From assembly GCF_000738435.1 (NCBI RefSeq), contig NZ_CP003984.1:1488001-1552000 (forward strand): a stretch of DNA of 64,000 nucleotides, read 5' to 3'. The stretch is from Planktomarina temperata RCA23 (GTDB taxonomy: Bacteria; Pseudomonadota; Alphaproteobacteria; Rhodobacterales; Rhodobacteraceae). Position 1 is the first letter of the stretch. Each line of letters starts with the position of its first letter. Below the pieces are notes generated by a model that did no database searches, was not told where the DNA came from, and saw nothing but the letters and a program-made list of their open reading frames with translations. Below are positions 1 to 64,000 of this stretch, piece by piece. A program made the position numbers and the translations under genes.

Positions 1-238
1 GCAGCGCCTCCAGCTCAGTTTTCGTCAAATTGAGCGCCGGCAGCGTATAGGCGGCGGTGATTTGATATCCGAGGCCGCGCTCACCGCGAATGGGCACGCC
101 AGAAGCTGCCAAAGTGTCCATGTCGCGATAAAGCGTGCGGAGCGACACGCCAACAAGCTCTGCCAAATCGCAAGCCCGGTAGAGATTTCCATCGCGTAGG
201 ATTTGAATCAGGGAAAAAAGACGGTCTTTGCGTGCCAT
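1..238 (-). CDS. WYL-family transcriptional regulator, N-terminal part (runs off window)
   Basis: Translating leftward from the ATG at 236-238 gives MARKDRLFSLIQILRDGN and then an HTH helix pair ending in VSLRTLYRDMDTLAASGVPI. This is the winged helix-turn-helix (HTH_11) typical of YafY/WYL-domain repressors. The helix is followed by the usual wing residues (GLGYQI) and the start of the linker. The C-terminal WYL ligand-binding domain lies outside the window, so the ligand is unknown. The gene is divergent from tatA, with about 115 bp between them, but nothing shows that it regulates the Tat operon. The start is chosen because all conserved HTH residues follow it. Confidence 0.8.
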   Translation of the reverse strand, partial: MARKDRLFSLIQILRDGNLYRACDLAELVGVSLRTLYRDMDTLAASGVPIRGERGLGYQITAAYTLPALNLTKTELEAL

Positions 239-354
239 ACTGACATAATAATGGCAGTTGAGTGTCCACACAACGGCAAAATGTTGCGAACCTGCTTTCT
301 GCTCCGGCTCAACTGGCTTAGAAACAGCCAACACTTCATCTAAGGATACACGAT

Positions 355-582
355 ATGACCCCTGCATTTCTCACAAACATCCCTCCGATGGGCTATTTGA
401 TCATAGCCCTTGTCGTCTTGGTTCTATTTGGCCGCGGAAAAATCTCTGCCATGATGGGCGAAATGGGCAAAGGCATCACCGCCTTCAAAAAAGGCGTCAA
501 TGATGGCCAGCAAGAGATTGAGGAAGCCGCATCCGAAGGCGCAAAAGATGTGACGCCTGACACGGAAAAAGACAAATCCTAA
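355..582 (+). CDS. tatA: Sec-independent translocase subunit TatA
   Basis: Protein of 75 residues with one N-terminal membrane helix (about residues 13-25, LIIALVVLVLFGRGK), the FG hinge, an amphipathic helix (KISAMMGEMGKGITAFKKG) and a short acidic tail. This is the TatA layout. TatA oligomerises to form the pore that exports folded, twin-arginine proteins across the inner membrane. It is the first gene of tatA-tatB-tatC-DUF815; tatB starts 35 nt downstream and the later genes overlap, so it is almost certainly co-transcribed with them. The upstream ATPs are shared with a divergent WYL regulator. Confidence 0.95.
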   Translation: MTPAFLTNIPPMGYLIIALVVLVLFGRGKISAMMGEMGKGITAFKKGVNDGQQEIEEAASEGAKDVTPDTEKDKS

Positions 583-617
583 TCACTATTACCTCTTTGA
601 CATAAGGAAGGGTCTCG

Positions 618-1190
618 ATGTTTGGATTGGGATGGGCTGAGATACTGGTCGCGGCTGTCGTGGGGCTGATTGTCATCGGTCCTAAAGAATTGCCCGGCGT
701 GTTTCGCAAAATTGGTCAATTTGTCGGTAAAGCCAAGGCCATGGCCCGTGATTTCAGCCGGGCGATGAACGACGCTGCTGATGATGCGGGCGTGAAAGAC
801 GCGATGGACTCGGTCAACTCTCTCAAAGATGGGGTGCGCAGCGTCTCGGATCCGACCACCAAGTGGAAAGATTTCGTACCGGGATCTGAAATTGGAAAAC
901 TGTCAGAAGAGCGGGCTGAAAAAGCCAAGAAAATGCATGATGCCATGGCTGAACGAGCGCAGCAGCGCCTTGACGCGGAAAAAGTGACAAAGGCCGCGGC
1001 GGCCCAGGAGACCCAGAAACCTGCGGCAGCAAAAAAAACCGCGCCGGCTAAGAAACCTGCGGCAGCCAAGAAACCAGCGGCTGCGAAAAAATCGGCGGCT
1101 GCGAAAAAATCGGCGCCTGCAAAAAAGTCGGCGATGCCCAAGAAACCTGCGGCTAAAAAGGCTGCTCCAAAACCTGGTAAAGAGACATGA
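618..1190 (+). CDS. tatB: Sec-independent translocase subunit TatB
   Basis: 190 residues. The N-terminus ([19 protein letters not shown], then IGPKELP) is the canonical TatB membrane helix with its Glu and GPKELP hinge, followed by an amphipathic helix. TatB with TatC forms the twin-arginine signal receptor. The last roughly 65 residues are a low-complexity tail built from repeats of the type [12 protein letters not shown], which is long for TatB but common in alphaproteobacteria. The stop overlaps the tatC start in an ATGA, indicating translational coupling. Confidence 0.95.
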
Positions 1191-2077
1191 GCCGCGAAGA
1201 CGAAAGCCTAGACGATTCTTCTGCCCCTCTGATCGAACATTTGACAGAGCTGCGCACATGCCTAATCCGGGCTGCGCTTGCCTTTATCGTTGGTCTGTTC
1301 GCCTGTTTCTTCGTGGCGGAATATATCTTGAATTTCCTGGCTGAACCCATTGCCGAAATTTTACGCCGCCGCGGTGAACTCGCACAGTTGATTTTCACGG
1401 CGCCCCAAGAAAAATTCTTTGTTTTGATCCGCATATCGGTGATTTTTGGCCTCGGGGTCTCCTCGCCTGTGATCGGCTATCAACTTTGGCGCTTTGTCGC
1501 GCCGGGCCTATATAAGGCCGAAAAAAATGCCTTTTTGCCCTTTATCATCGCCTCGCCTGTTCTTTTCCTGATGGGGGCAGCTTTTGCCCATTATGTTGTC
1601 AGTCCGCTGGCTCTCAGCTTCTTTATTGGATATGCCGATATCATGCCGACGGTGACCGCCTTATTGACGGGAACTGAGGTGCAAGTGGCTGATACTGCCT
1701 TGAAGACGCGGTTTCTCGGGTCAGTCCGCGAGACTTTGGATATTGTTTTAAAATTCATCATGGCCTTCGGCATATGCTTCCAATTGCCAGTTTTGCTGAC
1801 CTTGATGGGCAAAGCGGGCTTGGTCTCTGCGGTGGGCCTGCGGGCTGTGCGCAAATATGCTATTGTTGGTATTTTGATCCTCGCTGGGATCGTCACGCCA
1901 CCGGATGTGGTGACTCAAATTATTCTTTTCGTGGTGGTTTATGGGCTTTACGAAATATCGATTTGGTTGGTTGTCTATGTGGAGCGTAAACGCAACGCGT
2001 TCTTGAAAGAGCAGGGCGTCTCTGACGAAGATTTGTTTGCGGATGAGGATGACGATGGCACCGGGGGGCAAGCATGA
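1187..2077 (+). CDS. tatC: Sec-independent translocase subunit TatC
   Basis: 296 residues. The polytopic protein opens with the conserved cytosolic segment [16 protein letters not shown]. It keeps the family signature [17 protein letters not shown] near residue 105 and the late [11 protein letters not shown] motif before the last helices. TatC recognises the RR signal peptide. The C-terminal tail is acidic ([12 protein letters not shown]). ATGA overlaps at both ends (with tatB and with the DUF815 gene) show tight operon organisation. Confidence 0.96.
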
Positions 2078-2913
2078 GTGATGCGGCTTTAATCCGAATT
2101 GCCATTGCGCTAGAGCGTATGTCGCCCGCCCCGCTTGAGGCTCCCGACTTTGCCGAGGCGGAGGCGTTTTTGTGGCACACAAGCCCCGATCAGTTGGAAC
2201 CGATTGCCAAAGTGTCTCGGGTTGATCTTGATCTGCTCGTCGGCATCGACCGGTCGCGGGACGTTTTGCTTGAAAACACCCTGCGCTTTGCGCGCGGCAT
2301 GTCGGCGAATAATGCGCTGTTGTGGGGCGCACGAGGGATGGGAAAATCCTCTCTGGTCAAAGCGGTGCATGCGCAGATCAATGCGCAAGGCCTGCCGTTG
2401 AAAGTGGTCGAGCTGCAACGCGAAGATTTGCCCTCGGTCACGCGCCTTCTGGCCTTGCTGCGCGGCGCGCCCTATCGCTTTTTACTGTTCTGTGATGATC
2501 TATCCTTTTCCCATGATGACCAGCATTATAAGTCTCTCAAAGCTGTTTTGGATGGGGGCATCGCGGGGCGTCCGGACAATGTGATTTTTTATGCCACCTC
2601 AAACCGCCGGCATCTCATGCCCCGCGATATGATCGAAAACGAGCGATCAAGCGCCATCAATCCGGGCGAGGCCGTCGAAGAAAAGGTCAGCCTGTCGGAC
2701 CGTTTCGGGCTGTGGCTAGGCTTTCACCCTTGTGATCAAGATCAGTACCTGAGTATGATTGAGGGCTACTGCGCGGCTCATGGGGTCGCGGTAGACCCTG
2801 AAGTGCTGCGTGCAGAGGCGATCGAATGGCAGGCGACACGCGGCTCTCGTTCGGGCCGCGTGGCCTGGCAATTCTTCGTAGATTTGGCCGGCCGCCATGG
2901 GGTGGTGGTCTAG
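2074..2913 (+). CDS. DUF815 family P-loop ATPase
   Basis: 279 residues. Walker A is GARGMGKSS at about residues 85-93, and a Walker-B-like LLFCDDLSF lies near 142-150. The ATSNRRHL segment resembles AAA+ sensor 1. These features match the DUF815 ATPases often found beside tatC in Rhodobacterales. The substrate is unknown. The start overlaps the tatC stop (ATGA), so it is the last gene of the Tat operon. A role linked to Tat export is inferred from position only. It is convergent with the nlpD-like gene 18 nt away, with no clear terminator between. Confidence 0.88.
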   Translation: MSDAALIRIAIALERMSPAPLEAPDFAEAEAFLWHTSPDQLEPIAKVSRVDLDLLVGIDRSRDVLLENTLRFARGMSANNALLWGARGMGKSSLVKAVHAQINAQGLPLKVVELQREDLPSVTRLLALLRGAPYRFLLFCDDLSFSHDDQHYKSLKAVLDGGIAGRPDNVIFYATSNRRHLMPRDMIENERSSAINPGEAVEEKVSLSDRFGLWLGFHPCDQDQYLSMIEGYCAAHGVAVDPEVLRAEAIEWQATRGSRSGRVAWQFFVDLAGRHGVVV

Positions 2914-2931
2914 GTCGCCACGTCTTGCGTT

Positions 2932-4065
2932 CTAAATATAGTCATCGGGATCGACGGATTCGAGGCCTTTGCGCACTTCAAAGTGCAAAAATGAAGGCGT
3001 TCCCGCGCGGACCTTGGCGATCTCTTGGCCGCGCGTGACCGCATCTCCTTTCTTCACCAATAGGTTGTCGACATTTGTGTAGACTGTCAGCAATCTGTCG
3101 GCGTGTTTGATGACAACAATAGCAACGCCCTTTGTGTCTTCGGTGATGGCCGCGACGGTGCCGACATCGGCGGCAGATACCGCCGCGCCCTCTGGGGCCC
3201 CAATATCAACGCCCTCATTTGACCCTTTCTTATAGCTGCGAATAATCGTACCGCTGACTGGCCGCATGAAACGGGCGTCGCTTTGCGAGGCTTGGGTTAC
3301 GGGGCCGGTATTGGCCACAGGCACAGGCACGGTCACAGGCGCCGTGGCGTCGGCGGTCGCTGGCGTTGTCATCGCCTCAGCTGAGGGCAGTTCGCCGCGC
3401 GGTTGTGGGCGGGTGCTGCTGGGCGGTGTGGGGGTGATCGAGCCTTCGCCCGGCGCGCTGACTGGAGTGGGTCGGTTTTGAGTGATAGGGATCAGCAGAT
3501 ACTGCCCAGGGCGCAGCGCCGTGGTCAGGCTAAGACTGTTCCATTTCGCGAGATCCTCGGCAGAGACCGAATAGAGTCGAGAAATTGTATAGACCGTTTC
3601 ACCATCAACGACCCGGTGGCGCTTGGGCTCTGCGGGCTTTGGTCCGGCGCTTGGATCATCTGACAATTCACTAATGTCCACCACGGTTGGGGTGAGCGGG
3701 GCGCCATCTGCTGCCACAGCTGTCATATTTGAGGGCAGGGCAATCACTTCGCCATAGCGCAAGATCGCCTCCTGCGGGATGCCATTAAATCGGCCCAACC
3801 GATCTGCATCGACGCCAATGCGTGCGGCGACATCGCCAATTCGGTCACCTGTTCTGGCCAGGACAACTTGATAGCTTGGGAATGTGATGACCCCGCGTGC
3901 ATCAGGCTCAGGGCGCTCCTCCACCGCATTTTCGGCCGCATTTGTTGTGTCGAGAATGCCGCCGAATTGATCGCGCACATCCAAGCCAAAACTATTTGTG
4001 CAGCCTGCAAGTGCCGTGACCGCACACAGCGATAATATAAATTTAGAACCAAATTTAAGTGCCAT
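2932..4065 (-). CDS. nlpD: NlpD-like LysM/M23 lipoprotein, probably catalytically inactive
   Basis: 377 residues. A lipoprotein signal ends in a lipobox (TALAGC, Cys22). Two LysM peptidoglycan-binding modules follow at about 64-112 and 149-197, then a Pro/Thr-rich linker, then an M23/LytM domain from about 265 to the end. Two zinc ligands are not conserved: the usual HxxxD is NEGVD, and the usual HLHFE is FLHFE. This is the pattern of the non-enzymatic amidase activators NlpD and EnvC. The gene sits after surE and pcm on the same strand, as in the enterobacterial surE-pcm-nlpD order. It is likely an outer-membrane lipoprotein that activates a division amidase; that role is inferred. Confidence 0.88.
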   Translation of the reverse strand: MALKFGSKFILSLCAVTALAGCTNSFGLDVRDQFGGILDTTNAAENAVEERPEPDARGVITFPSYQVVLARTGDRIGDVAARIGVDADRLGRFNGIPQEAILRYGEVIALPSNMTAVAADGAPLTPTVVDISELSDDPSAGPKPAEPKRHRVVDGETVYTISRLYSVSAEDLAKWNSLSLTTALRPGQYLLIPITQNRPTPVSAPGEGSITPTPPSSTRPQPRGELPSAEAMTTPATADATAPVTVPVPVANTGPVTQASQSDARFMRPVSGTIIRSYKKGSNEGVDIGAPEGAAVSAADVGTVAAITEDTKGVAIVVIKHADRLLTVYTNVDNLLVKKGDAVTRGQEIAKVRAGTPSFLHFEVRKGLESVDPDDYI

Positions 4066-4103
4066 TATACTCTCCTCACCTGGACCTCTTATTGTGAGAT
4101 CTC

Positions 4104-4751
4104 TTAGGTATTTTCTTTGCCCAGACCTTCGAGAAGCGGCACAAAGCGCACGGCTCTTAACTCTTGATAGTCCAAACCCTCTTCAGTTTTGGTCACCTTT
4201 ACCAAGGTCTGCACGGCATCTGACTGTCCAACGGGCAAGACCATGATACCGCCTATACGCAATTGTGCCAACAGGGGGCCGGGCGGATCTTCGCTTGCTG
4301 CGGTCAAAAGGATGCGATCAAAGGGCGCTTGCTCTGGCAGCCCGCGGCTGCCATCGGCGGTAAAGGCGATGATATTGGAGATGTCTTCGGCCTCAAACAC
4401 CTGGCGCGCGGCTTTGACAAGACGGCTGTGTCGATCCACGGTATAAACCCGCCGGGCCAATTGGCTCAATATGGCCGCCTGATAACCTGACCCCGTGCCA
4501 ATTTCCAAAACCTTACTGCGCGGTTGCACGTCCAGCGCTTCGGTCATTAAAGCGACAATGGACGGCTGGGAGATGGTCTGACCACAGGCAATGGGCAGCG
4601 GCGTGTCTTCATAGGCGCGATCTTCAAAGGTTCCGCGAATATATTTGCCACGATCGACTTTCTCCATAGCCGTGAGCACACGCTTGTTGGTCACACCATG
4701 CGAGCGCAGGGAGAATAAAAATTGCATTTTACGTTCGGCGGCTGGGTCCAT
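4104..4751 (-). CDS. pcm: Protein-L-isoaspartate O-methyltransferase
   Basis: 215 residues, standard length. It has the SAM-binding motif [15 protein letters not shown] and the upstream substrate loop [13 protein letters not shown], both diagnostic of PCMT. The enzyme methylates isoaspartyl residues in damaged proteins so that they can be repaired. It starts 3 nt after the surE stop and precedes the nlpD-like gene, so the three appear to form one leftward operon. Confidence 0.96.
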
Positions 4752-4754
4752 CTC

Positions 4755-5537
4755 TTAGCCCAAAATTCTGGCCAGGTTTGCCAGTTGGTCATGCGCGGTC
4801 AAATCTGCTCGCATGGGTGTGAGAGAGATATAGCCGTCCAAATTCGCCGCGGCGTCTGTGCCATCCTGTGTTGGCGCTTGCTGCGGCCGGCCGTGCATGA
4901 ATAAGAATTTTCGGCCATTTGGCGCATTGGTGGCATGTGCACCAAAGGCCCCGTCACCACGATACCCTTGTTTAACAGCCTTCATCCCCAAGACTGCGGC
5001 GGACGGAACAGGTGGAAAATTAATGTTGTAAAACAATGCATAATCTTCAGCGCGCGCAAAGCCCGCATCCAGACAAGCTTGAATGGCCGCAACACCGTGA
5101 CCGGCACTGGCCTCAAAACTATTGTCCAAATCCGTGTTTTGCGGTCCGTAAAACTGCGAAAGGGCAATAGAGGGAACCCCGGCAAGCGCCGCTTCCATCG
5201 CCGCACCAATGGTGCCGGAATAGACGGTATTTTCCGCAGAGTTATTGCCTTTGTTAACGCCGGATAAAACCAAATCCGGGCGCTGGGGCAATAGATCGTT
5301 GAGCCCAGCCAGGATGCAATCGGCCGGAGAGCCTTCTACTGCAAACTTTCGCGCCGCATATTGATGCACAAGCACGGGTTTCGTGTAAGAAATACAATGG
5401 CCAACACCCGATTGCTCAGATTGTGGCGCCACTGTCCAAACCTCACCCTCGGGGCCGGCCAGCTGGATTGCGAGATCATGCAGCACCTGCAGGCCGGGCG
5501 CCATAATTCCGTCGTCATTTGTGATAAGTATACGCAT
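4755..5537 (-). CDS. surE: 5'/3'-nucleotidase SurE
   Basis: 260 residues. It begins MRILITNDDGIMAPGL, with the metal-binding Asp pair (NDDG), and contains SGVNKGNNSAENTVYSGT with the conserved Asn. These are the SurE phosphatase signatures. The enzyme hydrolyses nucleoside monophosphates and is a survival factor in other bacteria. It is first in the surE-pcm-nlpD set. Confidence 0.97.
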   Translation of the reverse strand: MRILITNDDGIMAPGLQVLHDLAIQLAGPEGEVWTVAPQSEQSGVGHCISYTKPVLVHQYAARKFAVEGSPADCILAGLNDLLPQRPDLVLSGVNKGNNSAENTVYSGTIGAAMEAALAGVPSIALSQFYGPQNTDLDNSFEASAGHGVAAIQACLDAGFARAEDYALFYNINFPPVPSAAVLGMKAVKQGYRGDGAFGAHATNAPNGRKFLFMHGRPQQAPTQDGTDAAANLDGYISLTPMRADLTAHDQLANLARILG

Positions 5538-5627
5538 AGACCTTGGTTAAAAGGTTGTGCCGCGGCGGGCAAGCCTGATCGACCCGCAGCCCAGGCATTT
5601 TCTCCATCAAGGTAAAAATATCCGCAG

Positions 5628-6281
5628 TTACGCGGCGGCAAACAGGTCTAGGGCTGTAATTATCCGGGCCGCTTCGCTGTCGCAACTGCTCAAGGCACTG
5701 CGATCTTCACCGGGATAGAAGCGCGCGCGCGTGGCCGTGGGCATGGGGGCGGGGGTGAGGATTTCGACTTTGGGGCCGGTTTTAGCGGTCTCGGCCTGCC
5801 AGCTTTTGGCCAAGGCGATCTGCGCCGATTTTGTGGCGCCATAGCTGCCAAAGAATTTTTCCCCGCCGCAGGGGTCGTCAAAGAAAACAGCCGTTCCGCT
5901 CTGATGCAATAAGGGCGCGATATTGGGGATCAACATGCCGGTGGTGGTGACGTTGAGCTTGATTGATTTGTCCCAATCGCGGGCATCTATGCAATTGGCC
6001 GGCGCCAGGGGGGCGGCATGTATTGCGCAATGGGCCCATAGGTGCAGCCCGCCCCAGCGATCATGGATCGATCGGCACAGATGGCGCACGGCATTCACGT
6101 CTGTGACATCAATGGGCGCGAGGGTTGCTTGGCCACCGCAGGCTTGGATGCGGTCATCCAAGTCTTCAAGCCCACCCGTGGTCTTTGCCACAGCGACAAT
6201 GTGAAATTTCTGCGCAAGCTGAAGCGCCAAAGCTGCGCCAAGCCCACGCGAGGCGCCAGTGATGAGAATGGGATATGTCAT
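5628..6281 (-). CDS. Short-chain dehydrogenase/reductase
   Basis: 217 residues from the ATG at 6281, chosen because MTYPILITGASRGLGAAL starts the Rossmann fold directly; two upstream ATGs (6293, 6317) are possible. It has the TGxxxGLG nucleotide loop and an active-site YGATK (YxxxK). The usual catalytic Ser position is hard to place (AVFFDDPCGG), so activity could be altered. The substrate is unknown. It lies between purF and surE on the same strand. Confidence 0.8.
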   Translation of the reverse strand: MTYPILITGASRGLGAALALQLAQKFHIVAVAKTTGGLEDLDDRIQACGGQATLAPIDVTDVNAVRHLCRSIHDRWGGLHLWAHCAIHAAPLAPANCIDARDWDKSIKLNVTTTGMLIPNIAPLLHQSGTAVFFDDPCGGEKFFGSYGATKSAQIALAKSWQAETAKTGPKVEILTPAPMPTATRARFYPGEDRSALSSCDSEAARIITALDLFAAA

Positions 6282-6327
6282 GGGGCGCGTCATGGGGGCA
6301 AATGCGCAGCAGGTCAAGGGCCCGGCG

Positions 6328-7797
6328 CTACTCAGCGGCCTTCATTTGAAACCCGCTGGAGATTTGATCTGAGGGGATCACGGGATAGTCGCCGCTGAAA
6401 CACGCGTCGCAATATTGCGGCTGTGCGCTGTCGCGGTCGGTGCCGCCAACCGCGCGGTAAAGCCCATTGAGCGAGATAAATTTCAAACTGTCGACGGCCA
6501 AATGTTGGCGCATCTCCTCTTCGGACATGGTCGCCGCCAATAGTTTTTCGCGATCTGGCGTATCTACTCCATAAAAGCAGGGCCAAGCCGTTGGCGGACT
6601 GGCGATGCGGAAATGCACTTCAGCGGCGCCAGCGTCTAGGATCATCTCTTTAATTTTGCGCGATGTGGTTCCGCGCACCACGCTGTCATCCACCAAAATC
6701 ACCCGCTTGCCGCGGATCAAAGCCCGGTTCACATTCAGCTTCAAACGCACGCCCATGTTGCGAATTTGCTCGCTGGGCTCAATGAAGGTCCGGCCCATAT
6801 ACTGATTGCGAATGATGCCCATGGCATAGGGAATGCCCGATTCAAGCGAAAATCCAATCGCCGCAGGCGTGCCGCTGTCGGGCACAGGGCAAACGAGGTC
6901 GGCTTCTACCGGCGCTTCTTTGGCCAATTCGCGGCCGATGGCCTCGCGGGTTTCATAAACGCTTCGGCCGCCAAGGATGCTGTCGGGGCGGCTGAAATAG
7001 ATGTGCTCGAAGACACAAAACCGCGGCCGCGCCGGGCGAAAAGGATAACTGCTTTCGACGCCATTGGCGGTGATAACCACCATCTCGCCGGGGTGAATTT
7101 CGCGCACAAACTCGGCGCCAGTGATATCTAAAGCGCAGGTTTCGGAGCTGAGTACCCAACCATCGCCCAATTGACCCAAGACCAAAGGCCGCACGCCCAA
7201 TGGATCGCGCACGCCAATCAGCTGGGTTTGTGTCATGGCAACGATGGAAAACGCCCCTTCAACGCGGCGCAACGCATCTTCCATCCGTTGCGGGATGTTC
7301 TGCTGGAGGCTGCGGGCCATAAGGTGAATAATGCATTCGCTGTCCGAGGAGGATTGGAAAATCGACCCGCGTCCAATCAATTCTTTGCGCAGAGAATTGG
7401 CATTGGTAATATTGCCATTATGCGCAATCGCCGCGCCGCCCATGGAAAACTCACCGAAAAAAGGCTGCACATCGCGCATCGCCGTGTTGCCCTTGGATCC
7501 GGCGGTCGAATAGCGCACATGTCCGATCGACAGATCGCCCGGCAGCTGCTCCATGATTTTTGCACTGGTGAAATTGTCGCGCACATAGCCAAAGCGACGC
7601 ACAGAATTGAAGCCGAGGGTTTCATCATGGGTGACAATGCCGCCAGCCTCTTGGCCGCGATGTTGCAAAGCATGTAAGCCAAGGGCGGTGAAATTCGCCG
7701 CATCCGCTGTCCCAATCACCCCAAATACGCCGCATTCTTCGCGCAGTTTATCGTCGTCAAAGGGATTTGTGTGCATCTGGTCCAACGGTTGGGTCAC
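6328..7797 (-). CDS. purF: Amidophosphoribosyltransferase
   Basis: 489 residues. The start is a GTG at 7797, preceded by GGAG at good spacing; the in-frame ATG at 7776 has no ribosome-binding site. A short propeptide ends at the nucleophile Cys (REECGVFGVIG), which begins the Ntn glutaminase domain. The C-terminal phosphoribosyltransferase domain carries the PRPP loop VILVDDSVVRGTTSRK. It catalyses the first committed step of purine synthesis. It follows cvpA after a 165-nt gap that contains a perfect inverted repeat (7868-7894). Confidence 0.97.
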   Translation of the reverse strand: MTQPLDQMHTNPFDDDKLREECGVFGVIGTADAANFTALGLHALQHRGQEAGGIVTHDETLGFNSVRRFGYVRDNFTSAKIMEQLPGDLSIGHVRYSTAGSKGNTAMRDVQPFFGEFSMGGAAIAHNGNITNANSLRKELIGRGSIFQSSSDSECIIHLMARSLQQNIPQRMEDALRRVEGAFSIVAMTQTQLIGVRDPLGVRPLVLGQLGDGWVLSSETCALDITGAEFVREIHPGEMVVITANGVESSYPFRPARPRFCVFEHIYFSRPDSILGGRSVYETREAIGRELAKEAPVEADLVCPVPDSGTPAAIGFSLESGIPYAMGIIRNQYMGRTFIEPSEQIRNMGVRLKLNVNRALIRGKRVILVDDSVVRGTTSRKIKEMILDAGAAEVHFRIASPPTAWPCFYGVDTPDREKLLAATMSEEEMRQHLAVDSLKFISLNGLYRAVGGTDRDSAQPQYCDACFSGDYPVIPSDQISSGFQMKAAE

Positions 7798-7867
7798 GCG
7801 ATAGGCTCCGGTATATGACGTTACACCCCATGCCTTACGCCATCACAGCAGGCATGTCACTTTGACA

Positions 7868-7894
7868 ATGAGAAAAACACGCTGTTTTTCTCAT
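7868..7894. repeat. Perfect 12-bp inverted repeat between cvpA and purF
   Basis: The arms ATGAGAAAAACA and TGTTTTTCTCAT enclose a 3-nt loop (CGC). There is no following T-run on the minus strand, so it is not a typical terminator. It lies about 70 nt upstream of the purF start and could be an operator or an RNA stem in the purF leader. Confidence 0.6.
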
Positions 7895-7962
7895 AAAAAT
7901 GAAAAAAAACACGGCCTGCGTTCTGGAGCGATCGGTTAAAATTACCGACTTTTAAAGGGAAT

Positions 7963-8517
7963 TTATGCGCTGCACTCGCCAACCAGTTGATCGTATTGAG
8001 TTCTTAACCAACCCAATGCGGCTTCCGGGTTTTGATCCTGAACATCGTCCACATAGCGCTCAAAGACTGCGGCTGAGCGTGATGTCTCTAGCGCCACAAT
8101 ATCTTGGTTCGGCATCACGGTGAAGTAGATGAAAAACCCGACGGCCACCAAGACAACACCGCGGACCACCCCGAAGAAAAAGCCCAGCATTTGGTCAAAG
8201 CCCCCAAAGATGGAGCGTTGCACAATGGCCGAAAACAGCGGTGTGAAGAGGGAGACCAAGAGCAAGGACAGCGCAAATACGATGGCAAAGCTGGCAACAA
8301 TCAACAATTCGCAGCTGTCACCCAACATATCGCCCAGATAAGGAATTTGTCGCACCAATGGTTGCGCCATGTCGGCAAAAACAAATGCAATGAATGCCGC
8401 CGCGATCCAGCCGGCAATGGCCATAATCTCACGCACGAGGCCGCGAGAATAGGCCAGCAAGGCTGACATCACGATCGCTATCGCAACACCGCCGTCGACT
8501 ATTGTAAAACCGTCCAC
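7963..8517 (-). CDS. cvpA: CvpA family membrane protein
   Basis: 184 residues with four hydrophobic helices. It starts MDGFTIVDGGVAIAIVMSAL and has the CvpA features SRGLVREIMAIAGWIAA and GFFFGVVRG. The family is needed for colicin V production in E. coli and is often next to purF. The radA stop is 23 nt upstream, so a radA-cvpA unit is likely. Confidence 0.9.
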   Translation of the reverse strand: MDGFTIVDGGVAIAIVMSALLAYSRGLVREIMAIAGWIAAAFIAFVFADMAQPLVRQIPYLGDMLGDSCELLIVASFAIVFALSLLLVSLFTPLFSAIVQRSIFGGFDQMLGFFFGVVRGVVLVAVGFFIYFTVMPNQDIVALETSRSAAVFERYVDDVQDQNPEAALGWLRTQYDQLVGECSA

Positions 8518-8540
8518 TGTGCTTCTCCACTCTGCGCTGT

Positions 8541-9899
8541 TTAGCGGCTTCCGAACAGGTCTTCAACAAATTGAGCCAAATCATCAATTGGCCGCAATGT
8601 AATTCCCGCAATATCTTCAAGTTTTTTGGCGGCCGGCGCCAGCGCCTGACAGAAACCAAGTTTCTGCGCTTCTTTCAACCTATTTTCTGCCTGTGAGACG
8701 GGTCTTAACGCGCCTGAGAGCGAAATTTCTCCAAAAATAACGGCATCTCTTGGCAAAGCTGCGTCTTCACGGGCGGAAATTAAGGCTGCGGCCACGGCCA
8801 GGTCAGCCGCCGGTTCTGTGACACGCATACCTCCGGCCACATTTAAGTAGACATCTAGACCGGTGAAGGGGATGCCGCAGCGGGCTTCCAATACGGCAAG
8901 AATCATCGCCAGCCTTTGCCCATCCCAGCCAACAACGGAGCGTCGCGCCTGCCCGTGCGGCGAGGGGGCGACAAGGGCTTGAAACTCGCAGAGGACTGGG
9001 CGCGTGCCCTCTATCCCGGCAAAGACCGCGGAGCCTGCTGTTGTCTTACCGCGTTCGGACAAAAAGAGAGCAGAGGGGTTTTTGACTTCGACCAAACCCT
9101 TGCCGGTCATCTCAAAAACACCAATTTCATCGGCCGGCCCGAAGCGGTTTTTCACGGCGCGCAGCAGGCGAAACTGATGATTGCGCTCGCCTTCGAAATA
9201 TAAAACCGTATCGACCATATGCTCCACTACCCGTGGCCCGGCGATTTGCCCGTCTTTGGTGACATGCCCGACCATAATCACCGCCACGCCCTTGCGTTTG
9301 GCATAGCTGGTCAGCTCATGGGCAGAGGATCTTACTTGGCTAACCGAGCCGGGGGCCGCTTCGATGTGATCGGCCCACATGGTTTGAATGGAATCGATGA
9401 TGACCAAATCGGGCTTTTCAGCATCCAAGGTGGTCAGAATATCGCGCAGATTGGTCTCAGCGGCGAGGATCACAGGGCTTTCGCTAAGACCAAGGCGTTG
9501 GGCGCGCATGCGCACCTGCGCCGTGGCTTCCTCGCCAGAGATGTAAATGACCTTCAAACCATTGCGGGCGAAACGTGCGGCGGCCTGCAGCAACAGAGTG
9601 GATTTGCCGATCCCAGGATCCCCACCGACCAAGAGCGCGCTGGCCTTGACCAATCCGCCTCCCAAAACCCGGTCCAATTCTGCCACGCCAGCCATGGTGC
9701 GCGCGGGCGGTTCTTCCACCGTGGCCAGATCGGTCAGCGTGATGGTCCGGCCCCGTTTGCCGCCAAGGGTTTTGCCTGGACCGGCCGAGAGCGGACCTTG
9801 GTCCACCAGAGTGTTCCACTCCATGCAGCTGTCGCATTGACCGGCCCATTTGCTATGAGACGCGCCGCATTTGCTGCAGGTGAATGTCGCTTTGGCCAT
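8541..9899 (-). CDS. radA: DNA repair protein RadA
   Basis: 452 residues. An N-terminal zinc finger (Cys8, Cys11, Cys22, Cys25) is followed by Walker A GGDPGIGKST at about 92-101, the RadA-specific KNRFG motif, and a C-terminal Lon-like domain. RadA is a RecA-like branch-migration helicase that acts in recombinational repair. Length and all motifs are standard. Confidence 0.97.
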   Translation of the reverse strand: MAKATFTCSKCGASHSKWAGQCDSCMEWNTLVDQGPLSAGPGKTLGGKRGRTITLTDLATVEEPPARTMAGVAELDRVLGGGLVKASALLVGGDPGIGKSTLLLQAAARFARNGLKVIYISGEEATAQVRMRAQRLGLSESPVILAAETNLRDILTTLDAEKPDLVIIDSIQTMWADHIEAAPGSVSQVRSSAHELTSYAKRKGVAVIMVGHVTKDGQIAGPRVVEHMVDTVLYFEGERNHQFRLLRAVKNRFGPADEIGVFEMTGKGLVEVKNPSALFLSERGKTTAGSAVFAGIEGTRPVLCEFQALVAPSPHGQARRSVVGWDGQRLAMILAVLEARCGIPFTGLDVYLNVAGGMRVTEPAADLAVAAALISAREDAALPRDAVIFGEISLSGALRPVSQAENRLKEAQKLGFCQALAPAAKKLEDIAGITLRPIDDLAQFVEDLFGSR

Positions 9900-9976
9900 G
9901 TGGTGTCCTTTTCATCTGGCCTTGAGATATAGGGTGCTGCCGATAAAGTAAGCCTGAAAATGTTGAAAGTTACGGA

Positions 9977-10723
9977 TTAACGCAGGGTCTCAATTGGACC
10001 TTCGGCGCGACCATTCACAAATTGCTCCACATAGGGATCGCCGCTTTGCGCCATATCTGTCTGACGACCGCTCCATTGAATGGTCCCGCGATGCAGCATG
10101 GCCACTTTATCGGCGATGGTGTGCACAGAGGTCATGTCATGCGTTATGGTCATGGCCGTCACGCCCATCTCCACGACGATTTCGCGGATCAATTCGTTGA
10201 TGACATCGGACATAATGGGGTCGAGCCCGGTGGTGGGTTCATCAAAGAAAATAATTTCTGGTTCGGCGGCAATGGCTCTCGCAAGGCTGACACGTTTTTG
10301 CATGCCGCCTGAGAGCTCGGCCGGAAAACGATCTGCCACGTCCGGCGCCAGACCCACGCGGCGCAATTTTTCGATGGCAATTTCGCGGGCCTCTGCCAGG
10401 GGTCGTTTGAGCGCGCCGCGCTGAAGCCGAAAGGCCACATTTTGCCAGACCGGCATCGAATCGAACAGCGCACCGCCTTGAAACAGCATGCCAAAGCGGC
10501 TCAGAAAGGCGTCTCGTTTGACTTGGGTGACATCTTGGCCATCAACCAAAATGCGTCCGCTATCGGGTTCGACTAGGCCCAAAACCGTTTTGATCAAAAC
10601 AGATTTTCCGGTGCCCGAACCACCGATGATCACCATGCTTTCGCCGCGCTCGACGGTTAAATTCACCCCACGCAGCACATGATTGGAGCCAAAGGATTTA
10701 TGTATGTTTTCAAAGGTTATCAT
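9977..10723 (-). CDS. mlaF: ABC transporter ATPase, MlaF type
   Basis: 248 residues from the ATG at 10723, which overlaps the permease stop (ATGA); a longer in-frame extension upstream is unlikely. Walker A is GGSGTGKSVLIK, the signature is LSGGMQKR, and Walker B runs into IIFFDEPTTGLDP. Paired with an MlaE permease, it belongs to the system that moves phospholipids between the membranes. MlaD and the periplasmic partner are not in this window. Confidence 0.9.
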   Translation of the reverse strand: MITFENIHKSFGSNHVLRGVNLTVERGESMVIIGGSGTGKSVLIKTVLGLVEPDSGRILVDGQDVTQVKRDAFLSRFGMLFQGGALFDSMPVWQNVAFRLQRGALKRPLAEAREIAIEKLRRVGLAPDVADRFPAELSGGMQKRVSLARAIAAEPEIIFFDEPTTGLDPIMSDVINELIREIVVEMGVTAMTITHDMTSVHTIADKVAMLHRGTIQWSGRQTDMAQSGDPYVEQFVNGRAEGPIETLR

Positions 10724-11508
10724 GCTGTAAAGAATACCGCTGTGAGCAGGAAATTTGCCGCCAAAATCAAAACCGCTGCCGCTTGCACGGAAGCTTTGGT
10801 TGCCGCGCCCACGCCCTGCGCGCCGCGGCCCGAGTTCAGCCCATAATAGCATCCCATCAATGTGGCGATAAATCCAAAGGCCATGCCCTTGGCCATTGAG
10901 GAGAGGATATCGGCAGAGGTTAGGAAGTTCATCGTGTTTAAAATATAGGTGGCGGGGTTAAAGCCTAGGGTTTGTGTGGCGACGATAAAACCGCCAAAAA
11001 TGCCGATGCTATCGGCCACGGCGACCAAGACGGGCCCCGCCATGAGCCCAGCCAAGACCCGCGGCATCACCAAATATTTCATTGGGGCGGTGGACAGGGT
11101 GACAAGCGCATCAATTTGTTCCGTGACTTTCATCGTGGCCATTTCAGCGGCGATGGAACTTGTGACACGCGCAGCAATCATCAACCCCACCAAAACCGGT
11201 CCCAATTCGCGCACCATGCCAATGGCAACAATTTGCGGCACAACCTCAGGAGCGTTGAAGCGCGACCCGCCGGAGTAAATTTGCAAAGCCAAAGCCGCCC
11301 CCGTGAACAGGGCGGTCAGGCCGACGACGGGCAGGGACAGGTAGCCAACATTCAACAGCGCGGTGAAAAATTCGCGCAGATAAAATGGCGGGCGAAAGAC
11401 ATGGGACAGGGTGGCCAGCGCAAAGAGCACCAAACGGCCCAAAGCGGAAATCGCATCGATGCATAAGCGCCCCAGCGCACGGACAATCAAGATCATCTGC
11501 GCGCTCAC
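10720..11508 (-). CDS. mlaE: ABC transporter permease, MlaE type
   Basis: 262 residues. It has the MlaE family pattern: a hydrophobic protein with [20 protein letters not shown] and [24 protein letters not shown] overlaps with alr upstream and mlaF downstream show an alr-mlaE-mlaF unit. It is the inner-membrane component of a lipid transporter. Confidence 0.93.
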
Positions 11509-12548
11509 TGATTCACATAACGCCGCGCATAGCGAGCGCCCAGCGATGTGAGAATTTCATAACCGATCGTCCCGGCTTTATCTGCCAATTCATCCACCGA
11601 TTGATAGGGACACAGGATATCCAAAGTCTCGGGCAATTGTGGCAAGGCTGTGACATCCACGCCAATCATATCCATTGAGACCCGTCCGACGATGGGGCAG
11701 GCCTGGCCCTCGTGCCACAGTGACGCGTTATTGGACAGGGCGCGCAGCAGCCCATCGGCATAGCCGGCGGCGACAGTTGCGATCCGGGCAGGGGCACTGG
11801 CGCTCCAACTGTTGCCATAGCCCACGGTTTCCCCTTCCGCGACATCGCGGATTTGAATCACCGGCAAAGACAAATGCACCACAGATTCGGCGTGAGCATA
11901 GGGCGCGCCGCCATAAAGGCCGATACCCGGGCGGGTCATGTCAAAATGATACTCCGGTCCCAGTAGTATCCCGCCCGTCGCGGCCAGCGAGCGTTTCAAG
12001 CCCAAGCCATCGGTCATTGCGCAAAATTGCGCCAATTGTTGCCGGTTCATCGGATGATCGGGTTCATCGGCACAGGCCAGGTGACTCATGACCAAACTTG
12101 GGTTTAATCCAACCACCAAATCCCGTACCGCCTCCCATTCCGAGGCCTCCATGCCCAAGCGGTTCATGCCGGTGTCAAGTTGGACGCCAAAGGCATGGCC
12201 GGGAAGGGCTTCCAAATGGCGCGTCAGCTGGTCGAAAGAGTTAAGCAAGGGCACGAGATGCAGATCATGGATCATGTCCGTATCGCCCCGCATGTGCCCA
12301 GAGAATACATAAATAGTCACATTATCGCCCAATTCACGGCGAATTGCCGAGGCCTCTTCTGCGGCGGCCACAAAGAAATGTCGCACCCCCGCAGGATAGA
12401 GCGTGCGTGCAACCCGCCCGGAATCCAGACCATAGCCATCGGCTTTGACCACAGCGGCCGTTTCAACATTTTCGGCAGACATGCGATCCAAAGTGGACCA
12501 ATTGTTGGTGATCCCCTTCAGATTAATCGTTAAATTTCCTGTGCTCAT
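11505..12548 (-). CDS. alr: Alanine racemase
   Basis: 347 residues, slightly short for the family. The PLP lysine is in [12 protein letters not shown] (Lys35), and the second catalytic region with its Tyr is near [15 protein letters not shown]. It makes D-alanine for peptidoglycan. It is translationally coupled to mlaE, which places wall precursor supply and envelope lipid transport in one transcript. Confidence 0.95.
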
Positions 12549-12629
12549 GGGGCGCTTCGGTCCTGCTATTTATAGATTTCACGGGGATTTTATGCGCCGA
12601 ATTGGGCAGAGGGTCAATCGACTGATGCT

Positions 12630-14120
12630 CTAGAATTCATCCTCAAGCGATTGTTGCCATGGTTTGACGAGATTGCCAAAGCGGGTGAACTGCCCTTCAA
12701 AACTCAACTCGACTGTGCCAATTGGCCCATGCCGTTGCTTTCCGATGACCACCTCGGCCTTGCCATGTAGGCGCTCCATCTCTTCTTGCCATTGGCCCAT
12801 TTTGTCCAGCTCATGATCACCCGGTTTTTCGCGCTCTTTGTAATATTCCTCGCGGAACACAAACATCACCACATCCGCATCTTGCTCAATCGAGCCAGAT
12901 TCGCGCAGATCGGACAATTGTGGCCGCTTGTCTTCACGGTTTTCCACCTGACGCGAGAGCTGTGAAAGGGCAACCACTGGAATATCAAGCTCTTTGGCGA
13001 TGGCTTTGAGGCCCATAGTGATCTCGGAAATCTCATTCACCCGGTTTTCTGACCGTCCAGTGCCGCGGACCAGTTGAAGATAATCCACAAATAATGCGTC
13101 CAGCCCATGGGTTCGCTTCAAACGGCGTGCGCGGGCGGCCAGCTGGCTGATCGGCAGGGCCGGGGTATCATCAATGAACAAAGGCGCCGCCTCCAGCTCT
13201 TTGGCCGCATCGACAATTCGGCGAAACTCGCTTTCGGTAAAGTCGCCCCGGCGAATTTGATTTGAGGGGATTTCTGCCACCTCGGATAAAATACGCGATG
13301 CAAGCTGTTCGGCTGACATTTCTAGGCTGAAAAAGCCAACAACCCCGCCGTCGACCGCACCCTCTTCGCCAGAGGTGGTGATGCCCTTTTTATAGGCCCG
13401 TGCGATGTTGAAGGCGATATTGGTGGCCAGTGAGGTTTTGCCCATTGAGGGGCGGCCAGCCAAGATCAAAAGATCTGACCGATGCAGCCCGCCCAGTTTT
13501 TTGTCCATATCAATCAGCCCGGTCGACACGCCCGCAAGACCGCCTTCGCGTTGATAGGCGGCATTGGCGACTTTGACCGCATCGGTGACGGCGGTCAGAA
13601 AGGATTGAAAGCCTTGCTCAGTCTGGCCCTGCTCGGCCAAAGCATAGAGCTTTTGTTCGGCTTCAACGATTTGCTCTTTAGGTTCGCTTTGCACATCCAC
13701 ACGGGCCGCCTTCGCCGCGATATCATTGCCCACCTCGATCAACTCGCGGCGGATGGCCAGATCGTAGATCATTTCGGCATAATCGCGCACGGCAAAGGAG
13801 GATATTGCCGCGCCCGCGAGTCGCATCAAATAGGCGGGCCCGCCTAATTCTGCCAGCCCGGCATCATCTTCCAAAAAGGCCTTCAAAGTGACGGGGCTTG
13901 CCAGATTGTTTTTGGCAATACGCGCTGCGGCGGTCTCAAATATCCGCGCATGGACCGGGTCATAAAAATGCTCTGCCCGCAAAATCTGCGCGACGCGGTC
14001 GAATAGATCGTTGTTTGTGAGGATGGCGCCAAGCAATTGTTGCTCGGCCTCAATGGAATGCGGCACGCCAAGAGGGGCCACCTCATTTGCTGGGGGCTGC
14101 AGATTCGCAATCTCATTCAT
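12630..14120 (-). CDS. dnaB: Replicative DNA helicase DnaB
   Basis: 496 residues. The N-terminal domain opens with PHSIEAEQQLLGAIL, and the RecA-like domain has Walker A GRPSMGKTSLA at about 222-232, then FFSLEMSAEQLASRIL and the DYLQL segment. There is no intein. It unwinds DNA ahead of the replisome. A perfect DnaA box and two one-base-off boxes lie in the 230 bp upstream. Confidence 0.97.
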   Translation of the reverse strand: MNEIANLQPPANEVAPLGVPHSIEAEQQLLGAILTNNDLFDRVAQILRAEHFYDPVHARIFETAAARIAKNNLASPVTLKAFLEDDAGLAELGGPAYLMRLAGAAISSFAVRDYAEMIYDLAIRRELIEVGNDIAAKAARVDVQSEPKEQIVEAEQKLYALAEQGQTEQGFQSFLTAVTDAVKVANAAYQREGGLAGVSTGLIDMDKKLGGLHRSDLLILAGRPSMGKTSLATNIAFNIARAYKKGITTSGEEGAVDGGVVGFFSLEMSAEQLASRILSEVAEIPSNQIRRGDFTESEFRRIVDAAKELEAAPLFIDDTPALPISQLAARARRLKRTHGLDALFVDYLQLVRGTGRSENRVNEISEITMGLKAIAKELDIPVVALSQLSRQVENREDKRPQLSDLRESGSIEQDADVVMFVFREEYYKEREKPGDHELDKMGQWQEEMERLHGKAEVVIGKQRHGPIGTVELSFEGQFTRFGNLVKPWQQSLEDEF

Positions 14121-14194
14121 ATCCGACTCCTCAATGCCTCACGCTTACTGCAAGTCAGGATGTTTGGCTATGTAGAACAGATCGGTGCACAACC

Positions 14195-14334
14195 TGTGGA
14201 TAAACCTCAGATTGCGCGCTCATATGGCCATATTTCACGGTTCTGCGCTAGATATAGTGGTGCGAAATCACCGATATACTCTGCGCCATATCAAATCCGC
14301 CATCGGCCGTCAGCTTGTCCACATTTTGCCCACA
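14195..14334. promoter_or_regulatory. DnaA-box cluster upstream of dnaB
   Basis: A perfect DnaA box (TTATCCACA, reverse complement at 14195-14203) is followed by TTGTCCACA (14315-14323) and TTGCCCACA (14326-14334), each one or two bases from consensus. An A+T-rich dyad (GGTG-N6-CACC) lies between them. The cluster sits in the dnaB/pyrE gap. It may be a DnaA-controlled promoter; there is too little here to call a replication origin. Confidence 0.5.
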
Positions 14335-14353
14335 GGTTTATACCGGAAAATGC

Positions 14354-15031
14354 TTATTTGGCGCGTGCCTCTTGCCACTCTTCTGGAGATTTCAGAAAGA
14401 TTTCCACCTCGCGCAGGGTCTTGCTGTCAAATGTGCCCTGTGCACGGGCTTCCGCCAGCACATCCCACCAGGTGCACAGATGATGCAATGTCACCCCATG
14501 ATCGCCCAAGGTTTTTTCAGTCTGAGGGAAAATCCCGTAATAGAAAATCACGGCCGTATGAGCGCAGGTTGCGCCCGTCTCACGAATGGCATCGACAAAG
14601 GAGATTTTGGATCCACCATCGGTGGTCAAATCCTCGACCAGCAAAACCCGTTGCCCTTCGGACATGGCCCCTTCGATGCGGGCATTTCGGCCGTAGCCTT
14701 TGGGTTTCTTGCGCACATAGGTCATCGGGAGCGCCATGCGCTCGGCCACCCAGGCGCCAAATGGGATGCCGGCGGTCTCACCGCCTGCCACATTGTCAAA
14801 CGCTTCAAACCCGGCGTTGCGCATAACAGTAACGGTCAGAAAATCCATCAAAGTGCTGCGAATACGCGGGAAGGAAATCAGTTTGCGGCAATCAATATAG
14901 GTTGGAGAGGGCTTGCCGGAGGCCAAAACAAAGGGCTCATCTGCATTGAAATGCACAGCTTTAATTTCCAGCAGCATTCTGGCGGTCAACCGCGCGATTT
15001 CGCGTTGGTCGGGATAGCTTGTTGGTATCAT
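14354..15031 (-). CDS. pyrE: Orotate phosphoribosyltransferase
   Basis: 225 residues. It carries the PRPP-binding motif [14 protein letters not shown] and the orotate-site region ([19 protein letters not shown]) of PyrE. It converts orotate to OMP in pyrimidine synthesis. pyrC ends 26 nt upstream on the same strand, so pyrC-pyrE are probably co-transcribed. Confidence 0.96.
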
Positions 15032-15057
15032 GAGCAGGGCCCTTTGTTGCTATGCGC

Positions 15058-16098
15058 TCAGCTCGTCACGGTCCAGTGAAGATCAAAGCCAGGATTAAAG
15101 AGAGTGACCGGACCGGCGCCCGTGTCGATATGGGTGGCAAATTGTACCGGATCGCCCTTGGTTAGGGTGATCGTATCGGCATTTGGCGCCAGGCCGTAAA
15201 ACTGCGGACCAAACAGCGCGGTGAAGCCTTCGAGCCGATCCAGCGCAGCGGCAGCCTCAAAAACCTCCGCCAAACACGACATGGTATTGGTGGCCGAAAA
15301 CACACCCGCGCATCCGCAGGCGCTTTGCTTTGCGTCATCGGTGTGCGGGGCGCTGTCGGTGCCGAGAAAATAGCACGGATTGCCACTTGTGGCGGCCTCA
15401 AGTAGGGCCAGGCGATGGGTTTCACGTTTGGCCACGGGCAGGCAATAATAATGCGGCCTGATCCCACCGGCGAGAATATGATTGCGGTTGATGATCAGGT
15501 GATGGGTAGTAATCGTGGCGGCCAGCTGGCCCGGATCAGATTTGGCATAGGCCGCAGCCTCCGCAGTTGTGATATGCTCCATGACCACTTTAAGACCCGG
15601 CACCCGGCGGCGCAGGGGATCTAGAACCCGGTCAATGAACACGGCCTCGCGGTCAAAAATATCGATATCTGCATCGGTGACCTCGCCATGCACGCACATG
15701 GGCATGCCAATCTCGGCCATCTTTTCCAGCACCGGTTGCACCTTGTCAAAATCTGTCACGCCGCTGGCGGAATTTGTTGTCGCCCCGGCAGGATAGAGTT
15801 TGGCCGCCGTCACCAGTCCAGAAGCATGGGCCGCGGCCAGGTCCTCGGGGTCGGTTTGCTCGGTCAAATAGAGCGTCATCAGCGGCTGGAAATTTGAGCC
15901 AGCGGGCAGGGCGCCCAGAATGCGGCTGAGATAGGCCGCGGCTTGGGCGGCCGTCACCACCGGCGGAACCAGATTCGGCATGATAATGGCGCGTCCAAAA
16001 TCGCGCGCAGTTTCTGGCGCCACGGCTGCCAGCATATCGCCATCGCGCAGGTGCACATGCCAATCATCGGGGCGGGTAAGAGTCAAACGATCTGTCAT
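15058..16098 (-). CDS. pyrC: Dihydroorotase, class II
   Basis: 346 residues, typical for the short class II enzyme. The metal site HVHLRDG is near the N-terminus ([13 protein letters not shown]), the region with the carboxylated lysine is AKLYPAG, and later ligands appear in MEHITT and LGTDSAPH. It closes carbamoyl-aspartate to dihydroorotate. It is the first gene of pyrC-pyrE. Confidence 0.96.
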
Positions 16099-16251
16099 GG
16101 CTGCTGTTTAACCGGGCCGGCGGGGCGCTGCCAGTGCAAATTTGCCTCATAGGGCAGGCGTTTTCAATCCAGCGCCCGCCTCTTGTATAGCGCGGCGGCA
16201 CGACACATGTTAACGGTTTGGAAACTCGTCACGAAAATAGGAGATGCGCCG

Positions 16252-16548
16252 ATGTTGACCTTTGTCCTGTCTGTGATTGCAGGCTTCGCCACCCCTTTTG
16301 TTGAGCCATTTTTGACCAAATTGATCCAGCCGCGTTTGGATGAATTTCCGGTGCATGAGGGCGAATACCGCACGATTACCTTTGTATTGCTGCTGCTCGG
16401 CGTCGCCATCGCGGCGATTTCTTCGGGCGTTATGGTCTCGGCGTTCACGGTCTTATTCGGCGGGCTCTTGGGGCTTTTCGGGGTGCGCCTGTTCAAAGCG
16501 ATCAAATCTTTGATCGACGGCGCCGAAAGAGATGCCCAGGATCGCTAG
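16252..16548 (+). CDS. Small two-helix membrane protein, unknown function
   Basis: 98 residues from the ATG at 16252, which has AGGAGA upstream; an in-frame ATG at 16183 lacks one. Two hydrophobic stretches (about residues 1-17 and 42-80) flank a polar loop (RLDEFPVHEGEYRT). No family is recognised with confidence. It is divergent from pyrC and is followed by the DUF1127 gene on the same strand. Confidence 0.65.
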   Translation: MLTFVLSVIAGFATPFVEPFLTKLIQPRLDEFPVHEGEYRTITFVLLLLGVAIAAISSGVMVSAFTVLFGGLLGLFGVRLFKAIKSLIDGAERDAQDR

Positions 16549-16658
16549 GCGCCAGCCGATCTATGCAATCGCTGCATAGCGGGATTGTGGTTTTTCGCAG
16601 TGCACAACCCTTTGGATCGTCCCTATCTACAGGTCAACGAAACACAGGAGTTTTTCAA

Positions 16659-16880
16659 ATGGCAATTATCGTAGACGTCCCACAAGGCAACCGCATCGCC
16701 GCGGGTTTGAACCGTGTGTTGAGCGGCTTTCTCAACTTTCTGGTGTCGATCAGCACAGCGCAATCGCGGGTGCGTCAGATTGAATTTCTCTGCGCCCTGT
16801 CGGATGAAGAGTTGGCCCAACGCGGGTTGACCCGTCAAGACATCGTGCGCCACGTCTACCGCGACGCCTATTACATCTAA
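16659..16880 (+). CDS. DUF1127 domain protein
   Basis: 73 residues from the ATG at 16659, which has CAGGAG upstream. The C-terminal half (ALSDEELAQRGLTRQDIVRH) is the DUF1127 signature with the arginine-rich helix. Small DUF1127 proteins in alphaproteobacteria have been linked to RNA turnover and phosphate or carbon adaptation. The function of this one is not shown. Confidence 0.85.
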   Translation: MAIIVDVPQGNRIAAGLNRVLSGFLNFLVSISTAQSRVRQIEFLCALSDEELAQRGLTRQDIVRHVYRDAYYI

Positions 16881-16913
16881 GACTCCGTGCCTCAGCCCTT
16901 GCCCCTCAGCTGG

Positions 16914-17732
16914 TCATTCCGCTTCTGATAGGCTTGCAACTTTGCGACCAAAATCTGTTATTTTGTACACATTAGGGTGACGAATCGTCACAAGTTTATG
17001 CTGTTCTAAACTGGCGAGATCACTTTTTGGGTTAAAAGCTAGATTACAAATGGCGTCGCGTGATTGTGGATCAATAATTTGTAAGCTTGAATAAGCTGGA
17101 TCATCTTTGAATAAAGTTACTATTCCAATTCCGTCGTCGAGTTGCGCAAGCGCACCCAGGATCGCTTTGTCCATATAACTGAGCTGATGGAAAATGGCCG
17201 TTCTTAATAGGTCTTCGTCAATTGGGTCGACATCTTCCTCTTCGCGTGTGGATTGTAGCGCGTCCAGGTCCTGTTGCACCTGTTCTTTTTCGTCTTCGTT
17301 CAGCTGCGCTTCTTCAATTTTCGTTTTTCTTTCAATAGCATGATCGACAATCTCGTTTTCGATTTCAGCCTTCTTTTGCAACAATTCTGCCCTAAAATCC
17401 AATCGTTTGGAGCTTCGGTCTTCCGCGAGTCTGTCGGCATGTAATCTACTCTGATGTATCGCCTGCGCCCCGAGCCAGTCCATGACTAGGGAAATCCATG
17501 GCTTTGCTGCGGCAAACAAGAAACCCGCAATGACGGGACCGACAAAGAGGCTGCACCAACCCGTGTGGCTCTCGAAATAGGTAAATCGCGTGACAAGCGC
17601 GGTGTCGCTTGCGACGAGAAAAAGAAGCGGCTGCCAATTCCACAGCAGGAAGGCAATTAAGATGCTGCCGATCCAAGGGGTGCGCATCCGCTCTTGAAAG
17701 GCTTGCAGGCTTTGGGCAAAAAAATCCGTCAT
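16914..17732 (-). CDS. Membrane-anchored coiled-coil protein with C-terminal winged-helix-like region
   Basis: 272 residues from the ATG at 17732. Two membrane helices occupy roughly residues 20-45 and 60-85. A charged coiled-coil follows at about 100-180 (rich in K, E, R and Q, e.g. KKAEIENEIVDHAIERKTK). The C-terminal 90 residues contain a pattern like a winged helix (LASLEQHKLVTIRHPNVYKI, then TDFGRKVA). I do not recognise the family. It lies alone between the DUF1127 gene and a dispersed repeat, is more A+T-rich than its neighbours, and could be acquired. A role in membrane-linked sensing is only a guess. Confidence 0.7.
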   Translation of the reverse strand: MTDFFAQSLQAFQERMRTPWIGSILIAFLLWNWQPLLFLVASDTALVTRFTYFESHTGWCSLFVGPVIAGFLFAAAKPWISLVMDWLGAQAIHQSRLHADRLAEDRSSKRLDFRAELLQKKAEIENEIVDHAIERKTKIEEAQLNEDEKEQVQQDLDALQSTREEEDVDPIDEDLLRTAIFHQLSYMDKAILGALAQLDDGIGIVTLFKDDPAYSSLQIIDPQSRDAICNLAFNPKSDLASLEQHKLVTIRHPNVYKITDFGRKVASLSEAE

Positions 17733-17842
17733 AATAACCAAGATCAAAAATGGGCAATATGCGGATGTTTAGAAATCTAGACGTATTTTGCAAGCTAGAT
17801 TGTTGATATATCTGCCATAATGGTGAGTGCTGTTATATTGCG

Positions 17843-17936
17843 ATGGTGAATGCGCCTGCCGGGGTGCAGGCAGGCGCAGCCCGGTGTGGCCACCGGGCAA
17901 AGTCATTTGGCTTGGCGGCTCGGGTATGCAGAGGTC
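17843..17936 (+). repeat. Two-hairpin dispersed repeat, copy 1
   Basis: A 94-bp element that recurs in inverted orientation at 43565-43658, with about 82 of 94 positions identical by eye. It holds two strong palindromes: GCGCCTGCC/GGCAGGCGC with an 8-nt loop, and GCCCGGTG/CACCGGGC with a 4-nt loop. The hairpin half is better conserved than the flank. It resembles a REP-type element. Confidence 0.85.
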
Positions 17937-18005
17937 TTTAATGGCGAAAAAAATCATCGACCCGCAGCCTTGCCGAGGGTGGTTTGCAGCTGCTGTCAGG
18001 GGAAA

Positions 18006-18037
18006 AGCAAAAACTCCCCGCCGGGGCGAGGAGTTTT
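18006..18037 (-). terminator. Rho-independent terminator after mdh
   Basis: On the minus strand, AACTCC-T-CGCC pairs with GGCG-G-GGAGTT around a CC loop and is followed by a T-rich run. It lies about 40 nt beyond the mdh stop. Confidence 0.85.
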
Positions 18038-18075
18038 CAAGTTTGTGCGCGCCGCCTTTGCGGTGGCGATAGCTC

Positions 18076-20108
<2,033 letters not shown>

Positions 20109-20112
<4 letters not shown>

Positions 20113-20312
20113 AGATTTACAGATTTTTGACCGACGACGATTCGTCTCAGTTTTGCCATAAAGTGACCGAAGCCCTGTCCAAAGGATGGGAGCTTTATGG
20201 CGATCCGACCTATGCCCATGATGCAACCGTTGGAGTCATGCGCTGCGGCCAGGCGGTCGTGAAGGAGATTGAAGGGGCGTATAGCCCTGAGATGAAACTG
20301 GGAGCGCAATAA
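20109..20312 (+). CDS. DUF1737 small protein
   Basis: 67 residues with a GTG start overlapping the mcl2 stop; its own stop overlaps the mch ATG (TAATG). The motifs KIYRFLTDDDSSQFCHKV and LSKGWELYGDPTYA match DUF1737. Its position between mcl2 and mch, with overlaps on both sides, suggests a fixed stoichiometric role with these enzymes. No function is known. Confidence 0.82.
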
Positions 20313-21337
20313 TGAAGACCAATGCAGGGTTGTTTTTTGAGGATTATTGTGTCGGACAGGTCATAGATCATGCAGTCCCGCGGACGGTGGGGGGCGGTGA
20401 ACGCGCGCTCTATCATGCGCTTTATCCGGCGCGCCACGCGCTCTATTCCTCCGATAGTTTTGCGCAAAGCTGCGGCCTGCCTCAAAGCCCGCTGGATGAT
20501 CTCATCGCGTTTCATGTGGTTTTTGGCAAAACGGTGCCGGATATCTCATTAAACGCCGTGGCCAATTTGGGCTATGCGGAGGCGCGCTGGCTGCGGCCTG
20601 TTTATCCCGGCGATACGCTGCGCGCGCGCTCTACCGTGATTGGTTTGAAGCAAAACTCAAGCGGCAAAACCGGCGTGGTTTGGGTGCGCAGTGAAGGGTT
20701 CAACCAGGCAGATGAGATGGTGATATCTTTCGTGCGTTGGGTCATGGTGCGCAAGAGGGACGAAGCGGCCCCTGCACCACAAACCGTTGTGCCGGAGCTT
20801 GAGAAGGCTGTGTTAGCATCGGAGTTGATCGTGCCCGATGGGTTGAGCTTTGCCGGATATGATACTGGTTTAGCAGGAAGTTCCTATCTCTATAGCGACT
20901 ATAATATTGGCGAGGTGATCGACCACGTTGATGGGGTCACCCTGTCGGAAGCCGAGCATATGATGGCCACGCGCTTGTGGCAAAATACGGCGAAAGTCCA
21001 TTTCGATGCCACCGCCCGGCCGGATGGTGCACGGTTGATTTACGGCGGGCATGTGATCTCCATGGCGCGGGCATTGTCCTTCAATGGCCTGGGCAATGTG
21101 CAAATGCTGGCGGCGATCAATGGGGGAGCCCATGCCAATCCATGTTTTGCGGGGGACACGCTGCGCGCTTGGAGTGAGGTGCTGGACAAGGCGGAAACTC
21201 GTGATCCCTCCGTTGGTGCGTTGCGTTTGCGGTTGGTGGCGCAGAAGGGTTCGACGCCCCATCTGCGCGGGGATGACGGAAAGTATCATAGCAATGTGTT
21301 GCTGGATCTCGACTATTGGGCCTTTATCCCGCGGTAA
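20312..21337 (+). CDS. mch: Mesaconyl-CoA hydratase (MaoC-like)
   Basis: 341 residues, the length of the double hot-dog Mch of Rhodobacter. It has two MaoC-like halves; the first opens with LFFEDYCVGQVIDHAVPRTV. Further motifs are YPARHALYSSDSFAQ and WLRPVYPGDTLRARS. It interconverts mesaconyl-C1-CoA and beta-methylmalyl-CoA in the ethylmalonyl-CoA pathway for C2 assimilation. It is third in mcl2-DUF1737-mch; sdhC follows after 177 nt that contain paired operators. Confidence 0.9.
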   Translation: MKTNAGLFFEDYCVGQVIDHAVPRTVGGGERALYHALYPARHALYSSDSFAQSCGLPQSPLDDLIAFHVVFGKTVPDISLNAVANLGYAEARWLRPVYPGDTLRARSTVIGLKQNSSGKTGVVWVRSEGFNQADEMVISFVRWVMVRKRDEAAPAPQTVVPELEKAVLASELIVPDGLSFAGYDTGLAGSSYLYSDYNIGEVIDHVDGVTLSEAEHMMATRLWQNTAKVHFDATARPDGARLIYGGHVISMARALSFNGLGNVQMLAAINGGAHANPCFAGDTLRAWSEVLDKAETRDPSVGALRLRLVAQKGSTPHLRGDDGKYHSNVLLDLDYWAFIPR

Positions 21338-21355
21338 GCGTTTTGGAGGATCCTG

Positions 21356-21390
21356 TTTTGTGACCACAAAAATTTTTCGTGATCACAAAA
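21356..21390 (+). promoter_or_regulatory. Paired GntR-type palindromes upstream of sdhC
   Basis: Two sites of the type TTTGTGA-TCACAAA: TTTGTGACCACAAA at 21357-21370 and TTCGTGATCACAAA at 21376-21389, with centres 19 bp apart. The same palindrome is paired upstream of sucC and single at the start of the gntR gene at 42914. They are probably operators of that regulator. Confidence 0.7.
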
Positions 21391-21514
21391 GCCAAAAAAT
21401 CGACTGTTAACGCCCAGACTGCGGTAATTTGCCCGTCAAAACTGTGGCCTTCGGGGCTTGATCATGGCATGAACGGGCTAACTCATGATTTAGACAGGCT
21501 GAGAAGGACATATT

Positions 21515-21898
21515 ATGGCTGATGTAAATCGCGGCAATCGCCCGTTATCTCCTCATCTGACGATCTACCGTCCTCAAATGACTTCGATTTCTTCGATATT
21601 TGTGCGGATCACTGGCAACGCGCTTTTGGCCGCGACGCTATTATTGATCGCTTGGCTCTTGGCGGCATCCACCAGCGCGGCGGCCTTTGAATGGGTGCAG
21701 TGCGTGATCACAAGTTGGTTTGGCGATCTGGTGTTTCTTCTGTCCCTCTGGGCGCTTTGGTACCACATGCTTGGCGGGTTGCGCCATTTGATTTGGGACA
21801 CCGGCCGCGGGTTGGAGTTGAAAACCGCCGAGCGTATGGGCTGGATGATGATCATCGGGTCGCTTCTGCTCACAGCTTTCACAGTAATATGGCTATAA
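21515..21898 (+). CDS. sdhC: Succinate dehydrogenase cytochrome b556 subunit
   Basis: 127 residues. The N-terminus RPLSPHLTIYRPQMTSISSI and the heme ligand region YHMLGGLRHLIWDTGRG (His) are diagnostic. There are three membrane helices. It anchors complex II with SdhD and binds heme b and quinone. First gene of sdhCDA-x-B. Confidence 0.96.
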   Translation: MADVNRGNRPLSPHLTIYRPQMTSISSIFVRITGNALLAATLLLIAWLLAASTSAAAFEWVQCVITSWFGDLVFLLSLWALWYHMLGGLRHLIWDTGRGLELKTAERMGWMMIIGSLLLTAFTVIWL

Positions 21899-21910
21899 GG
21901 AGCGCGCAGC

Positions 21911-22282
21911 ATGGCTTTTTTGACTGATAGAAAACGTGCAAGCGGCCTTGGCGCCGCAAAAACCGGCACAGAGCATTTTTGGGGTATGACCATTTCCTCG
22001 GCGGCACTGCTCATCCTCGTGCCGCTTTTTGTCTTCACCGTGGGGCCCATGATTGGGCAAGATTATGAGGCGGTCACAGCCTATTTTGCCCGCCCATTCC
22101 CCGCATTGGTGGCGCTATTGACCTTTGTGGTGGCATTGCTGCATTTCAAAAACGGGGTGACCGTTTTGATTGAGGACTATGTGCATGGCCTTGCCCGCAA
22201 GGTCTGGATTATTATCATGACATGTGTGTCCTACGCGGCCATTGCTGCGGCTATTTTCGCCATCGCGCGCCTCGCCCTTTAA
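21911..22282 (+). CDS. sdhD: Succinate dehydrogenase membrane anchor subunit
   Basis: 123 residues. It starts MAFLTDRKRASGLGAAKTGT, typical of alphaproteobacterial SdhD, and has three helices; the conserved heme-side segment is LLHFKNGVTVLIEDYVHG. It starts 12 nt after sdhC and ends 18 nt before sdhA. Confidence 0.94.
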   Translation: MAFLTDRKRASGLGAAKTGTEHFWGMTISSAALLILVPLFVFTVGPMIGQDYEAVTAYFARPFPALVALLTFVVALLHFKNGVTVLIEDYVHGLARKVWIIIMTCVSYAAIAAAIFAIARLAL

Positions 22283-22300
22283 GTTTCGGAGACCATAACT

Positions 22301-24106
22301 ATGGCTGCTTATGAATATGAAATCCATGATTTTGATGTTGTGGTGGTTGGGGCGGGAGGCGCTGGATTGCGCGCCACACTCGGCATGGCCGAACAGGGAT
22401 TGCGCACGGCCTGTGTCACCAAAGTTTTCCCGACCCGGTCCCATACAGTGGCCGCTCAGGGAGGTATTGCGGCAAGTCTGGGCAACATGGGCCCCGACAG
22501 TTGGCAGTGGCATATGTATGACACGGTCAAAGGCTCGGACTGGCTTGGCGATACAGATGCCATGGAGTACCTCGCCAGAGAAGCCCCCAAGGCGGTCTAT
22601 GAGCTGGAACATTACGGCGTGCCTTTTTCGCGCACTGAGGCTGGAAAAATCTATCAACGCCCCTTTGGTGGCCATACAACAGAATTTGGCGAAGGCCCGC
22701 CAGTGCAGCGCACCTGTGCCGCGGCCGACCGGACAGGTCATGCGATTTTGCATACGCTTTACGGCCAGTCTCTGAAAAATAACGCGGAATTCTACATCGA
22801 ATATTTCGCCATTGACTTGGTGATGTCAGACGACGGTGTTTGCCAAGGGGTGGTGTGCTGGAAGCTTGACGATGGCACAATGCATGTGTTCAACGCCAAA
22901 ACGGTCGTATTGGCCACAGGCGGCTATGGGCGTGCCTATTTCAGCGCCACTTCTGCGCATACCTGCACCGGAGATGGCGGCGGCATGGTCGCGCGGGCGG
23001 GTTTGCCGCTTCAAGATATGGAGTTCGTACAGTTCCATCCAACCGGCATATATGGCTCGGGCTGTTTGATCACCGAAGGCGCGCGCGGCGAGGGCGGATT
23101 TCTGAGCAATTCGCAAGATGAGCGTTTCATGGAGCGCTATGCGCCGAACTATAAGGATTTGGCGCCGCGCGATTATGTCTCGCGCTGTATGACGATGGAA
23201 ATTCGCGAAGGGCGTGGTGTGGGGCCGGAGGGGGATCACATCTACCTCAACCTCAGTCATCTGCAGCCCGAAGCCCTGGCGGAGCGCCTGCCGGGGATTT
23301 CAGAATCTGCCAAGATTTTTGCAGGTGTTGACGTGACCAAAGAGCCCATCCCTGTTCTTCCGACGGTGCACTACAATATGGGCGGTATTCCAACGAATTT
23401 CTGGGGCGAAGTGTTGAACCCAACGGCCAAAGATCCCAATGCCACTGTGCCCGGTCTTATGGCCGTGGGCGAGGCGGGCTGTGCCTCCGTACATGGGGCC
23501 AACCGTTTGGGCTCAAACTCGCTGATAGATCTGGTGGTCTTCGGCCGCGCTGCCGCGATCCGTGCCGGCAAAACCGTCGATGCGGCCGCGCCAGCGGCGG
23601 CGATGAACATGGCTTCGGTGGACAAAGCCTTTGACCGCTTTGATGGGCTGCGCCATGCGGCGGGACATTTGCCCACCGCAGAGCTGCGGTTAGAAATGCA
23701 AAAAACCATGCAGGCGGATGCGGCGGTGTTCCGGACCTCGAAGACCTTGGCAGAGGGGGTCGATAAGATGACTACTGTGGCCGATAAAATGAGCGATATC
23801 AAAGTCACGGATCGCAGCCTGGTGTGGAATTCTGATCTTATGGAAACCCTGGAGCTCACCAATTTGATGCCCAACGCCATGGCGACCATTGTGGGGGCAG
23901 AAGCGCGCAAAGAAAGCCGCGGTGCGCATGCGCATGAGGATTTCACCGAGCGTGACGATGACAATTGGCGCGTGCATACCATCGCTCGGGTGGATGGATC
24001 AAAGGTTGATTTGAGCCACCGGCCGGTGATCACCGAAAGGCTGACCACCGAAGAAGAAGGCGGCATCTCGCTGGCGCAGATTGCACCGAAAGTGAGAACT
24101 TTCTGA
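22301..24106 (+). CDS. sdhA: Succinate dehydrogenase flavoprotein subunit
   Basis: 601 residues. The FAD site is [20 protein letters not shown]. Covalent flavin attachment is at the His in [20 protein letters not shown], and active-site segments are [11 protein letters not shown] and [20 protein letters not shown]. It oxidises succinate to fumarate. The stop overlaps the ATG of a small secreted-protein gene (TGATG). Confidence 0.98.
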
Positions 24107-24408
24107 TGCGGCCGCTGGGGTGTTGTGCGGCGGTGGCTGTGGCCTTGATGGGCGGGGGCGCTCTGGCTGAGCTGTCCCAATCCCAACTTGCGGCTCTGTC
24201 GGTTCTATCCCCATTGGCGCAAGAACAGTTGGATCGAAAGAACGGGCAGGCGCTTGCGGAATGTATGGTTTTAGCCGCCGAGGCGGAGGAAGTATCCCGC
24301 ATCGCCGCTTTTGCTGGCATGGCGCCCAGCCCGGTCATTATTGACCTGGCCAATGAAATTATCCAGCGCCCGGCGGTGCTGAGCTGTTTGACTGAAAAGC
24401 TGTCTTAG
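24106..24408 (+). CDS. Small secreted protein between sdhA and sdhB
   Basis: 100 residues. A signal peptide ([18 protein letters not shown]) ends at an ALA-E cleavage site. The mature part is helical (LSQSQLAALSVLSPLAQEQL) and has two Cys (ECMV and LSCL) that could form a disulfide. No family is recognised. It starts within the sdhA stop (TGATG), so it is translated from the sdh transcript. sdhB begins 97 nt later. A periplasmic role linked to complex II is inference. Confidence 0.75.
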   Translation: MRPLGCCAAVAVALMGGGALAELSQSQLAALSVLSPLAQEQLDRKNGQALAECMVLAAEAEEVSRIAAFAGMAPSPVIIDLANEIIQRPAVLSCLTEKLS

Positions 24409-24505
24409 GGGATGCGGGTTTTGGCATATCACCCGATGAGACAGTTGACGTCGCTTGTTGATAGGCTGCACGGCGCTGTTTGCGTCTGCTCTGTGGAGAA
24501 ATAAT

Positions 24506-25285
24506 ATGGTACAACTGACACTCCCGAAAAATTCCCGCATCACCCGCGGTAAGGTCTGGCCGAAACCGGAAGGGGCGAAAAACCTGCGGGTTTTCAAGAT
24601 TTATCGCTGGAACCCGGATGATGGCAAAACCCCGCAGGTGGATACCTATTTCGTAGATATGGACACATGCGGCCCTATGGTTTTGGATGCTTTGATCAAG
24701 ATCAAGAGTGAAATTGATCCGACCTTGACCTTTCGCCGGTCCTGCCGTGAGGGGATTTGTGGCTCCTGTGCAATGAATGTTGACGGGGTGAATACGCTGG
24801 CCTGTATCTATGGCATGGATGAGATCAAGGGGGATGTGAAGATCTATCCGCTGCCGCATATGCCGGTTGTAAAGGATCTGATCCCAGACTTGACGCATTT
24901 CTATGCCCAGCATGCCTCGATCATGCCCTGGCTTGAGACTAAAACCAACCGGCCTGCCAAAGAATGGTTGCAGTCGATCGAGGATCGCAAAAAGCTTGAT
25001 GGGCTGTATGAATGTGTGATGTGCGCCTGCTGCTCGACCTCTTGCCCGTCCTATTGGTGGAATGGGGATCGCTATCTCGGCCCGGCGGCTTTGTTGCACG
25101 CCTATCGCTGGATTATTGACAGCCGCGATGAGGCCACGGGCGAGCGTTTGGACAATCTGGAAGACCCGTTCAAACTCTACCGCTGCCACACGATTATGAA
25201 TTGCACCAAGACCTGTCCCAAAGGGCTCAATCCAGCCAAATCCATCGCCTCAATCAAAGAAATGATGGTCGAACGCCGGGTCTAG
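24506..25285 (+). CDS. sdhB: Succinate dehydrogenase iron-sulfur subunit
   Basis: 259 residues from the ATG at 24506, which has GGAGA upstream; an in-frame start at 24455 has no support. The 2Fe-2S ligands are in [15 protein letters not shown]. The 4Fe-4S and 3Fe-4S cysteines are in [17 protein letters not shown] and [17 protein letters not shown]. It carries electrons from SdhA to quinone. Last gene of the sdh operon. Confidence 0.98.
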
Positions 25286-25367
25286 GCTGGGCATGCCTGG
25301 GTGAACTTTGAAGTGTGAACTGTCAAATTGTCCGGCATGGCCTTTGCTTCCGCGCAGGTCAGTGCCG

Positions 25368-26072
25368 TTAGGCAAATGCCGCCTCTAGGGCAATCTCTAC
25401 CATGTCGCCGAAGCTGCGTTCCCGATCTTCGGAGGGCAGGGCCTCATGGGTGAGCAGGTGATCTGAGATGGTGCATACGGCCAAAGCGCGACGATTGTGG
25501 CGCGCCGCCAGATTGTACAGCTCCGCAGTTTCCATCTCGACAGCCAGAATCCCGTGGCGGGTCATTTGCTCGCTGAGATCTGGGCGTTCATCATAAAACA
25601 CATCTGACGAATAAATTCCGCCCACATGGGCATCGATGCCGCGCCCGCGCGCAGAAGCGACAGCCGCCTCCAGCAGGCCATAATCGGCGCAGGGTGCAAA
25701 GTTGATCTCTTTGAACATGCCAAGGGATGGGGTGGAGAGGGTGGAGGCGGTCATGGCAATCACCACATCGCGCAGTTTGACCTTAGGGCTCATGCCACCG
25801 GCCGAGCCGATACGGATCAAAGTTTTGGCATCATAGTCTTTGATCAGCTCATTGACGTAGATAGACAGGCTCGGCATGCCCATGCCAGATCCCTGAATGG
25901 TGACAGGGTTGCCGCGCCAAAACCCCGTGAAACCCAACATACCGCGCACTTGGTTGACGCATTTCGCATCGTCCAAAAACGTCTCCGCCGCCCATTTTGC
26001 GCGCAGAGGATCCCCCGGCAAGAGTACAGTTTCCGCAATTTCGCCGGGTTGCGCACCAATATGAATGGTCAT
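25368..26072 (-). CDS. deoD: Purine nucleoside phosphorylase, DeoD type
   Basis: 234 residues. It has [20 protein letters not shown], the phosphate-site [21 protein letters not shown] (ribose/base site) and the catalytic Asp in TISDHLLT. It phosphorolyses purine nucleosides for salvage. A GNAT gene ends 4 nt upstream on the same strand. Confidence 0.95.
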
Positions 26073-26076
26073 GATA

Positions 26077-26517
26077 TCACCTCGAATATTTAATAAAGGG
26101 TGTTAGCGTGCCGATCCGGTCATAGAGCAAACGCGCATTTTCGTTGAAATCTTGGGTCATCCAATAAACGCTTGGCGTGCCATTGGCATCTGCGGCGGCG
26201 TAGACCGCCTCGATCAAAGCCCGGCCAATACCCTGCCCACGCACGGCCTCTTTGGCGTAAAGATCTTGCAGATAACAGACATCTTCCGCGCGCCAATTAT
26301 GTGCGTGATAAATGTAATGGACAATGCCCACGGCCTCACCGTCTCGCTCGGCGACAAGCGCATTTTGCACCCGATTGGCCGGATTGATCAGCCGTGCGAA
26401 GGTCGTCTCATAGATCTCCGGCGCAACATCTGTGTCATAAAACGACAGGTAATCGCCCCACATCTGCCCCCAATCGGCCCGGTCCTCAGCCACAAGAGGG
26501 CGAATTTTCAGCGACAT
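26077..26517 (-). CDS. GNAT family N-acetyltransferase
   Basis: 146 residues with the acetyl-CoA loop [19 protein letters not shown] and preceding LQDLYAKEA (motif A). The substrate is unknown. It is probably co-transcribed with deoD (4-nt gap), and trpA ends 18 nt upstream. Confidence 0.88.
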
Positions 26518-26535
26518 ATGCGAGCTCCTTTGACG

Positions 26536-27327
26536 TTAAGCGGAATGTGCCCCGTCGGCGAGGGATTTGACAAAGGCCAAGACTTCCGCAGGGGATTTCC
26601 CTGCGCCAATTTCATCAACAATGGCAGAGCCCACAACAGCGCCATCGGCCACCGATGCGATGTCTCGCGCATTTTGCGGGGTGCGAATGCCAAAGCCAAC
26701 AATGATCGGTAAATCCGTGGCCGCTTTGATGCGCGCGACTTCCGGTCCCACATTGCTGGCCTGCGCGGCCGCCGCGCCCGTGATGCCATTGATTGAGACA
26801 TAGTAGACAAAGCCGGAGGTGTTGGTGAGGACTTTGGGCAAGCGCTTGTCATCTGTGGTCGGTGTGGCCAGGCGAATAAAATTCAAGCCGGCCTTTTGAG
26901 CGGGAATGCACAACTCGCTGTCCTCTTCAGGCGGCAGATCGACCACAATCATCCCATCGATCCCGGCCTCTTTGGCCTCGGCTAGAAAACGCGTCACCCC
27001 GCGTGAATAGATCGGGTTGTAATAGCCCATCAACACGATCGGCGTCGTGTCATCGGTTTCGCGAAAGTCTCTGACCATTTGCAGGGTCTTGTCCAAGGTC
27101 ATTCCGGCTTCAAGTGCGCGCTGCCCGGCCAATTGAATGGTGGGGCCATCGGCCATTGGATCGGTAAAGGGCAGGCCCAATTCAATGATATCAACCCCAG
27201 CAGCCGGCAGGCCCTTCACCACTTCCAAAGCGCTGTCATAGCTCGGATCTCCAGCCATAACATAGGTCACAAAAGCCTTTTTTCCGGCGGCTTTGAGGTC
27301 TGCAAATTTTGCGTCGATCCGTGTCAT
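26536..27327 (-). CDS. trpA: Tryptophan synthase alpha chain
   Basis: 263 residues from the ATG at 27327 (AAGGG upstream; an in-frame ATG at 27360 is also possible). Catalytic Glu is in [19 protein letters not shown] and Asp in [14 protein letters not shown]; the C-terminal phosphate site is [10 protein letters not shown]. It cleaves indole-3-glycerol phosphate to indole. trpB is not adjacent, as is common in this family. Confidence 0.95.
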
Positions 27328-27505
27328 ATCTGGCCCTTCATATTGCTTATGTTCTGACATGCCGCAAAGGCGGGTCAAGTTCAATATGCTTTGACCCAGC
27401 GCCGCTCATTCTGTGACATTTGCCGCGCCCTGCTCAAAGCGCAGTTCTGCTTGCTCTGATTGAGCCGCGCAGATATGAGCGGTTTGAAAAATGAAGGAGT
27501 GCATC

Positions 27506-28603
27506 ATGGGTTTTCGAATGGGTATCGTTGGCTTGCCAAATGTTGGCAAATCCACCTTGTTTAACGCGCTGACCAAAACCGCCTCAGCGCAGGCGGCGAA
27601 TTTTCCATTTTGTACCATCGAGCCCAATGTGGGCGAGGTTAACGTGCCAGACGCGCGCCTGGCCAATCTGGCACAGATTGCAAATTCAGCGAACATCATT
27701 CCGGCCCGTATGACCTTCGTAGACATCGCAGGCCTCGTTAAAGGCGCAAGCCAAGGTGAGGGGCTCGGCAATCAATTTCTGGCCAATATCCGTGAGACGG
27801 ATGCAATTGCCCATGTGGTACGTTGCTTTGAAGATGGTGATGTGGTGCATGTCTCGGATCATGTGGATCCCATTGCAGATGCCGATACCATCGACACAGA
27901 GCTTATGCTGGCGGATATGGAAAGCGTCGAGAAGAGACTGCAAAACATTGTGCGCAAAGTGCGCGGTGGCGACAAGGAAGCGGTGCAGCAAGAGCGCTTG
28001 CTGCGGGCCGCTTTGGCCGCCTTGGAACAAGGTAAGCCCGCCCGCACGGTTGAGGTCGACCCAGAAGATGCCAAGCAATGGAAAATGCTACAACTGCTCA
28101 GCACAAAGCCGATCCTCTATGTCTGCAACGTGGGCGAGTCTGATGCGGCCTCTGGCAACAGCTATTCAGACGCTGTGGCGAAGATGGCCGCAGAGCAGGG
28201 CAACAGCCATGTCATCATCTCTGCGCAGATCGAGGAGGAAATTAGCCAGCTGGACGATGAAGAGGCTGAGATGTTCCTGAGCGAAATGGGGCTTGAGGAA
28301 GCTGGACTTGATCGCTTGATTCGCGCGGGCTACGCGCTTTTGGCGCTGGAGACTTATTTCACAGTTGGTCCCAAAGAGGCGCGCGCTTGGACCATCAAAC
28401 AGGGCACAACTGCACCCCAGGCCGCGGGCGTTATTCATGGTGATTTTGAGCGGGGGTTCATTCGTGCTGAGACCATCGCCTACGATGATTTTGCAGCCCT
28501 AGGCGGAGAGGCCGCTGCGAAAGAGGCCGGGAAAATGCGTGCAGAGGGGAAATCCTATGTGGTGCAAGACGGTGACGTGTTGCATTTCCTGTTCAACACC
28601 TAG
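27506..28603 (+). CDS. ychF: Redox-regulated ATPase YchF (OLA1 family)
   Basis: 365 residues from the ATG at 27506, chosen for the AAGGAG at 27494-27499 and the family start MGFRMGIVGLPNVGKSTL. The G4 motif is NVGE rather than the usual NKxD, which is why this Obg-family protein binds ATP. The TGS domain is at the C-terminus. It is ribosome-associated. The nucleoside hydrolase gene follows after 43 nt. Confidence 0.96.
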   Translation: MGFRMGIVGLPNVGKSTLFNALTKTASAQAANFPFCTIEPNVGEVNVPDARLANLAQIANSANIIPARMTFVDIAGLVKGASQGEGLGNQFLANIRETDAIAHVVRCFEDGDVVHVSDHVDPIADADTIDTELMLADMESVEKRLQNIVRKVRGGDKEAVQQERLLRAALAALEQGKPARTVEVDPEDAKQWKMLQLLSTKPILYVCNVGESDAASGNSYSDAVAKMAAEQGNSHVIISAQIEEEISQLDDEEAEMFLSEMGLEEAGLDRLIRAGYALLALETYFTVGPKEARAWTIKQGTTAPQAAGVIHGDFERGFIRAETIAYDDFAALGGEAAAKEAGKMRAEGKSYVVQDGDVLHFLFNT

Positions 28604-28646
28604 GGTCGGCGAAACGGTTCAGCCGTTTGGCTGGGGAGGAGGCGCA

Positions 28647-29570
28647 ATGGCGCTCAAACTCATCATTGATACAGACCCCGGCATTGATGATGCCATGGCG
28701 ATCCTTTATGCCATCGCCGCCCCGGAGATTGATCTTCTGGGTCTGACGACGGTGTTTGGCAATGTGACCACCCCCAAAGCCACGCGCAATGCGCTGTATT
28801 TGCTGGAACAGGCGGGGATCGAGATCCCTGTGGCCGAAGGGCTGCACCGCCCTCGTATACTTCCTCCCTTTCCGCCAACCTCTGCGGTGCATGGGGCGGA
28901 GGGCTTTGGAACGCTCGCCGTGCCCACGCCCCAGCGCCGCGCGCTGGTTGAGACTGCGCCTGAGTATCTGGTGCGGATGGCACGGGCGCATCAAGGGGAG
29001 CTGTTGCTCTGTCCCATTGGTCCTTTGACAAATATTGCCGCGGCCATGGAGCTCGATCCGTCTTTTTGCTCGAATCTCAAAGGCATGGTTGTCATGGGTG
29101 GCAGTCTGCGGGCAGGGGGGAATATCACCCCAGCGGCCGAGGCCAATTTCTATCATGACCCCCATGCGGCCGATTTCGTGCTGCGTTATGGGTGCAATAT
29201 GACACTGGTGGGTCTGGATGTGACCAACCGTGTGATCTGCCCGCGCAGCTTCTTTGTGCGCTTGGCGTCCGAAAGTCCGAAGATGGGCGGGCTTTTGCAC
29301 GATATGGCCGAGTTTTACATCGATTTTTACGAGACCGTTGGCAAATTTGCCGGATGCGGCATGCATGATCCATCGGCGCTGGTGGCCTGCATCGCGCCCG
29401 AGTTGTTCACCACCGAGCCACATGCTTTGCGCGTAACCTTGAGCGGAGACCGCTCCGGCGAAATGATCACAGTGGCCAATTCGACTGCCCAAGCGGTGAA
29501 TGTCTGCACGGATGTACAAGCCGAGGCGGTGAAGCAAAATTTTTTCAAGAATGTGGCGAAACTTAGCTAA
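28647..29570 (+). CDS. Inosine-uridine-preferring nucleoside hydrolase
   Basis: 307 residues from the ATG at 28647, which has GGAGGAGG upstream. The calcium-binding signature IIDTDPGIDDAMAILYAIA is near the N-terminus. Later active-site elements are MGGSLRAGGNITPAAEANF (Asn, Glu) and MHDPSALVA (metal Asp). It hydrolyses ribonucleosides to base and ribose. Together with deoD nearby it suggests nucleoside salvage. Confidence 0.94.
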   Translation: MALKLIIDTDPGIDDAMAILYAIAAPEIDLLGLTTVFGNVTTPKATRNALYLLEQAGIEIPVAEGLHRPRILPPFPPTSAVHGAEGFGTLAVPTPQRRALVETAPEYLVRMARAHQGELLLCPIGPLTNIAAAMELDPSFCSNLKGMVVMGGSLRAGGNITPAAEANFYHDPHAADFVLRYGCNMTLVGLDVTNRVICPRSFFVRLASESPKMGGLLHDMAEFYIDFYETVGKFAGCGMHDPSALVACIAPELFTTEPHALRVTLSGDRSGEMITVANSTAQAVNVCTDVQAEAVKQNFFKNVAKLS

Positions 29571-29613
29571 ATCCTCCTTGTCCCCAGCCCAACTCCCCGC
29601 TAAACGGGTCAAC

Positions 29614-29703
29614 GGAGACGTGGCCGAGTGGACGAAGGCGCTCCCCTGCTAAGGGAGTAGGCCCGGAAGGGTCTCGAGGGTTCGAATCCCTTCGTCTCCG
29701 CCA
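29614..29703 (+). tRNA. tRNA-Ser (GCU)
   Basis: The acceptor arms GGAGACG and CGTCTCC pair, followed by the G discriminator and encoded CCA. The anticodon stem-loop is CTCCC-CTGCTAA-GGGAG with anticodon GCT. A long variable arm marks it as a class II tRNA. Its 3' end is the attachment site of the island that follows. Confidence 0.96.
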
Positions 29704-29705
29704 CC
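29686..29705 (+). repeat. attL: tRNA-Ser 3' end direct repeat
   Basis: The 20-mer ATCCCTTCGTCTCCGCCACC covers the 3' end of tRNA-Ser and recurs exactly at 39714-39733. The pair brackets the integrase-carrying island. Confidence 0.88.
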
Positions 29706-29764
29706 ACCCCCGCTATGCTGTAATTTCCATATAAATAAGGTTTTTATTGCGTGACGTAGAATTT

Positions 29765-29790
29765 ATTACCACCTACGTTTACCACCTACG
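29765..29790 (+). repeat. Left 26-bp arm repeat of the island
   Basis: It contains two TTACCACCTACG-type units in tandem and is identical to 39628-39653. It lies 59 nt inside attL; the right copy lies 60 nt inside attR. CCATATAAATA occurs near both ends too (29727-29737 and 39669-39679). These are likely integrase arm-type sites. Confidence 0.7.
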
Positions 29791-30097
29791 CAGACCACCC
29801 ACACGGTCTTGATGCGACAAATGTAGTTAAATCGCTTTATCATATGAACGCGTCAGCCAGCCCAGCGCCCTAAGTCTAATACCCTTGCTTGTTTGGGATA
29901 ACTCCTCTGTGTTTGCGGCGTGATCGTGGGTAGGGTGCTAGTGTGGGTACTACAAATCTCTATTCCCCTGAGAGATGGGAGGATAGTTATTTAGGTGGTA
30001 GCTTCTAGTGTATCTGCTATGTTTTCTTTTTATTTGTGATAGGGTGTTGTCAGGAATATCTTTGTTAGAATACTCAGATAAAACGCTCAAATGGCAC
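29791..30097. other. Island left-end spacer with no gene seen
   Basis: Between the left arm repeat and the bactofilin start there is no convincing reading frame, RNA or terminator. The sequence is A+T-rich. Confidence 0.5.
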
Positions 30098-30574
30098 ATG
30101 GTATCAAATATGCTTTCCAAACCAACAACCGAAGGCCTTACACCTGCAAGCAGTTTCTCCAAGGAACCTAGACAACGTCGATCACTATTACATGATGGCA
30201 TAGCTATCCAAGGCGATTGGCAAAGTGACGGTACAGTAGAGTTTGGCGGGAGGATTACAGGCGATTTAACTGTAGATGTACTCGTAGTGACAGGTACAGG
30301 CAATGTGGATGGTAACGTGCGAGCAAGGTCTGTCACAGTAGAAGGCTATTTGAACGGCACTATAGCTGCTGTGGAAGTGGCGCTTGGTTCAACAGCGGTT
30401 GTCAGAGGTGAAGTGGTTGCAGAGAAAATACGAATAGATTTTGGGGCAAATGTCGAGGGTCGTTTATTAGCTACTGGTAAGCCAGCAACTGATAGCTTTC
30501 TGACCCAAGATAAAGCCTCTGATGCAGCCACTGAAATTAACGATAGTTTACCATTAACCCCAAGGTTGCTTTAG
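30098..30574 (+). CDS. Bactofilin (polymer-forming cytoskeletal protein)
   Basis: 158 residues from the ATG at 30098; a second ATG at 30110 and upstream GTG/TTG codons are possible, and no ribosome-binding site decides. The core is a right-handed beta-helix with the bactofilin rhythm: [41 protein letters not shown] and [20 protein letters not shown]. Bactofilins polymerise without nucleotide and organise cell shape or envelope complexes. It converges on htpX, the two 3' ends overlapping by 21 nt. Confidence 0.85.
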
Positions 30575-31456
30575 GCGGCCCCTGCGTCTGGTCTTTGGCA
30601 AAGAAGACTGGCGGGTGGATTGAATAGGTTCCACTTTTCCAATCATGGCTTCTAAAGCGGCTACTCGGTTTGCGGTACTAGGGTGGGTTGAGAATAGCTT
30701 ATCGTGCGCGTGAGCGTGGAGTGGGTTAATGATAAACATATGCGCTGTTGACGGGTTTCTCTCGGCCCCATGATTGTCGATTTTGGAAGCGAAACCCTGA
30801 ATGGACTTGAGTGCGGATGCTAACCATAAAGGATTTCCACAAATCTCAGCGCCAACTCTGTCAGCGACATATTCCCTGCTACGGCTTATAGCCATTTGGA
30901 TCAACGAAGCAGCCAAAGGAGCTAGGATCATCATCGCTATTAAACCAATGAATCCCATCTTATTGTTCCTGCGCCCACCAAAGAACATTGCAAAGTTAGC
31001 CAACATCGAAATGGCACCGGCAAAAGTTGCTGCAACAACCATGATGGTGGTATCTCTGTTCTTAATATGGGCTAGTTCATGGGCCATTACTGCTGCTATT
31101 TCGTTCTGATTTAGCCTTTTTAAAAGTCCTGTAGTTGCAGCGACTGCGGCGTTTTCAGGGTTACGGCCAGTTGCAAACGCATTAGGCTGGTCACTTTGTA
31201 TCTCGTAAACCTTCGGCATTGGTAGCTGCGCATTGAGCGATAGATTGGCTACCATTTCATATAGAGGATGCTCCTGGGGAACCTTCTTAGCTCCGTACAT
31301 CCGAAGAACCATCTTGTCTGAATTGTACCAAGCGAACAGATTCATCATTATGGCCAGTATGATAGCTATTAGGAGACCCTCAAAGCCGCCGAGCATAATA
31401 CCTGCAAAGCCGAACAAGGCAGTCATAGCAGCCATAAGCATTGCGGTTTTTATCAT
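30554..31456 (-). CDS. htpX: Membrane zinc metalloprotease HtpX (M48)
   Basis: 300 residues. Two N-terminal membrane helices are followed by the zinc motif [14 protein letters not shown] (HEXXH) and the third-ligand region [13 protein letters not shown]. The family degrades damaged membrane proteins. This is an accessory copy on an island; whether a chromosomal htpX also exists cannot be seen here. The C-terminus is basic (KTRRRGRLK). Confidence 0.92.
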
Positions 31457-31608
31457 GATAGGGCCTTTAATTGGGTCAACTGGTTAGCAAATATGTAATT
31501 TAACTGAGTATTCAATGATAGAGTTTGGTTTAAATGATTTCGCTTGTTTATCAAACTCCGTGACTTAACTGAATGATAATTAAGTGATCGGTAAAGCGAG
31601 GAAATTAG

Positions 31609-31764
31609 ATGAGACTGATAGTTTGCCTAATAATGGTTCTGCCCCTGATTGGCTGTGGCATCGCACAGCGGAGAGAGATCACCATTTTACAAGCGTTAGT
31701 GAAAAGGCTTGCTATACGCCCTCGCTACTCTCAAGTAATAGAACCAGTAGTTATTAAGACATAA
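31609..31764 (+). CDS. Small putative lipoprotein
   Basis: 51 residues. It starts MRLIVCLIMVLPLIGCGIAQ, a short signal with lipobox LIGC (Cys16), then a basic helical tail ending IEPVVIKT. GAGG lies 8 nt before the ATG. No homologue is recognised. Confidence 0.6.
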   Translation: MRLIVCLIMVLPLIGCGIAQRREITILQALVKRLAIRPRYSQVIEPVVIKT

Positions 31765-31883
31765 GTTATGTAGCCAGTTTTAAATCAATAAAGAAATACC
31801 ACTATTGGTAATTAATTAAAGTTTCTGCGAGGGTAGTCGTTGATATATGTACGACGTTTCATATTTCCCCCGACAGACACTAG

Positions 31884-31910
31884 CCCTGCCATGAATACGG
31901 CAGGGTTTTT
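31884..31910 (+). terminator. Rho-independent terminator
   Basis: CCCTGCC and GGCAGGG enclose an 8-nt loop, followed by TTTTT. It lies 120 nt after the small lipoprotein gene and may end that transcript or a short untranslated RNA. Confidence 0.8.
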
Positions 31911-31944
31911 CTGTATGGTGCGCTTGTGAGCAACAATGGGCGGC

Positions 31945-32172
31945 TTAAGCTGGAAGCTGACTAAAGGTCACTGGTTGGAACGCAGCACTAGCGGCTTGTG
32001 CTTTATCTGCTGCATCAAAATCAGCTTTAACTTGTGCAACCATAGCTGCTGTGAAGGAACCACGAGTGTATCCCCAGTCATTCAACTGATGGTCAGAAAG
32101 GTAAGCGGCTGTACGGTTTGCGGCACTTGAGGCTTGGGCTAACATGATCGCTCTGTAGATTTTAGTAAGCAT
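31945..32172 (-). CDS. Small DUF1127-like protein
   Basis: 75 residues from the ATG at 32172, which has AAGGAG upstream. The segment YLSDHQLNDWGYTRGSF resembles the DUF1127 C-terminal motif, followed by an Ala-rich tail. A second, clear DUF1127 gene lies at 16659 outside the island. Function unknown. Confidence 0.6.
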   Translation of the reverse strand: MLTKIYRAIMLAQASSAANRTAAYLSDHQLNDWGYTRGSFTAAMVAQVKADFDAADKAQAASAAFQPVTFSQLPA

Positions 32173-32489
32173 TTTAATCTCCTTGGTTTCATAAGAGCGT
32201 CTATCCAAGGTTATTAACTTTCACATCATACAATGTGGTATTCCCGTTATGCATTAAGCACAGGGCTACTCAACAGGGTCGTTTTCGTACCCACCTCCAC
32301 GGCTTTATCCACCCATCCCATTGAATAACAATAGTTAACAACCCCAATGCTATCATTGTCGTTCTATCGAGAGGGTAGAGCCAATTATGTGACCCATTAG
32401 CTTGCGAAGCATTATCAGGGGTTTAGCACTTGGCTTCTTCGTTGGCTTTAATTTCCACTGAGGGGGTACTTTCATGAACCCTGATTTGA
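32173..32489. other. Intergenic stretch, nothing identified
   Basis: A+T-rich spacer between the DUF1127-like gene and the deacetylase gene. I see no reading frame with a ribosome-binding site, no clear terminator and no repeat. Confidence 0.45.
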
Positions 32490-33395
32490 TTAAAATACGT
32501 CTGTAGCTGCTTGAAAAATCGAGAGGTGTCGCCGCGCAATGTCGGTGTCATATGGGCTATAGCCACCTCCGATTACTGTGGCTATTGGTGTGTTACGGTT
32601 CTTAAAGTACTCTAAAACAGCACAGTCCCGTTTCAAGATGCCCTCTAGCGTTAAATCCAAATTCCCGAGTTGGTCACCGAAAAATACGTCTACACCAGCA
32701 TCGTACAAAACAATGTCAGGCGTAAAATCTTTGGAGATGTATTTTAAAGTACTGTGCAACTTATCTAGATAGGCGGTGTCTTCCAAGTGGCTATTGAGTG
32801 CTACATCGAGGGTGCCTTTACGCTTTTGGAATGGAAAGTTTTGCTCACAATGCAGCGAACAAGTATATATGCCCTTCTTACCATCGCATATGTCAATGGT
32901 TCCATCACCTTGATGTACGTCTAAGTCTAAGATCAAGACCTTTTCTACTAAACCATGTTCTATCAAATTCAAAGCAGTAAAAGCCAAGTCATTGAAAACA
33001 CAAAAGCCTAATCCATTAGAATAATGTGCATGATGCGTTCCCCCTGCGGCATGACAGCCAACGCCTTCTTCTAGAGCCTTTAGTGCTGTGGTTAAAGTGC
33101 CGTTCAAAGCCAAAAAGCTGCGTTTGACCAGTTGGCTGTCTATCGGCAGGTTGATATGCCGTACTTCCTCCTTTGACAAAGTTTGTTGTACAACACGTTG
33201 AACGTAATCAGTGGCATGGGTTCGTAAAACATCTCGATAGCGAACTGGTGAAGAATGGTAGAAATGTAACCTTTGGTTAAAATCACTCTGTTTTAGTTGG
33301 CTTACTAACTTAGAGAACTTTGTCCCATTAAAACGATGACCCTCTGGCACATTTATGTCGTAAGTATCGTTATAAAGGACTGGAATTTGTATCAC
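32490..33395 (-). CDS. Histone deacetylase superfamily amidohydrolase
   Basis: 301 residues. It has the deacetylase signatures GGTHHAHYSNGLGFCVFND (paired catalytic His), ILDLDVHQGDGTIDIC (zinc Asp and His) and LYDAGVDVFFGDQLG (second zinc Asp). Bacterial members act on acetylated amines or small acyl-lysine substrates. The substrate here is unknown. It stands alone on its strand, divergent from tspO. Confidence 0.93.
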   Translation of the reverse strand: MIQIPVLYNDTYDINVPEGHRFNGTKFSKLVSQLKQSDFNQRLHFYHSSPVRYRDVLRTHATDYVQRVVQQTLSKEEVRHINLPIDSQLVKRSFLALNGTLTTALKALEEGVGCHAAGGTHHAHYSNGLGFCVFNDLAFTALNLIEHGLVEKVLILDLDVHQGDGTIDICDGKKGIYTCSLHCEQNFPFQKRKGTLDVALNSHLEDTAYLDKLHSTLKYISKDFTPDIVLYDAGVDVFFGDQLGNLDLTLEGILKRDCAVLEYFKNRNTPIATVIGGGYSPYDTDIARRHLSIFQAATDVF

Positions 33396-33519
33396 TGCAA
33401 AACCTGCTATTAATTATTAGTATACAGTAAACTTTAGCAGTGTTAGCTGTTGCTGTCGTGAATTTTTGGCAATTACCTTGCGTGGCTCAATGCCTAGAGA
33501 TCATCGAGAGGAGTTTTCA

Positions 33520-33981
33520 ATGAGAAGTCGTGTCATCATCTGGGTTATGTTCTACGCTTGCACACTTGTGGCTGCCGGTGGGGCAATATGGTTTGTCAGA
33601 GACTTAAATGCCAACAAATGGATCGCACCGAGTTTTGCGCCTCCTGCGTGGTTATTTGGGCCAGTCTGGACAACACTTTACCTACTAATCGCTTCCAGTG
33701 CTTATAGACTAAGCTACAGAAAGAACTGTGACTCAAAGAGTATAGCACTGGGGTTGTGGGCTTTGCAGATGTGTCTAAACACTCTTTGGACGCCAGTATT
33801 CTTTGGAGCTTTTGACTTGAAGGGTGCGTTTGCCATAATCGTATTATTATGGCTTACAATTACTGCGTATATCGTGATCAGCTTTCGGATCGATAGGGTA
33901 TCAAGCTATTTGTTTTTGCCTTATTGGGCGTGGGTTAGCTTCGCCACAGCATTGAACTATGCATATATTCTCGCCAACTAA
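33520..33981 (+). CDS. tspO: TspO/MBR family membrane protein
   Basis: 153 residues from the ATG at 33520 (GAGAGGAG upstream). Five membrane helices carry the family motif APSFAPPAWLFGPVWTTLYL and the later WTPVFFG. TspO binds porphyrins and in Rhodobacter modulates photosynthesis gene expression in response to oxygen. As island cargo it is probably an additional copy; its ligand is not shown. Confidence 0.9.
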   Translation: MRSRVIIWVMFYACTLVAAGGAIWFVRDLNANKWIAPSFAPPAWLFGPVWTTLYLLIASSAYRLSYRKNCDSKSIALGLWALQMCLNTLWTPVFFGAFDLKGAFAIIVLLWLTITAYIVISFRIDRVSSYLFLPYWAWVSFATALNYAYILAN

Positions 33982-34000
33982 CGTTACGACCTAAGTATAA

Positions 34001-34122
34001 CCTAGTCTCACTAGGTCAGGCTCAAATGCGTCACCCGTTTGAGACCATTTAAAACCCTCTTTTAGCATCAATCCGTCTCAATAGCTTGCCTCAGTTCTGA
34101 GACAGTGGTAGTCTCACTAGGT
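34001..34122 (+). promoter_or_regulatory. Candidate resolvase (res) region
   Basis: Five TGAGAC/GTCTCA boxes occur in about 115 bp upstream of the resolvase gene (GTCTC at 34005, 34075, 34111; GAGAC at 34041, 34099). The first is in the palindrome CCTAGT-CTC-ACTAGG (34001-34015), and the last is in a near-copy (34108-34122). This matches the multi-site layout of a res locus, where the resolvase also represses its own gene. Confidence 0.55.
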
Positions 34123-34155
34123 ATATAGAATCGTATGAGTCCACAGGAGTGCAAG

Positions 34156-34710
34156 ATGCTTATCGGATATGCCAGAACGAGTACCACAGACCAACAAGCA
34201 GGGTTTGATGCACAGCTAGTCGAGTTAGAAGCGTACGGCTGTGAACGTACGTTCAAAGAGCAGGTATCAGCCGTAGCCTCAAGGGGTGAACTCGACAGAG
34301 CTATTGATATGCTCGGAAAGGGTGACAAGCTGGTCGTCACTAAACTTGATCGTCTGGCTCGTAATGTGATGCACATGGGTGAGCTACTACAGCAGATAGA
34401 AGCCAAGGGTGCTGGACTAGTTATTTTGTCCCTAGGCAGTGAAACTGTTGATACTACGACAGCCACAGGCAAGCTGATCCTTAATATGATGGTATCTGTC
34501 GCACAGTTTGAACGTGAGATGATGAAAGAACGTCAGGTCGAAGGCATCAAGAGAGCTAAGGCTGAGGGTAAGTACAAAGGGCGAGTTCCGACAGCTATGC
34601 GACAGGCCGACAAGGTTAAGGCATTGGTTGAAGCTGGTGTGCAGCGTGTGCAGGTTCAGGAGCAGCTTGGGATTAGCAAGGCGTCTTACTATAGATGCTT
34701 GAATGGGTAA
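34156..34710 (+). CDS. Serine recombinase / resolvase
   Basis: 184 residues from the ATG at 34156 with AGGAG upstream. The N-terminus MLIGYARTSTTDQQAG has the catalytic Ser in ARTS, followed by TKLDRLARN and the E-helix region LNMMVSVAQFEREMMKER. A C-terminal HTH (VQEQLGISKASYYRCL) completes the TnpR type. It is intact and preceded by candidate res boxes. Its role may be to resolve dimers or replicon cointegrates of the island. Confidence 0.93.
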   Translation: MLIGYARTSTTDQQAGFDAQLVELEAYGCERTFKEQVSAVASRGELDRAIDMLGKGDKLVVTKLDRLARNVMHMGELLQQIEAKGAGLVILSLGSETVDTTTATGKLILNMMVSVAQFEREMMKERQVEGIKRAKAEGKYKGRVPTAMRQADKVKALVEAGVQRVQVQEQLGISKASYYRCLNG

Positions 34711-34732
34711 TGAGATTGGATACCTGAGCTTG

Positions 34733-34930
34733 CTAATTACGAGCTTGAACCAACGCCTTCTGGATCAAAGCATCTTTCAATAAACGCTTAAGTTTGTCGT
34801 TGAGACGATCATTATTCTGCAAGGCCATAAGCTCATCTTGGGTTAAGCTGTAAGGATCATCCTCTAGCTTCATGCGAAGGCCCATGTCGTTCCAGACTGA
34901 TGTGATAATTATGCGCTCATGATCTGTCAT
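34733..34930 (-). CDS. Hypothetical small protein
   Basis: 65 residues, no recognised family. It is charged and helical (RLNDKLKRLLKDALIQKAL) and convergent with the resolvase. The reading frame is clean, but the ribosome-binding site is weak. Confidence 0.4.
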   Translation of the reverse strand: MTDHERIIITSVWNDMGLRMKLEDDPYSLTQDELMALQNNDRLNDKLKRLLKDALIQKALVQARN

Positions 34931-34972
34931 ACTCAGAATAACGACAGGATAAGGCGCGATGTTAGCAGGTAG

Positions 34973-35140
34973 CTGAGTTTGTCAGCCAAGTACTGCGGTA
35001 TGTCACCAGACGCACCACCCAAGGCTCTAGCTAGGTTCCTGACTGAACGCGAGGTACAGACGCCTTCTGGACGTTCTACGGTATGGCAAGCGACAACCGT
35101 ACAGCGCATGAAAGCACGTTGGAGCAACCAAGTGGATTGA
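34973..35140 (+). pseudogene. C-terminal fragment of a second serine recombinase
   Basis: The frame reads ALARFLTEREVQTPSGRSTV then WQATTVQRMKARW before a stop. This matches the conserved recombinase-domain tail (a helix, then xTPxGxxW, then TVQR). An in-frame TAG lies immediately upstream, and no catalytic domain is present. It is a relic distinct from the intact resolvase at 34156. Confidence 0.55.
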
Positions 35141-35179
35141 CGGACACAACTTCATAAACCAACGCTATCGTGCTTGTAC

Positions 35180-35273
35180 GAGGCTCTCCGTGAGGCTGTG
35201 GGGAACCCTTAGATTCACAACCAAACGAATTGGGTCGGCCCGTTTTGTGGACAGGAATCCTAGGTAAAGATTT
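35180..35273 (+). repeat. 94-bp island direct repeat, copy A
   Basis: Closely matches 36655-36748; the central 30-odd bases around GGGAACCCTTAGATTCACAA are identical and the flanks about 80% so. A short piece of the left part also occurs near 38311-38331. It lies in a gene-poor stretch (35141-35533). Function unknown. Confidence 0.8.
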
Positions 35274-35533
35274 ACTTGTTACAGCGTGCGGAGTTAGGCT
35301 TTCAGGAACATCTATTAAACTGAGAAGATCGGAAATATGATATGCCTGATGCAAATAAGCCTGAGTTCGCTAAACAATCCTTCAAAGGCTTCGTGATGAG
35401 AATTATGATGATGATAGATATGTTCAAGAAGAAGAGCGACTATTAGGATCATATTACGGGACGGCTTACTAAGTAAGTCTTAATTCACGGGCAACTCACA
35501 ATATGTCGTCAATACGAGCAAAAGGAGAAAGCT

Positions 35534-36067
35534 ATGAAGACTATTACGGCATCTTTGTTTACTCTTTTACTGCTCCTCACAAATGGTAGCGCAATGGCTG
35601 ATAACCTCATCAAAACAGGACAATGGGCTTATTTGGCAGACACAGTTATGGGTGGTATTTCTGAGGGAACTGCACAGTTTGAAGATCAAGGAACATCACA
35701 AGTCATTCGGCTGAGCGGTGAAGTTTCTACAGCCAATAATGGTGGTTTTATTCAGGTTCGGTCACCAGTGGTATGGGAGGCAGCGAAGGGAAAAACAGGT
35801 ATCAAACTGATGGTTAAAGGTAACGGTGATCTTTATTATTTACACATCAGGAGTACCAACACTCGCTTACCTTGGCACTATTATCAGCAAAGTTTTCAAA
35901 CAAACGGCTCATGGAATGAGGTAAGGCTTCCGTTTGAGGCTTTTGTAAAGTCGTCATCCCTTTTGAGAACTACACTCAACCAAAGCAAGATTAAAACTAT
36001 AGGTATTGTCGCATACGGTAAGGATTATACTGCTGATGTATCGGTGAAGAGTTTGGAGTTTTACTGA
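35534..36067 (+). CDS. Secreted CIA30-family protein
   Basis: 177 residues. Signal peptide MKTITASLFTLLLLLTNG ends at AMA-D. The mature domain has the CIA30/NDUFAF1 features WAYLADTVMGGISEGTAQF, LSGEVSTANNGGFIQVRS and YGKDYTADVSVKSLEFY. The eukaryotic relative assists complex I assembly; bacterial roles are unclear. AAGGAG precedes the ATG. It is followed directly by two small genes on the same strand. Confidence 0.85.
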   Translation: MKTITASLFTLLLLLTNGSAMADNLIKTGQWAYLADTVMGGISEGTAQFEDQGTSQVIRLSGEVSTANNGGFIQVRSPVVWEAAKGKTGIKLMVKGNGDLYYLHIRSTNTRLPWHYYQQSFQTNGSWNEVRLPFEAFVKSSSLLRTTLNQSKIKTIGIVAYGKDYTADVSVKSLEFY

Positions 36068-36256
36068 TTGGATAACCTCATGAACCCAGCCAACGCACAT
36101 CAGCAGCGTTGCCCTAGATGCCAGTCACCTCTGAACACCGTTGTTGTGCATGGGCATGAGCAGTGTGTCATCTGTAAGTCTAACATCTTTGAGTGCTGCT
36201 CAGGGGATACGTGTGATACAGATCATAACTTGGCTGTTGGATATAAGAGAGAGTGA
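36068..36256 (+). CDS. Small zinc-ribbon-like protein
   Basis: 62 residues if the TTG at 36068 is used (GGAG at good spacing); the ATG at 36080 gives 58. Two CxxC pairs (CPRC, CVIC) form a probable zinc ribbon, with further Cys (ECCSGDTC). It begins at the CIA30 stop and overlaps the next start region, so the three are likely one transcript. Confidence 0.6.
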   Translation: MDNLMNPANAHQQRCPRCQSPLNTVVVHGHEQCVICKSNIFECCSGDTCDTDHNLAVGYKRE

Positions 36257-36258
36257 GG

Positions 36259-36588
36259 ATGCACGTATCAGTTACCGGCCTTAAAACTAACAACCTATAC
36301 TCCTCTATGAAGTTTTGGCTTCTTACAATCCCTGCATTTAGAGAGGCACAAAAGGCGGAAGGTATATTGCTGTGTGAGAACAAAAGCAGGAATGGCTATC
36401 AACATACGCTTACTGTTTGGAAAACAAAGGCACACATGCTGGCATACCTCAGATCGCCAAAACACATGAAAGCCATGAGAGCTTTTCCATCAATAGCCAT
36501 TGGCAGATTGCTGAGCTACGAAAGTGACGCCGTGCCTAGTTGGGATGAAGCAATGCTAAAGTGGGAGCGAGAAGCACGAAATGGTTGA
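36259..36588 (+). CDS. Hypothetical ABM-fold-like protein
   Basis: 109 residues from the ATG at 36259 with GAGTGAGG upstream. The pattern YQHTLTVWKTKAHMLAYLRS followed by HMKAMRAFPSIAIGR resembles antibiotic-biosynthesis-monooxygenase-like (dimeric ferredoxin-fold) proteins such as DUF3291. The enzyme activity, if any, is unknown. Third gene of the CIA30 group. Confidence 0.6.
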   Translation: MHVSVTGLKTNNLYSSMKFWLLTIPAFREAQKAEGILLCENKSRNGYQHTLTVWKTKAHMLAYLRSPKHMKAMRAFPSIAIGRLLSYESDAVPSWDEAMLKWEREARNG

Positions 36589-36654
36589 ACCACATACAGC
36601 CGCTTAACCTTGGGGCTGATGCATTTGAATGAACCTACGTCATCATGCGTGTAA

Positions 36655-36748
36655 GAGCCTCTGTGTGAGCCTGTAGGGAACCCTTAGATTCACAACCAAA
36701 CGAATTGGGTTGGCCTGTTTTGCTGGTGGGAATCCAAGGTAAAAATTT
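36655..36748 (+). repeat. 94-bp island direct repeat, copy B
   Basis: Second copy of the element at 35180-35273, same orientation, 1.47 kb away. The repeats bracket the CIA30 / zinc-ribbon / ABM-like group. Confidence 0.8.
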
Positions 36749-36810
36749 GGTTTGCGGATGGGTTGGTTCTTTGGCAAAAAAAAGCGGTTAGATGGAGGAG
36801 ACGTTTCAAA

Positions 36811-36975
36811 GTGGAAATTATAGCAATAATTATTGGGGTCATAGCTTTAGTCGTAGCAGTAAAGCGAAACGATGAAACCCAGTACAAAATACGCTTATTG
36901 GAGCAAGAGATAAATAAGATAGCGGAACTAGTCGCTGATCTATCCAAAAATAATGAAAAGGATGCAGACGATTGA
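36811..36975 (+). CDS. Small membrane protein with coiled-coil tail
   Basis: 54 residues with a GTG start at 36811, preceded by GGAGGAG. One membrane helix (VEIIAIIIGVIALVVAV) is followed by a heptad-like helix (KIRLLEQEINKIAELVADL). No family recognised. Confidence 0.5.
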   Translation: MEIIAIIIGVIALVVAVKRNDETQYKIRLLEQEINKIAELVADLSKNNEKDADD

Positions 36976-37089
36976 GAGTCGCAATAGGCCCTCCCTAGGT
37001 TTTTGAGACTGCACAGCGTAAAGGTGCTTTGTGGACATTGCAGCAGACCACAGTCGTATTATGTTTGACAACATCGTGGAGGGCAGGAA

Positions 37090-37479
37090 ATGCGATCAAT
37101 TTATGTAATTCTTATTGTGTTATTATCGACAAACGCCAATGCGCAAATGCGAGAATCGCACCTCAAAACACTTTTATCCATTTGTGAGACTGCTCAATCC
37201 AATAACGATCCTGGTACGATTAAAAATATTGCTACTCAGATCAAAAACGAGCCGTTGCACTCGGATAAAGTGCTGGCGTTCAAAATGAAAAAGTGTCTGT
37301 CCGCAGCATTTGGTGTTGAGATAGTAAAAGTGGATAGTGACGGTTTAGTTAAATCGATCACAGAAAAGATGTCAGCTATTAAAAGTGATTGTAAACTACT
37401 TTTAGAAAATGCTCCAAATATTGCATTAAACAACAAGATATGCAGACGAGTCTTTCTAACAGAAAACTCGGGTCTATGA
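37090..37479 (+). CDS. Hypothetical secreted protein
   Basis: 129 residues. Signal peptide MRSIYVILIVLLSTNA ends at NANA-Q. The mature part is polar and helical with four Cys (LSICET, KCLSAA, DCKLLL, ICRRVF) that could form two disulfides. Its stop overlaps the start of the next gene (ATGA). Not recognised. Confidence 0.6.
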   Translation: MRSIYVILIVLLSTNANAQMRESHLKTLLSICETAQSNNDPGTIKNIATQIKNEPLHSDKVLAFKMKKCLSAAFGVEIVKVDSDGLVKSITEKMSAIKSDCKLLLENAPNIALNNKICRRVFLTENSGL

Positions 37480-37805
37480 CCAAACTCAGGACCATCCCAG
37501 ATCACACCCTGAGCATCACCTGCGGCCTCTGTAAGCACCATACCATGCTAGAAGTAGAAAACCTTATAGCTGTCGTTGGAGGCGACACCACAGCCCACGA
37601 GGTACGTCAGAGGGCCAGATGCCATAACTGTGGCGTGAAGGGTAACAACACGTATCAGATCAAACTGAGGGGCTGGAGAGTTAGCGTCAAGCATGGCCCA
37701 TGCAAGAATAATTCAAAGATGGGCCACGCAGTAGTTGTCGCCATGGCTCACGTGTTAGCGGTACTCCACGCTCCAAAATTCTTGGCGGATACGGTGACTT
37801 CATAG
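37476..37805 (+). CDS. Cys-rich small protein with duplicated segment
   Basis: 109 residues from the ATG at 37476 overlapping the previous stop (ATGA). Cysteine pairs CGLC and CHNCG suggest a metal site. The central 79 nt (37583-37661, residues EVRQRARCHNCGVKGNNTYQ) recur at 38217-38295, where the protein ends right after this segment (TYQIV, stop). Here it continues into sequence antisense to the cupin gene, so the last 45 residues are probably not native. The original protein was likely about 63 residues. Confidence 0.5.
   Translation: MTKLRTIPDHTLSITCGLCKHHTMLEVENLIAVVGGDTTAHEVRQRARCHNCGVKGNNTYQIKLRGWRVSVKHGPCKNNSKMGHAVVVAMAHVLAVLHAPKFLADTVTS
37583..37661 (+). repeat. 79-bp duplicated coding segment, copy 1
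   Basis: Matches 38217-38295 with four differences, all at synonymous codon positions (Thr, His, Arg, Cys). The two copies flank the cupin gene. Confidence 0.85.
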
Positions 37806-38125
37806 CCAATAAACTCAATATCTCCATTAACCCAGCCATCATGGCCCGGAGCGAAGGTGTATGCATCACCCGCATGTACGGTTATTTCAGACCCGTCATC
37901 GTGTGCAACAGTCATTGAACCTTGAATTACAACGCCAACATGCGCTGCTTGACAGCTATGACCACCCACCAAAGGTTTGACGCACTCTGACCATTTCCAG
38001 CCCGGTTGCAGCACTAATTTGGTGGCCGTCGCCACACCTAAGTCAACCGAAGCTGAATGTGTTTTGTCCGGCTCTTTCAAAACATCGGGATTGGTGAATG
38101 ACTTACTTGCTAAGGATTTTGACAT
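37748..38125 (-). CDS. Cupin domain protein
   Basis: 125 residues. The cupin core shows GHSCQAAHVGVVIQGSMTVA, then ITVHAGDAYTFAPGHDGW. The metal site is partial (HS..H and H), so metal binding is uncertain. It runs opposite to its neighbours and lies between two copies of a 79-bp coding repeat. Its 3' end overlaps the Cys-rich gene by 58 nt. Confidence 0.8.
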   Translation of the reverse strand: MSKSLASKSFTNPDVLKEPDKTHSASVDLGVATATKLVLQPGWKWSECVKPLVGGHSCQAAHVGVVIQGSMTVAHDDGSEITVHAGDAYTFAPGHDGWVNGDIEFIGYEVTVSAKNFGAWSTANT

Positions 38126-38216
38126 TACTGTTCTCCAAACTTTCTATTGATGTGATTATCGTGAGGCAACTTTTAGTGAAAATCTATATCAAATTCGGGA
38201 GTGGTTTTTGCCCCAT

Positions 38217-38301
38217 CGACACCACTGCCCATGAGGTACGTCAGAGAGCCAGATGCCATAACTGCGGCGTGAAGGGTAACAACACGTATCAGATCGTTTA
38301 G
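38217..38301 (+). pseudogene. C-terminal remnant of a Cys-rich small protein (repeat copy 2)
   Basis: The frame reads DTTAHEVRQRARCHNCGVKG, then NNTYQIV and stop, the same as residues near 37 onward of the 37476 gene. It lacks the N-terminal CGLC half. It is a paralogue remnant or a shuffled 3' end. Confidence 0.55.
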
Positions 38302-38336
38302 TTGGGCCTGTAAGGGCCTCTATGCGAGCCTCAGTG

Positions 38337-39611
38337 CTATCTATCGCTTGACGACCAGTCTAGGTGGTTGATTGCCTCTCGAAGCCCCTTGAGGGCAAGG
38401 CCATCAGAGTAATTGCCAAAGGTCTGTCCTTCGATTTCATGGCCCATTAGTCTGGCGACTACAGTCACCCGTATTGTTGCGTTTTCTAGCTGAGTAGCAA
38501 AGCCCTTCCTCAGTGAGTGGAACACATAGTCTTTCCCATACCCCAGTGAGGATTTTAGCCGTCCAAACCTCTTGCCGATGGCGTTTGACCTGTCGCCGTA
38601 TTGATTGAAGGTGAGACCAGACAACAAGTAACCATCTGTGCTGGTATCAACCAGCCTTGCGACAGTTTGGGTGATGTGGGGATGAATAGGTATTGTACGC
38701 CAACCAGCCTCCGTCTTCGCATCTACAATGTCAATCTTGTCGCTATAAACATTGCCCAGCTTAAGGGAGCATAACTCCTCAATACGACAGCCACTATATG
38801 CCCCCAGTGTGATTAAATCTCTGAGAGTGTCATCCTCGCAAGCAACAAGCAGCTTTTGATAGTCCTGAACCCTGAACGACTTACGCTGGGCTTGTATGGT
38901 GGCCTTGGTGCGTTTCTTTTGCTTCGGAGGGAAAATCTTTACGAAAGGGGAGGGGAGGGTAAGACCTTTGTTATTTGCAAGGTAATCCCAATAGACGCTG
39001 ACAGGTGAAATCATTCGCCTTCTTGTAGCCAGAGATAAGCCTTGTTCAGTTCCAAGTGTTACATTCACCCAGTCTCTGACTTTGACCCTTGTAGCGTCCG
39101 AGGCATACGGAAATTGTTTGACGAAAAGCATCAGGTCTCGTCGCTGCATATCGGCTGTTTTTGGGGCGACATCTCTCAATGCAAAAAACTCATCGACATG
39201 TTCTCGAAGCAGCACTTCATTACCATGTGCTACACTGATGGCATCATACAGCGTTGTGGGACCGTCTCCCTCATTCTTGTCTCCGAGGTATTCCGAAAGT
39301 GCGACCTCCTCTTGCGCCATCCGTATCTCGTAGTCTGGGACGCCTTTAGACCTGTGTCGTTGGGTGTCTTGTCGAACTAATGCTAATGTGGTGAGAAGTT
39401 CATCATTGCTCCCAATTTCTAAGCCCTTAGCGATAGCAACTTGTCGTTTCCATTCCGCTATAACAGGAAGCACACGACTGTTGGCGATGCTGAGCGAGTC
39501 CGTTTCGAGTGATTGTTTGAACCGCACTTTGCCAAAGTGTTTTCTGAGTGCCTTTGGTATTTCAAGGACTGCATACCAACCTTGCCGTTGCTTCAATAGG
39601 AATTTTGGCAT
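38337..39611 (-). CDS. Tyrosine recombinase (site-specific integrase)
   Basis: 424 residues from the ATG at 39611; in-frame GTG/ATG starts at 39635 and 39629 are possible and would overlap the right arm repeat. The catalytic residues are present: Arg in GAYSGCRIEELCSL, HxxR in HSLRKGFATQL, His in LMGHEIEGQ and Tyr in FGNYSDG. A core-binding domain lies at about 150-250. It sits at the right edge of the island, 80 nt from attR, and is the likely enzyme for integration at tRNA-Ser. Confidence 0.95.
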   Translation of the reverse strand: MPKFLLKQRQGWYAVLEIPKALRKHFGKVRFKQSLETDSLSIANSRVLPVIAEWKRQVAIAKGLEIGSNDELLTTLALVRQDTQRHRSKGVPDYEIRMAQEEVALSEYLGDKNEGDGPTTLYDAISVAHGNEVLLREHVDEFFALRDVAPKTADMQRRDLMLFVKQFPYASDATRVKVRDWVNVTLGTEQGLSLATRRRMISPVSVYWDYLANNKGLTLPSPFVKIFPPKQKKRTKATIQAQRKSFRVQDYQKLLVACEDDTLRDLITLGAYSGCRIEELCSLKLGNVYSDKIDIVDAKTEAGWRTIPIHPHITQTVARLVDTSTDGYLLSGLTFNQYGDRSNAIGKRFGRLKSSLGYGKDYVFHSLRKGFATQLENATIRVTVVARLMGHEIEGQTFGNYSDGLALKGLREAINHLDWSSSDR

Positions 39612-39627
39612 CGTAGACCTCAATGTC

Positions 39628-39653
39628 ATTACCACCTACGTTTACCACCTACG
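39628..39653 (+). repeat. Right 26-bp arm repeat of the island
   Basis: Identical to 29765-29790. It overlaps the possible integrase starts, so arm binding could repress the int promoter. Confidence 0.7.
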
Positions 39654-39713
39654 TATGGGTAATAATAGCCATATAAATATCAAAATAAGTGATTTTAGGT
39701 CAATTGGCGTAGT

Positions 39714-39733
39714 ATCCCTTCGTCTCCGCCACC
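39714..39733 (+). repeat. attR: tRNA-Ser 3' end direct repeat
   Basis: The exact second copy of the 20-mer at 29686-29705, outside any tRNA gene here. It marks the right end of the island. Confidence 0.88.
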
Positions 39734-39862
39734 CAATTCTTTTATCTACTTGTTTGTAATATAGAAGAATTCCATTTTAATTTTCCATTCACACACCTGT
39801 TCCCACCTTTGGTGCTCGTTCGAAATCTGGCTTTTATGCCTCATCCACAAGGCCGGTGATCA

Positions 39863-39970
39863 ATCAGCGTTGGTCCTCGCGGCTGATTTGGCCGTAGCCG
39901 CGCAGGGCGGTGAGAATGTCAGTATGTCCAAGGTTTTGCGCGGTGGTGGTGAGCTCGGTGGCGGAAGAGA
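39863..39970 (-). pseudogene. C-terminal relic of a tyrosine recombinase
   Basis: Reading on the minus strand gives TAQNLGHTDILTALRGYGQI then SREDQR and stop. This matches the last catalytic His-to-Tyr segment of integrases (NLGHxxxxTxxxYG). The upstream catalytic part is absent. It indicates an older, decayed element beside the intact island. Confidence 0.6.
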
Positions 39971-40429
39971 CACATTGAAGAAGAGGCATTAAGATGACTA
40001 CGTGAGATTTAAGGTCATCTTCATGGAGCTACGGATGTTGCAAGCCTATGCCGCACTGCGGGTATTCTACCCAGTGAAAGGGTCATTCAATGCTCTTCAC
40101 GCGGGGGCGCAAGTGATAGGTTAAGATGGTTTTAAATGCGGTAGAAAAGCGCTGGATCGCGTCTTTGCAGAAGGTCACACACAGGCATGTTTAGGATTTA
40201 CGGCATGGCAAGCGATAATTTATTTGCGTATACTGCATCTGGGCGCAGCCGAATTGAGTAAAGGACAGGGCTGATAAACGAGGGTTATCGTTATTGAACG
40301 ATATTTTCCCTGTCGCCAAAATAGACCCTCCAGAAACCCAGAGAGTCACATGAGTTGAGTCATGAACTTGAATCCAGATACAAAATCCAATAAAATCCGA
40401 CACACGGGGAGATTTCGGAGTTTAGTGTG
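39971..40429. other. Relic zone without a gene
   Basis: No convincing reading frame on either strand, and no terminator or RNA seen. It lies between the integrase relic and the DUF1461 gene and is probably decayed mobile DNA. Confidence 0.45.
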
Positions 40430-41155
40430 ATGGTAAGAATTCTAATTAACTCTTTTTTATCACTGGTTGTACTGGCTGTTTGCTTGATGTTTTCATGGCG
40501 CGCATTGTCGGAGGCAAATTTCCTTTTTCCTCAGCTTTATGAGATCAATGGAATTGATGCGCAAATTGCCAAATATGGGCCTCAGAATAGGAACCGAGTT
40601 GGTTTTGAAACTACAACGAAGGCGGAGAGGGGTATAATATTCGGAGAGATAGTTGAGGCTGTAAATAATAGTGGTATTGGTCTAGAAAAAATTGTTTACC
40701 GGGCTCCCAGTGGCGAAGTAATTGACAGTTTTCTTACGCAGCCAGAAATCGATCATCTGAATGATGTGGCTCGATTAATTGGTTATCTAAACAAAACACT
40801 ATTATACCTAACGGCCTTTCTGTTTTGTCTTGTGACGTTTTGTTGGACATTAAAAGTCCGGAAAAACACAAATATATGGAGACCTTTCACGGTAGGAAAG
40901 TCATTCATAAGCATGTTAGCAGTGTTGTTACTTTGTTTTGCTATCGTCACAGCAGTTGGCCCGCAAAGAGTTTTTTATGCTCTTCACGAGTGGATTTTTG
41001 CCGGCATGGCTCCTTGGCACTTTTATTTCCAGGACTCATTGATGACCACCATGTTAACCGAGCCTCTATTTGGGAGCATATCAATTTTATTGGTGGGAAC
41101 CGCATTTGTTTTCTGGCTTTTGCTATCAGCTCTGATCAAAAGAATTTTGGCTTAG
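40430..41155 (+). CDS. DUF1461-like integral membrane protein
   Basis: 241 residues from the ATG at 40430 with CGGAG upstream. An N-terminal helix is followed by a 100-residue external domain and four C-terminal helices. The late segment FAGMAPWHFYFQDSLMTTML resembles the tryptophan/Phe-rich DUF1461 signature. Function unknown. It is more A+T-rich than the chromosomal neighbours and flanked by relics. Confidence 0.65.
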   Translation: MVRILINSFLSLVVLAVCLMFSWRALSEANFLFPQLYEINGIDAQIAKYGPQNRNRVGFETTTKAERGIIFGEIVEAVNNSGIGLEKIVYRAPSGEVIDSFLTQPEIDHLNDVARLIGYLNKTLLYLTAFLFCLVTFCWTLKVRKNTNIWRPFTVGKSFISMLAVLLLCFAIVTAVGPQRVFYALHEWIFAGMAPWHFYFQDSLMTTMLTEPLFGSISILLVGTAFVFWLLLSALIKRILA

Positions 41156-41219
41156 ATGTTGCGTAACCCTGCAACTGCCCCGGGCAGCTTCCTAAGCGCG
41201 GCAATGTTGACGTCCAACA

Positions 41220-41520
41220 TCACCTGTCTTTGTATTTATCCCAATATTCGGTTAGCCACTTTGGTCTGTGCAGTCCACAGCGCGGAAACCTAGCCCAGCG
41301 GCTGGTTTTATCCGCGACGAGGTTCGGGCGTGGAAAGCCATGAAAAGCGACCATTAAGGTTTCAGGTGCCGGCTTTAGTGGGGGCACAAATATATCCATC
41401 AAATATTGACGCCGCAAATGGTACTTGAGACTCTGTATCCACTCTAATGGATAATAGTCTTTCTTTCGAGCGTGATCGGCGACAAACCCTTGCTCAACCT
41501 AGAGGTTGAACGGGCTGAAT
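41220..41520 (-). pseudogene. Glycosyltransferase-like C-terminal fragment
   Basis: The minus-strand frame reads KDYYPLEWIQSLKYHLRRQY, then PPETLMVAFHGFPRP-like sequence and PKWLTEYWDKY. The phrase VAFHGFPRP near the end followed by W..YW is typical of nucleotide-sugar transferase tails. There is no start codon with N-terminal domain before tRNA-Ala. It is a truncated gene. Confidence 0.5.
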
Positions 41521-41562
41521 GATCGCTGGGTCGCGATTGGTCATCTTAAATTTTTGGGGAAA

Positions 41563-41638
41563 TGGTGGACCCTAGCGGGATCGAACCGCTGACCTCCTGC
41601 ATGCCATGCAGGCGCTCTCCCAGCTGAGCTAAGGGCCC
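41563..41638 (-). tRNA. tRNA-Ala (GGC)
   Basis: On the minus strand it begins GGGCCCTTAGCTCAGCTGGG and ends AGGGTCC-A-CCA. The anticodon stem CCTGC/GCAGG encloses anticodon GGC. Relic integrase DNA lies on its 3' side, as expected for an old tRNA-integrated element. Confidence 0.95.
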
Positions 41639-41709
41639 TTTGATATCTTGCTGTCTAGGCAAGGCTTGGCGCGGGATCAAGAGGAAATCAGCGCGCCAAG
41701 CAAAGAAAT

Positions 41710-42033
41710 TTAGCTGTCGTCGTCGTCTGTGGCGACATCTGCGATTTCATCGAGTGAAACCGTATCATCGTCGTCGTCATCAAGCACATCATCGCCCAAA
41801 TCTACATCGACGTCATCATCGTCCAATACCACTTCATCGGCATCTGTGTCGGCTTCATTCATCTTTGTTGTTTGTGCATCTTCCGCATCGGCCACCATTG
41901 TGCGACCTTTATTTGCGTCAAGCGTAACAGTTTCGCCCGTGTAGGGGCTGATGATCGGATCTTTATTCAAGTCGTAAAAACGCTTGCCTGTGGTGGGGCA
42001 AATACGTTTGGTACCCCATTCTTCGTTCGGCAT
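41710..42033 (-). CDS. FYDLN acid domain protein (TIGR02300 family)
   Basis: 107 residues from the ATG at 42033, which has GAGGGG upstream. The signature is WGTKRICPTTGKRFYDLN, with KDPIISPYTGE following. The tail is extremely acidic (runs of D such as DDVLDDDDDD). The family is alphaproteobacterial and of unknown function. It is divergent from the metalloprotease gene. Confidence 0.93.
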   Translation of the reverse strand: MPNEEWGTKRICPTTGKRFYDLNKDPIISPYTGETVTLDANKGRTMVADAEDAQTTKMNEADTDADEVVLDDDDVDVDLGDDVLDDDDDDTVSLDEIADVATDDDDS

Positions 42034-42130
42034 GGGTTTTCCCCTCTCGCAATCGGTGACAATCTGTGCCGAGTGCCATACACAAGAGGCGGTGTCAAAG
42101 GTGAAATCTATTAATTCGTGGATGTCGTGG

Positions 42131-42841
42131 ATGAATCTGCCCTCAAATACGGCCGATCGGCAGATTATACTGCCCGGCCGGCCTGAAATTACGGTGCTTT
42201 TGCGCCCATCGCGCCGGGCAAGCCGCCTGTCGCTGCGGATCTCGCGGCTCAAAGGGCAGGTGACACTCAGTCTGCCTTTGTCCTGTCCGATGGTGCAGGC
42301 GAAAAATTTTGTTCTGGAAAAAGAATCTTGGATCCGTGCGCATTTGGCCGATTTGCCCCGGGTGGCCCAGGCGGGTTTTGACCGTCAGCTGCCCTTTGCC
42401 GGTCGCCTATTAACCATAGCCCCGGGCGCGGGGCGGCAGGTTGAGCTGAGCGGGGATCGACTGTTGGTGCCTGGCCGCGAGTCTTTGGTGCCTGCGCGCG
42501 TGAAAGCCTTTTTAAAGCTGCAAGCGCGCTTGGCGCTGCAAGAGGCGGTTGATCACTATTCCGAACGTCTCGGGCGGCCCTATGGGCGCCTGACACTGCG
42601 GGACACGACCTCGAGATGGGGGTCTTGTTCAACGCAGGGAAATTTGAACTTCTCATGGCGCTTGATCATGGCCCCACCTGAGGTGTTGCGCTATGTGGCG
42701 GCCCATGAGGTGGCGCATTTGAAACAGATGAATCACTCCGCCGCCTTTTGGGCGCTGGTTGAGCGCCTCTTTCCGGGCCATCAGGCGCAGCGTGACTGGC
42801 TTAAGCACCACGGTGAAGATCTGCATCGTTATCAGTTCTAA
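42131..42841 (+). CDS. YgjP/DUF45 family zinc metalloprotease
   Basis: 236 residues from the ATG at 42131 (alternative at 42122). It has TSRWGSCSTQGNLNFSWRL followed by the zinc motif YVAAHEVAHLKQMNHSAAFW (HEXXH plus third His), the YgjP/SprT-like layout. Substrate unknown; cytosolic (no signal). The gene ends 72 nt before the GntR gene and is on the same strand. Confidence 0.9.
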   Translation: MNLPSNTADRQIILPGRPEITVLLRPSRRASRLSLRISRLKGQVTLSLPLSCPMVQAKNFVLEKESWIRAHLADLPRVAQAGFDRQLPFAGRLLTIAPGAGRQVELSGDRLLVPGRESLVPARVKAFLKLQARLALQEAVDHYSERLGRPYGRLTLRDTTSRWGSCSTQGNLNFSWRLIMAPPEVLRYVAAHEVAHLKQMNHSAAFWALVERLFPGHQAQRDWLKHHGEDLHRYQF

Positions 42842-42900
42842 ATGGTGCTTATGGCGCGGCGCGGGCTGGCCATGCCCATTGGTGTTTGACAGGCGCGGCA

Positions 42901-42914
42901 AATGTGATCACAAA
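42901..42914 (+). promoter_or_regulatory. GntR-type palindrome at the gntR start codon
   Basis: AATGTGATCACAAA, the same palindrome as upstream of sdhC and sucC, ends on the first base of the gene. A TTGACA lies 10 nt upstream (42886-42891), so the site overlaps the promoter. Binding here would give autorepression. Confidence 0.65.
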
Positions 42915-43564
42915 TGCATATGGCAGAAAAATTGCAAGACAGCTATCTGGCCGCACATGACCAGCTTTACCGCACATTGCGCATGCGGATCATGTACGGC
43001 GAAATGCGCCCGGGGCAGGCGATAACCCTGCGGGGCGTGGCCGAGGAATTCGGAGTCTCTGTGACCCCGGTGCGCGAGGCGTTGAAGCGGCTGGCGGCAG
43101 AGGGGGCTCTGAGCATTTCGGTGAGCGGGCGGTTCCAAACCCCGGCTCTGACCAATGACCGGATTGAGGAGCTTGCTGCTCTGCGGGCGTTGATCGAGGT
43201 GGAATTGGCCACACGGGCCTTGCCGCGGGCGCATATGGCTCTGGTTGAGCGGTTACAAACGATAAATAACGCCATTTCTGTGGCTGTGGCGAAGGCGGAT
43301 GCTGTCACTTACATACGAACAAATCTCGAGTTTCACCGCACGCTCTACTTGCGGGCCCAGGCTCCGGCGATGCTGGCAACGGTCGAGACAGTGTGGCTGC
43401 AAATGGGCCCAACGATGCGGGCGCTCTATGGCCGGTTGCAACGTAAGGATCCGCCAATGCATCACCGCCTGATTCTTGCGGCTTTGAAAGCTGGCGATGA
43501 ACCGGGCCTTCGGGTGGCTGTGCGGGCGGATGTCACCCAGGGGCTGCGCATGTTGGCGCGCTGA
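42914..43564 (+). CDS. GntR/FCD family transcriptional regulator, candidate TCA-cycle repressor
   Basis: 216 residues; a second ATG at 42920 is possible, and no Shine-Dalgarno is visible because the operator occupies that position. An N-terminal winged HTH at about 15-80 (ITLRGVAEEFGVSVTPVREA then LKRLAAEGAL) and an all-helical FCD effector domain at about 90-205 (with metal-site type NLEFHRTLY and HHRLI) place it in the FadR subgroup. Its operator-like palindrome recurs upstream of sdhC and sucC, so it probably regulates succinate dehydrogenase and 2-oxoglutarate/succinyl-CoA genes. The effector is likely a carboxylate but is not shown. Confidence 0.88.
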   Translation: MHMAEKLQDSYLAAHDQLYRTLRMRIMYGEMRPGQAITLRGVAEEFGVSVTPVREALKRLAAEGALSISVSGRFQTPALTNDRIEELAALRALIEVELATRALPRAHMALVERLQTINNAISVAVAKADAVTYIRTNLEFHRTLYLRAQAPAMLATVETVWLQMGPTMRALYGRLQRKDPPMHHRLILAALKAGDEPGLRVAVRADVTQGLRMLAR

Positions 43565-43658
43565 GACCTCTGCATAACTCAACTGCCAAGCTAAAACACT
43601 GTGCCCGGTGGCCACACCGGGCAGCGCCTGCCTGCCCCCCGGCAGGCGCATTCACCAT
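43565..43658 (-). repeat. Two-hairpin dispersed repeat, copy 2
   Basis: Inverted copy of 17843-17936. It starts directly after the gntR stop, so its hairpins may also end or stabilise the gntR mRNA. Confidence 0.85.
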
Positions 43659-43850
43659 GTGGGTATGCTGGAACGTATGGTTATTGCTCAAAGTTTGCAG
43701 TCATTTCACCACCAGACATATGCGCCCGCCCAGGCCGGCGCTGCCCTCATTTCATATTGCAAGGGCGTTATTCAGAGGTCTTGGCAAAGATCTGCACCCA
43801 TGGGCGCAGGCCTGAAAATACGATAGATTGCGTGACGGCGGCGGCCTGGC
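43659..43850. other. Spacer between repeat copy 2 and lpdA, no gene seen
   Basis: The short frames here have no ribosome-binding site or recognised motif. Confidence 0.45.
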
Positions 43851-45239
43851 TTAGCTGTGAATTGCCCCATCGCCACAGGCCAAAGCCGCCTCGCGCACGG
43901 CTTCGGAATAGGTGGGATGGGCGTGGCAGGTACGCGCCAAATCTTCAGCGGCGGCGCCAAATTCCATTGCCACGCAGACCTCATGGATCAGATCTCCCGC
44001 CATTGGGCCGATGATATGCGCGCCAAGAATGCGATCGGTTGTTGCGTCTGCTAGGATTTTCACAAAGCCATCAGCCGCAAAATTTGCTTTTGCGCGGCCA
44101 TTGCCCATGAAGGAAAACTTGCCGGCCTTGTAGGCTCGGCCTGCCTCTTTCAATTGCTCTTCGGTTTGGCCAACGGTGGCGACCTCTGGATGGGTGTAGA
44201 TCACACCGGGGATTACATCATAGTTCACATGGCCTGCTTGCCCTGCCAAGATTTCCGCCACGGCCATGCCTTCATCTTCGGCCTTATGGGCCAGCATGGG
44301 GCCCGTTATGGCGTCGCCAATGGCATAAATGCCGGGAACAGAGGTTGCATAATGGGCATCGGTTTGGATTTGACCGCGCGCGGTGAGGGTGACGCCAAGC
44401 GCGTCCAATCCGAGGCCGTCGACGTAGGGACGCCGGCCCGTGGCGACAAGCACCACATCCGCCTCCAGCTCATGCGTGGTGTCTTTTTTGCGTTTGACAT
44501 AGCTCACAGTGGCTTTGCCTTTTTTCACTGCAACGGATTGCACGGCTGCGCCCATGGTGAACTTGAGGCCTTGTTTCTTGAGAATCCTGAGGAAGGTTTT
44601 TTGCACCTCACCGTCCATACCGGGGGTGATGTCGTCCAGAAATTCTATCACCTCAACCTCGGTGCCCAGGCGCGCATAGACAGATCCCAATTCCAATCCA
44701 ATAACACCAGCGCCGATCACCACCATTTTGCTCGGAATTTTGTCCAACGCCAGGGCACCTGTTGATGTCACGACGGTTTTCTCATCAATTTCAATTCCGG
44801 GCAGGCTGGAGGGTTCGGAGCCAGAAGCGATGATGATGTGTTTGGCCTGATGGATGTCATCACCAACTTTGACCTGACCGGCCGCAGGAATGCTGCCCCA
44901 GCCTTTCAGCCAGTCAATTTTGTTTTTCTTGAATAGAAACTCAATGCCCTTGGTATTGCCGTCAATCACCTCGGTTTTATACCCCTGCATCTTCGCCCAA
45001 TCGACCTTGGGATCTTCGGCAATCAAACCCATTTTGGCAAAATTATGTTGCGCTTCATGCAATTGGTGGCTGGCATGTAGCAGGGCTTTGGAGGGGATAC
45101 AGCCGACATTCAGGCAGGTCCCCCCAAGCGTGTCACGCCCCTCGACACAGGCGGTTTTGAGACCGAGCTGGGCGCAGCGAATAGCGCTGACATAGCCACC
45201 GGGGCCGGAGCCAATCACAATTACATCATAAGAAGCCAT
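43851..45239 (-). CDS. lpdA: Dihydrolipoyl dehydrogenase (E3)
   Basis: 462 residues. FAD site [20 protein letters not shown], redox cysteines in [20 protein letters not shown] site [20 protein letters not shown] and the C-terminal catalytic HAHPTYSEA (His). It reoxidises lipoamide of 2-oxoglutarate dehydrogenase. It ends the leftward suc gene set, 154 nt after sucB. Confidence 0.97.
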
Positions 45240-45393
45240 AAGAAAGGTCCTTTATTTTCAGGGCGGGCCCGGGAGCCCATGGTTGTATTTCTGTCCCAAC
45301 CTCAACCTAAGTGAGGCCGGGCAAAGATCATAACGGACAAATGTCCAAAATGAACACTATGGCCACCGCCGGTGACGTTGGATCTCTTCCGGA

Positions 45394-46890
45394 TTAGAGA
45401 TCCATCAACAGGCGGCGCGGGTCTTCTAAGGCTTCTTTGACGCGCACGAGGAAGGTGACGGCGCCCTTGCCGTCCACGACCCGGTGATCATAGCTCAAAG
45501 CCAGATACATCATGGGGCGAATAACCACCTCACCGTTGATCGCCATCGGACGGTCTTGGATCTTATGCATGCCCAATATGCCCGATTGCGGCGGATTGAG
45601 AATAGGCGAAGACATCAGCGAGCCGTAGACACCTCCGTTGGAGATGGTGAAGGTGCCGCCCTGCATTTCCGCCATGGACAATTTACCATCACGCGCGCGG
45701 GCGCCTTTTTCTGCAATGGCTTTTTCGATCTCGGCAAAGGACAAGGAATCCGCATCACGGATCACCGGAACCACCAATCCTGTTGGCGTGCCCGCGGCGA
45801 TGCCCATGTGGACGAAATTTTTATACACGATATCTGTGCCATCAATTTCCGAGTTGACCTCTGGCACCTCGCGCAGCGCATGGCAGCAGGCCACTGTGAA
45901 AAAAGACATAAAGCCCAGTTTTACGCCATGTTTCTTTAAAAACAGATCTTTATATTCATTACGCAGGGCCATGACCTCTGTCATGTCGACTTCATTGTAA
46001 GTGGTCAACATGGCCGCAGTGTTCTGGCTGTCCTTGAGACGCCGCGCAATGGTTTGGCGCAGGCGTGTCATCTTCACGCGCTCTTCGCGCGCGGCATCAT
46101 CTGCAGGAACCGCCGCGCGAATGGGCGTGGCTGGCGGGATCGGAGCGGCCTGGGGCGCGGCTGCGGCGAGGGCTTTTTGAACGTCTTGTTTCATCACACG
46201 GTTATCTTTGCCTGTTGCGGTCACATCATTTCGGTTGAGGCCGGCCTCGGACATGAGCTTTTTCGCTGATGGGGCATCTTCGACATCATGGCTTTTTGCA
46301 GCGGCGGTGGCGGCGGCCTCCGCTGGGGCTGGCTTGCTGGAGATGTCCCCGCCAATCACAGCCAATTGTCCGCCCGCTTGCACGGTGCTGCCTTCGGCGG
46401 CAAGGATTTGCCCCAAAACACCGGCGGCCGGTGCGGGCACTTCCACACTCACCTTATCGGTTTCCAATTCACAGAGCATTTCATCCTGCGCCACCGTATC
46501 GCCTGGCTTTTTGTACCAGGTCGAGACTGTGGCCTCCGTGACAGATTCGCCCAAGACCGGTACCATCACTGCGACGGTTTGCGCCGCTGGCGCAGGTGCA
46601 CTCTTGGCGGCTGTCGCCGTGGCTGCGGCTGTGGCGGGTCCAGAGGCTGCGGCACCCTCGTTGATTTGTGCCAATAGCGCTTCGGTGCTGACGGTCGCGC
46701 CTTCCGCGGCAACGATTTCCGCCAATGTGCCCGCCACGGGGCTGGGCACTTCAACGGTGACCTTGTCAGTTTCCAGCTCACAGAGCATATCGTCCACGGC
46801 AACTTGATCGCCAGGTTTTTTGAACCAGGTCGCGACAGTGGCCTCGGTCACAGATTCGCCCAAAGTGGGAACACGAACTTCGGTGGCCAT
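45394..46890 (-). CDS. sucB: 2-oxoglutarate dehydrogenase E2 (dihydrolipoyl succinyltransferase), two lipoyl domains
   Basis: 498 residues, longer than the one-lipoyl enzyme of E. coli. Lipoyl domain 1 (about 3-76) has Lys43 and domain 2 (about 107-180) has Lys146, each in the ELETDKV context. Ala/Pro linkers separate them. An E3-binding domain is at about 205-245 ([14 protein letters not shown]), and the catalytic core ends with SYDHRVVDG (His). Four nt separate it from sucA. Confidence 0.96.
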
Positions 46891-46894
46891 GATT

Positions 46895-49852
46895 TTATCC
46901 TTTCAACGTAAGCGCTTCATCGACGAGCGCGGCTTGTTGTGATTTGTGTATAGAGGCAAGCCCGGTTGCAGGGGAGGCCGAGGTGGCCCGTCCGACATAG
47001 GCCGGGCGGCTGTATTTGGCACCAATGCGCGTGAGGACCCATTCAATATTTGGCTCAATAAAGGTCCAGGCACCCTGGTTTTTCGGCTCTTCCTGGCACC
47101 AGACGATTTCTGCCTGTTTGAAGCGTTCCAATTCGTTGACCATTGAGATCGCGGGGAAAGGGTAGAATTGCTCGACCCGCAGCAGATAGATATCCTCTAT
47201 GCCACGCGCGTCGCGTTCTTCGAGCAGATCGTAATAGACTTTGCCCGAACAGATCACCACACGTTTGATCTTTTTATCCGCAACCAACTTTGTCTCGGAA
47301 TTGCCATATTGTGCATCATCCCACAGCACCCGGTGAAAGCTGGATCCGGTGGTGAATTCTGCGCGCTTTGACACTGCCATCTTGTGACGCAACAGAGATT
47401 TTGGCGTCATGAGAACCAAGGGTTTTCGGAAGGTGCGGTGAATTTGCCGGCGCAAGATATGGAAATAATTGGCCGGGGTGGTGCAATTGGCGACGATCCA
47501 ATTGTCATGGCCGCACATTTGCAAAAAGCGCTCTAGGCGGGCGGAGCTGTGCTCTGGGCCTTGGCCTTCAAACCCATGGGGCAGCAGCATCGTGAGACCG
47601 GACATGCGCAGCCACTTGCTTTCCCCGCTGGAGATGAATTGATCAAACATGATCTGCGCGCCATTGGCAAAATCGCCAAATTGCGCTTCCCACATGACCA
47701 AAGCATTGGGCTCGGCCAAGCTGTAACCATATTCAAAGCCCAAGACCGCATATTCGGAAAGCATCGAATCGATGACCTCATACTGGCCCTGTCCTTCACG
47801 GATATTGTTGAGCGGGTAGTAGCGCTCCTCGGTATCCTGATTGACCAGGCCAGAATGGCGGTGGCTAAAGGTGCCGCGTGTACTGTCTTGCCCGGCGAGC
47901 CGCACTGGATGGCCCTCTGTCAGCAAGGAGCCAAAGGCCAAAGCCTCGCCTGTGGCCCAATCGATCCCTTCGCCGCTGCTCAGCGCTTTGGATTTAGCAT
48001 CCAGCATACGCTGCACGGTTTTATGGATTGGAAAGCCTTCGGGCACCTGGCAAAGAGTGCGGGACACGTCGTCAAAAGTCTCTTCGGACATGGCTGTGGC
48101 GCCGCGTTGGTATTCTTCACCGTGGCGGTTCATTTTCGACCAGCGCCCATCGAGCCAATCGGCCTTATTGGGCTTATAGTCCTTACCCGCTTCAAATTCC
48201 GCATTCAAAAATGATTGAAAGCTGGCCTTCATATCTTCGATTTCGCCCTCTGGGATCAAGCCATCACGCACAAGCCGCTCGGTGTAGAGGGTGAGGGTGG
48301 TTTTCTGCGTTTTGATCTTTTTGTACATCAGCGGATTGGTGAACATCGGCTCATCGCCTTCGTTATGACCAAAGCGGCGATAGCAAATAATATCGACAAC
48401 CACGTCTTTTTTGAATTTTTGACGGAATTCCGTGGCGACGCGGGCGGCATGGACCACGGCCTCTGGATCATCGCCATTGACGTGGAAAATAGGGGCTTCG
48501 ACCATCAGAGCAATGTCAGTGGGATAGGGAGAGGAGCGGCTGAAATGCGGCGCGGTGGTGAACCCGATTTGGTTGTTCACCACGATGTGCATGGTGCCGC
48601 CGGTTTTATGCCCTTTCAGGCCCGACAGTCCAAAGCCTTCGGCCACAACACCCTGACCGGCAAAGGCGGCATCCCCATGCAGCAGGATCGGCAGAACGCT
48701 GGTACGCTCTGTGTCGTGATTTTGATCTTGTTTCGCACGCGCTTTGCCCAAGACCACCGGATTGACGGCCTCAAGGTGGCTGGGGTTGGCGGTGAGCGAC
48801 AAATGCACAGAATTGCCATCAAATTCACGATCAGAGGAGGCGCCGAGGTGGTATTTCACATCGCCCGATCCATCCACATCCTCAGGCTTGAACGAGCCGC
48901 CTTGGAATTCGTTAAAGATCGCCCGGTAGGGTTTGGCCATGACATTGGCCAGCACCGACAGGCGGCCCCGGTGGGGCATGCCAATGATGATGTCTCTTAC
49001 GCCAAGGGCGCCGCCACGTTTGATGATTTGCTCCATCGCTGGAATGAGGCTTTCGCCGCCATCAAGCCCAAAGCGTTTGGTGCCCATGTATTTGACATGG
49101 AGGAATTTTTCGAAGCCCTCCGCCTCCACCAATTTGTTGAGAATCGCCTTGCGACCCTCGCGGGTGAAGCTGATTTCTTTGCCATAACCTTCAATGCGCT
49201 CTTTGAGCCAGGAGGATTCTTCGGGGTCAGAAATATGCATATATTGCAGGGCGAAAGTGCCACAATAGGTACGGCGAACAATTTCCAAGATCTCACGCAT
49301 AGAGGCGAATTGCAGCCCCAAAACATTGTCGAGAAAGATCGGCCGGTCCATATCGGCCTCGGTGAAACCATAGCTGGCTGGATCCAATTCGGGGCGGGGG
49401 TTATCTTCGCGCATGCCCAAAGGATCCAAATCCGCCGCCAAATGGCCGCGAATACGGTAGGCACGGATCAGCATCAGGGCGCGCAGACCGTCGAGCACTG
49501 CGCGTTTGAGTTGCTCCTCATTTAATGACACGCCCGTTTCAGCGGCCTTGTTGCTGATTTTCTTGCCCGCATCGCGCGCCTCGGCTGCCGCTGGGTATTC
49601 GCCGGTAAAGGCGGATGTGAGATCATCCATTGGCATGGGCGGCCAATCGCTGCGTGCCCAAGAGGGGCCTGAGGCTTTGGCGCGCACATCCCTGTCTTCA
49701 TCGCCCATTGCCGCAAAGAAATCAGCCCATTGCGCGTCAACTGACACCGGATCGGCGCTGTAGCGGGCGTGCATTTGCTCGAGATATTCCGCGTTATGGC
49801 CCTGCATGAAGCTTGAGGCATGGAATTGATCGTTTGCAGACTGATCGGTCAT
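46895..49852 (-). CDS. sucA: 2-oxoglutarate dehydrogenase E1
   Basis: 985 residues. Thiamine-diphosphate motif [14 protein letters not shown] with the later NNQIGFTT. N-terminal [18 protein letters not shown] is the segment for E2 contact, and the C-terminal part has [20 protein letters not shown]. It decarboxylates 2-oxoglutarate. Its ATG overlaps the stop of a 47-codon leader frame (ATGA). Confidence 0.98.
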
Positions 49853-49992
49853 AGGATGACACCTTGGTAAGGAACAAAAACAGGGTTTGAACGTGTCGCG
49901 GCAAGGAGGGCCCTGGGCCTTTCCTTGCCGCCGTGGGTGAGCTCAAGCGCGGGGCGTGATCGTCTAACATCAAATTTGAGTTTAAGCGTCAT
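49849..49992 (-). CDS. Possible 47-residue leader peptide between sucD and sucA
   Basis: ATG at 49992, 16 nt after the sucD stop, with GGGAG upstream; its stop overlaps the sucA ATG (ATGA). The sequence is basic (TLKLKFDVRRSRPALELTHG) and has no recognised family. The overlap suggests translational coupling to sucA. It contains a strong stem-loop (49900-49929). Confidence 0.4.
   Translation of the reverse strand: MTLKLKFDVRRSRPALELTHGGKERPRALLAATRSNPVFVPYQGVIL
49900..49929 (-). promoter_or_regulatory. Stem-loop between sucD and sucA
   Basis: GGCAAGGA and TCCTTGCC form the outer stem, and GGCCC/GGGCC the inner one. No T-run follows at once, so it is not a clear terminator. It may set the sucD/sucA ratio by partial termination, processing or coupling. 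Confidence 0.5.
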
Positions 49993-50008
49993 ACCCGCCG
50001 CTCCCATA

Positions 50009-50893
50009 TTACGCGTCGATCGCGGCCAAAACAGCTTCGCCAAGGCTGGCGGGGCTCTCTGCGACGACAATACCTGCCATTTTCATGGCTTCGATCTTAT
50101 CTTCTGCGCCGCCTTTGCCGCCGGCGACAATCGCGCCCGCGTGGCCCATTCTGCGGCCTGCGGGAGCTGTACGGCCAGCGATGAAGCCTGCGACGGGTTT
50201 CCAGCGGCCTTTTTTCTTTTCATCAGCCAGGAATTGCGCGGCTTCCTCTTCAGCTGAGCCGCCAATTTCGCCGATCATGATGATGGATTGGGTTTCGTCA
50301 TCTGCGAGGAACCACTCGAGCACATCGATATGCTCTGTGCCTTTGATGGGATCGCCGCCGATGCCGACGCATGTGGATTGGCCCAAACCGACATCCGTGG
50401 TTTGCTTGACAGCTTCATAGGTCAAAGTGCCTGAGCGGGAGACCACGCCGACAGAGCCGCGGCGGTGAATATGGCCGGGCATAATACCGATTTTGCAAGC
50501 GTCGGGTGTGATCACCCCAGGGCAATTGGGTCCGATTAACCGGCTTGAGGAGCCTTCAAGCGCCCGCTTGACGCGCATCATGTCCAAGACCGGAATGCCT
50601 TCTGTGATGCAGACGATGACTTCCATTTGCGCATCAATCGCTTCGAGAATGGAGTCCGCGGCAAAGGGGGGCGGGACATAGATGACAGAGGCATTGGCTT
50701 CAGTGACCGATTTGGCCTCATGCACAGAGTTAAAAACCGGCAGATTTAAATGGGTTTGCCCGCCCTTGCCGGGGGTGACCCCACCGACCATTTTCGTGCC
50801 ATAGGCAATGGCTTGTTCTGAGTGAAATGTGCCCTGGCTGCCGGTGAATCCCTGGCAGATGACTTTGGTGTTTTCGTCGATAAGTACGGCCAT
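50009..50893 (-). CDS. sucD: Succinyl-CoA synthetase alpha subunit
   Basis: 294 residues. CoA site [34 protein letters not shown], and the phospho-His in [15 protein letters not shown]. It makes ATP or GTP from succinyl-CoA with SucC. 79 nt after sucC. Confidence 0.97.
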
Positions 50894-50972
50894 TCGGCGC
50901 TCCTCGTTCGTATGTTGGCAGCGGCACCTTGGGCCGGCTGCAAAATTCCAATTCAGCGGTCGCAGGGCCGCG

Positions 50973-52169
50973 TTACAGCGCCTTTACAGCAGCAACGATT
51001 TTCTCGGCGCCATCGCGAAGATTGTCGGCCGCGATCACATTGAGGCCACTTTCGGTGATGATCCGCTTGCCTTCATCGACATTGGTGCCTTCCAAACGAA
51101 CGACCAACGGCACGGAAAGCCCTACTTCTTTCACCGCAGATACCACCCCATCAGCGATCACGTCACAGCGCATGATCCCGCCGAAGATATTGACCAAAAT
51201 ACCTTTGACCTGCGGATCGGAGGTGATGATCTTGAAGGCTTCGGTCACTTTTTCCTTTGTGGCGCCGCCGCCGACATCCAAGAAGTTCGCCGGTTCAGCA
51301 CCATAGAGTTTGATAATGTCCATCGTGGCCATGGCCAGACCCGCACCGTTGACCATGCAACCGATTTCGCCATCCAAGGCGATATAGTTCAGGTCATATT
51401 TCGACGCTTCCAGTTCACGGGCATCCTCCTCGGTGGTGTCGCGCAGCTCAGCGATATCTGCATGGCGGTACACCGCATTGCCATCGAAGCCAATTTTAGC
51501 ATCCAAGACCTTCAAATCCCCACCGTCGGTGATGATCAAAGGGTTGATTTCCAGCATCTCCATATCTTTTTCGACAAAGGCTTTGTAGAGCTGGCCCATG
51601 AGTTTAACGCATTGCTTGATCTGCGCGCCTTTGAGGCCCAGAGAAAAGGCGATGCGGCGGCCATGAAAGCCTTGATAGCCAGTGGCGGGATCAACGGAGA
51701 AGGAGAGAATTTTTTCCGGTGTCGCCTCTGCCACCTCTTCAATGTCCATCCCGCCCTCGGTGGAGGCCACAAAGGAGATGCGGCTAGTCTGACGGTCCAC
51801 TAGGATCGCGAGATAAAATTCTTTTTCAATGCCGGAGCCATCTTCGATATAAATTCGGTTGACCAATTTTCCCGCAGGGCCAGTTTGCTTGGTCACAAGT
51901 GTCCGGCCCAGCATGGCTTTGGCTTCTTTTTCCGCTTCATCGACCGACCGCGCAAGGCGCACACCACCGGCAGCGCCGGCGTCAGCTTCGATAAAGCTGC
52001 CTTTTCCGCGCCCACCAGCGTGGATTTGAGCTTTCACAACCCACAAGGGACCATCCATTTCGGACGCTGCCGCTTTGGCGGCATTGGCGCTGAGGACTAT
52101 GCGCCCGTCGCTGACGGGTGCGCCGTAGCTGCGCAAAAGGGCTTTGGCTTGATATTCATGAATATTCAT
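50973..52169 (-). CDS. sucC: Succinyl-CoA synthetase beta subunit
   Basis: 398 residues. ATP-grasp domain begins [32 protein letters not shown] and the C-terminal [12 protein letters not shown]-type segment (here [20 protein letters not shown]) are diagnostic. First gene of sucC-sucD-sucA-sucB-lpdA. Two GntR-type palindromes lie 90-130 bp upstream. Confidence 0.97.
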
Positions 52170-52261
52170 AGAGCTGATCCTGCAATTTATTCCTTATCGC
52201 ATGTAAAACACATAAGTCGTGGCGATATAGTAAATTTTTTCAGAAAAGCTGTTTTTCGTAC

Positions 52262-52298
52262 ATTTGTGATCACAGAAAAAAAATCTGTGATCACAAAA
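52262..52298 (-). promoter_or_regulatory. Paired GntR-type palindromes upstream of sucC
   Basis: TTTGTGATCACAGA at 52263-52276 and TCTGTGATCACAAA at 52284-52297, with centres 21 bp apart (two helical turns). Together they also form a perfect inverted repeat around an A-run. The same sites precede sdhC and the gntR gene at 42914. Confidence 0.75.
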
Positions 52299-52355
52299 AG
52301 GAGGTCAAACCCGGTTTATGCGCCAAATCAACGGGGTGGCGCAGCGCTTTGATGG

Positions 52356-53555
52356 CTAAAAGAAGGCCTGCAAGCCCGTTTGCGCCCGCCCAAGGATCAA
52401 AGCATGCACGTCATGCGTCCCCTCATATGTGTTGACCGTTTCAAGATTGGCCGCATGGCGCATGATCTGGAAACCCTCAGCAATGCCATTGCCCCCATGC
52501 ATGTCTCGGCTAACCCGGGCGATGTCCAGAGCTTTGCCGCAATTGTTGCGTTTCATCAGGCTAATGAGCTCTGGGCTGGCCGTCCCGTCGTCCATCATTT
52601 GACCCAATCGGAAGGCAGATTGCAGACCCAGAGAAATTTCGGTTTGCATATCGGCCAGCTTTTTCTGGAACAGTTGGGTTTGCGCCAGAGGCTTGTTGAA
52701 TTGCTTCCGGTCCAGACCATATTGCAATGCGGCGTGCCAACAAAACTCTGCTGCGCCCATAACACCCCAGGCAATGCCATAGCGGGCTCGGTTGAGACAG
52801 CCAAAGGGCCCTTTTAGTCCTTCCACATTCGGCAAAAGCGCGTCTTCGCCCACCTCGACACCATCCATAACGATTTCCCCAGTGACCGAGGCGCGCAGGG
52901 AGAGCTTGCCGCCAATTTTTGGCGCCGATAACCCGCTCATACCTTTTTCCAGTATGAACCCGCGGATTTTTCCACCATGTTCTTCTGATTTGGCCCAAAC
53001 CACAAAGACATCCGCAATCGGCGCATTGGAAATCCACATCTTGGATCCGGTCAGCTTATATCCCGTTGCGGTTTTCTCAGCGCGGGTTTTCATCCCGGCC
53101 GGATCTGATCCAGCATCCGGCTCGGTCAAACCAAAGCAGCCGATCAAAGCGCCAGAGCATAGCCCAGGCAAGAACTTTTGCCGTTGCGCTTCACTGCCGT
53201 AGGCGTGGATGGGGTAGATGACCAAAGAGGATTGCACGGACATCATCGAGCGATAGCCGCTGTCGACCCGCTCGACCTCCCGCGCGATCAAACCATAGGC
53301 CGTATATGAGGCGCCAAGGCCGCCGTATTCCTCAGGAATAGTGGCCCCGAGCAGCCCGGCTTCGCCCATTTTGGGGAATAGGCCAGGATTGACTGTAGCC
53401 TCGCGGTAAGCATCAATAATCAAAGGTTGCAACTCATTTTGGGCAAACTGTGCCGCCGCATCGCGCAGCATGCGATCATCTTCGGTCAGCTGAGTGTCCA
53501 GTAAAAACGGGTCGGGCCAATTAAAATCTGCCAATTGTGGTTTGAGGTCCGCCAT
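52356..53555 (-). CDS. gcdH: Glutaryl-CoA dehydrogenase
   Basis: 399 residues from the ATG at 53555 with AGGAG upstream. An acyl-CoA dehydrogenase with [19 protein letters not shown], the catalytic Glu in [20 protein letters not shown], and [20 protein letters not shown], as in GcdH. It oxidises and decarboxylates glutaryl-CoA to crotonyl-CoA in lysine/tryptophan breakdown. Monocistronic, next to sucC. Confidence 0.93.
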
Positions 53556-53651
53556 GGTGAATGCTCCTAATAGGTTTGCGCAAATTTGATCCAACGGCCG
53601 CGGGAGTACAACCCCTCATGAGGCAAAGGGCCTGCGGCAAATGGTAGACAC

Positions 53652-53682
53652 AAAAAAACCCGAAGCCTGCGCTCCGGGTTTT
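53652..53682 (-). terminator. Rho-independent terminator after infC
   Basis: On the minus strand, AAAACCCG and CGGGTTTT enclose a 12-nt loop and are followed by Ts. It lies 22 nt after the infC stop. Confidence 0.85.
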
Positions 53683-53703
53683 CAATGCTCTAAGTGTTTG
53701 AGA

Positions 53704-54249
53704 CTATTTTGGCAGGGGGCCAACCAGCATGATCATCTGGCGACCTTCCATTTTTGGCATATTTTCAACCCGGCCGATTTCTTTGGTATCTTCAGCAACG
53801 CGCAGCAATAAATCGCGACCCAATTCTTGGTGTGCCATCTCGCGGCCCTTAAAGCGCAGGGTTATTTTAACCTTGTCGCCATTTTCCAAAAACTTAAACA
53901 CATTGCGCATTTTGACTTCATAGTCATGCTTATCTGTGTTCGGTCGGAACTTGACCTCTTTAATTTCAATGATCTTTTGTTTTTTGCGCGCTTCGGCTTC
54001 TTTCTTTTGGGATTCATATTTGAATTTCCCAAAATCCATAATCTTGCAAACAGGTGGATTGGCATTTGGCGAAATTTCCACCAAGTCCAATCCGGCGTCT
54101 TCTGCCATGATTAAAGCGCGTTCTGGCGTGACCACGCCAATGTTTTCGCCATTTTCGTCAATCAAGCGAAGTTCGCTCCCACGAATGCGTTCGTTGATGC
54201 GAGGGCCGGTTTCGCGCTGCGGAGGCGCGTTGTGAGGTCTGCGGGCTAT
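53704..54249 (-). CDS. infC: Translation initiation factor IF-3, probable AUA start
   Basis: 181 residues if started at the ATA at 54249. From there the frame reads [20 protein letters not shown], the conserved IF-3 N-terminus. AAAGGA sits 8 nt upstream, and no ATG, GTG or TTG precedes the conserved region. The first in-frame standard start (TTG at 54165) would delete part of the N-domain. Rare starts in infC are known from E. coli (AUU), where IF-3 itself rejects them and so autoregulates. The C-domain ([19 protein letters not shown]) is intact. A terminator follows. Confidence 0.9.
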
Positions 54250-54263
54250 AGCTATCGTCCTTT

Positions 54264-54272
54264 TGTGGATAA
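54264..54272 (-). promoter_or_regulatory. DnaA box in the infC leader
   Basis: TTATCCACA, perfect to consensus, lies 15 nt upstream of the probable AUA start. A single box may be chance. Confidence 0.3.
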
Positions 54273-54340
54273 ATTAACGTCGCCTATCTAGCCGCGTGGC
54301 CACATAGTTTCAAGGCGTATCTTCATGGGCGGGCGAGTGC

Positions 54341-55174
54341 CTATCCGACGAAGGCTTTCTCGATCACATAGTCGCCCGGATCGGAATTGGCCCCCTCGCG
54401 AAGGCCATAGGCCTCAAGAATGCGTTTCATATCCGTGTTCAACCCCATGGAGCCGCAGACCATCGCGCGGTCATTTTCCGCGTTGAAATCTGCTATTTTC
54501 AGATCAGCGAAGAGCGTGCCATCTTCCAACACGGTGGTGATACGGCCCATCTTGGCAGAGGGCTCGCGCGTGGTGGTGGGGTAATAGATCAGCTTGGATT
54601 GTGCCTCTTCGCCGACCAAAATATCGTTTTTCGTCTCCTCAACCAGCTCTTGCCCGAATTTGAGCTCCGCCAGATCTCGGCAGCTGTGGGTTAAAATCAC
54701 CTGTTCAAAACGCTCATAGGTTTCCGGCTCGCGCAGGAGCGAGGCAAAGGGGGCGATTCCGGTGCCGGTCGAAAAGAACCAGATGCGTTTGGCCGGGGTG
54801 AGGGCGTCATGCACCAATGTGCCGACCGGTTTGGGCCGCAAGATCACTTGATCGCCTGGTTTGATGTGCTGCAACTTGCTGGTCAGAGGACCGTCTTTGA
54901 CCTTGATGGAATAGAATTGCAAAGTGTCATCCCAGGCCGGTGAGGCAATGGAATAGGCGCGCAGCAGCGGCTTTTGCTTGCCCGTCACAGGATCAAGGTC
55001 GCTCATCAAACCAATCATCACGAACTCACCAGAGCGGAATCGCAATGAGGCTGGCCGGGTGACGCGGAAGCGAAACAGGCTGTCGGTGTAATGTTCAACC
55101 TCTGTGACGGTTTGGGCGTCAGGCAGGGTCACGGGTGTTGCTGTCGTCAGTGTCACGGTGCTTTGCTCGGTCAT
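54341..55174 (-). CDS. fpr: Ferredoxin-NADP reductase
   Basis: 277 residues. FAD-binding RAYSIASPAWDD and phosphate-site SLRFRSGEFVMIGL; NADP site FSTGTGIAPFASLLREPE; C-terminal CGSMGLNTDMKRILEAYGL. It exchanges electrons between NADPH and ferredoxin or flavodoxin. Its place after the sulfite-reductase genes suggests it supplies that enzyme. About 60 nt separate it from DUF934. Confidence 0.94.
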   Translation of the reverse strand: MTEQSTVTLTTATPVTLPDAQTVTEVEHYTDSLFRFRVTRPASLRFRSGEFVMIGLMSDLDPVTGKQKPLLRAYSIASPAWDDTLQFYSIKVKDGPLTSKLQHIKPGDQVILRPKPVGTLVHDALTPAKRIWFFSTGTGIAPFASLLREPETYERFEQVILTHSCRDLAELKFGQELVEETKNDILVGEEAQSKLIYYPTTTREPSAKMGRITTVLEDGTLFADLKIADFNAENDRAMVCGSMGLNTDMKRILEAYGLREGANSDPGDYVIEKAFVG

Positions 55175-55233
55175 TTAGGATCCTTTTAGGTCTAGTCTTT
55201 CAAAGGCAGAAGTTCAATTGCGGCTTTTCGACA

Positions 55234-55626
55234 TTATGTTGCGATGCGCCCGTTGGGGCGGCGCAGGCGTGATTGGTAATCATGGGCGCGCCAGTCGGCG
55301 CGGGCCAGCCATTGGGATTCTGGCTGCCGCGCGGCCAAGTCTTGCGGAATTTCGACATCATCAAACCCAGAACGCCGCGCCATAGTGTATTGATCGGCCA
55401 GCACATGGCCCGCGAGCCTGAGGTGCCCGCGATAGCCGTTTTGCCGCAACCTTGTCGCCAGGGTAAAGCCGCGCCCATTGGCGAAGCTGTCTAAGGTGAT
55501 GCGAATGGAGCGTTGCTTTAGCAGCTCAGCCGTGATTCCCTTCGGGTCAAAGTCTGATTGTAAATCCGCCGCGATTGCGCCGGTATCTTCGGGCGCAAAG
55601 CCATGGTCATTCACGATAACAGTCAT
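55234..55626 (-). CDS. DUF934 protein of the sulfur operon
   Basis: 130 residues from the ATG at 55626 with TGAGGA upstream. Motifs DSFANGRGFTLATRLRQNGY and RLAGHVLADQYTMARRSGFD define DUF934. The family occurs with cysH/cysI in proteobacteria and is thought to be part of sulfite reduction; the molecular role is not known. It follows the truncated cysH. Confidence 0.88.
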   Translation of the reverse strand: MTVIVNDHGFAPEDTGAIAADLQSDFDPKGITAELLKQRSIRITLDSFANGRGFTLATRLRQNGYRGHLRLAGHVLADQYTMARRSGFDDVEIPQDLAARQPESQWLARADWRAHDYQSRLRRPNGRIAT

Positions 55627-55640
55627 GGGATCCTCATGCA

Positions 55641-55877
55641 TTATTCGGTTTTGGATTGCCCAGGCCAATGGCCCGCGCGAAGGGTTGGTTTGGACGCAAT
55701 TTGCGCCGCCATATGAAGCAAGACCGCTGGCTCTGCGCCAAAAGAGCCGACCAAAGCAATTTTTTGATCCAAAAGGGCAAGCGCAGGCTTTAAAATATCT
55801 TGGAGCTGCCTGTCTGCATCGCGGCGGTTGAGCATGGCGAGCCGGGCCTCTAGCGGAATGTCATTGAGGTAGGGCAC
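55641..55877 (-). pseudogene. cysH: Internally deleted cysH (PAPS/APS reductase)
   Basis: 78 residues instead of about 240-250; GTG start at 55877. Residues 1-62 match the CysH N-terminus (IALVGSFGAEPAVLLHMAAQ, the P-loop). The last 15 residues (TLRAGHWPGQSKTE) match the extreme C-terminus (RAGRWxGxxKxECGxH), but the stop falls before the conserved ECGxH. The middle, with the substrate arginines and cysteines, is missing. The likely event is one in-frame deletion. The flanking genes are intact. Confidence 0.75.
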
Positions 55878-55880
55878 GGC

Positions 55881-57545
55881 TCATGCGGCCTTTCTCGCTT
55901 GCGGGTACAGAAGGGCTTTGAAGGGCGCCAATCCGAGCCGGCGATAGGCTGCCAGAAAGCTTTCACTCCGATCTATGCGCAGCTGCAGATACCCCAGCAG
56001 CAAGCGCTCAATTGCCGGGACTATCTCATCGGCGCCGAAACCGGGGCCCGCACGGGTGCCAATTTCAGCGTCAGCACCCGCATCGCCGCCAAGAGTGATT
56101 TGATAGCTTTCAACACCGGCTTTCTCGAGGCCCAAAATCCCGATGTGCCCAATATGGTGATGGCCGCAAGCATTGATGCAGCCTGAGATCTTGAGTTTCA
56201 ACGGCCCAATGTCATGTTCCAGCTTTAGCGCGTGAAAGCGGGTTGCGATCTGCTGGGCCACCGGAATGGAGCGCGCGGTCGCCAAGGCGCAGTAATCCAT
56301 GCCGGGGCAGGCGATGAGATCCGAGATCAACCCAATATTGGCGGTCGCCAAATCCGCCTGACGCAGCGCGTGATAGACTTGGGGGAGATCCGCGCGATGC
56401 ACATGGGGCAATATCACGTTTTGCTCGTGAGAAATGCGCAGTTCTTCATGGCCGAAATCGCGCGCGATGTCCGCCAAAGCGCGCATTTGCGCCGCGCTGG
56501 CGTCCCCCGGCGTCGTACCGGGTTTTTTCAAACTCACAGAGACAATAGCATAGCCGGGCACCTTATGAGGGGTGATGTTCGTGTCCAACCAAGCGCGAAA
56601 CGCGGGGGTGTGTGACGTGGTGCTGAGTGCCTCAACTGGCGGGTTTGCCGGTTTGAAATTTGGGGGTTCGAAATGCCGCTCAATCTCTTTTAAAATATGC
56701 ATATCCTCCCCCGTAAACAAAGGGTTGATCTTGGAAAACTGCGCCTCAATCCTCTGTTTGATATCGTCTATTCCATGCTCATGGGTGGTGATCTTTATGC
56801 GCGCTTTATATTTATTATCGCGCCGACCAAGCAGGTTGTAGGTGCTGACAACGGCTTCCAAATAGGGCAAGATATCTTCCAAAGGGACAAAGGGCGACAG
56901 GGTCTTGCCAATCATGGGCGTGCGCCCCAAACCTCCACCGACGATCACTTCAAACCCGCGCAGCCCATCTTGCAAGGTCATGCGCAGACCAATGTCATGC
57001 GCCTGAGTGACGGCGCGGTCATGGGGGCTGCCTGTGACAGCAATCTTGAATTTGCGAGGCAAAAATTGGAACTCTGGATGATCGGTTGACCATTGGCGGA
57101 TCAGCTCAGCTATGGGGCGCGGATCGGCAATCTCATCGGCCGCGGCCCCTGCGAAATGATCTGCTGTGACATTTCGGATGGTGTTGCCACTGGTTTGAAT
57201 GGCATGCATCTCCACGTCCGCCAAAGCCTGCAAGATGTCGGGCACGTCCTCGAGTTTTGGCCAGTTAAATTGAATATTTTGCCGTGTGGTGAAATGGCCA
57301 TAGCCTTTGTCCCAACGCTCCGCGATCATCGCAAGTTGGCGCATTTGGCGGCTGTTGAGGGTGCCATAAGGAATGGCGACCCGCAGCATATAAGCGTGCA
57401 GCTGCAAGTATAGCCCATTCATGAGGCGCAGGGGCTTGAACTCGTCTTCGCTGAGACTGCCATCTAAACGCCGGGTGACCTGGGCGCGAAATTGCGCCAC
57501 GCGCTCGGCGACGAATTTGTGATCAAAATTTGAATAGTGATACAT
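55881..57545 (-). CDS. cysI: Sulfite/nitrite reductase hemoprotein (siroheme)
   Basis: 554 residues. The siroheme-4Fe4S site is CPGMDYCALATARSIPVA and later KISGCINACGHHHIGHIG (CxxxC). Ferredoxin-type half-domains are at the N-terminus (YGHFTTRQNIQFNWPKLEDV). It reduces sulfite to sulfide; the single-subunit form is ferredoxin-dependent. It lies between DUF2849 and the deleted cysH. Confidence 0.94.
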   Translation of the reverse strand: MYHYSNFDHKFVAERVAQFRAQVTRRLDGSLSEDEFKPLRLMNGLYLQLHAYMLRVAIPYGTLNSRQMRQLAMIAERWDKGYGHFTTRQNIQFNWPKLEDVPDILQALADVEMHAIQTSGNTIRNVTADHFAGAAADEIADPRPIAELIRQWSTDHPEFQFLPRKFKIAVTGSPHDRAVTQAHDIGLRMTLQDGLRGFEVIVGGGLGRTPMIGKTLSPFVPLEDILPYLEAVVSTYNLLGRRDNKYKARIKITTHEHGIDDIKQRIEAQFSKINPLFTGEDMHILKEIERHFEPPNFKPANPPVEALSTTSHTPAFRAWLDTNITPHKVPGYAIVSVSLKKPGTTPGDASAAQMRALADIARDFGHEELRISHEQNVILPHVHRADLPQVYHALRQADLATANIGLISDLIACPGMDYCALATARSIPVAQQIATRFHALKLEHDIGPLKLKISGCINACGHHHIGHIGILGLEKAGVESYQITLGGDAGADAEIGTRAGPGFGADEIVPAIERLLLGYLQLRIDRSESFLAAYRRLGLAPFKALLYPQARKAA

Positions 57546-57546
57546 T

Positions 57547-57843
57547 CTAAATCTCCTGTTTGCCGTGGCGATAATTGGACGGGCCTGTGCTGCGGAACTT
57601 TTCGCGAAAATGGCTGGCCTTTGGGCCGTCAGCGTCTTTTATGACATCGCTTAGATAGGCGCCGACCACGACATTGGCTTGCCCTTGGGCAAAGACCAGG
57701 CTTGCCTTGGCCAAATCACGATCTGTGATCACGGAAGCCTTCGTTAAATCTGGGGTCCAGCTGTGTGGAAAGCGCAGGTAAATGACTTCTCCCGACTTCA
57801 AATCATTGGCGGTGACGACTTTTGAGATGGGTGTTACAGGCAT
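57547..57843 (-). CDS. DUF2849 small protein
   Basis: 98 residues. Begins TPISKVVTANDLKSGEVIYL, and FVAQGQANVVVGAYLSDVIK-like text follows; both typify the DUF2849 proteins of sulfite-reductase operons. Overlaps cysG by 10 nt. Function unknown. Confidence 0.85.
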   Translation of the reverse strand: MPVTPISKVVTANDLKSGEVIYLRFPHSWTPDLTKASVITDRDLAKASLVFAQGQANVVVGAYLSDVIKDADGPKASHFREKFRSTGPSNYRHGKQEI

Positions 57844-59228
57844 AGATCAGCCTCCTGTGGTTGAAAGACATGGGACACAGCCGTCCGGGGCGAAATCCCG
57901 TACAGCAGCACCACCGGTCCGGCCAAGTTGTGCAGCGCCTCCGTCAGCGCATTAAGTGGGGCCGACCGTATGACCTGGTCGGGGCGTGAGCAGTTTTCAA
58001 TGATGCTCACAGGCGTGAGAGGATCGGCGCCATGCATCAGCAAGCGCCCTTGGATGAAGCGTGCGGCTGTCTTGCCCATATAAATCGCCGCGACCGCGTC
58101 CGGTTTGGCCAAGTCGCGCCAATCGTGCTCTGCGTATCCGGCCATGTCGTGGCCTGTGATCACCCTAAGTTGACTGTTGCGCCCGCGTCGGGTCAAGCTG
58201 CGCCCCAATGCAGCGGCGGCCGCTGAGGCCGCGGTGATGCCCGGCACAATGCTGTAGGAGATGTCCTGGGCGGCAATCGCCTCTAGTTCCTCATCTAACC
58301 GACCAAAGACCGTGGGATCGCCCGACTTTAAGCGCAGAACCTGCGCCCCCCGCGCCACATGTTCGACAATCAAGTGATGAATATCATCCTGCGCCATGGC
58401 CGGGCCGAATCCCGTTTTGCCGACCTCAATCACGGTGGCCTCACGACGCGCCAGCTCTAGGATGCGCCGATCCACCAATCGATCATGAAGGATTACATCG
58501 GCTTCATGCAGCAAAACACGGGCCTTGTGGGTCAGAAGGGCGGGGTCACCCGGGCCCGCACCGACAAAATCCACATGGCCTGGCTTGGGACTGGCGCTTT
58601 TAAACTCCGCAAGCAATTCATGCAAAACCCGCTTTGCGCCCGCAACACCTTCAGCGTCATAGGCGGCGGGGCCTTTGGAAAAATAAAAGCGACTCCAAAA
58701 ATCGCGGCGGATACGGCCAAAGGGCAGCGCCTCTGCCAATGATCGGAAGGTTTGACCAATGCTGGCCAAGGCGCCAAGGTTTTGCGGCAAACGCTCCTCA
58801 ATGTCGCGTTTAATGGCTCGTGCAACCACCGGAGCGGTGCCTTCGGTGCCAATGGCCACGGTTACGGGGTCACGGTCAATAATCGCTGGGGTGATAAATT
58901 GCGACTGTTCTAAATTATCAACCCAGTTGAACCATGTTCCGGCGGATTGCGCGATCTTTTGGGTCCGCGCATCGCAGCTGTCATCTTCGCTGGCCGCATA
59001 GATCAGCTGCGCTTGGCGTGCCTGGTCAAGGGTGAGGGGAGCTTTTGAAATTTTCAACAGGTCCGCTTGTGCCCAAGCGCGTATTTGTGCCGCTGGAGCC
59101 GGGTCATAAACTGTAATGTCAGCTTCGGTTTTGAGCAAAAGTCGCAATTTGGCAACCGCCGCAGCGCCGCCCCCCACCAAGGCGACCGGCCTTTGTGCCA
59201 CATCCAGAAAAACGGGAAAATATTTCAT
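57834..59228 (-). CDS. cysG: Siroheme synthase (CysG fusion)
   Basis: 464 residues. The N-terminal part is precorrin-2 dehydrogenase/ferrochelatase (VALVGGGAAAVAKLRLLLKT). The C-terminal half is the SUMT uroporphyrinogen methyltransferase (VDFVGAGPGDPALLTHKARV and VLRLKSGDPTVFGR). It makes siroheme for CysI from uroporphyrinogen III. First gene of the operon. Confidence 0.96.
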   Translation of the reverse strand: MKYFPVFLDVAQRPVALVGGGAAAVAKLRLLLKTEADITVYDPAPAAQIRAWAQADLLKISKAPLTLDQARQAQLIYAASEDDSCDARTQKIAQSAGTWFNWVDNLEQSQFITPAIIDRDPVTVAIGTEGTAPVVARAIKRDIEERLPQNLGALASIGQTFRSLAEALPFGRIRRDFWSRFYFSKGPAAYDAEGVAGAKRVLHELLAEFKSASPKPGHVDFVGAGPGDPALLTHKARVLLHEADVILHDRLVDRRILELARREATVIEVGKTGFGPAMAQDDIHHLIVEHVARGAQVLRLKSGDPTVFGRLDEELEAIAAQDISYSIVPGITAASAAAAALGRSLTRRGRNSQLRVITGHDMAGYAEHDWRDLAKPDAVAAIYMGKTAARFIQGRLLMHGADPLTPVSIIENCSRPDQVIRSAPLNALTEALHNLAGPVVLLYGISPRTAVSHVFQPQEADLCL

Positions 59229-59253
59229 AACTCTGCCTCCAGTGCGGCAATAT

Positions 59254-59268
59254 TAGAAAATTGTTCTG
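59254..59268. promoter_or_regulatory. Lrp-consensus box in the cysG/lrp divergent region
   Basis: TAGAAAATTGTTCTG fits the E. coli Lrp consensus YAGHAWATTWTDCTR at 14 of 15 positions. A second dyad (TCTGGT-N5-ACCAGA) overlaps it. It lies 26 nt upstream of cysG and about 90 nt before the Lrp-type gene. Confidence 0.6.
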
Positions 59269-59359
59269 GTATTTGACCAGATACCTGCGGTAATAAGGAT
59301 GAAATCTTCGCAGCGGCGCGGGATGCGCGCGCTTGTTCTCATTGGAAGGAGGAAATCGG

Positions 59360-59827
59360 ATGACTGTTCGTCTGGATACGGTGGATCGTAAAATTTTATC
59401 TGAGCTGCAAAAGGATGCCAGCCGGTCCTTGGATGACATTGCCAAGACAATTGGAGCATCCAAAACGCCGGTTTGGAACAGAATCAAAAAACTGCGCGAA
59501 GCGGGGGTGATCAAACGCACCACGGTTGAGCTGGATGCCGAGGCGCTTGGCTTTGAAGCCTGCTTTTTTGTGTTGATCCGCACCTCCGAACATGAGGCCG
59601 ATTGGCAAGATCGTTTTCTGACCGCGTTGCAAAACCGGCCAGAAGTGCTCGAAGCGCATCGATTGGCAGGCGAGATTGACTATATTTTGAAAGTGATTGT
59701 GCCAAATGCGCGGGCATATGACAAATTTTACCAAGCACTTATCTCAGAGGTGCGGGTGTTCAACGTGACAGCGCTTTTGAGCATGGAGGAGTTGAAATCT
59801 GGCGGCGGATTGAGCCTTGATCCGTAG
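59360..59827 (+). CDS. Lrp/AsnC family transcriptional regulator
   Basis: 155 residues from the ATG at 59360 with AAGGAGG upstream. An N-terminal winged HTH (DDIAKTIGASKTPVWNRIKK) and a RAM/AsnC ligand-binding domain (HRLAGEIDYILKVIVPNARA). Divergent from the sulfur operon, with a good Lrp box between them; likely controls cysG-cysI and itself. The ligand, probably an amino acid such as cysteine, is inferred. Confidence 0.92.
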   Translation: MTVRLDTVDRKILSELQKDASRSLDDIAKTIGASKTPVWNRIKKLREAGVIKRTTVELDAEALGFEACFFVLIRTSEHEADWQDRFLTALQNRPEVLEAHRLAGEIDYILKVIVPNARAYDKFYQALISEVRVFNVTALLSMEELKSGGGLSLDP

Positions 59828-59977
59828 GGATCGCGGCATTGAGGTGAGCGCGCGTATTTCGCCAAATACGGCGGCGGGGGAAAGAAATGCAAAATAATGG
59901 CCAAAAGCTCTTCGTGCCGCTTGACGCTGCCGGGCGGCTTGCTTAGAGAACCCTCAGTCCTTCAAGACACACAGTTG

Positions 59978-60054
59978 GCGGTTGTAGCTCAGTTGGTTAG
60001 AGTACCGGCCTGTCACGCCGGGGGTCGCGGGTTCGAGCCCCGTCAACCGCGCCA
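59978..60054 (+). tRNA. tRNA-Asp (GUC), copy 1
   Basis: GCGGTTG pairs with CAACCGC; G discriminator and CCA. Anticodon stem-loop ACCGGCCTGTCACGCCGG-type with anticodon GTC; 77 nt. Confidence 0.97.
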
Positions 60055-60078
60055 CTGTGAGATTGTAAAGACGGATGC

Positions 60079-60155
60079 GCGGTTGTAGCTCAGCTGGTTA
60101 GAGTACCGGCCTGTCACGCCGGGGGTCGCGGGTTCGAGCCCCGTCAACCGCGCCA
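60079..60155 (+). tRNA. tRNA-Asp (GUC), copy 2
   Basis: Identical to copy 1 except T versus C in the D-arm (AGTTGG versus AGCTGG). 24 nt separate the copies, so they are probably one transcript. Confidence 0.97.
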
Positions 60156-60219
60156 TTTTCGTCCAATATTTCAAGATCATGAAACTAGATCATATCGCTG
60201 GCCAAAGGCGTGGTGGTGG

Positions 60220-61602
60220 CTACCCATACAGCCTGTGCAAGATCCTTGCCCAGCTGCGAATGCCTTTATGAAAGCTCCGCAGGTCGTATTTTTCATTCGG
60301 ACTGTGAATCGCGTCATTATCGCGGGCAAAGCCAATCAACATCGCATCCATCCCGAGAATCGACTTGAAATGCCCGGCGATGGGGATCGACCCGCCGCAT
60401 CCAACAAAGGCGGCCGGATTGGGCCATTCGTCAGAGAGCGCCGCGCGTGCGGCGTCAAAGGCCGGGTTGTCGATGGACATTTCAGATCCGGCGGAGGCGC
60501 CATGGGATTTGAACGCCGCGCTGCAATCGGCCGGCAGCAGGGCGCGTACCATAGCGCGGAAATTCTCGCGGATTACATGGGGGTCTTGCTGGCCAACCAA
60601 GCGGAAAGAGATTTTCGCATGGGCCTGGCTTGGCAAAACAGTTTTAAATCCTGCACCTGTGTAACCGCTCCAGATACCATTCACCTCGCAGGTGGGGCGT
60701 GACCAGATCATTTCCAGGGCGCTACGCCCTTGCTCGCCGGCCAGATCGGACAGATCCACCTGTCCCAAAAATCCCTCTTGGTCAAAGTTAAGCCCCTCCC
60801 ATTGCGCGGCAATCTCAGGCGGCAGCTCTGGCACGCCGTCGTAAAACCCGGGGACAGTGATGCGGCCTTGGTCGTCATGCAGAGCCGCGATAATTTTTGC
60901 CAAAACCCGAGCCGGGTTCATCGCCGGTCCGCCGTACATGCCGGAGTGCAGATCCTTGGACGGGCCTGTGATGGTCAACTCCTCGCCCAAAAGCCCCCTC
61001 AGGCGGCTGACAATTCCAGGGGTGTCATCGCCAAAAAGTCCGGTGTCACAGATCATCGCAACATCTGCGGTTAACTCTTTTGCATTCTCACGCATGAAGG
61101 GCACCAATGAGGGGGAGCCGGATTCTTCTTCACCTTCAAAAAAGAGGCTGATTTTGCCGGGCAGGGTACCATGGACCGCCTTCCAAGCGCGGCAGGCCTC
61201 GATGAAGGTCATCAGCTGGCCCTTATCATCTGACGCGCCGCGGGCACGGATCACCGGCCCGAGATCGCCCTGTTCCAAAGTCGGTTCAAAAGGAGACCGA
61301 TCCCATAGGTCAAGCGGATCCACGGGCTGTACGTCGTAATGGCCATAAAATAAAACATGCGGCCCTTCCGAGCCGGCATGGGCAATGACCATAGGGTGAC
61401 CCGGTGTGGCGCGCTTGCTGGCGTCAAAGCCAATGGATTTAAGATCCTCGACCAACCAATCCGCGGCTTTGTCACAGTCTTGACCATAGGCCGGGTCCGT
61501 TGAGATGCTTGGAATGCGAAGCAAGCTGAAAAGATGCTCAGTTGTCTGGTCGATGTGCGCGTCGATGTGAGCCAAAACGGGGTCGAGCATAGCTGCGGAC
61601 AT
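60220..61602 (-). CDS. M20 family dipeptidase
   Basis: 460 residues. Metal ligands in HVLFYGHYDVQPVDP, FEGEEESGSPSL (catalytic Glu) and MICDTGLF. Further M20 features are RARGASDDKGQLMTF and IPSQAHAKISFRLVGQQ-like. It probably hydrolyses dipeptides or N-acyl amino acids; the exact substrate is unknown. Convergent with nothing on its 3' side except tRNA-Asp. Confidence 0.92.
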   Translation of the reverse strand: MSAAMLDPVLAHIDAHIDQTTEHLFSLLRIPSISTDPAYGQDCDKAADWLVEDLKSIGFDASKRATPGHPMVIAHAGSEGPHVLFYGHYDVQPVDPLDLWDRSPFEPTLEQGDLGPVIRARGASDDKGQLMTFIEACRAWKAVHGTLPGKISLFFEGEEESGSPSLVPFMRENAKELTADVAMICDTGLFGDDTPGIVSRLRGLLGEELTITGPSKDLHSGMYGGPAMNPARVLAKIIAALHDDQGRITVPGFYDGVPELPPEIAAQWEGLNFDQEGFLGQVDLSDLAGEQGRSALEMIWSRPTCEVNGIWSGYTGAGFKTVLPSQAHAKISFRLVGQQDPHVIRENFRAMVRALLPADCSAAFKSHGASAGSEMSIDNPAFDAARAALSDEWPNPAAFVGCGGSIPIAGHFKSILGMDAMLIGFARDNDAIHSPNEKYDLRSFHKGIRSWARILHRLYG

Positions 61603-61886
61603 GGGGCCTCCAAACAGTTTAATAAATCGAATCTCCCGCCTATTGGTTGGGTATTGGCGCGGTTAGTCAAACAAAAATACGGGGCATTTCGGAATGGTTT
61701 AGGGTGATATCAAAGCTGTTACATGCTGAAAATGTCTATTTCTGAAGGAAAAAGGTGGCTAAACCTCGCTTATTGAACCAAATTATAGGCAGAAGCTCTA
61801 TATTTTTTTCGCCGATATGATATTAATGTTTTATCCGTCCGGAGGCCGTTGGGGGCGCCCGGGGGTAAAATGTGCAGGGCAGCTCC
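61603..61886. other. Intergenic spacer, nothing specific seen
   Basis: Between the divergent M20 peptidase and RodZ-like genes. A+T-rich near 61740-61830, consistent with promoters, but no motif or RNA is clear. Confidence 0.4.
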
Positions 61887-63119
61887 ATGATTGGCCGTAA
61901 GTCAACACGCCTAAAGAACATTAAAAAACCGTTAAAGCTGAAAGGCTTTGACGATTTTGAGGTGACTCTTGGGGATGTGATGCGCGGGGAGCGTGCGACG
62001 CGCGGCAAGTCTCTCATGGACGTGCAACATGACCTTAGAATCAAGGCCACATATATCGCCGGAGTGGAAGATTGCGACCCCTCCGTGTTTGATACGCCGG
62101 GATTTATTGCCGGCTATGTGCGTTCCTATGCGAAATATCTTGGTATGGATCCGGACGCCGCCTTTGAAATGTTCTGTAAAGAAAGCGGATTTGAATCTAT
62201 CCATGGCATGTCGGAGCGTGCGCTGCCCACGCGGCTGAGCCGCGAGGAGCGCTTGGCCGCGTCCATTACCCGCCGGCCCGCCGGTGTCATCGCCAGCACC
62301 ACGCCATTTTTGCCGCCGAACGAAAGTTTTTTTAACCGGGTCGATGTGCGGGCTTTTGTGTCTTCGGTGGTGCTGATGCTTTTGCTCAGCGGGCTGGGCT
62401 ATGGGGCCTATTCGGTGGTGCAAAAAATCCAACGTGTGCAAATGGTCCCGGTTGAACAGGCCCCATTGGTGGCCTCTGATCTGGATCCTCTGCGGCCACG
62501 CGAGGCGGCCTCTCTTGGGTCTTCCGTTCAAAACGCGCAAAGCGACGATATTTATAGCCGTATCTACCAACCGCAGGCCTTAGACGTCCCCGTTGTGGTG
62601 CCGCGGGATGGACCGATCGCCAATATTGATCCAGACCAACGCGGCGCGTTTGCGGCGCAAGAGCCGCCCATGGTCACGGCTTTGGCGGATGAGAGCATTG
62701 AAGATATTCTGGCCGATATCGTCAGCCCCGCGCCAGAGCTGGAAGCTGAAGCGGCACTACAGCTGGTCGAGAGTTTTCCCGCGCCGGTGCAGCTTGTCTC
62801 GTCTCAAGGTGTTTGGCTAAGGGTCAAAGATGCCGATGGGTCGATCATTTTCGAGCGTATCATGGATGCGCATACGCCCTATGAGGTGCCGCTCAACGAT
62901 CCCCCGGCGGTGATCGAGCGGGCGGGCAATGCAAGCGCGTTGTTCTTTTTGGTGAATGGCGCGCTCTATGGTCCGGCCGGGGGCAGCGGGCGTGTGGCTA
63001 AAAATATTGAACTCTCAGCGGAGAAACTGACGCAAAGCTATGAGCGTTACGCGCCGCAGGATCAGTCGCCGCTTTATAGTTTACTGCTTGAGCTTGAAAC
63101 TGACCGCGTCAAACCCTAG
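61887..63119 (+). CDS. RodZ-like helix-turn-helix membrane protein
   Basis: 410 residues from the ATG at 61887. An N-terminal HTH_25 domain at about 28-95 (TLGDVMRGERATRGKSLMDV, and FDTPGFIAGYVRSYAKYLGM), one membrane helix at about 150-172 (VSSVVLMLLLSGLGYGAYS) and a C-terminal periplasmic DUF4115 domain (GVWLRVKDADGSIIFERIMD). RodZ binds MreB and sets rod shape. It precedes ispG, as in related genomes. Confidence 0.85.
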   Translation: MIGRKSTRLKNIKKPLKLKGFDDFEVTLGDVMRGERATRGKSLMDVQHDLRIKATYIAGVEDCDPSVFDTPGFIAGYVRSYAKYLGMDPDAAFEMFCKESGFESIHGMSERALPTRLSREERLAASITRRPAGVIASTTPFLPPNESFFNRVDVRAFVSSVVLMLLLSGLGYGAYSVVQKIQRVQMVPVEQAPLVASDLDPLRPREAASLGSSVQNAQSDDIYSRIYQPQALDVPVVVPRDGPIANIDPDQRGAFAAQEPPMVTALADESIEDILADIVSPAPELEAEAALQLVESFPAPVQLVSSQGVWLRVKDADGSIIFERIMDAHTPYEVPLNDPPAVIERAGNASALFFLVNGALYGPAGGSGRVAKNIELSAEKLTQSYERYAPQDQSPLYSLLLELETDRVKP

Positions 63120-63155
63120 TCATAAGGCAACAACCTTAACTCGTGAAAGTGTCGC

Positions 63156-64000
63156 ATGTCTCTCAATCATATTCGCCCGTGGCGTAACATTTACCGCCGC
63201 AAAAGTCGGCAGATCATGGTTGGCTCGGTTCCGGTGGGTGGGGACGCGCCCATTACGGTCCAGACAATGACCAATACGTTGACCACGGATGTAGCTGCAA
63301 CCGTTTCACAGATTCAGGCCTGTGCGGATGCCGGCGCGGATATTGTCCGGGTCTCTGTGCCCGACGAGGCCTCCTCCAAGGCGCTCAAAGAGATTGTGCG
63401 TGAAAGCCCGGTCCCGATCGTGGCAGACATCCATTTTCACTATAAGCGCGGCATAGAGGCCGCGGAGGCTGGCGCGGCCTGCCTGCGGATCAACCCGGGC
63501 AATATTGGCAGCCAAGAGCGCGTGCGCGAGGTGATCAAAGCGGCCCGCGATTATGGCTGTTCGATGCGGATCGGCGTGAATGCCGGCTCGCTTGAGAAAC
63601 ATTTGCTCGACAAATACGGTGAGCCTTGCCCGGATGCGATGGTGGAAAGCGGGCTTGAGCATATTAAAATCCTGCAAGACAATGATTTCCATGACTTTAA
63701 AATAAGCGTCAAGGCCAGTGATGTTTTCATGGCCGCCGCGGCCTATCAAGCCTTGGCGGAGGCCACTGATGCGCCGATTCACCTTGGGATCACGGAAGCT
63801 GGTGGCCTGATGTCCGGCACGATCAAATCCGCCATTGGTTTGGGAAATCTGCTCTGGATGGGCATTGGCGATACGATCCGCGTCAGCCTCTCGGCCGATC
63901 CTGTGGAAGAGGTGAAGGTTGGCTATGACATCCTCAAATCATTGGGCCTGCGTCATCGCGGGGTGAATATCATTTCCTGCCCAAGCTGTGCGCGGCAGGG
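63156..64000 (+). CDS. ispG: 4-hydroxy-3-methylbut-2-en-1-yl diphosphate synthase, 5' part
   Basis: The first 281 residues, open at the window edge. TIM barrel with [49 protein letters not shown] and ITEAGG. The first cluster cysteines (SCPSCAR) are just reached. It makes HMBPP in the non-mevalonate isoprenoid pathway. Confidence 0.97.

Follow-up and report, generated by a model that had tools for sequence, protein, structure and literature searches.

The gene at position 42914 of the window (by which we mean the whole 64,000-nucleotide stretch of Planktomarina temperata RCA23 DNA that was analysed) probably encodes an AkgR-type activator of the sdh and suc operons. The protein would act through pairs of palindromic operators upstream of these operons and would repress its own gene through a single operator, a reading drawn from sequence that we hold with considerable confidence. 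The preliminary description had proposed an operator common to gntR, sdh and suc, and this is well supported: the pairs are conserved together with the regulator orthologue in family genomes. The coordinates of all features are collected in Table 1.

Table 1. Operators, promoter element and genes of the system, with positions in the window
Feature	Position	Strand	Remarks
Distal operator of sdhC	21357..21370	.	TTTGTGACCACAAA, 1 mismatch to the 14-mer
Proximal operator of sdhC	21376..21389	.	TTCGTGATCACAAA, 1 mismatch; 19 bp from distal
sdhCDAB operon (target)	21515..25285	+	sdhC: Pfam and TIGR02970
TTGACA, putative -35 box of gntR	42886..42891	+	17 bp before operator 10-mer
Single operator at gntR start	42901..42914	.	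AATGTGATCACAAA, 2 mismatches; overlaps expected -10 region
gntR/FCD regulator gene, AkgR-type	42914..43564	+	216 aa; Pfam GntR and FCD
sucC-sucD-sucA-sucB-lpd gene run (target)	43851..52169	-	sucC, sucA, sucB: NCBIfam equivalogs
Proximal operator of sucC	52263..52276	.	TTTGTGATCACAGA, 1 mismatch
Distal operator of sucC	52284..52297	.	TCTGTGATCACAAA, 1 mismatch; 21 bp from proximal

Palindromes and regulator in the window

Five copies of a 14-bp palindrome had been described in the window, one at the gntR start and a pair each upstream of sdhC and sucC with centre spacings of 19 bp and 21 bp. All five were present, above chance, and both spacings were correct. No copy is perfect over 14 bp; three of the sites have an exact inner 10-mer TGTGATCACA and four an intact 8-mer GTGATCAC, the distal sdhC site having GTGACCAC instead. 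When up to three mismatches were allowed, the window contained 10 matches against a mean of 2.9 in shuffled sequences, a number reached by 1 of 100 shuffles. Exact TGTGATCACA was found three times against 0.10 expected, which none of 100 shuffles reached. A variant palindrome whose arms are separated by one base was also tried, and its three window matches were at chance level. The earlier statement that no other good match is intergenic in the window also stood: the sole other match with two mismatches, at 57516, is inside an ORF (55881-57545), in a check that was complete for matches with up to two mismatches and placed those with three in part. The palindrome said to lie at the gntR start codon does lie there, but it overlaps that codon only by its last base, which is the A at 42914. 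Another ATG in the same frame, at 42920, is possibly the true start.

Among the target genes, sdhD, sdhA, sdhB, sucD and lpd were assigned by position and by reading of their translations. The suc gene run is presumed from strand and spacing to be one operon. About 20 bp separate the end of a mesaconyl-CoA hydratase-like (MaoC) gene (20312-21337) from the sdhC operator pair that follows.

The regulator was confirmed as a GntR/FCD protein, with both Pfam domains over their cut-offs (GntR, 1.7e-16; FCD, 2.9e-16). It has the FadR-type make-up, an N-terminal GntR winged helix followed by a C-terminal FCD domain, and no NCBIfam model reached its cut-off. Thirteen FCD proteins are encoded in the window's genome, 12 besides this one, and the best listed other match to it there is 28% identical. 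The nearest solved GntR structure by sequence is that of Escherichia coli McbR (PDB 4p9f; E 5.4e-24), a likeness of sequence that implies no claim of orthology; the targets of McbR differ from sdh and suc. FCD proteins hold a metal and a carboxylate by an Asp-His-His-His set. In an alignment of 25 orthologues (the window's and those from 24 of 80 named loci), the FCD half was largely invariant, and N137, H141, H184 and D206, on which the metal site was placed by eye, were invariant in all 25. In this by-eye placement two of the four metal-site residues look replaced (Asn, His, His, Asp), so that the pocket may be altered; a predicted structure of the protein (pLDDT 65, pTM 0.39) was too poor to place these residues. 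Our guess is that the effector is a TCA-cycle carboxylate.

AkgR of Rhodobacter sphaeroides, which we take to be RSP_0981, is reportedly named in the 2015 mBio paper of Imam and colleagues. According to the accessible part of one source, the GntR protein RSP_0981 is the predicted regulator of sucCD, sdh and 2-oxoglutarate dehydrogenase (PMC4344238, Imam et al. 2015), and in the accessible part of another AkgR is an activator with GTGATCAC among its sites (PMC6365646). As far as these texts go, the window's system resembles theirs in protein family, target set and GTGATCAC motif, and differs in belonging to another genus. Operators containing GTGATCAC precede sdh and suc both in the window and across the family, and the pairs stand before sdhC and the sucC-D-A-B-lpd run, which match the predicted RSP_0981 targets. 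The proposed identity with RSP_0981 is based on the target set and on the motif.

Conservation and near exclusivity of the operator pairs

To be a shared operator, the motif should keep its position in relatives, a check proposed with the preliminary description; it was conserved before sucC, before sdhC and at the gntR start. Two samples were examined. The first consisted of named relatives, the best 80 of 449 confirmed ones, headed by Rhodobacteraceae IMCC1909 and Planktomarina drafts. Enough upstream sequence for counting the gntR site was available in 79 of the 80, and a site with at most two mismatches, between 300 bp before and 30 bp after the start, was present in 67 of them and absent from 12, so that the operator described at the gene's own start recurs beyond the window. 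Two sites were found in all seven loci of these best 80 that contained sucC with its upstream region. Sites upstream of the other genes of the run were found for sucA in 0 of 10, sucD in 0 of 8, sucB in 0 of 10 and lpd in 1 of 13; sdhC was absent from all of the named-relative loci examined.

The second sample comprised 60 family genomes, nearly one per genus. An orthologue of the regulator (at least 62%, the next relatives reaching at most 41%) was found in 52 of the 60, counting G024, where the gene is split over two contigs. Sites with at most two mismatches within 500 bp upstream occurred in 25 of 52 genomes for gntR, 29 of 58 for sdhC and 39 of 58 for sucC, while 95 permuted half-site palindromes gave at most 1, 1 and 2 genomes, respectively. 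Five control palindromes were found in 0 of 58 genomes each at sdhC and sucC. We relied on the permuted palindromes and on four of these five, the fifth containing CTAG, which is rare in bacteria. A pair was scored when two 10-mers, each with at most one mismatch, lay 19-22 bp apart. By this definition, 49 of 50 orthologue-bearing genomes had a pair before sucC, compared with 1 of 8 that lack the orthologue; for sdhC the counts were 42 of 51 and 0 of 7. The spacing was exactly 21 bp in 40 of the 42 sdhC pairs and 47 of the 50 sucC pairs.

The agreement between regulator and sites has exceptions. The sdhC pair was missing in 9 of the 51 genomes with an orthologue, and the gntR-start operator (core with at most one mismatch) was present in 34 of 52 orthologues and absent from 18; both gaps count against the AkgR-type reading. 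In the other direction, G018, a draft that is 91% complete, has a sucC pair (L195) and no regulator orthologue was found in it; sdhC likewise was not found there, and the exception is probably due to missing sequence. In the window's genus, at least one sdhC site was present in 16 of 20 genomes (10 of the 20 being at least 90% complete), and a pair with 19-20 bp spacing in four of 20, the window's included, so that the 19-bp spacing seen here is a local variation. In 22 of 52 family genomes no more than 25 kb separates the orthologue from sdhC or sucC, in keeping with the adjacent RSP locus numbers. The co-occurrence p-values disregard kinship and were not taken as proof. In a quick SucC tree (51 rows), genomes without gntR cluster, with five changes on the best tree and one forced by supported branches; significance was out of reach for a paired sign test on this tree.

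The pair was then sought as a unit, with 21-bp spacing and up to three mismatches, in 43 of 61 genomes, namely 36 of the 53 with an orthologue (the window's included, and chosen partly for sites already found there) and 7 of the 8 without, G018 being left out. It was present in 35 of the 36 and in none of the 7; in the one orthologue-bearing genome without it, G050, the pair before sucC is spaced at 20 bp. Across the 43 genomes, 66 of 75 pair places were no more than 400 bp upstream of sdhC or sucC; the 66 include one in G028 that overlaps the true pair. Eight of the nine remaining places have three mismatches. At up to two mismatches, 63 of 64 pairs were at sdhC or sucC. The other one, with 1 mismatch, is at 978266 of the window's genome, in an ORF that is transaldolase-like by its translation, and was treated as chance. 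A reversed-pattern control gave one place in the 43 genomes (G031), with a pattern that contains CTAG. A class-wide scan of 144 genomes at up to two mismatches matched three, the window's, one family member and one place in G205 of another family; it says little on the family, because only three of the 144 belong to it.

Operator position and mode of action

The position of the operators relative to promoter-like boxes differs between gntR and its targets. Upstream of gntR, 33 of 34 operator-bearing family genomes have a [TG]TGAC box that starts 16-19 bp ahead of the operator 10-mer, 26 of them at exactly 17 bp; in the window the box is a perfect TTGACA. If a 17-bp spacer follows this box, the -10 hexamer would be at 42909-42914, inside the operator, and transcription would start near the second ATG at 42920. 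The gntR mRNA may be leaderless, since in the window the operator abuts the start codons and leaves no room for a ribosome-binding sequence. At sdhC, 34 of 49 operator-bearing genomes have a [TG]TGAC box 66-69 bp downstream of the proximal operator; the window's sdhC has none at this distance and has TTGATC at 21458, 80 bp downstream, instead. At sucC, no [TG]TGAC box was found at a fixed place, only a weakly conserved TTT at +56, and the pair precedes the ATG by about 105-165 bp. All distances to transcription starts were estimated by placing the start 36 bp beyond the first base of the -35 box. The sdhC pair thus appears to be well upstream of the likely core promoter and the sucC pair is probably upstream of its own. 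About 13 of 42 aligned relatives (e.g., G005, G022, G024, G027, G033, G048 and G051) also have a GCGCCAAAAAACCGCGCC-like element between operator and promoter of sdhC, at about +32 to +47 as counted from the proximal operator.

An activator is usually placed upstream of the core promoter, which suits the pairs at sdhC and sucC, while a single site overlapping the -10 region is the usual place of a repressor and fits the gntR promoter. In our favoured reading, the FCD-type GntR protein encoded at 42914 would correspond in Planktomarina to AkgR and would bind each TGTGATCACA palindrome as one dimer. Two dimers would sit side by side at sdhC and sucC, about two helical turns apart and about 85-130 bp upstream of the estimated transcription start, and activate the genes for 2-oxoglutarate dehydrogenase, succinyl-CoA synthetase and succinate dehydrogenase, that is, the lower TCA cycle. 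At gntR, a single dimer would cover the -10 region and limit synthesis of the regulator.

A more far-reaching proposal, whose chances we put slightly short of even, is that throughout the Rhodobacteraceae AkgR works in two modes, as a switch that serves little else than the 2-oxoglutarate-to-fumarate half of the TCA cycle. Phase-locked 21-bp pairs would mediate activation, a single -10 operator of a leaderless mRNA would mediate autorepression, and the conserved FCD domain with its changed metal site (Asn, His, His, Asp) would sense a TCA-cycle acid, e.g., 2-oxoglutarate or succinate. Apart from this proposal, the results indicate that a regulator devoted to half of the TCA cycle and known from R. 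sphaeroides is kept in most of the sampled family genera, a marine lineage included. The rigid operator geometry would yield a simple rule, a pair for activation and a single site for autorepression, and the clean motif could serve regulon prediction in uncultured relatives.

The regulator had earlier been described as a repressor. This part of the description fits gntR's own promoter, where the operator overlaps the expected -10 region, and is not supported for sdh and suc. FCD regulators are often repressors, and one that represses sdh, suc and itself until released by a carboxylate was considered. We regard such a repressor as unlikely, because a wide gap separates the sdhC pair from the likely promoter box downstream of it, the sucC pair stands at the distance from its ATG given above, and the R. 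sphaeroides protein with the GTGATCAC motif is called an activator in the accessible part of PMC6365646.

The palindromes might also be bound by another protein, be it a CRP/FNR-type factor or a different FCD protein, of which the genome encodes 12. CRP half-sites (TGTGA...TCACA) are similar to those found here, but the latter abut and lack the CRP spacer. The 13 FCD proteins of the genome offer other candidates, yet none among the listed matches comes closer to the 42914 protein than the low identity given above, and the motif tracks gntR across 58 genomes and sits at gntR's own start, which makes another binder quite improbable. That the palindromes act in some other way and are linked to gntR by shared ancestry only, as would be compatible with loss of gene and sites in a few events, is hardly credible given that the pair is nearly confined to the regions upstream of sdhC and sucC and stands at a near-fixed distance from a promoter-like box at sdhC, as does the single site at gntR.

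Related systems and sites elsewhere in the genome

The regulator family and its target set are not new: in the accessible part of the 2015 study they are predicted for R. sphaeroides (PMC4344238). The paired 21-bp geometry was not found described in the literature searched, a search that did not cover the mBio paper said to name AkgR; the paired architecture and the -10-overlapping gntR site are thus described here as candidate features read from sequence. Two other regulators bear comparison with the AkgR-type protein, within what the accessible texts state. PS417_07240 of Pseudomonas simiae is likewise GntR-like with a proposed GTGATCAC operator and is 32% identical to AkgR, but it is the proposed regulator of a deoxyribonate oxidation cluster (PMC6365646). 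CceR of R. sphaeroides, a LacI-family protein listed as RSP_1663, has a regulon that includes succinate dehydrogenase and 2-oxoglutarate dehydrogenase; both are also among the predicted targets of the GntR regulator. The protein family and motif of CceR differ (PMC4344238).

Outside the window, the 12 exact 10-mers and four further 14-mers with one mismatch were all (16 of 16) inside ORFs of at least 80 aa. The bare 8-mer GTGATCAC occurs 114 times in the genome, with none of the first 30 outside an ORF. There were 37 out-of-window 14-mers with at most two mismatches, and eight were not wholly inside an ORF (L298, L299, L302, L303, L305, L307, L357 and L362), including one that spans an ORF junction. 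The GTGATCAC core is not intact in any of the eight. Neighbours of five (L298, L299, L302, L303 and L305) were covered by family scans. No site examined was found to belong to the further targets suggested earlier (gltA, acn, icd and aceA), in a search that went by motif match and not by gene name.

Two of these sites are perfect copies of TTTGGGATCCCAAA (L303:2445-2458 and L302:2037-2050). One separates the gene for an FCD-GntR paralogue from an aldehyde dehydrogenase gene that diverges from it, and the other precedes a gene for an NMT1-like solute-binding protein. With one base different per half-site, TTTGGGATCCCAAA looks like the operator of a sister FCD regulator. At L299:745-758, an intergenic TTGGTGACCACAAA is flanked by two divergent ORFs, neither of which has a Pfam match, and its inner GTGACCAC is identical to that of the distal sdhC site.
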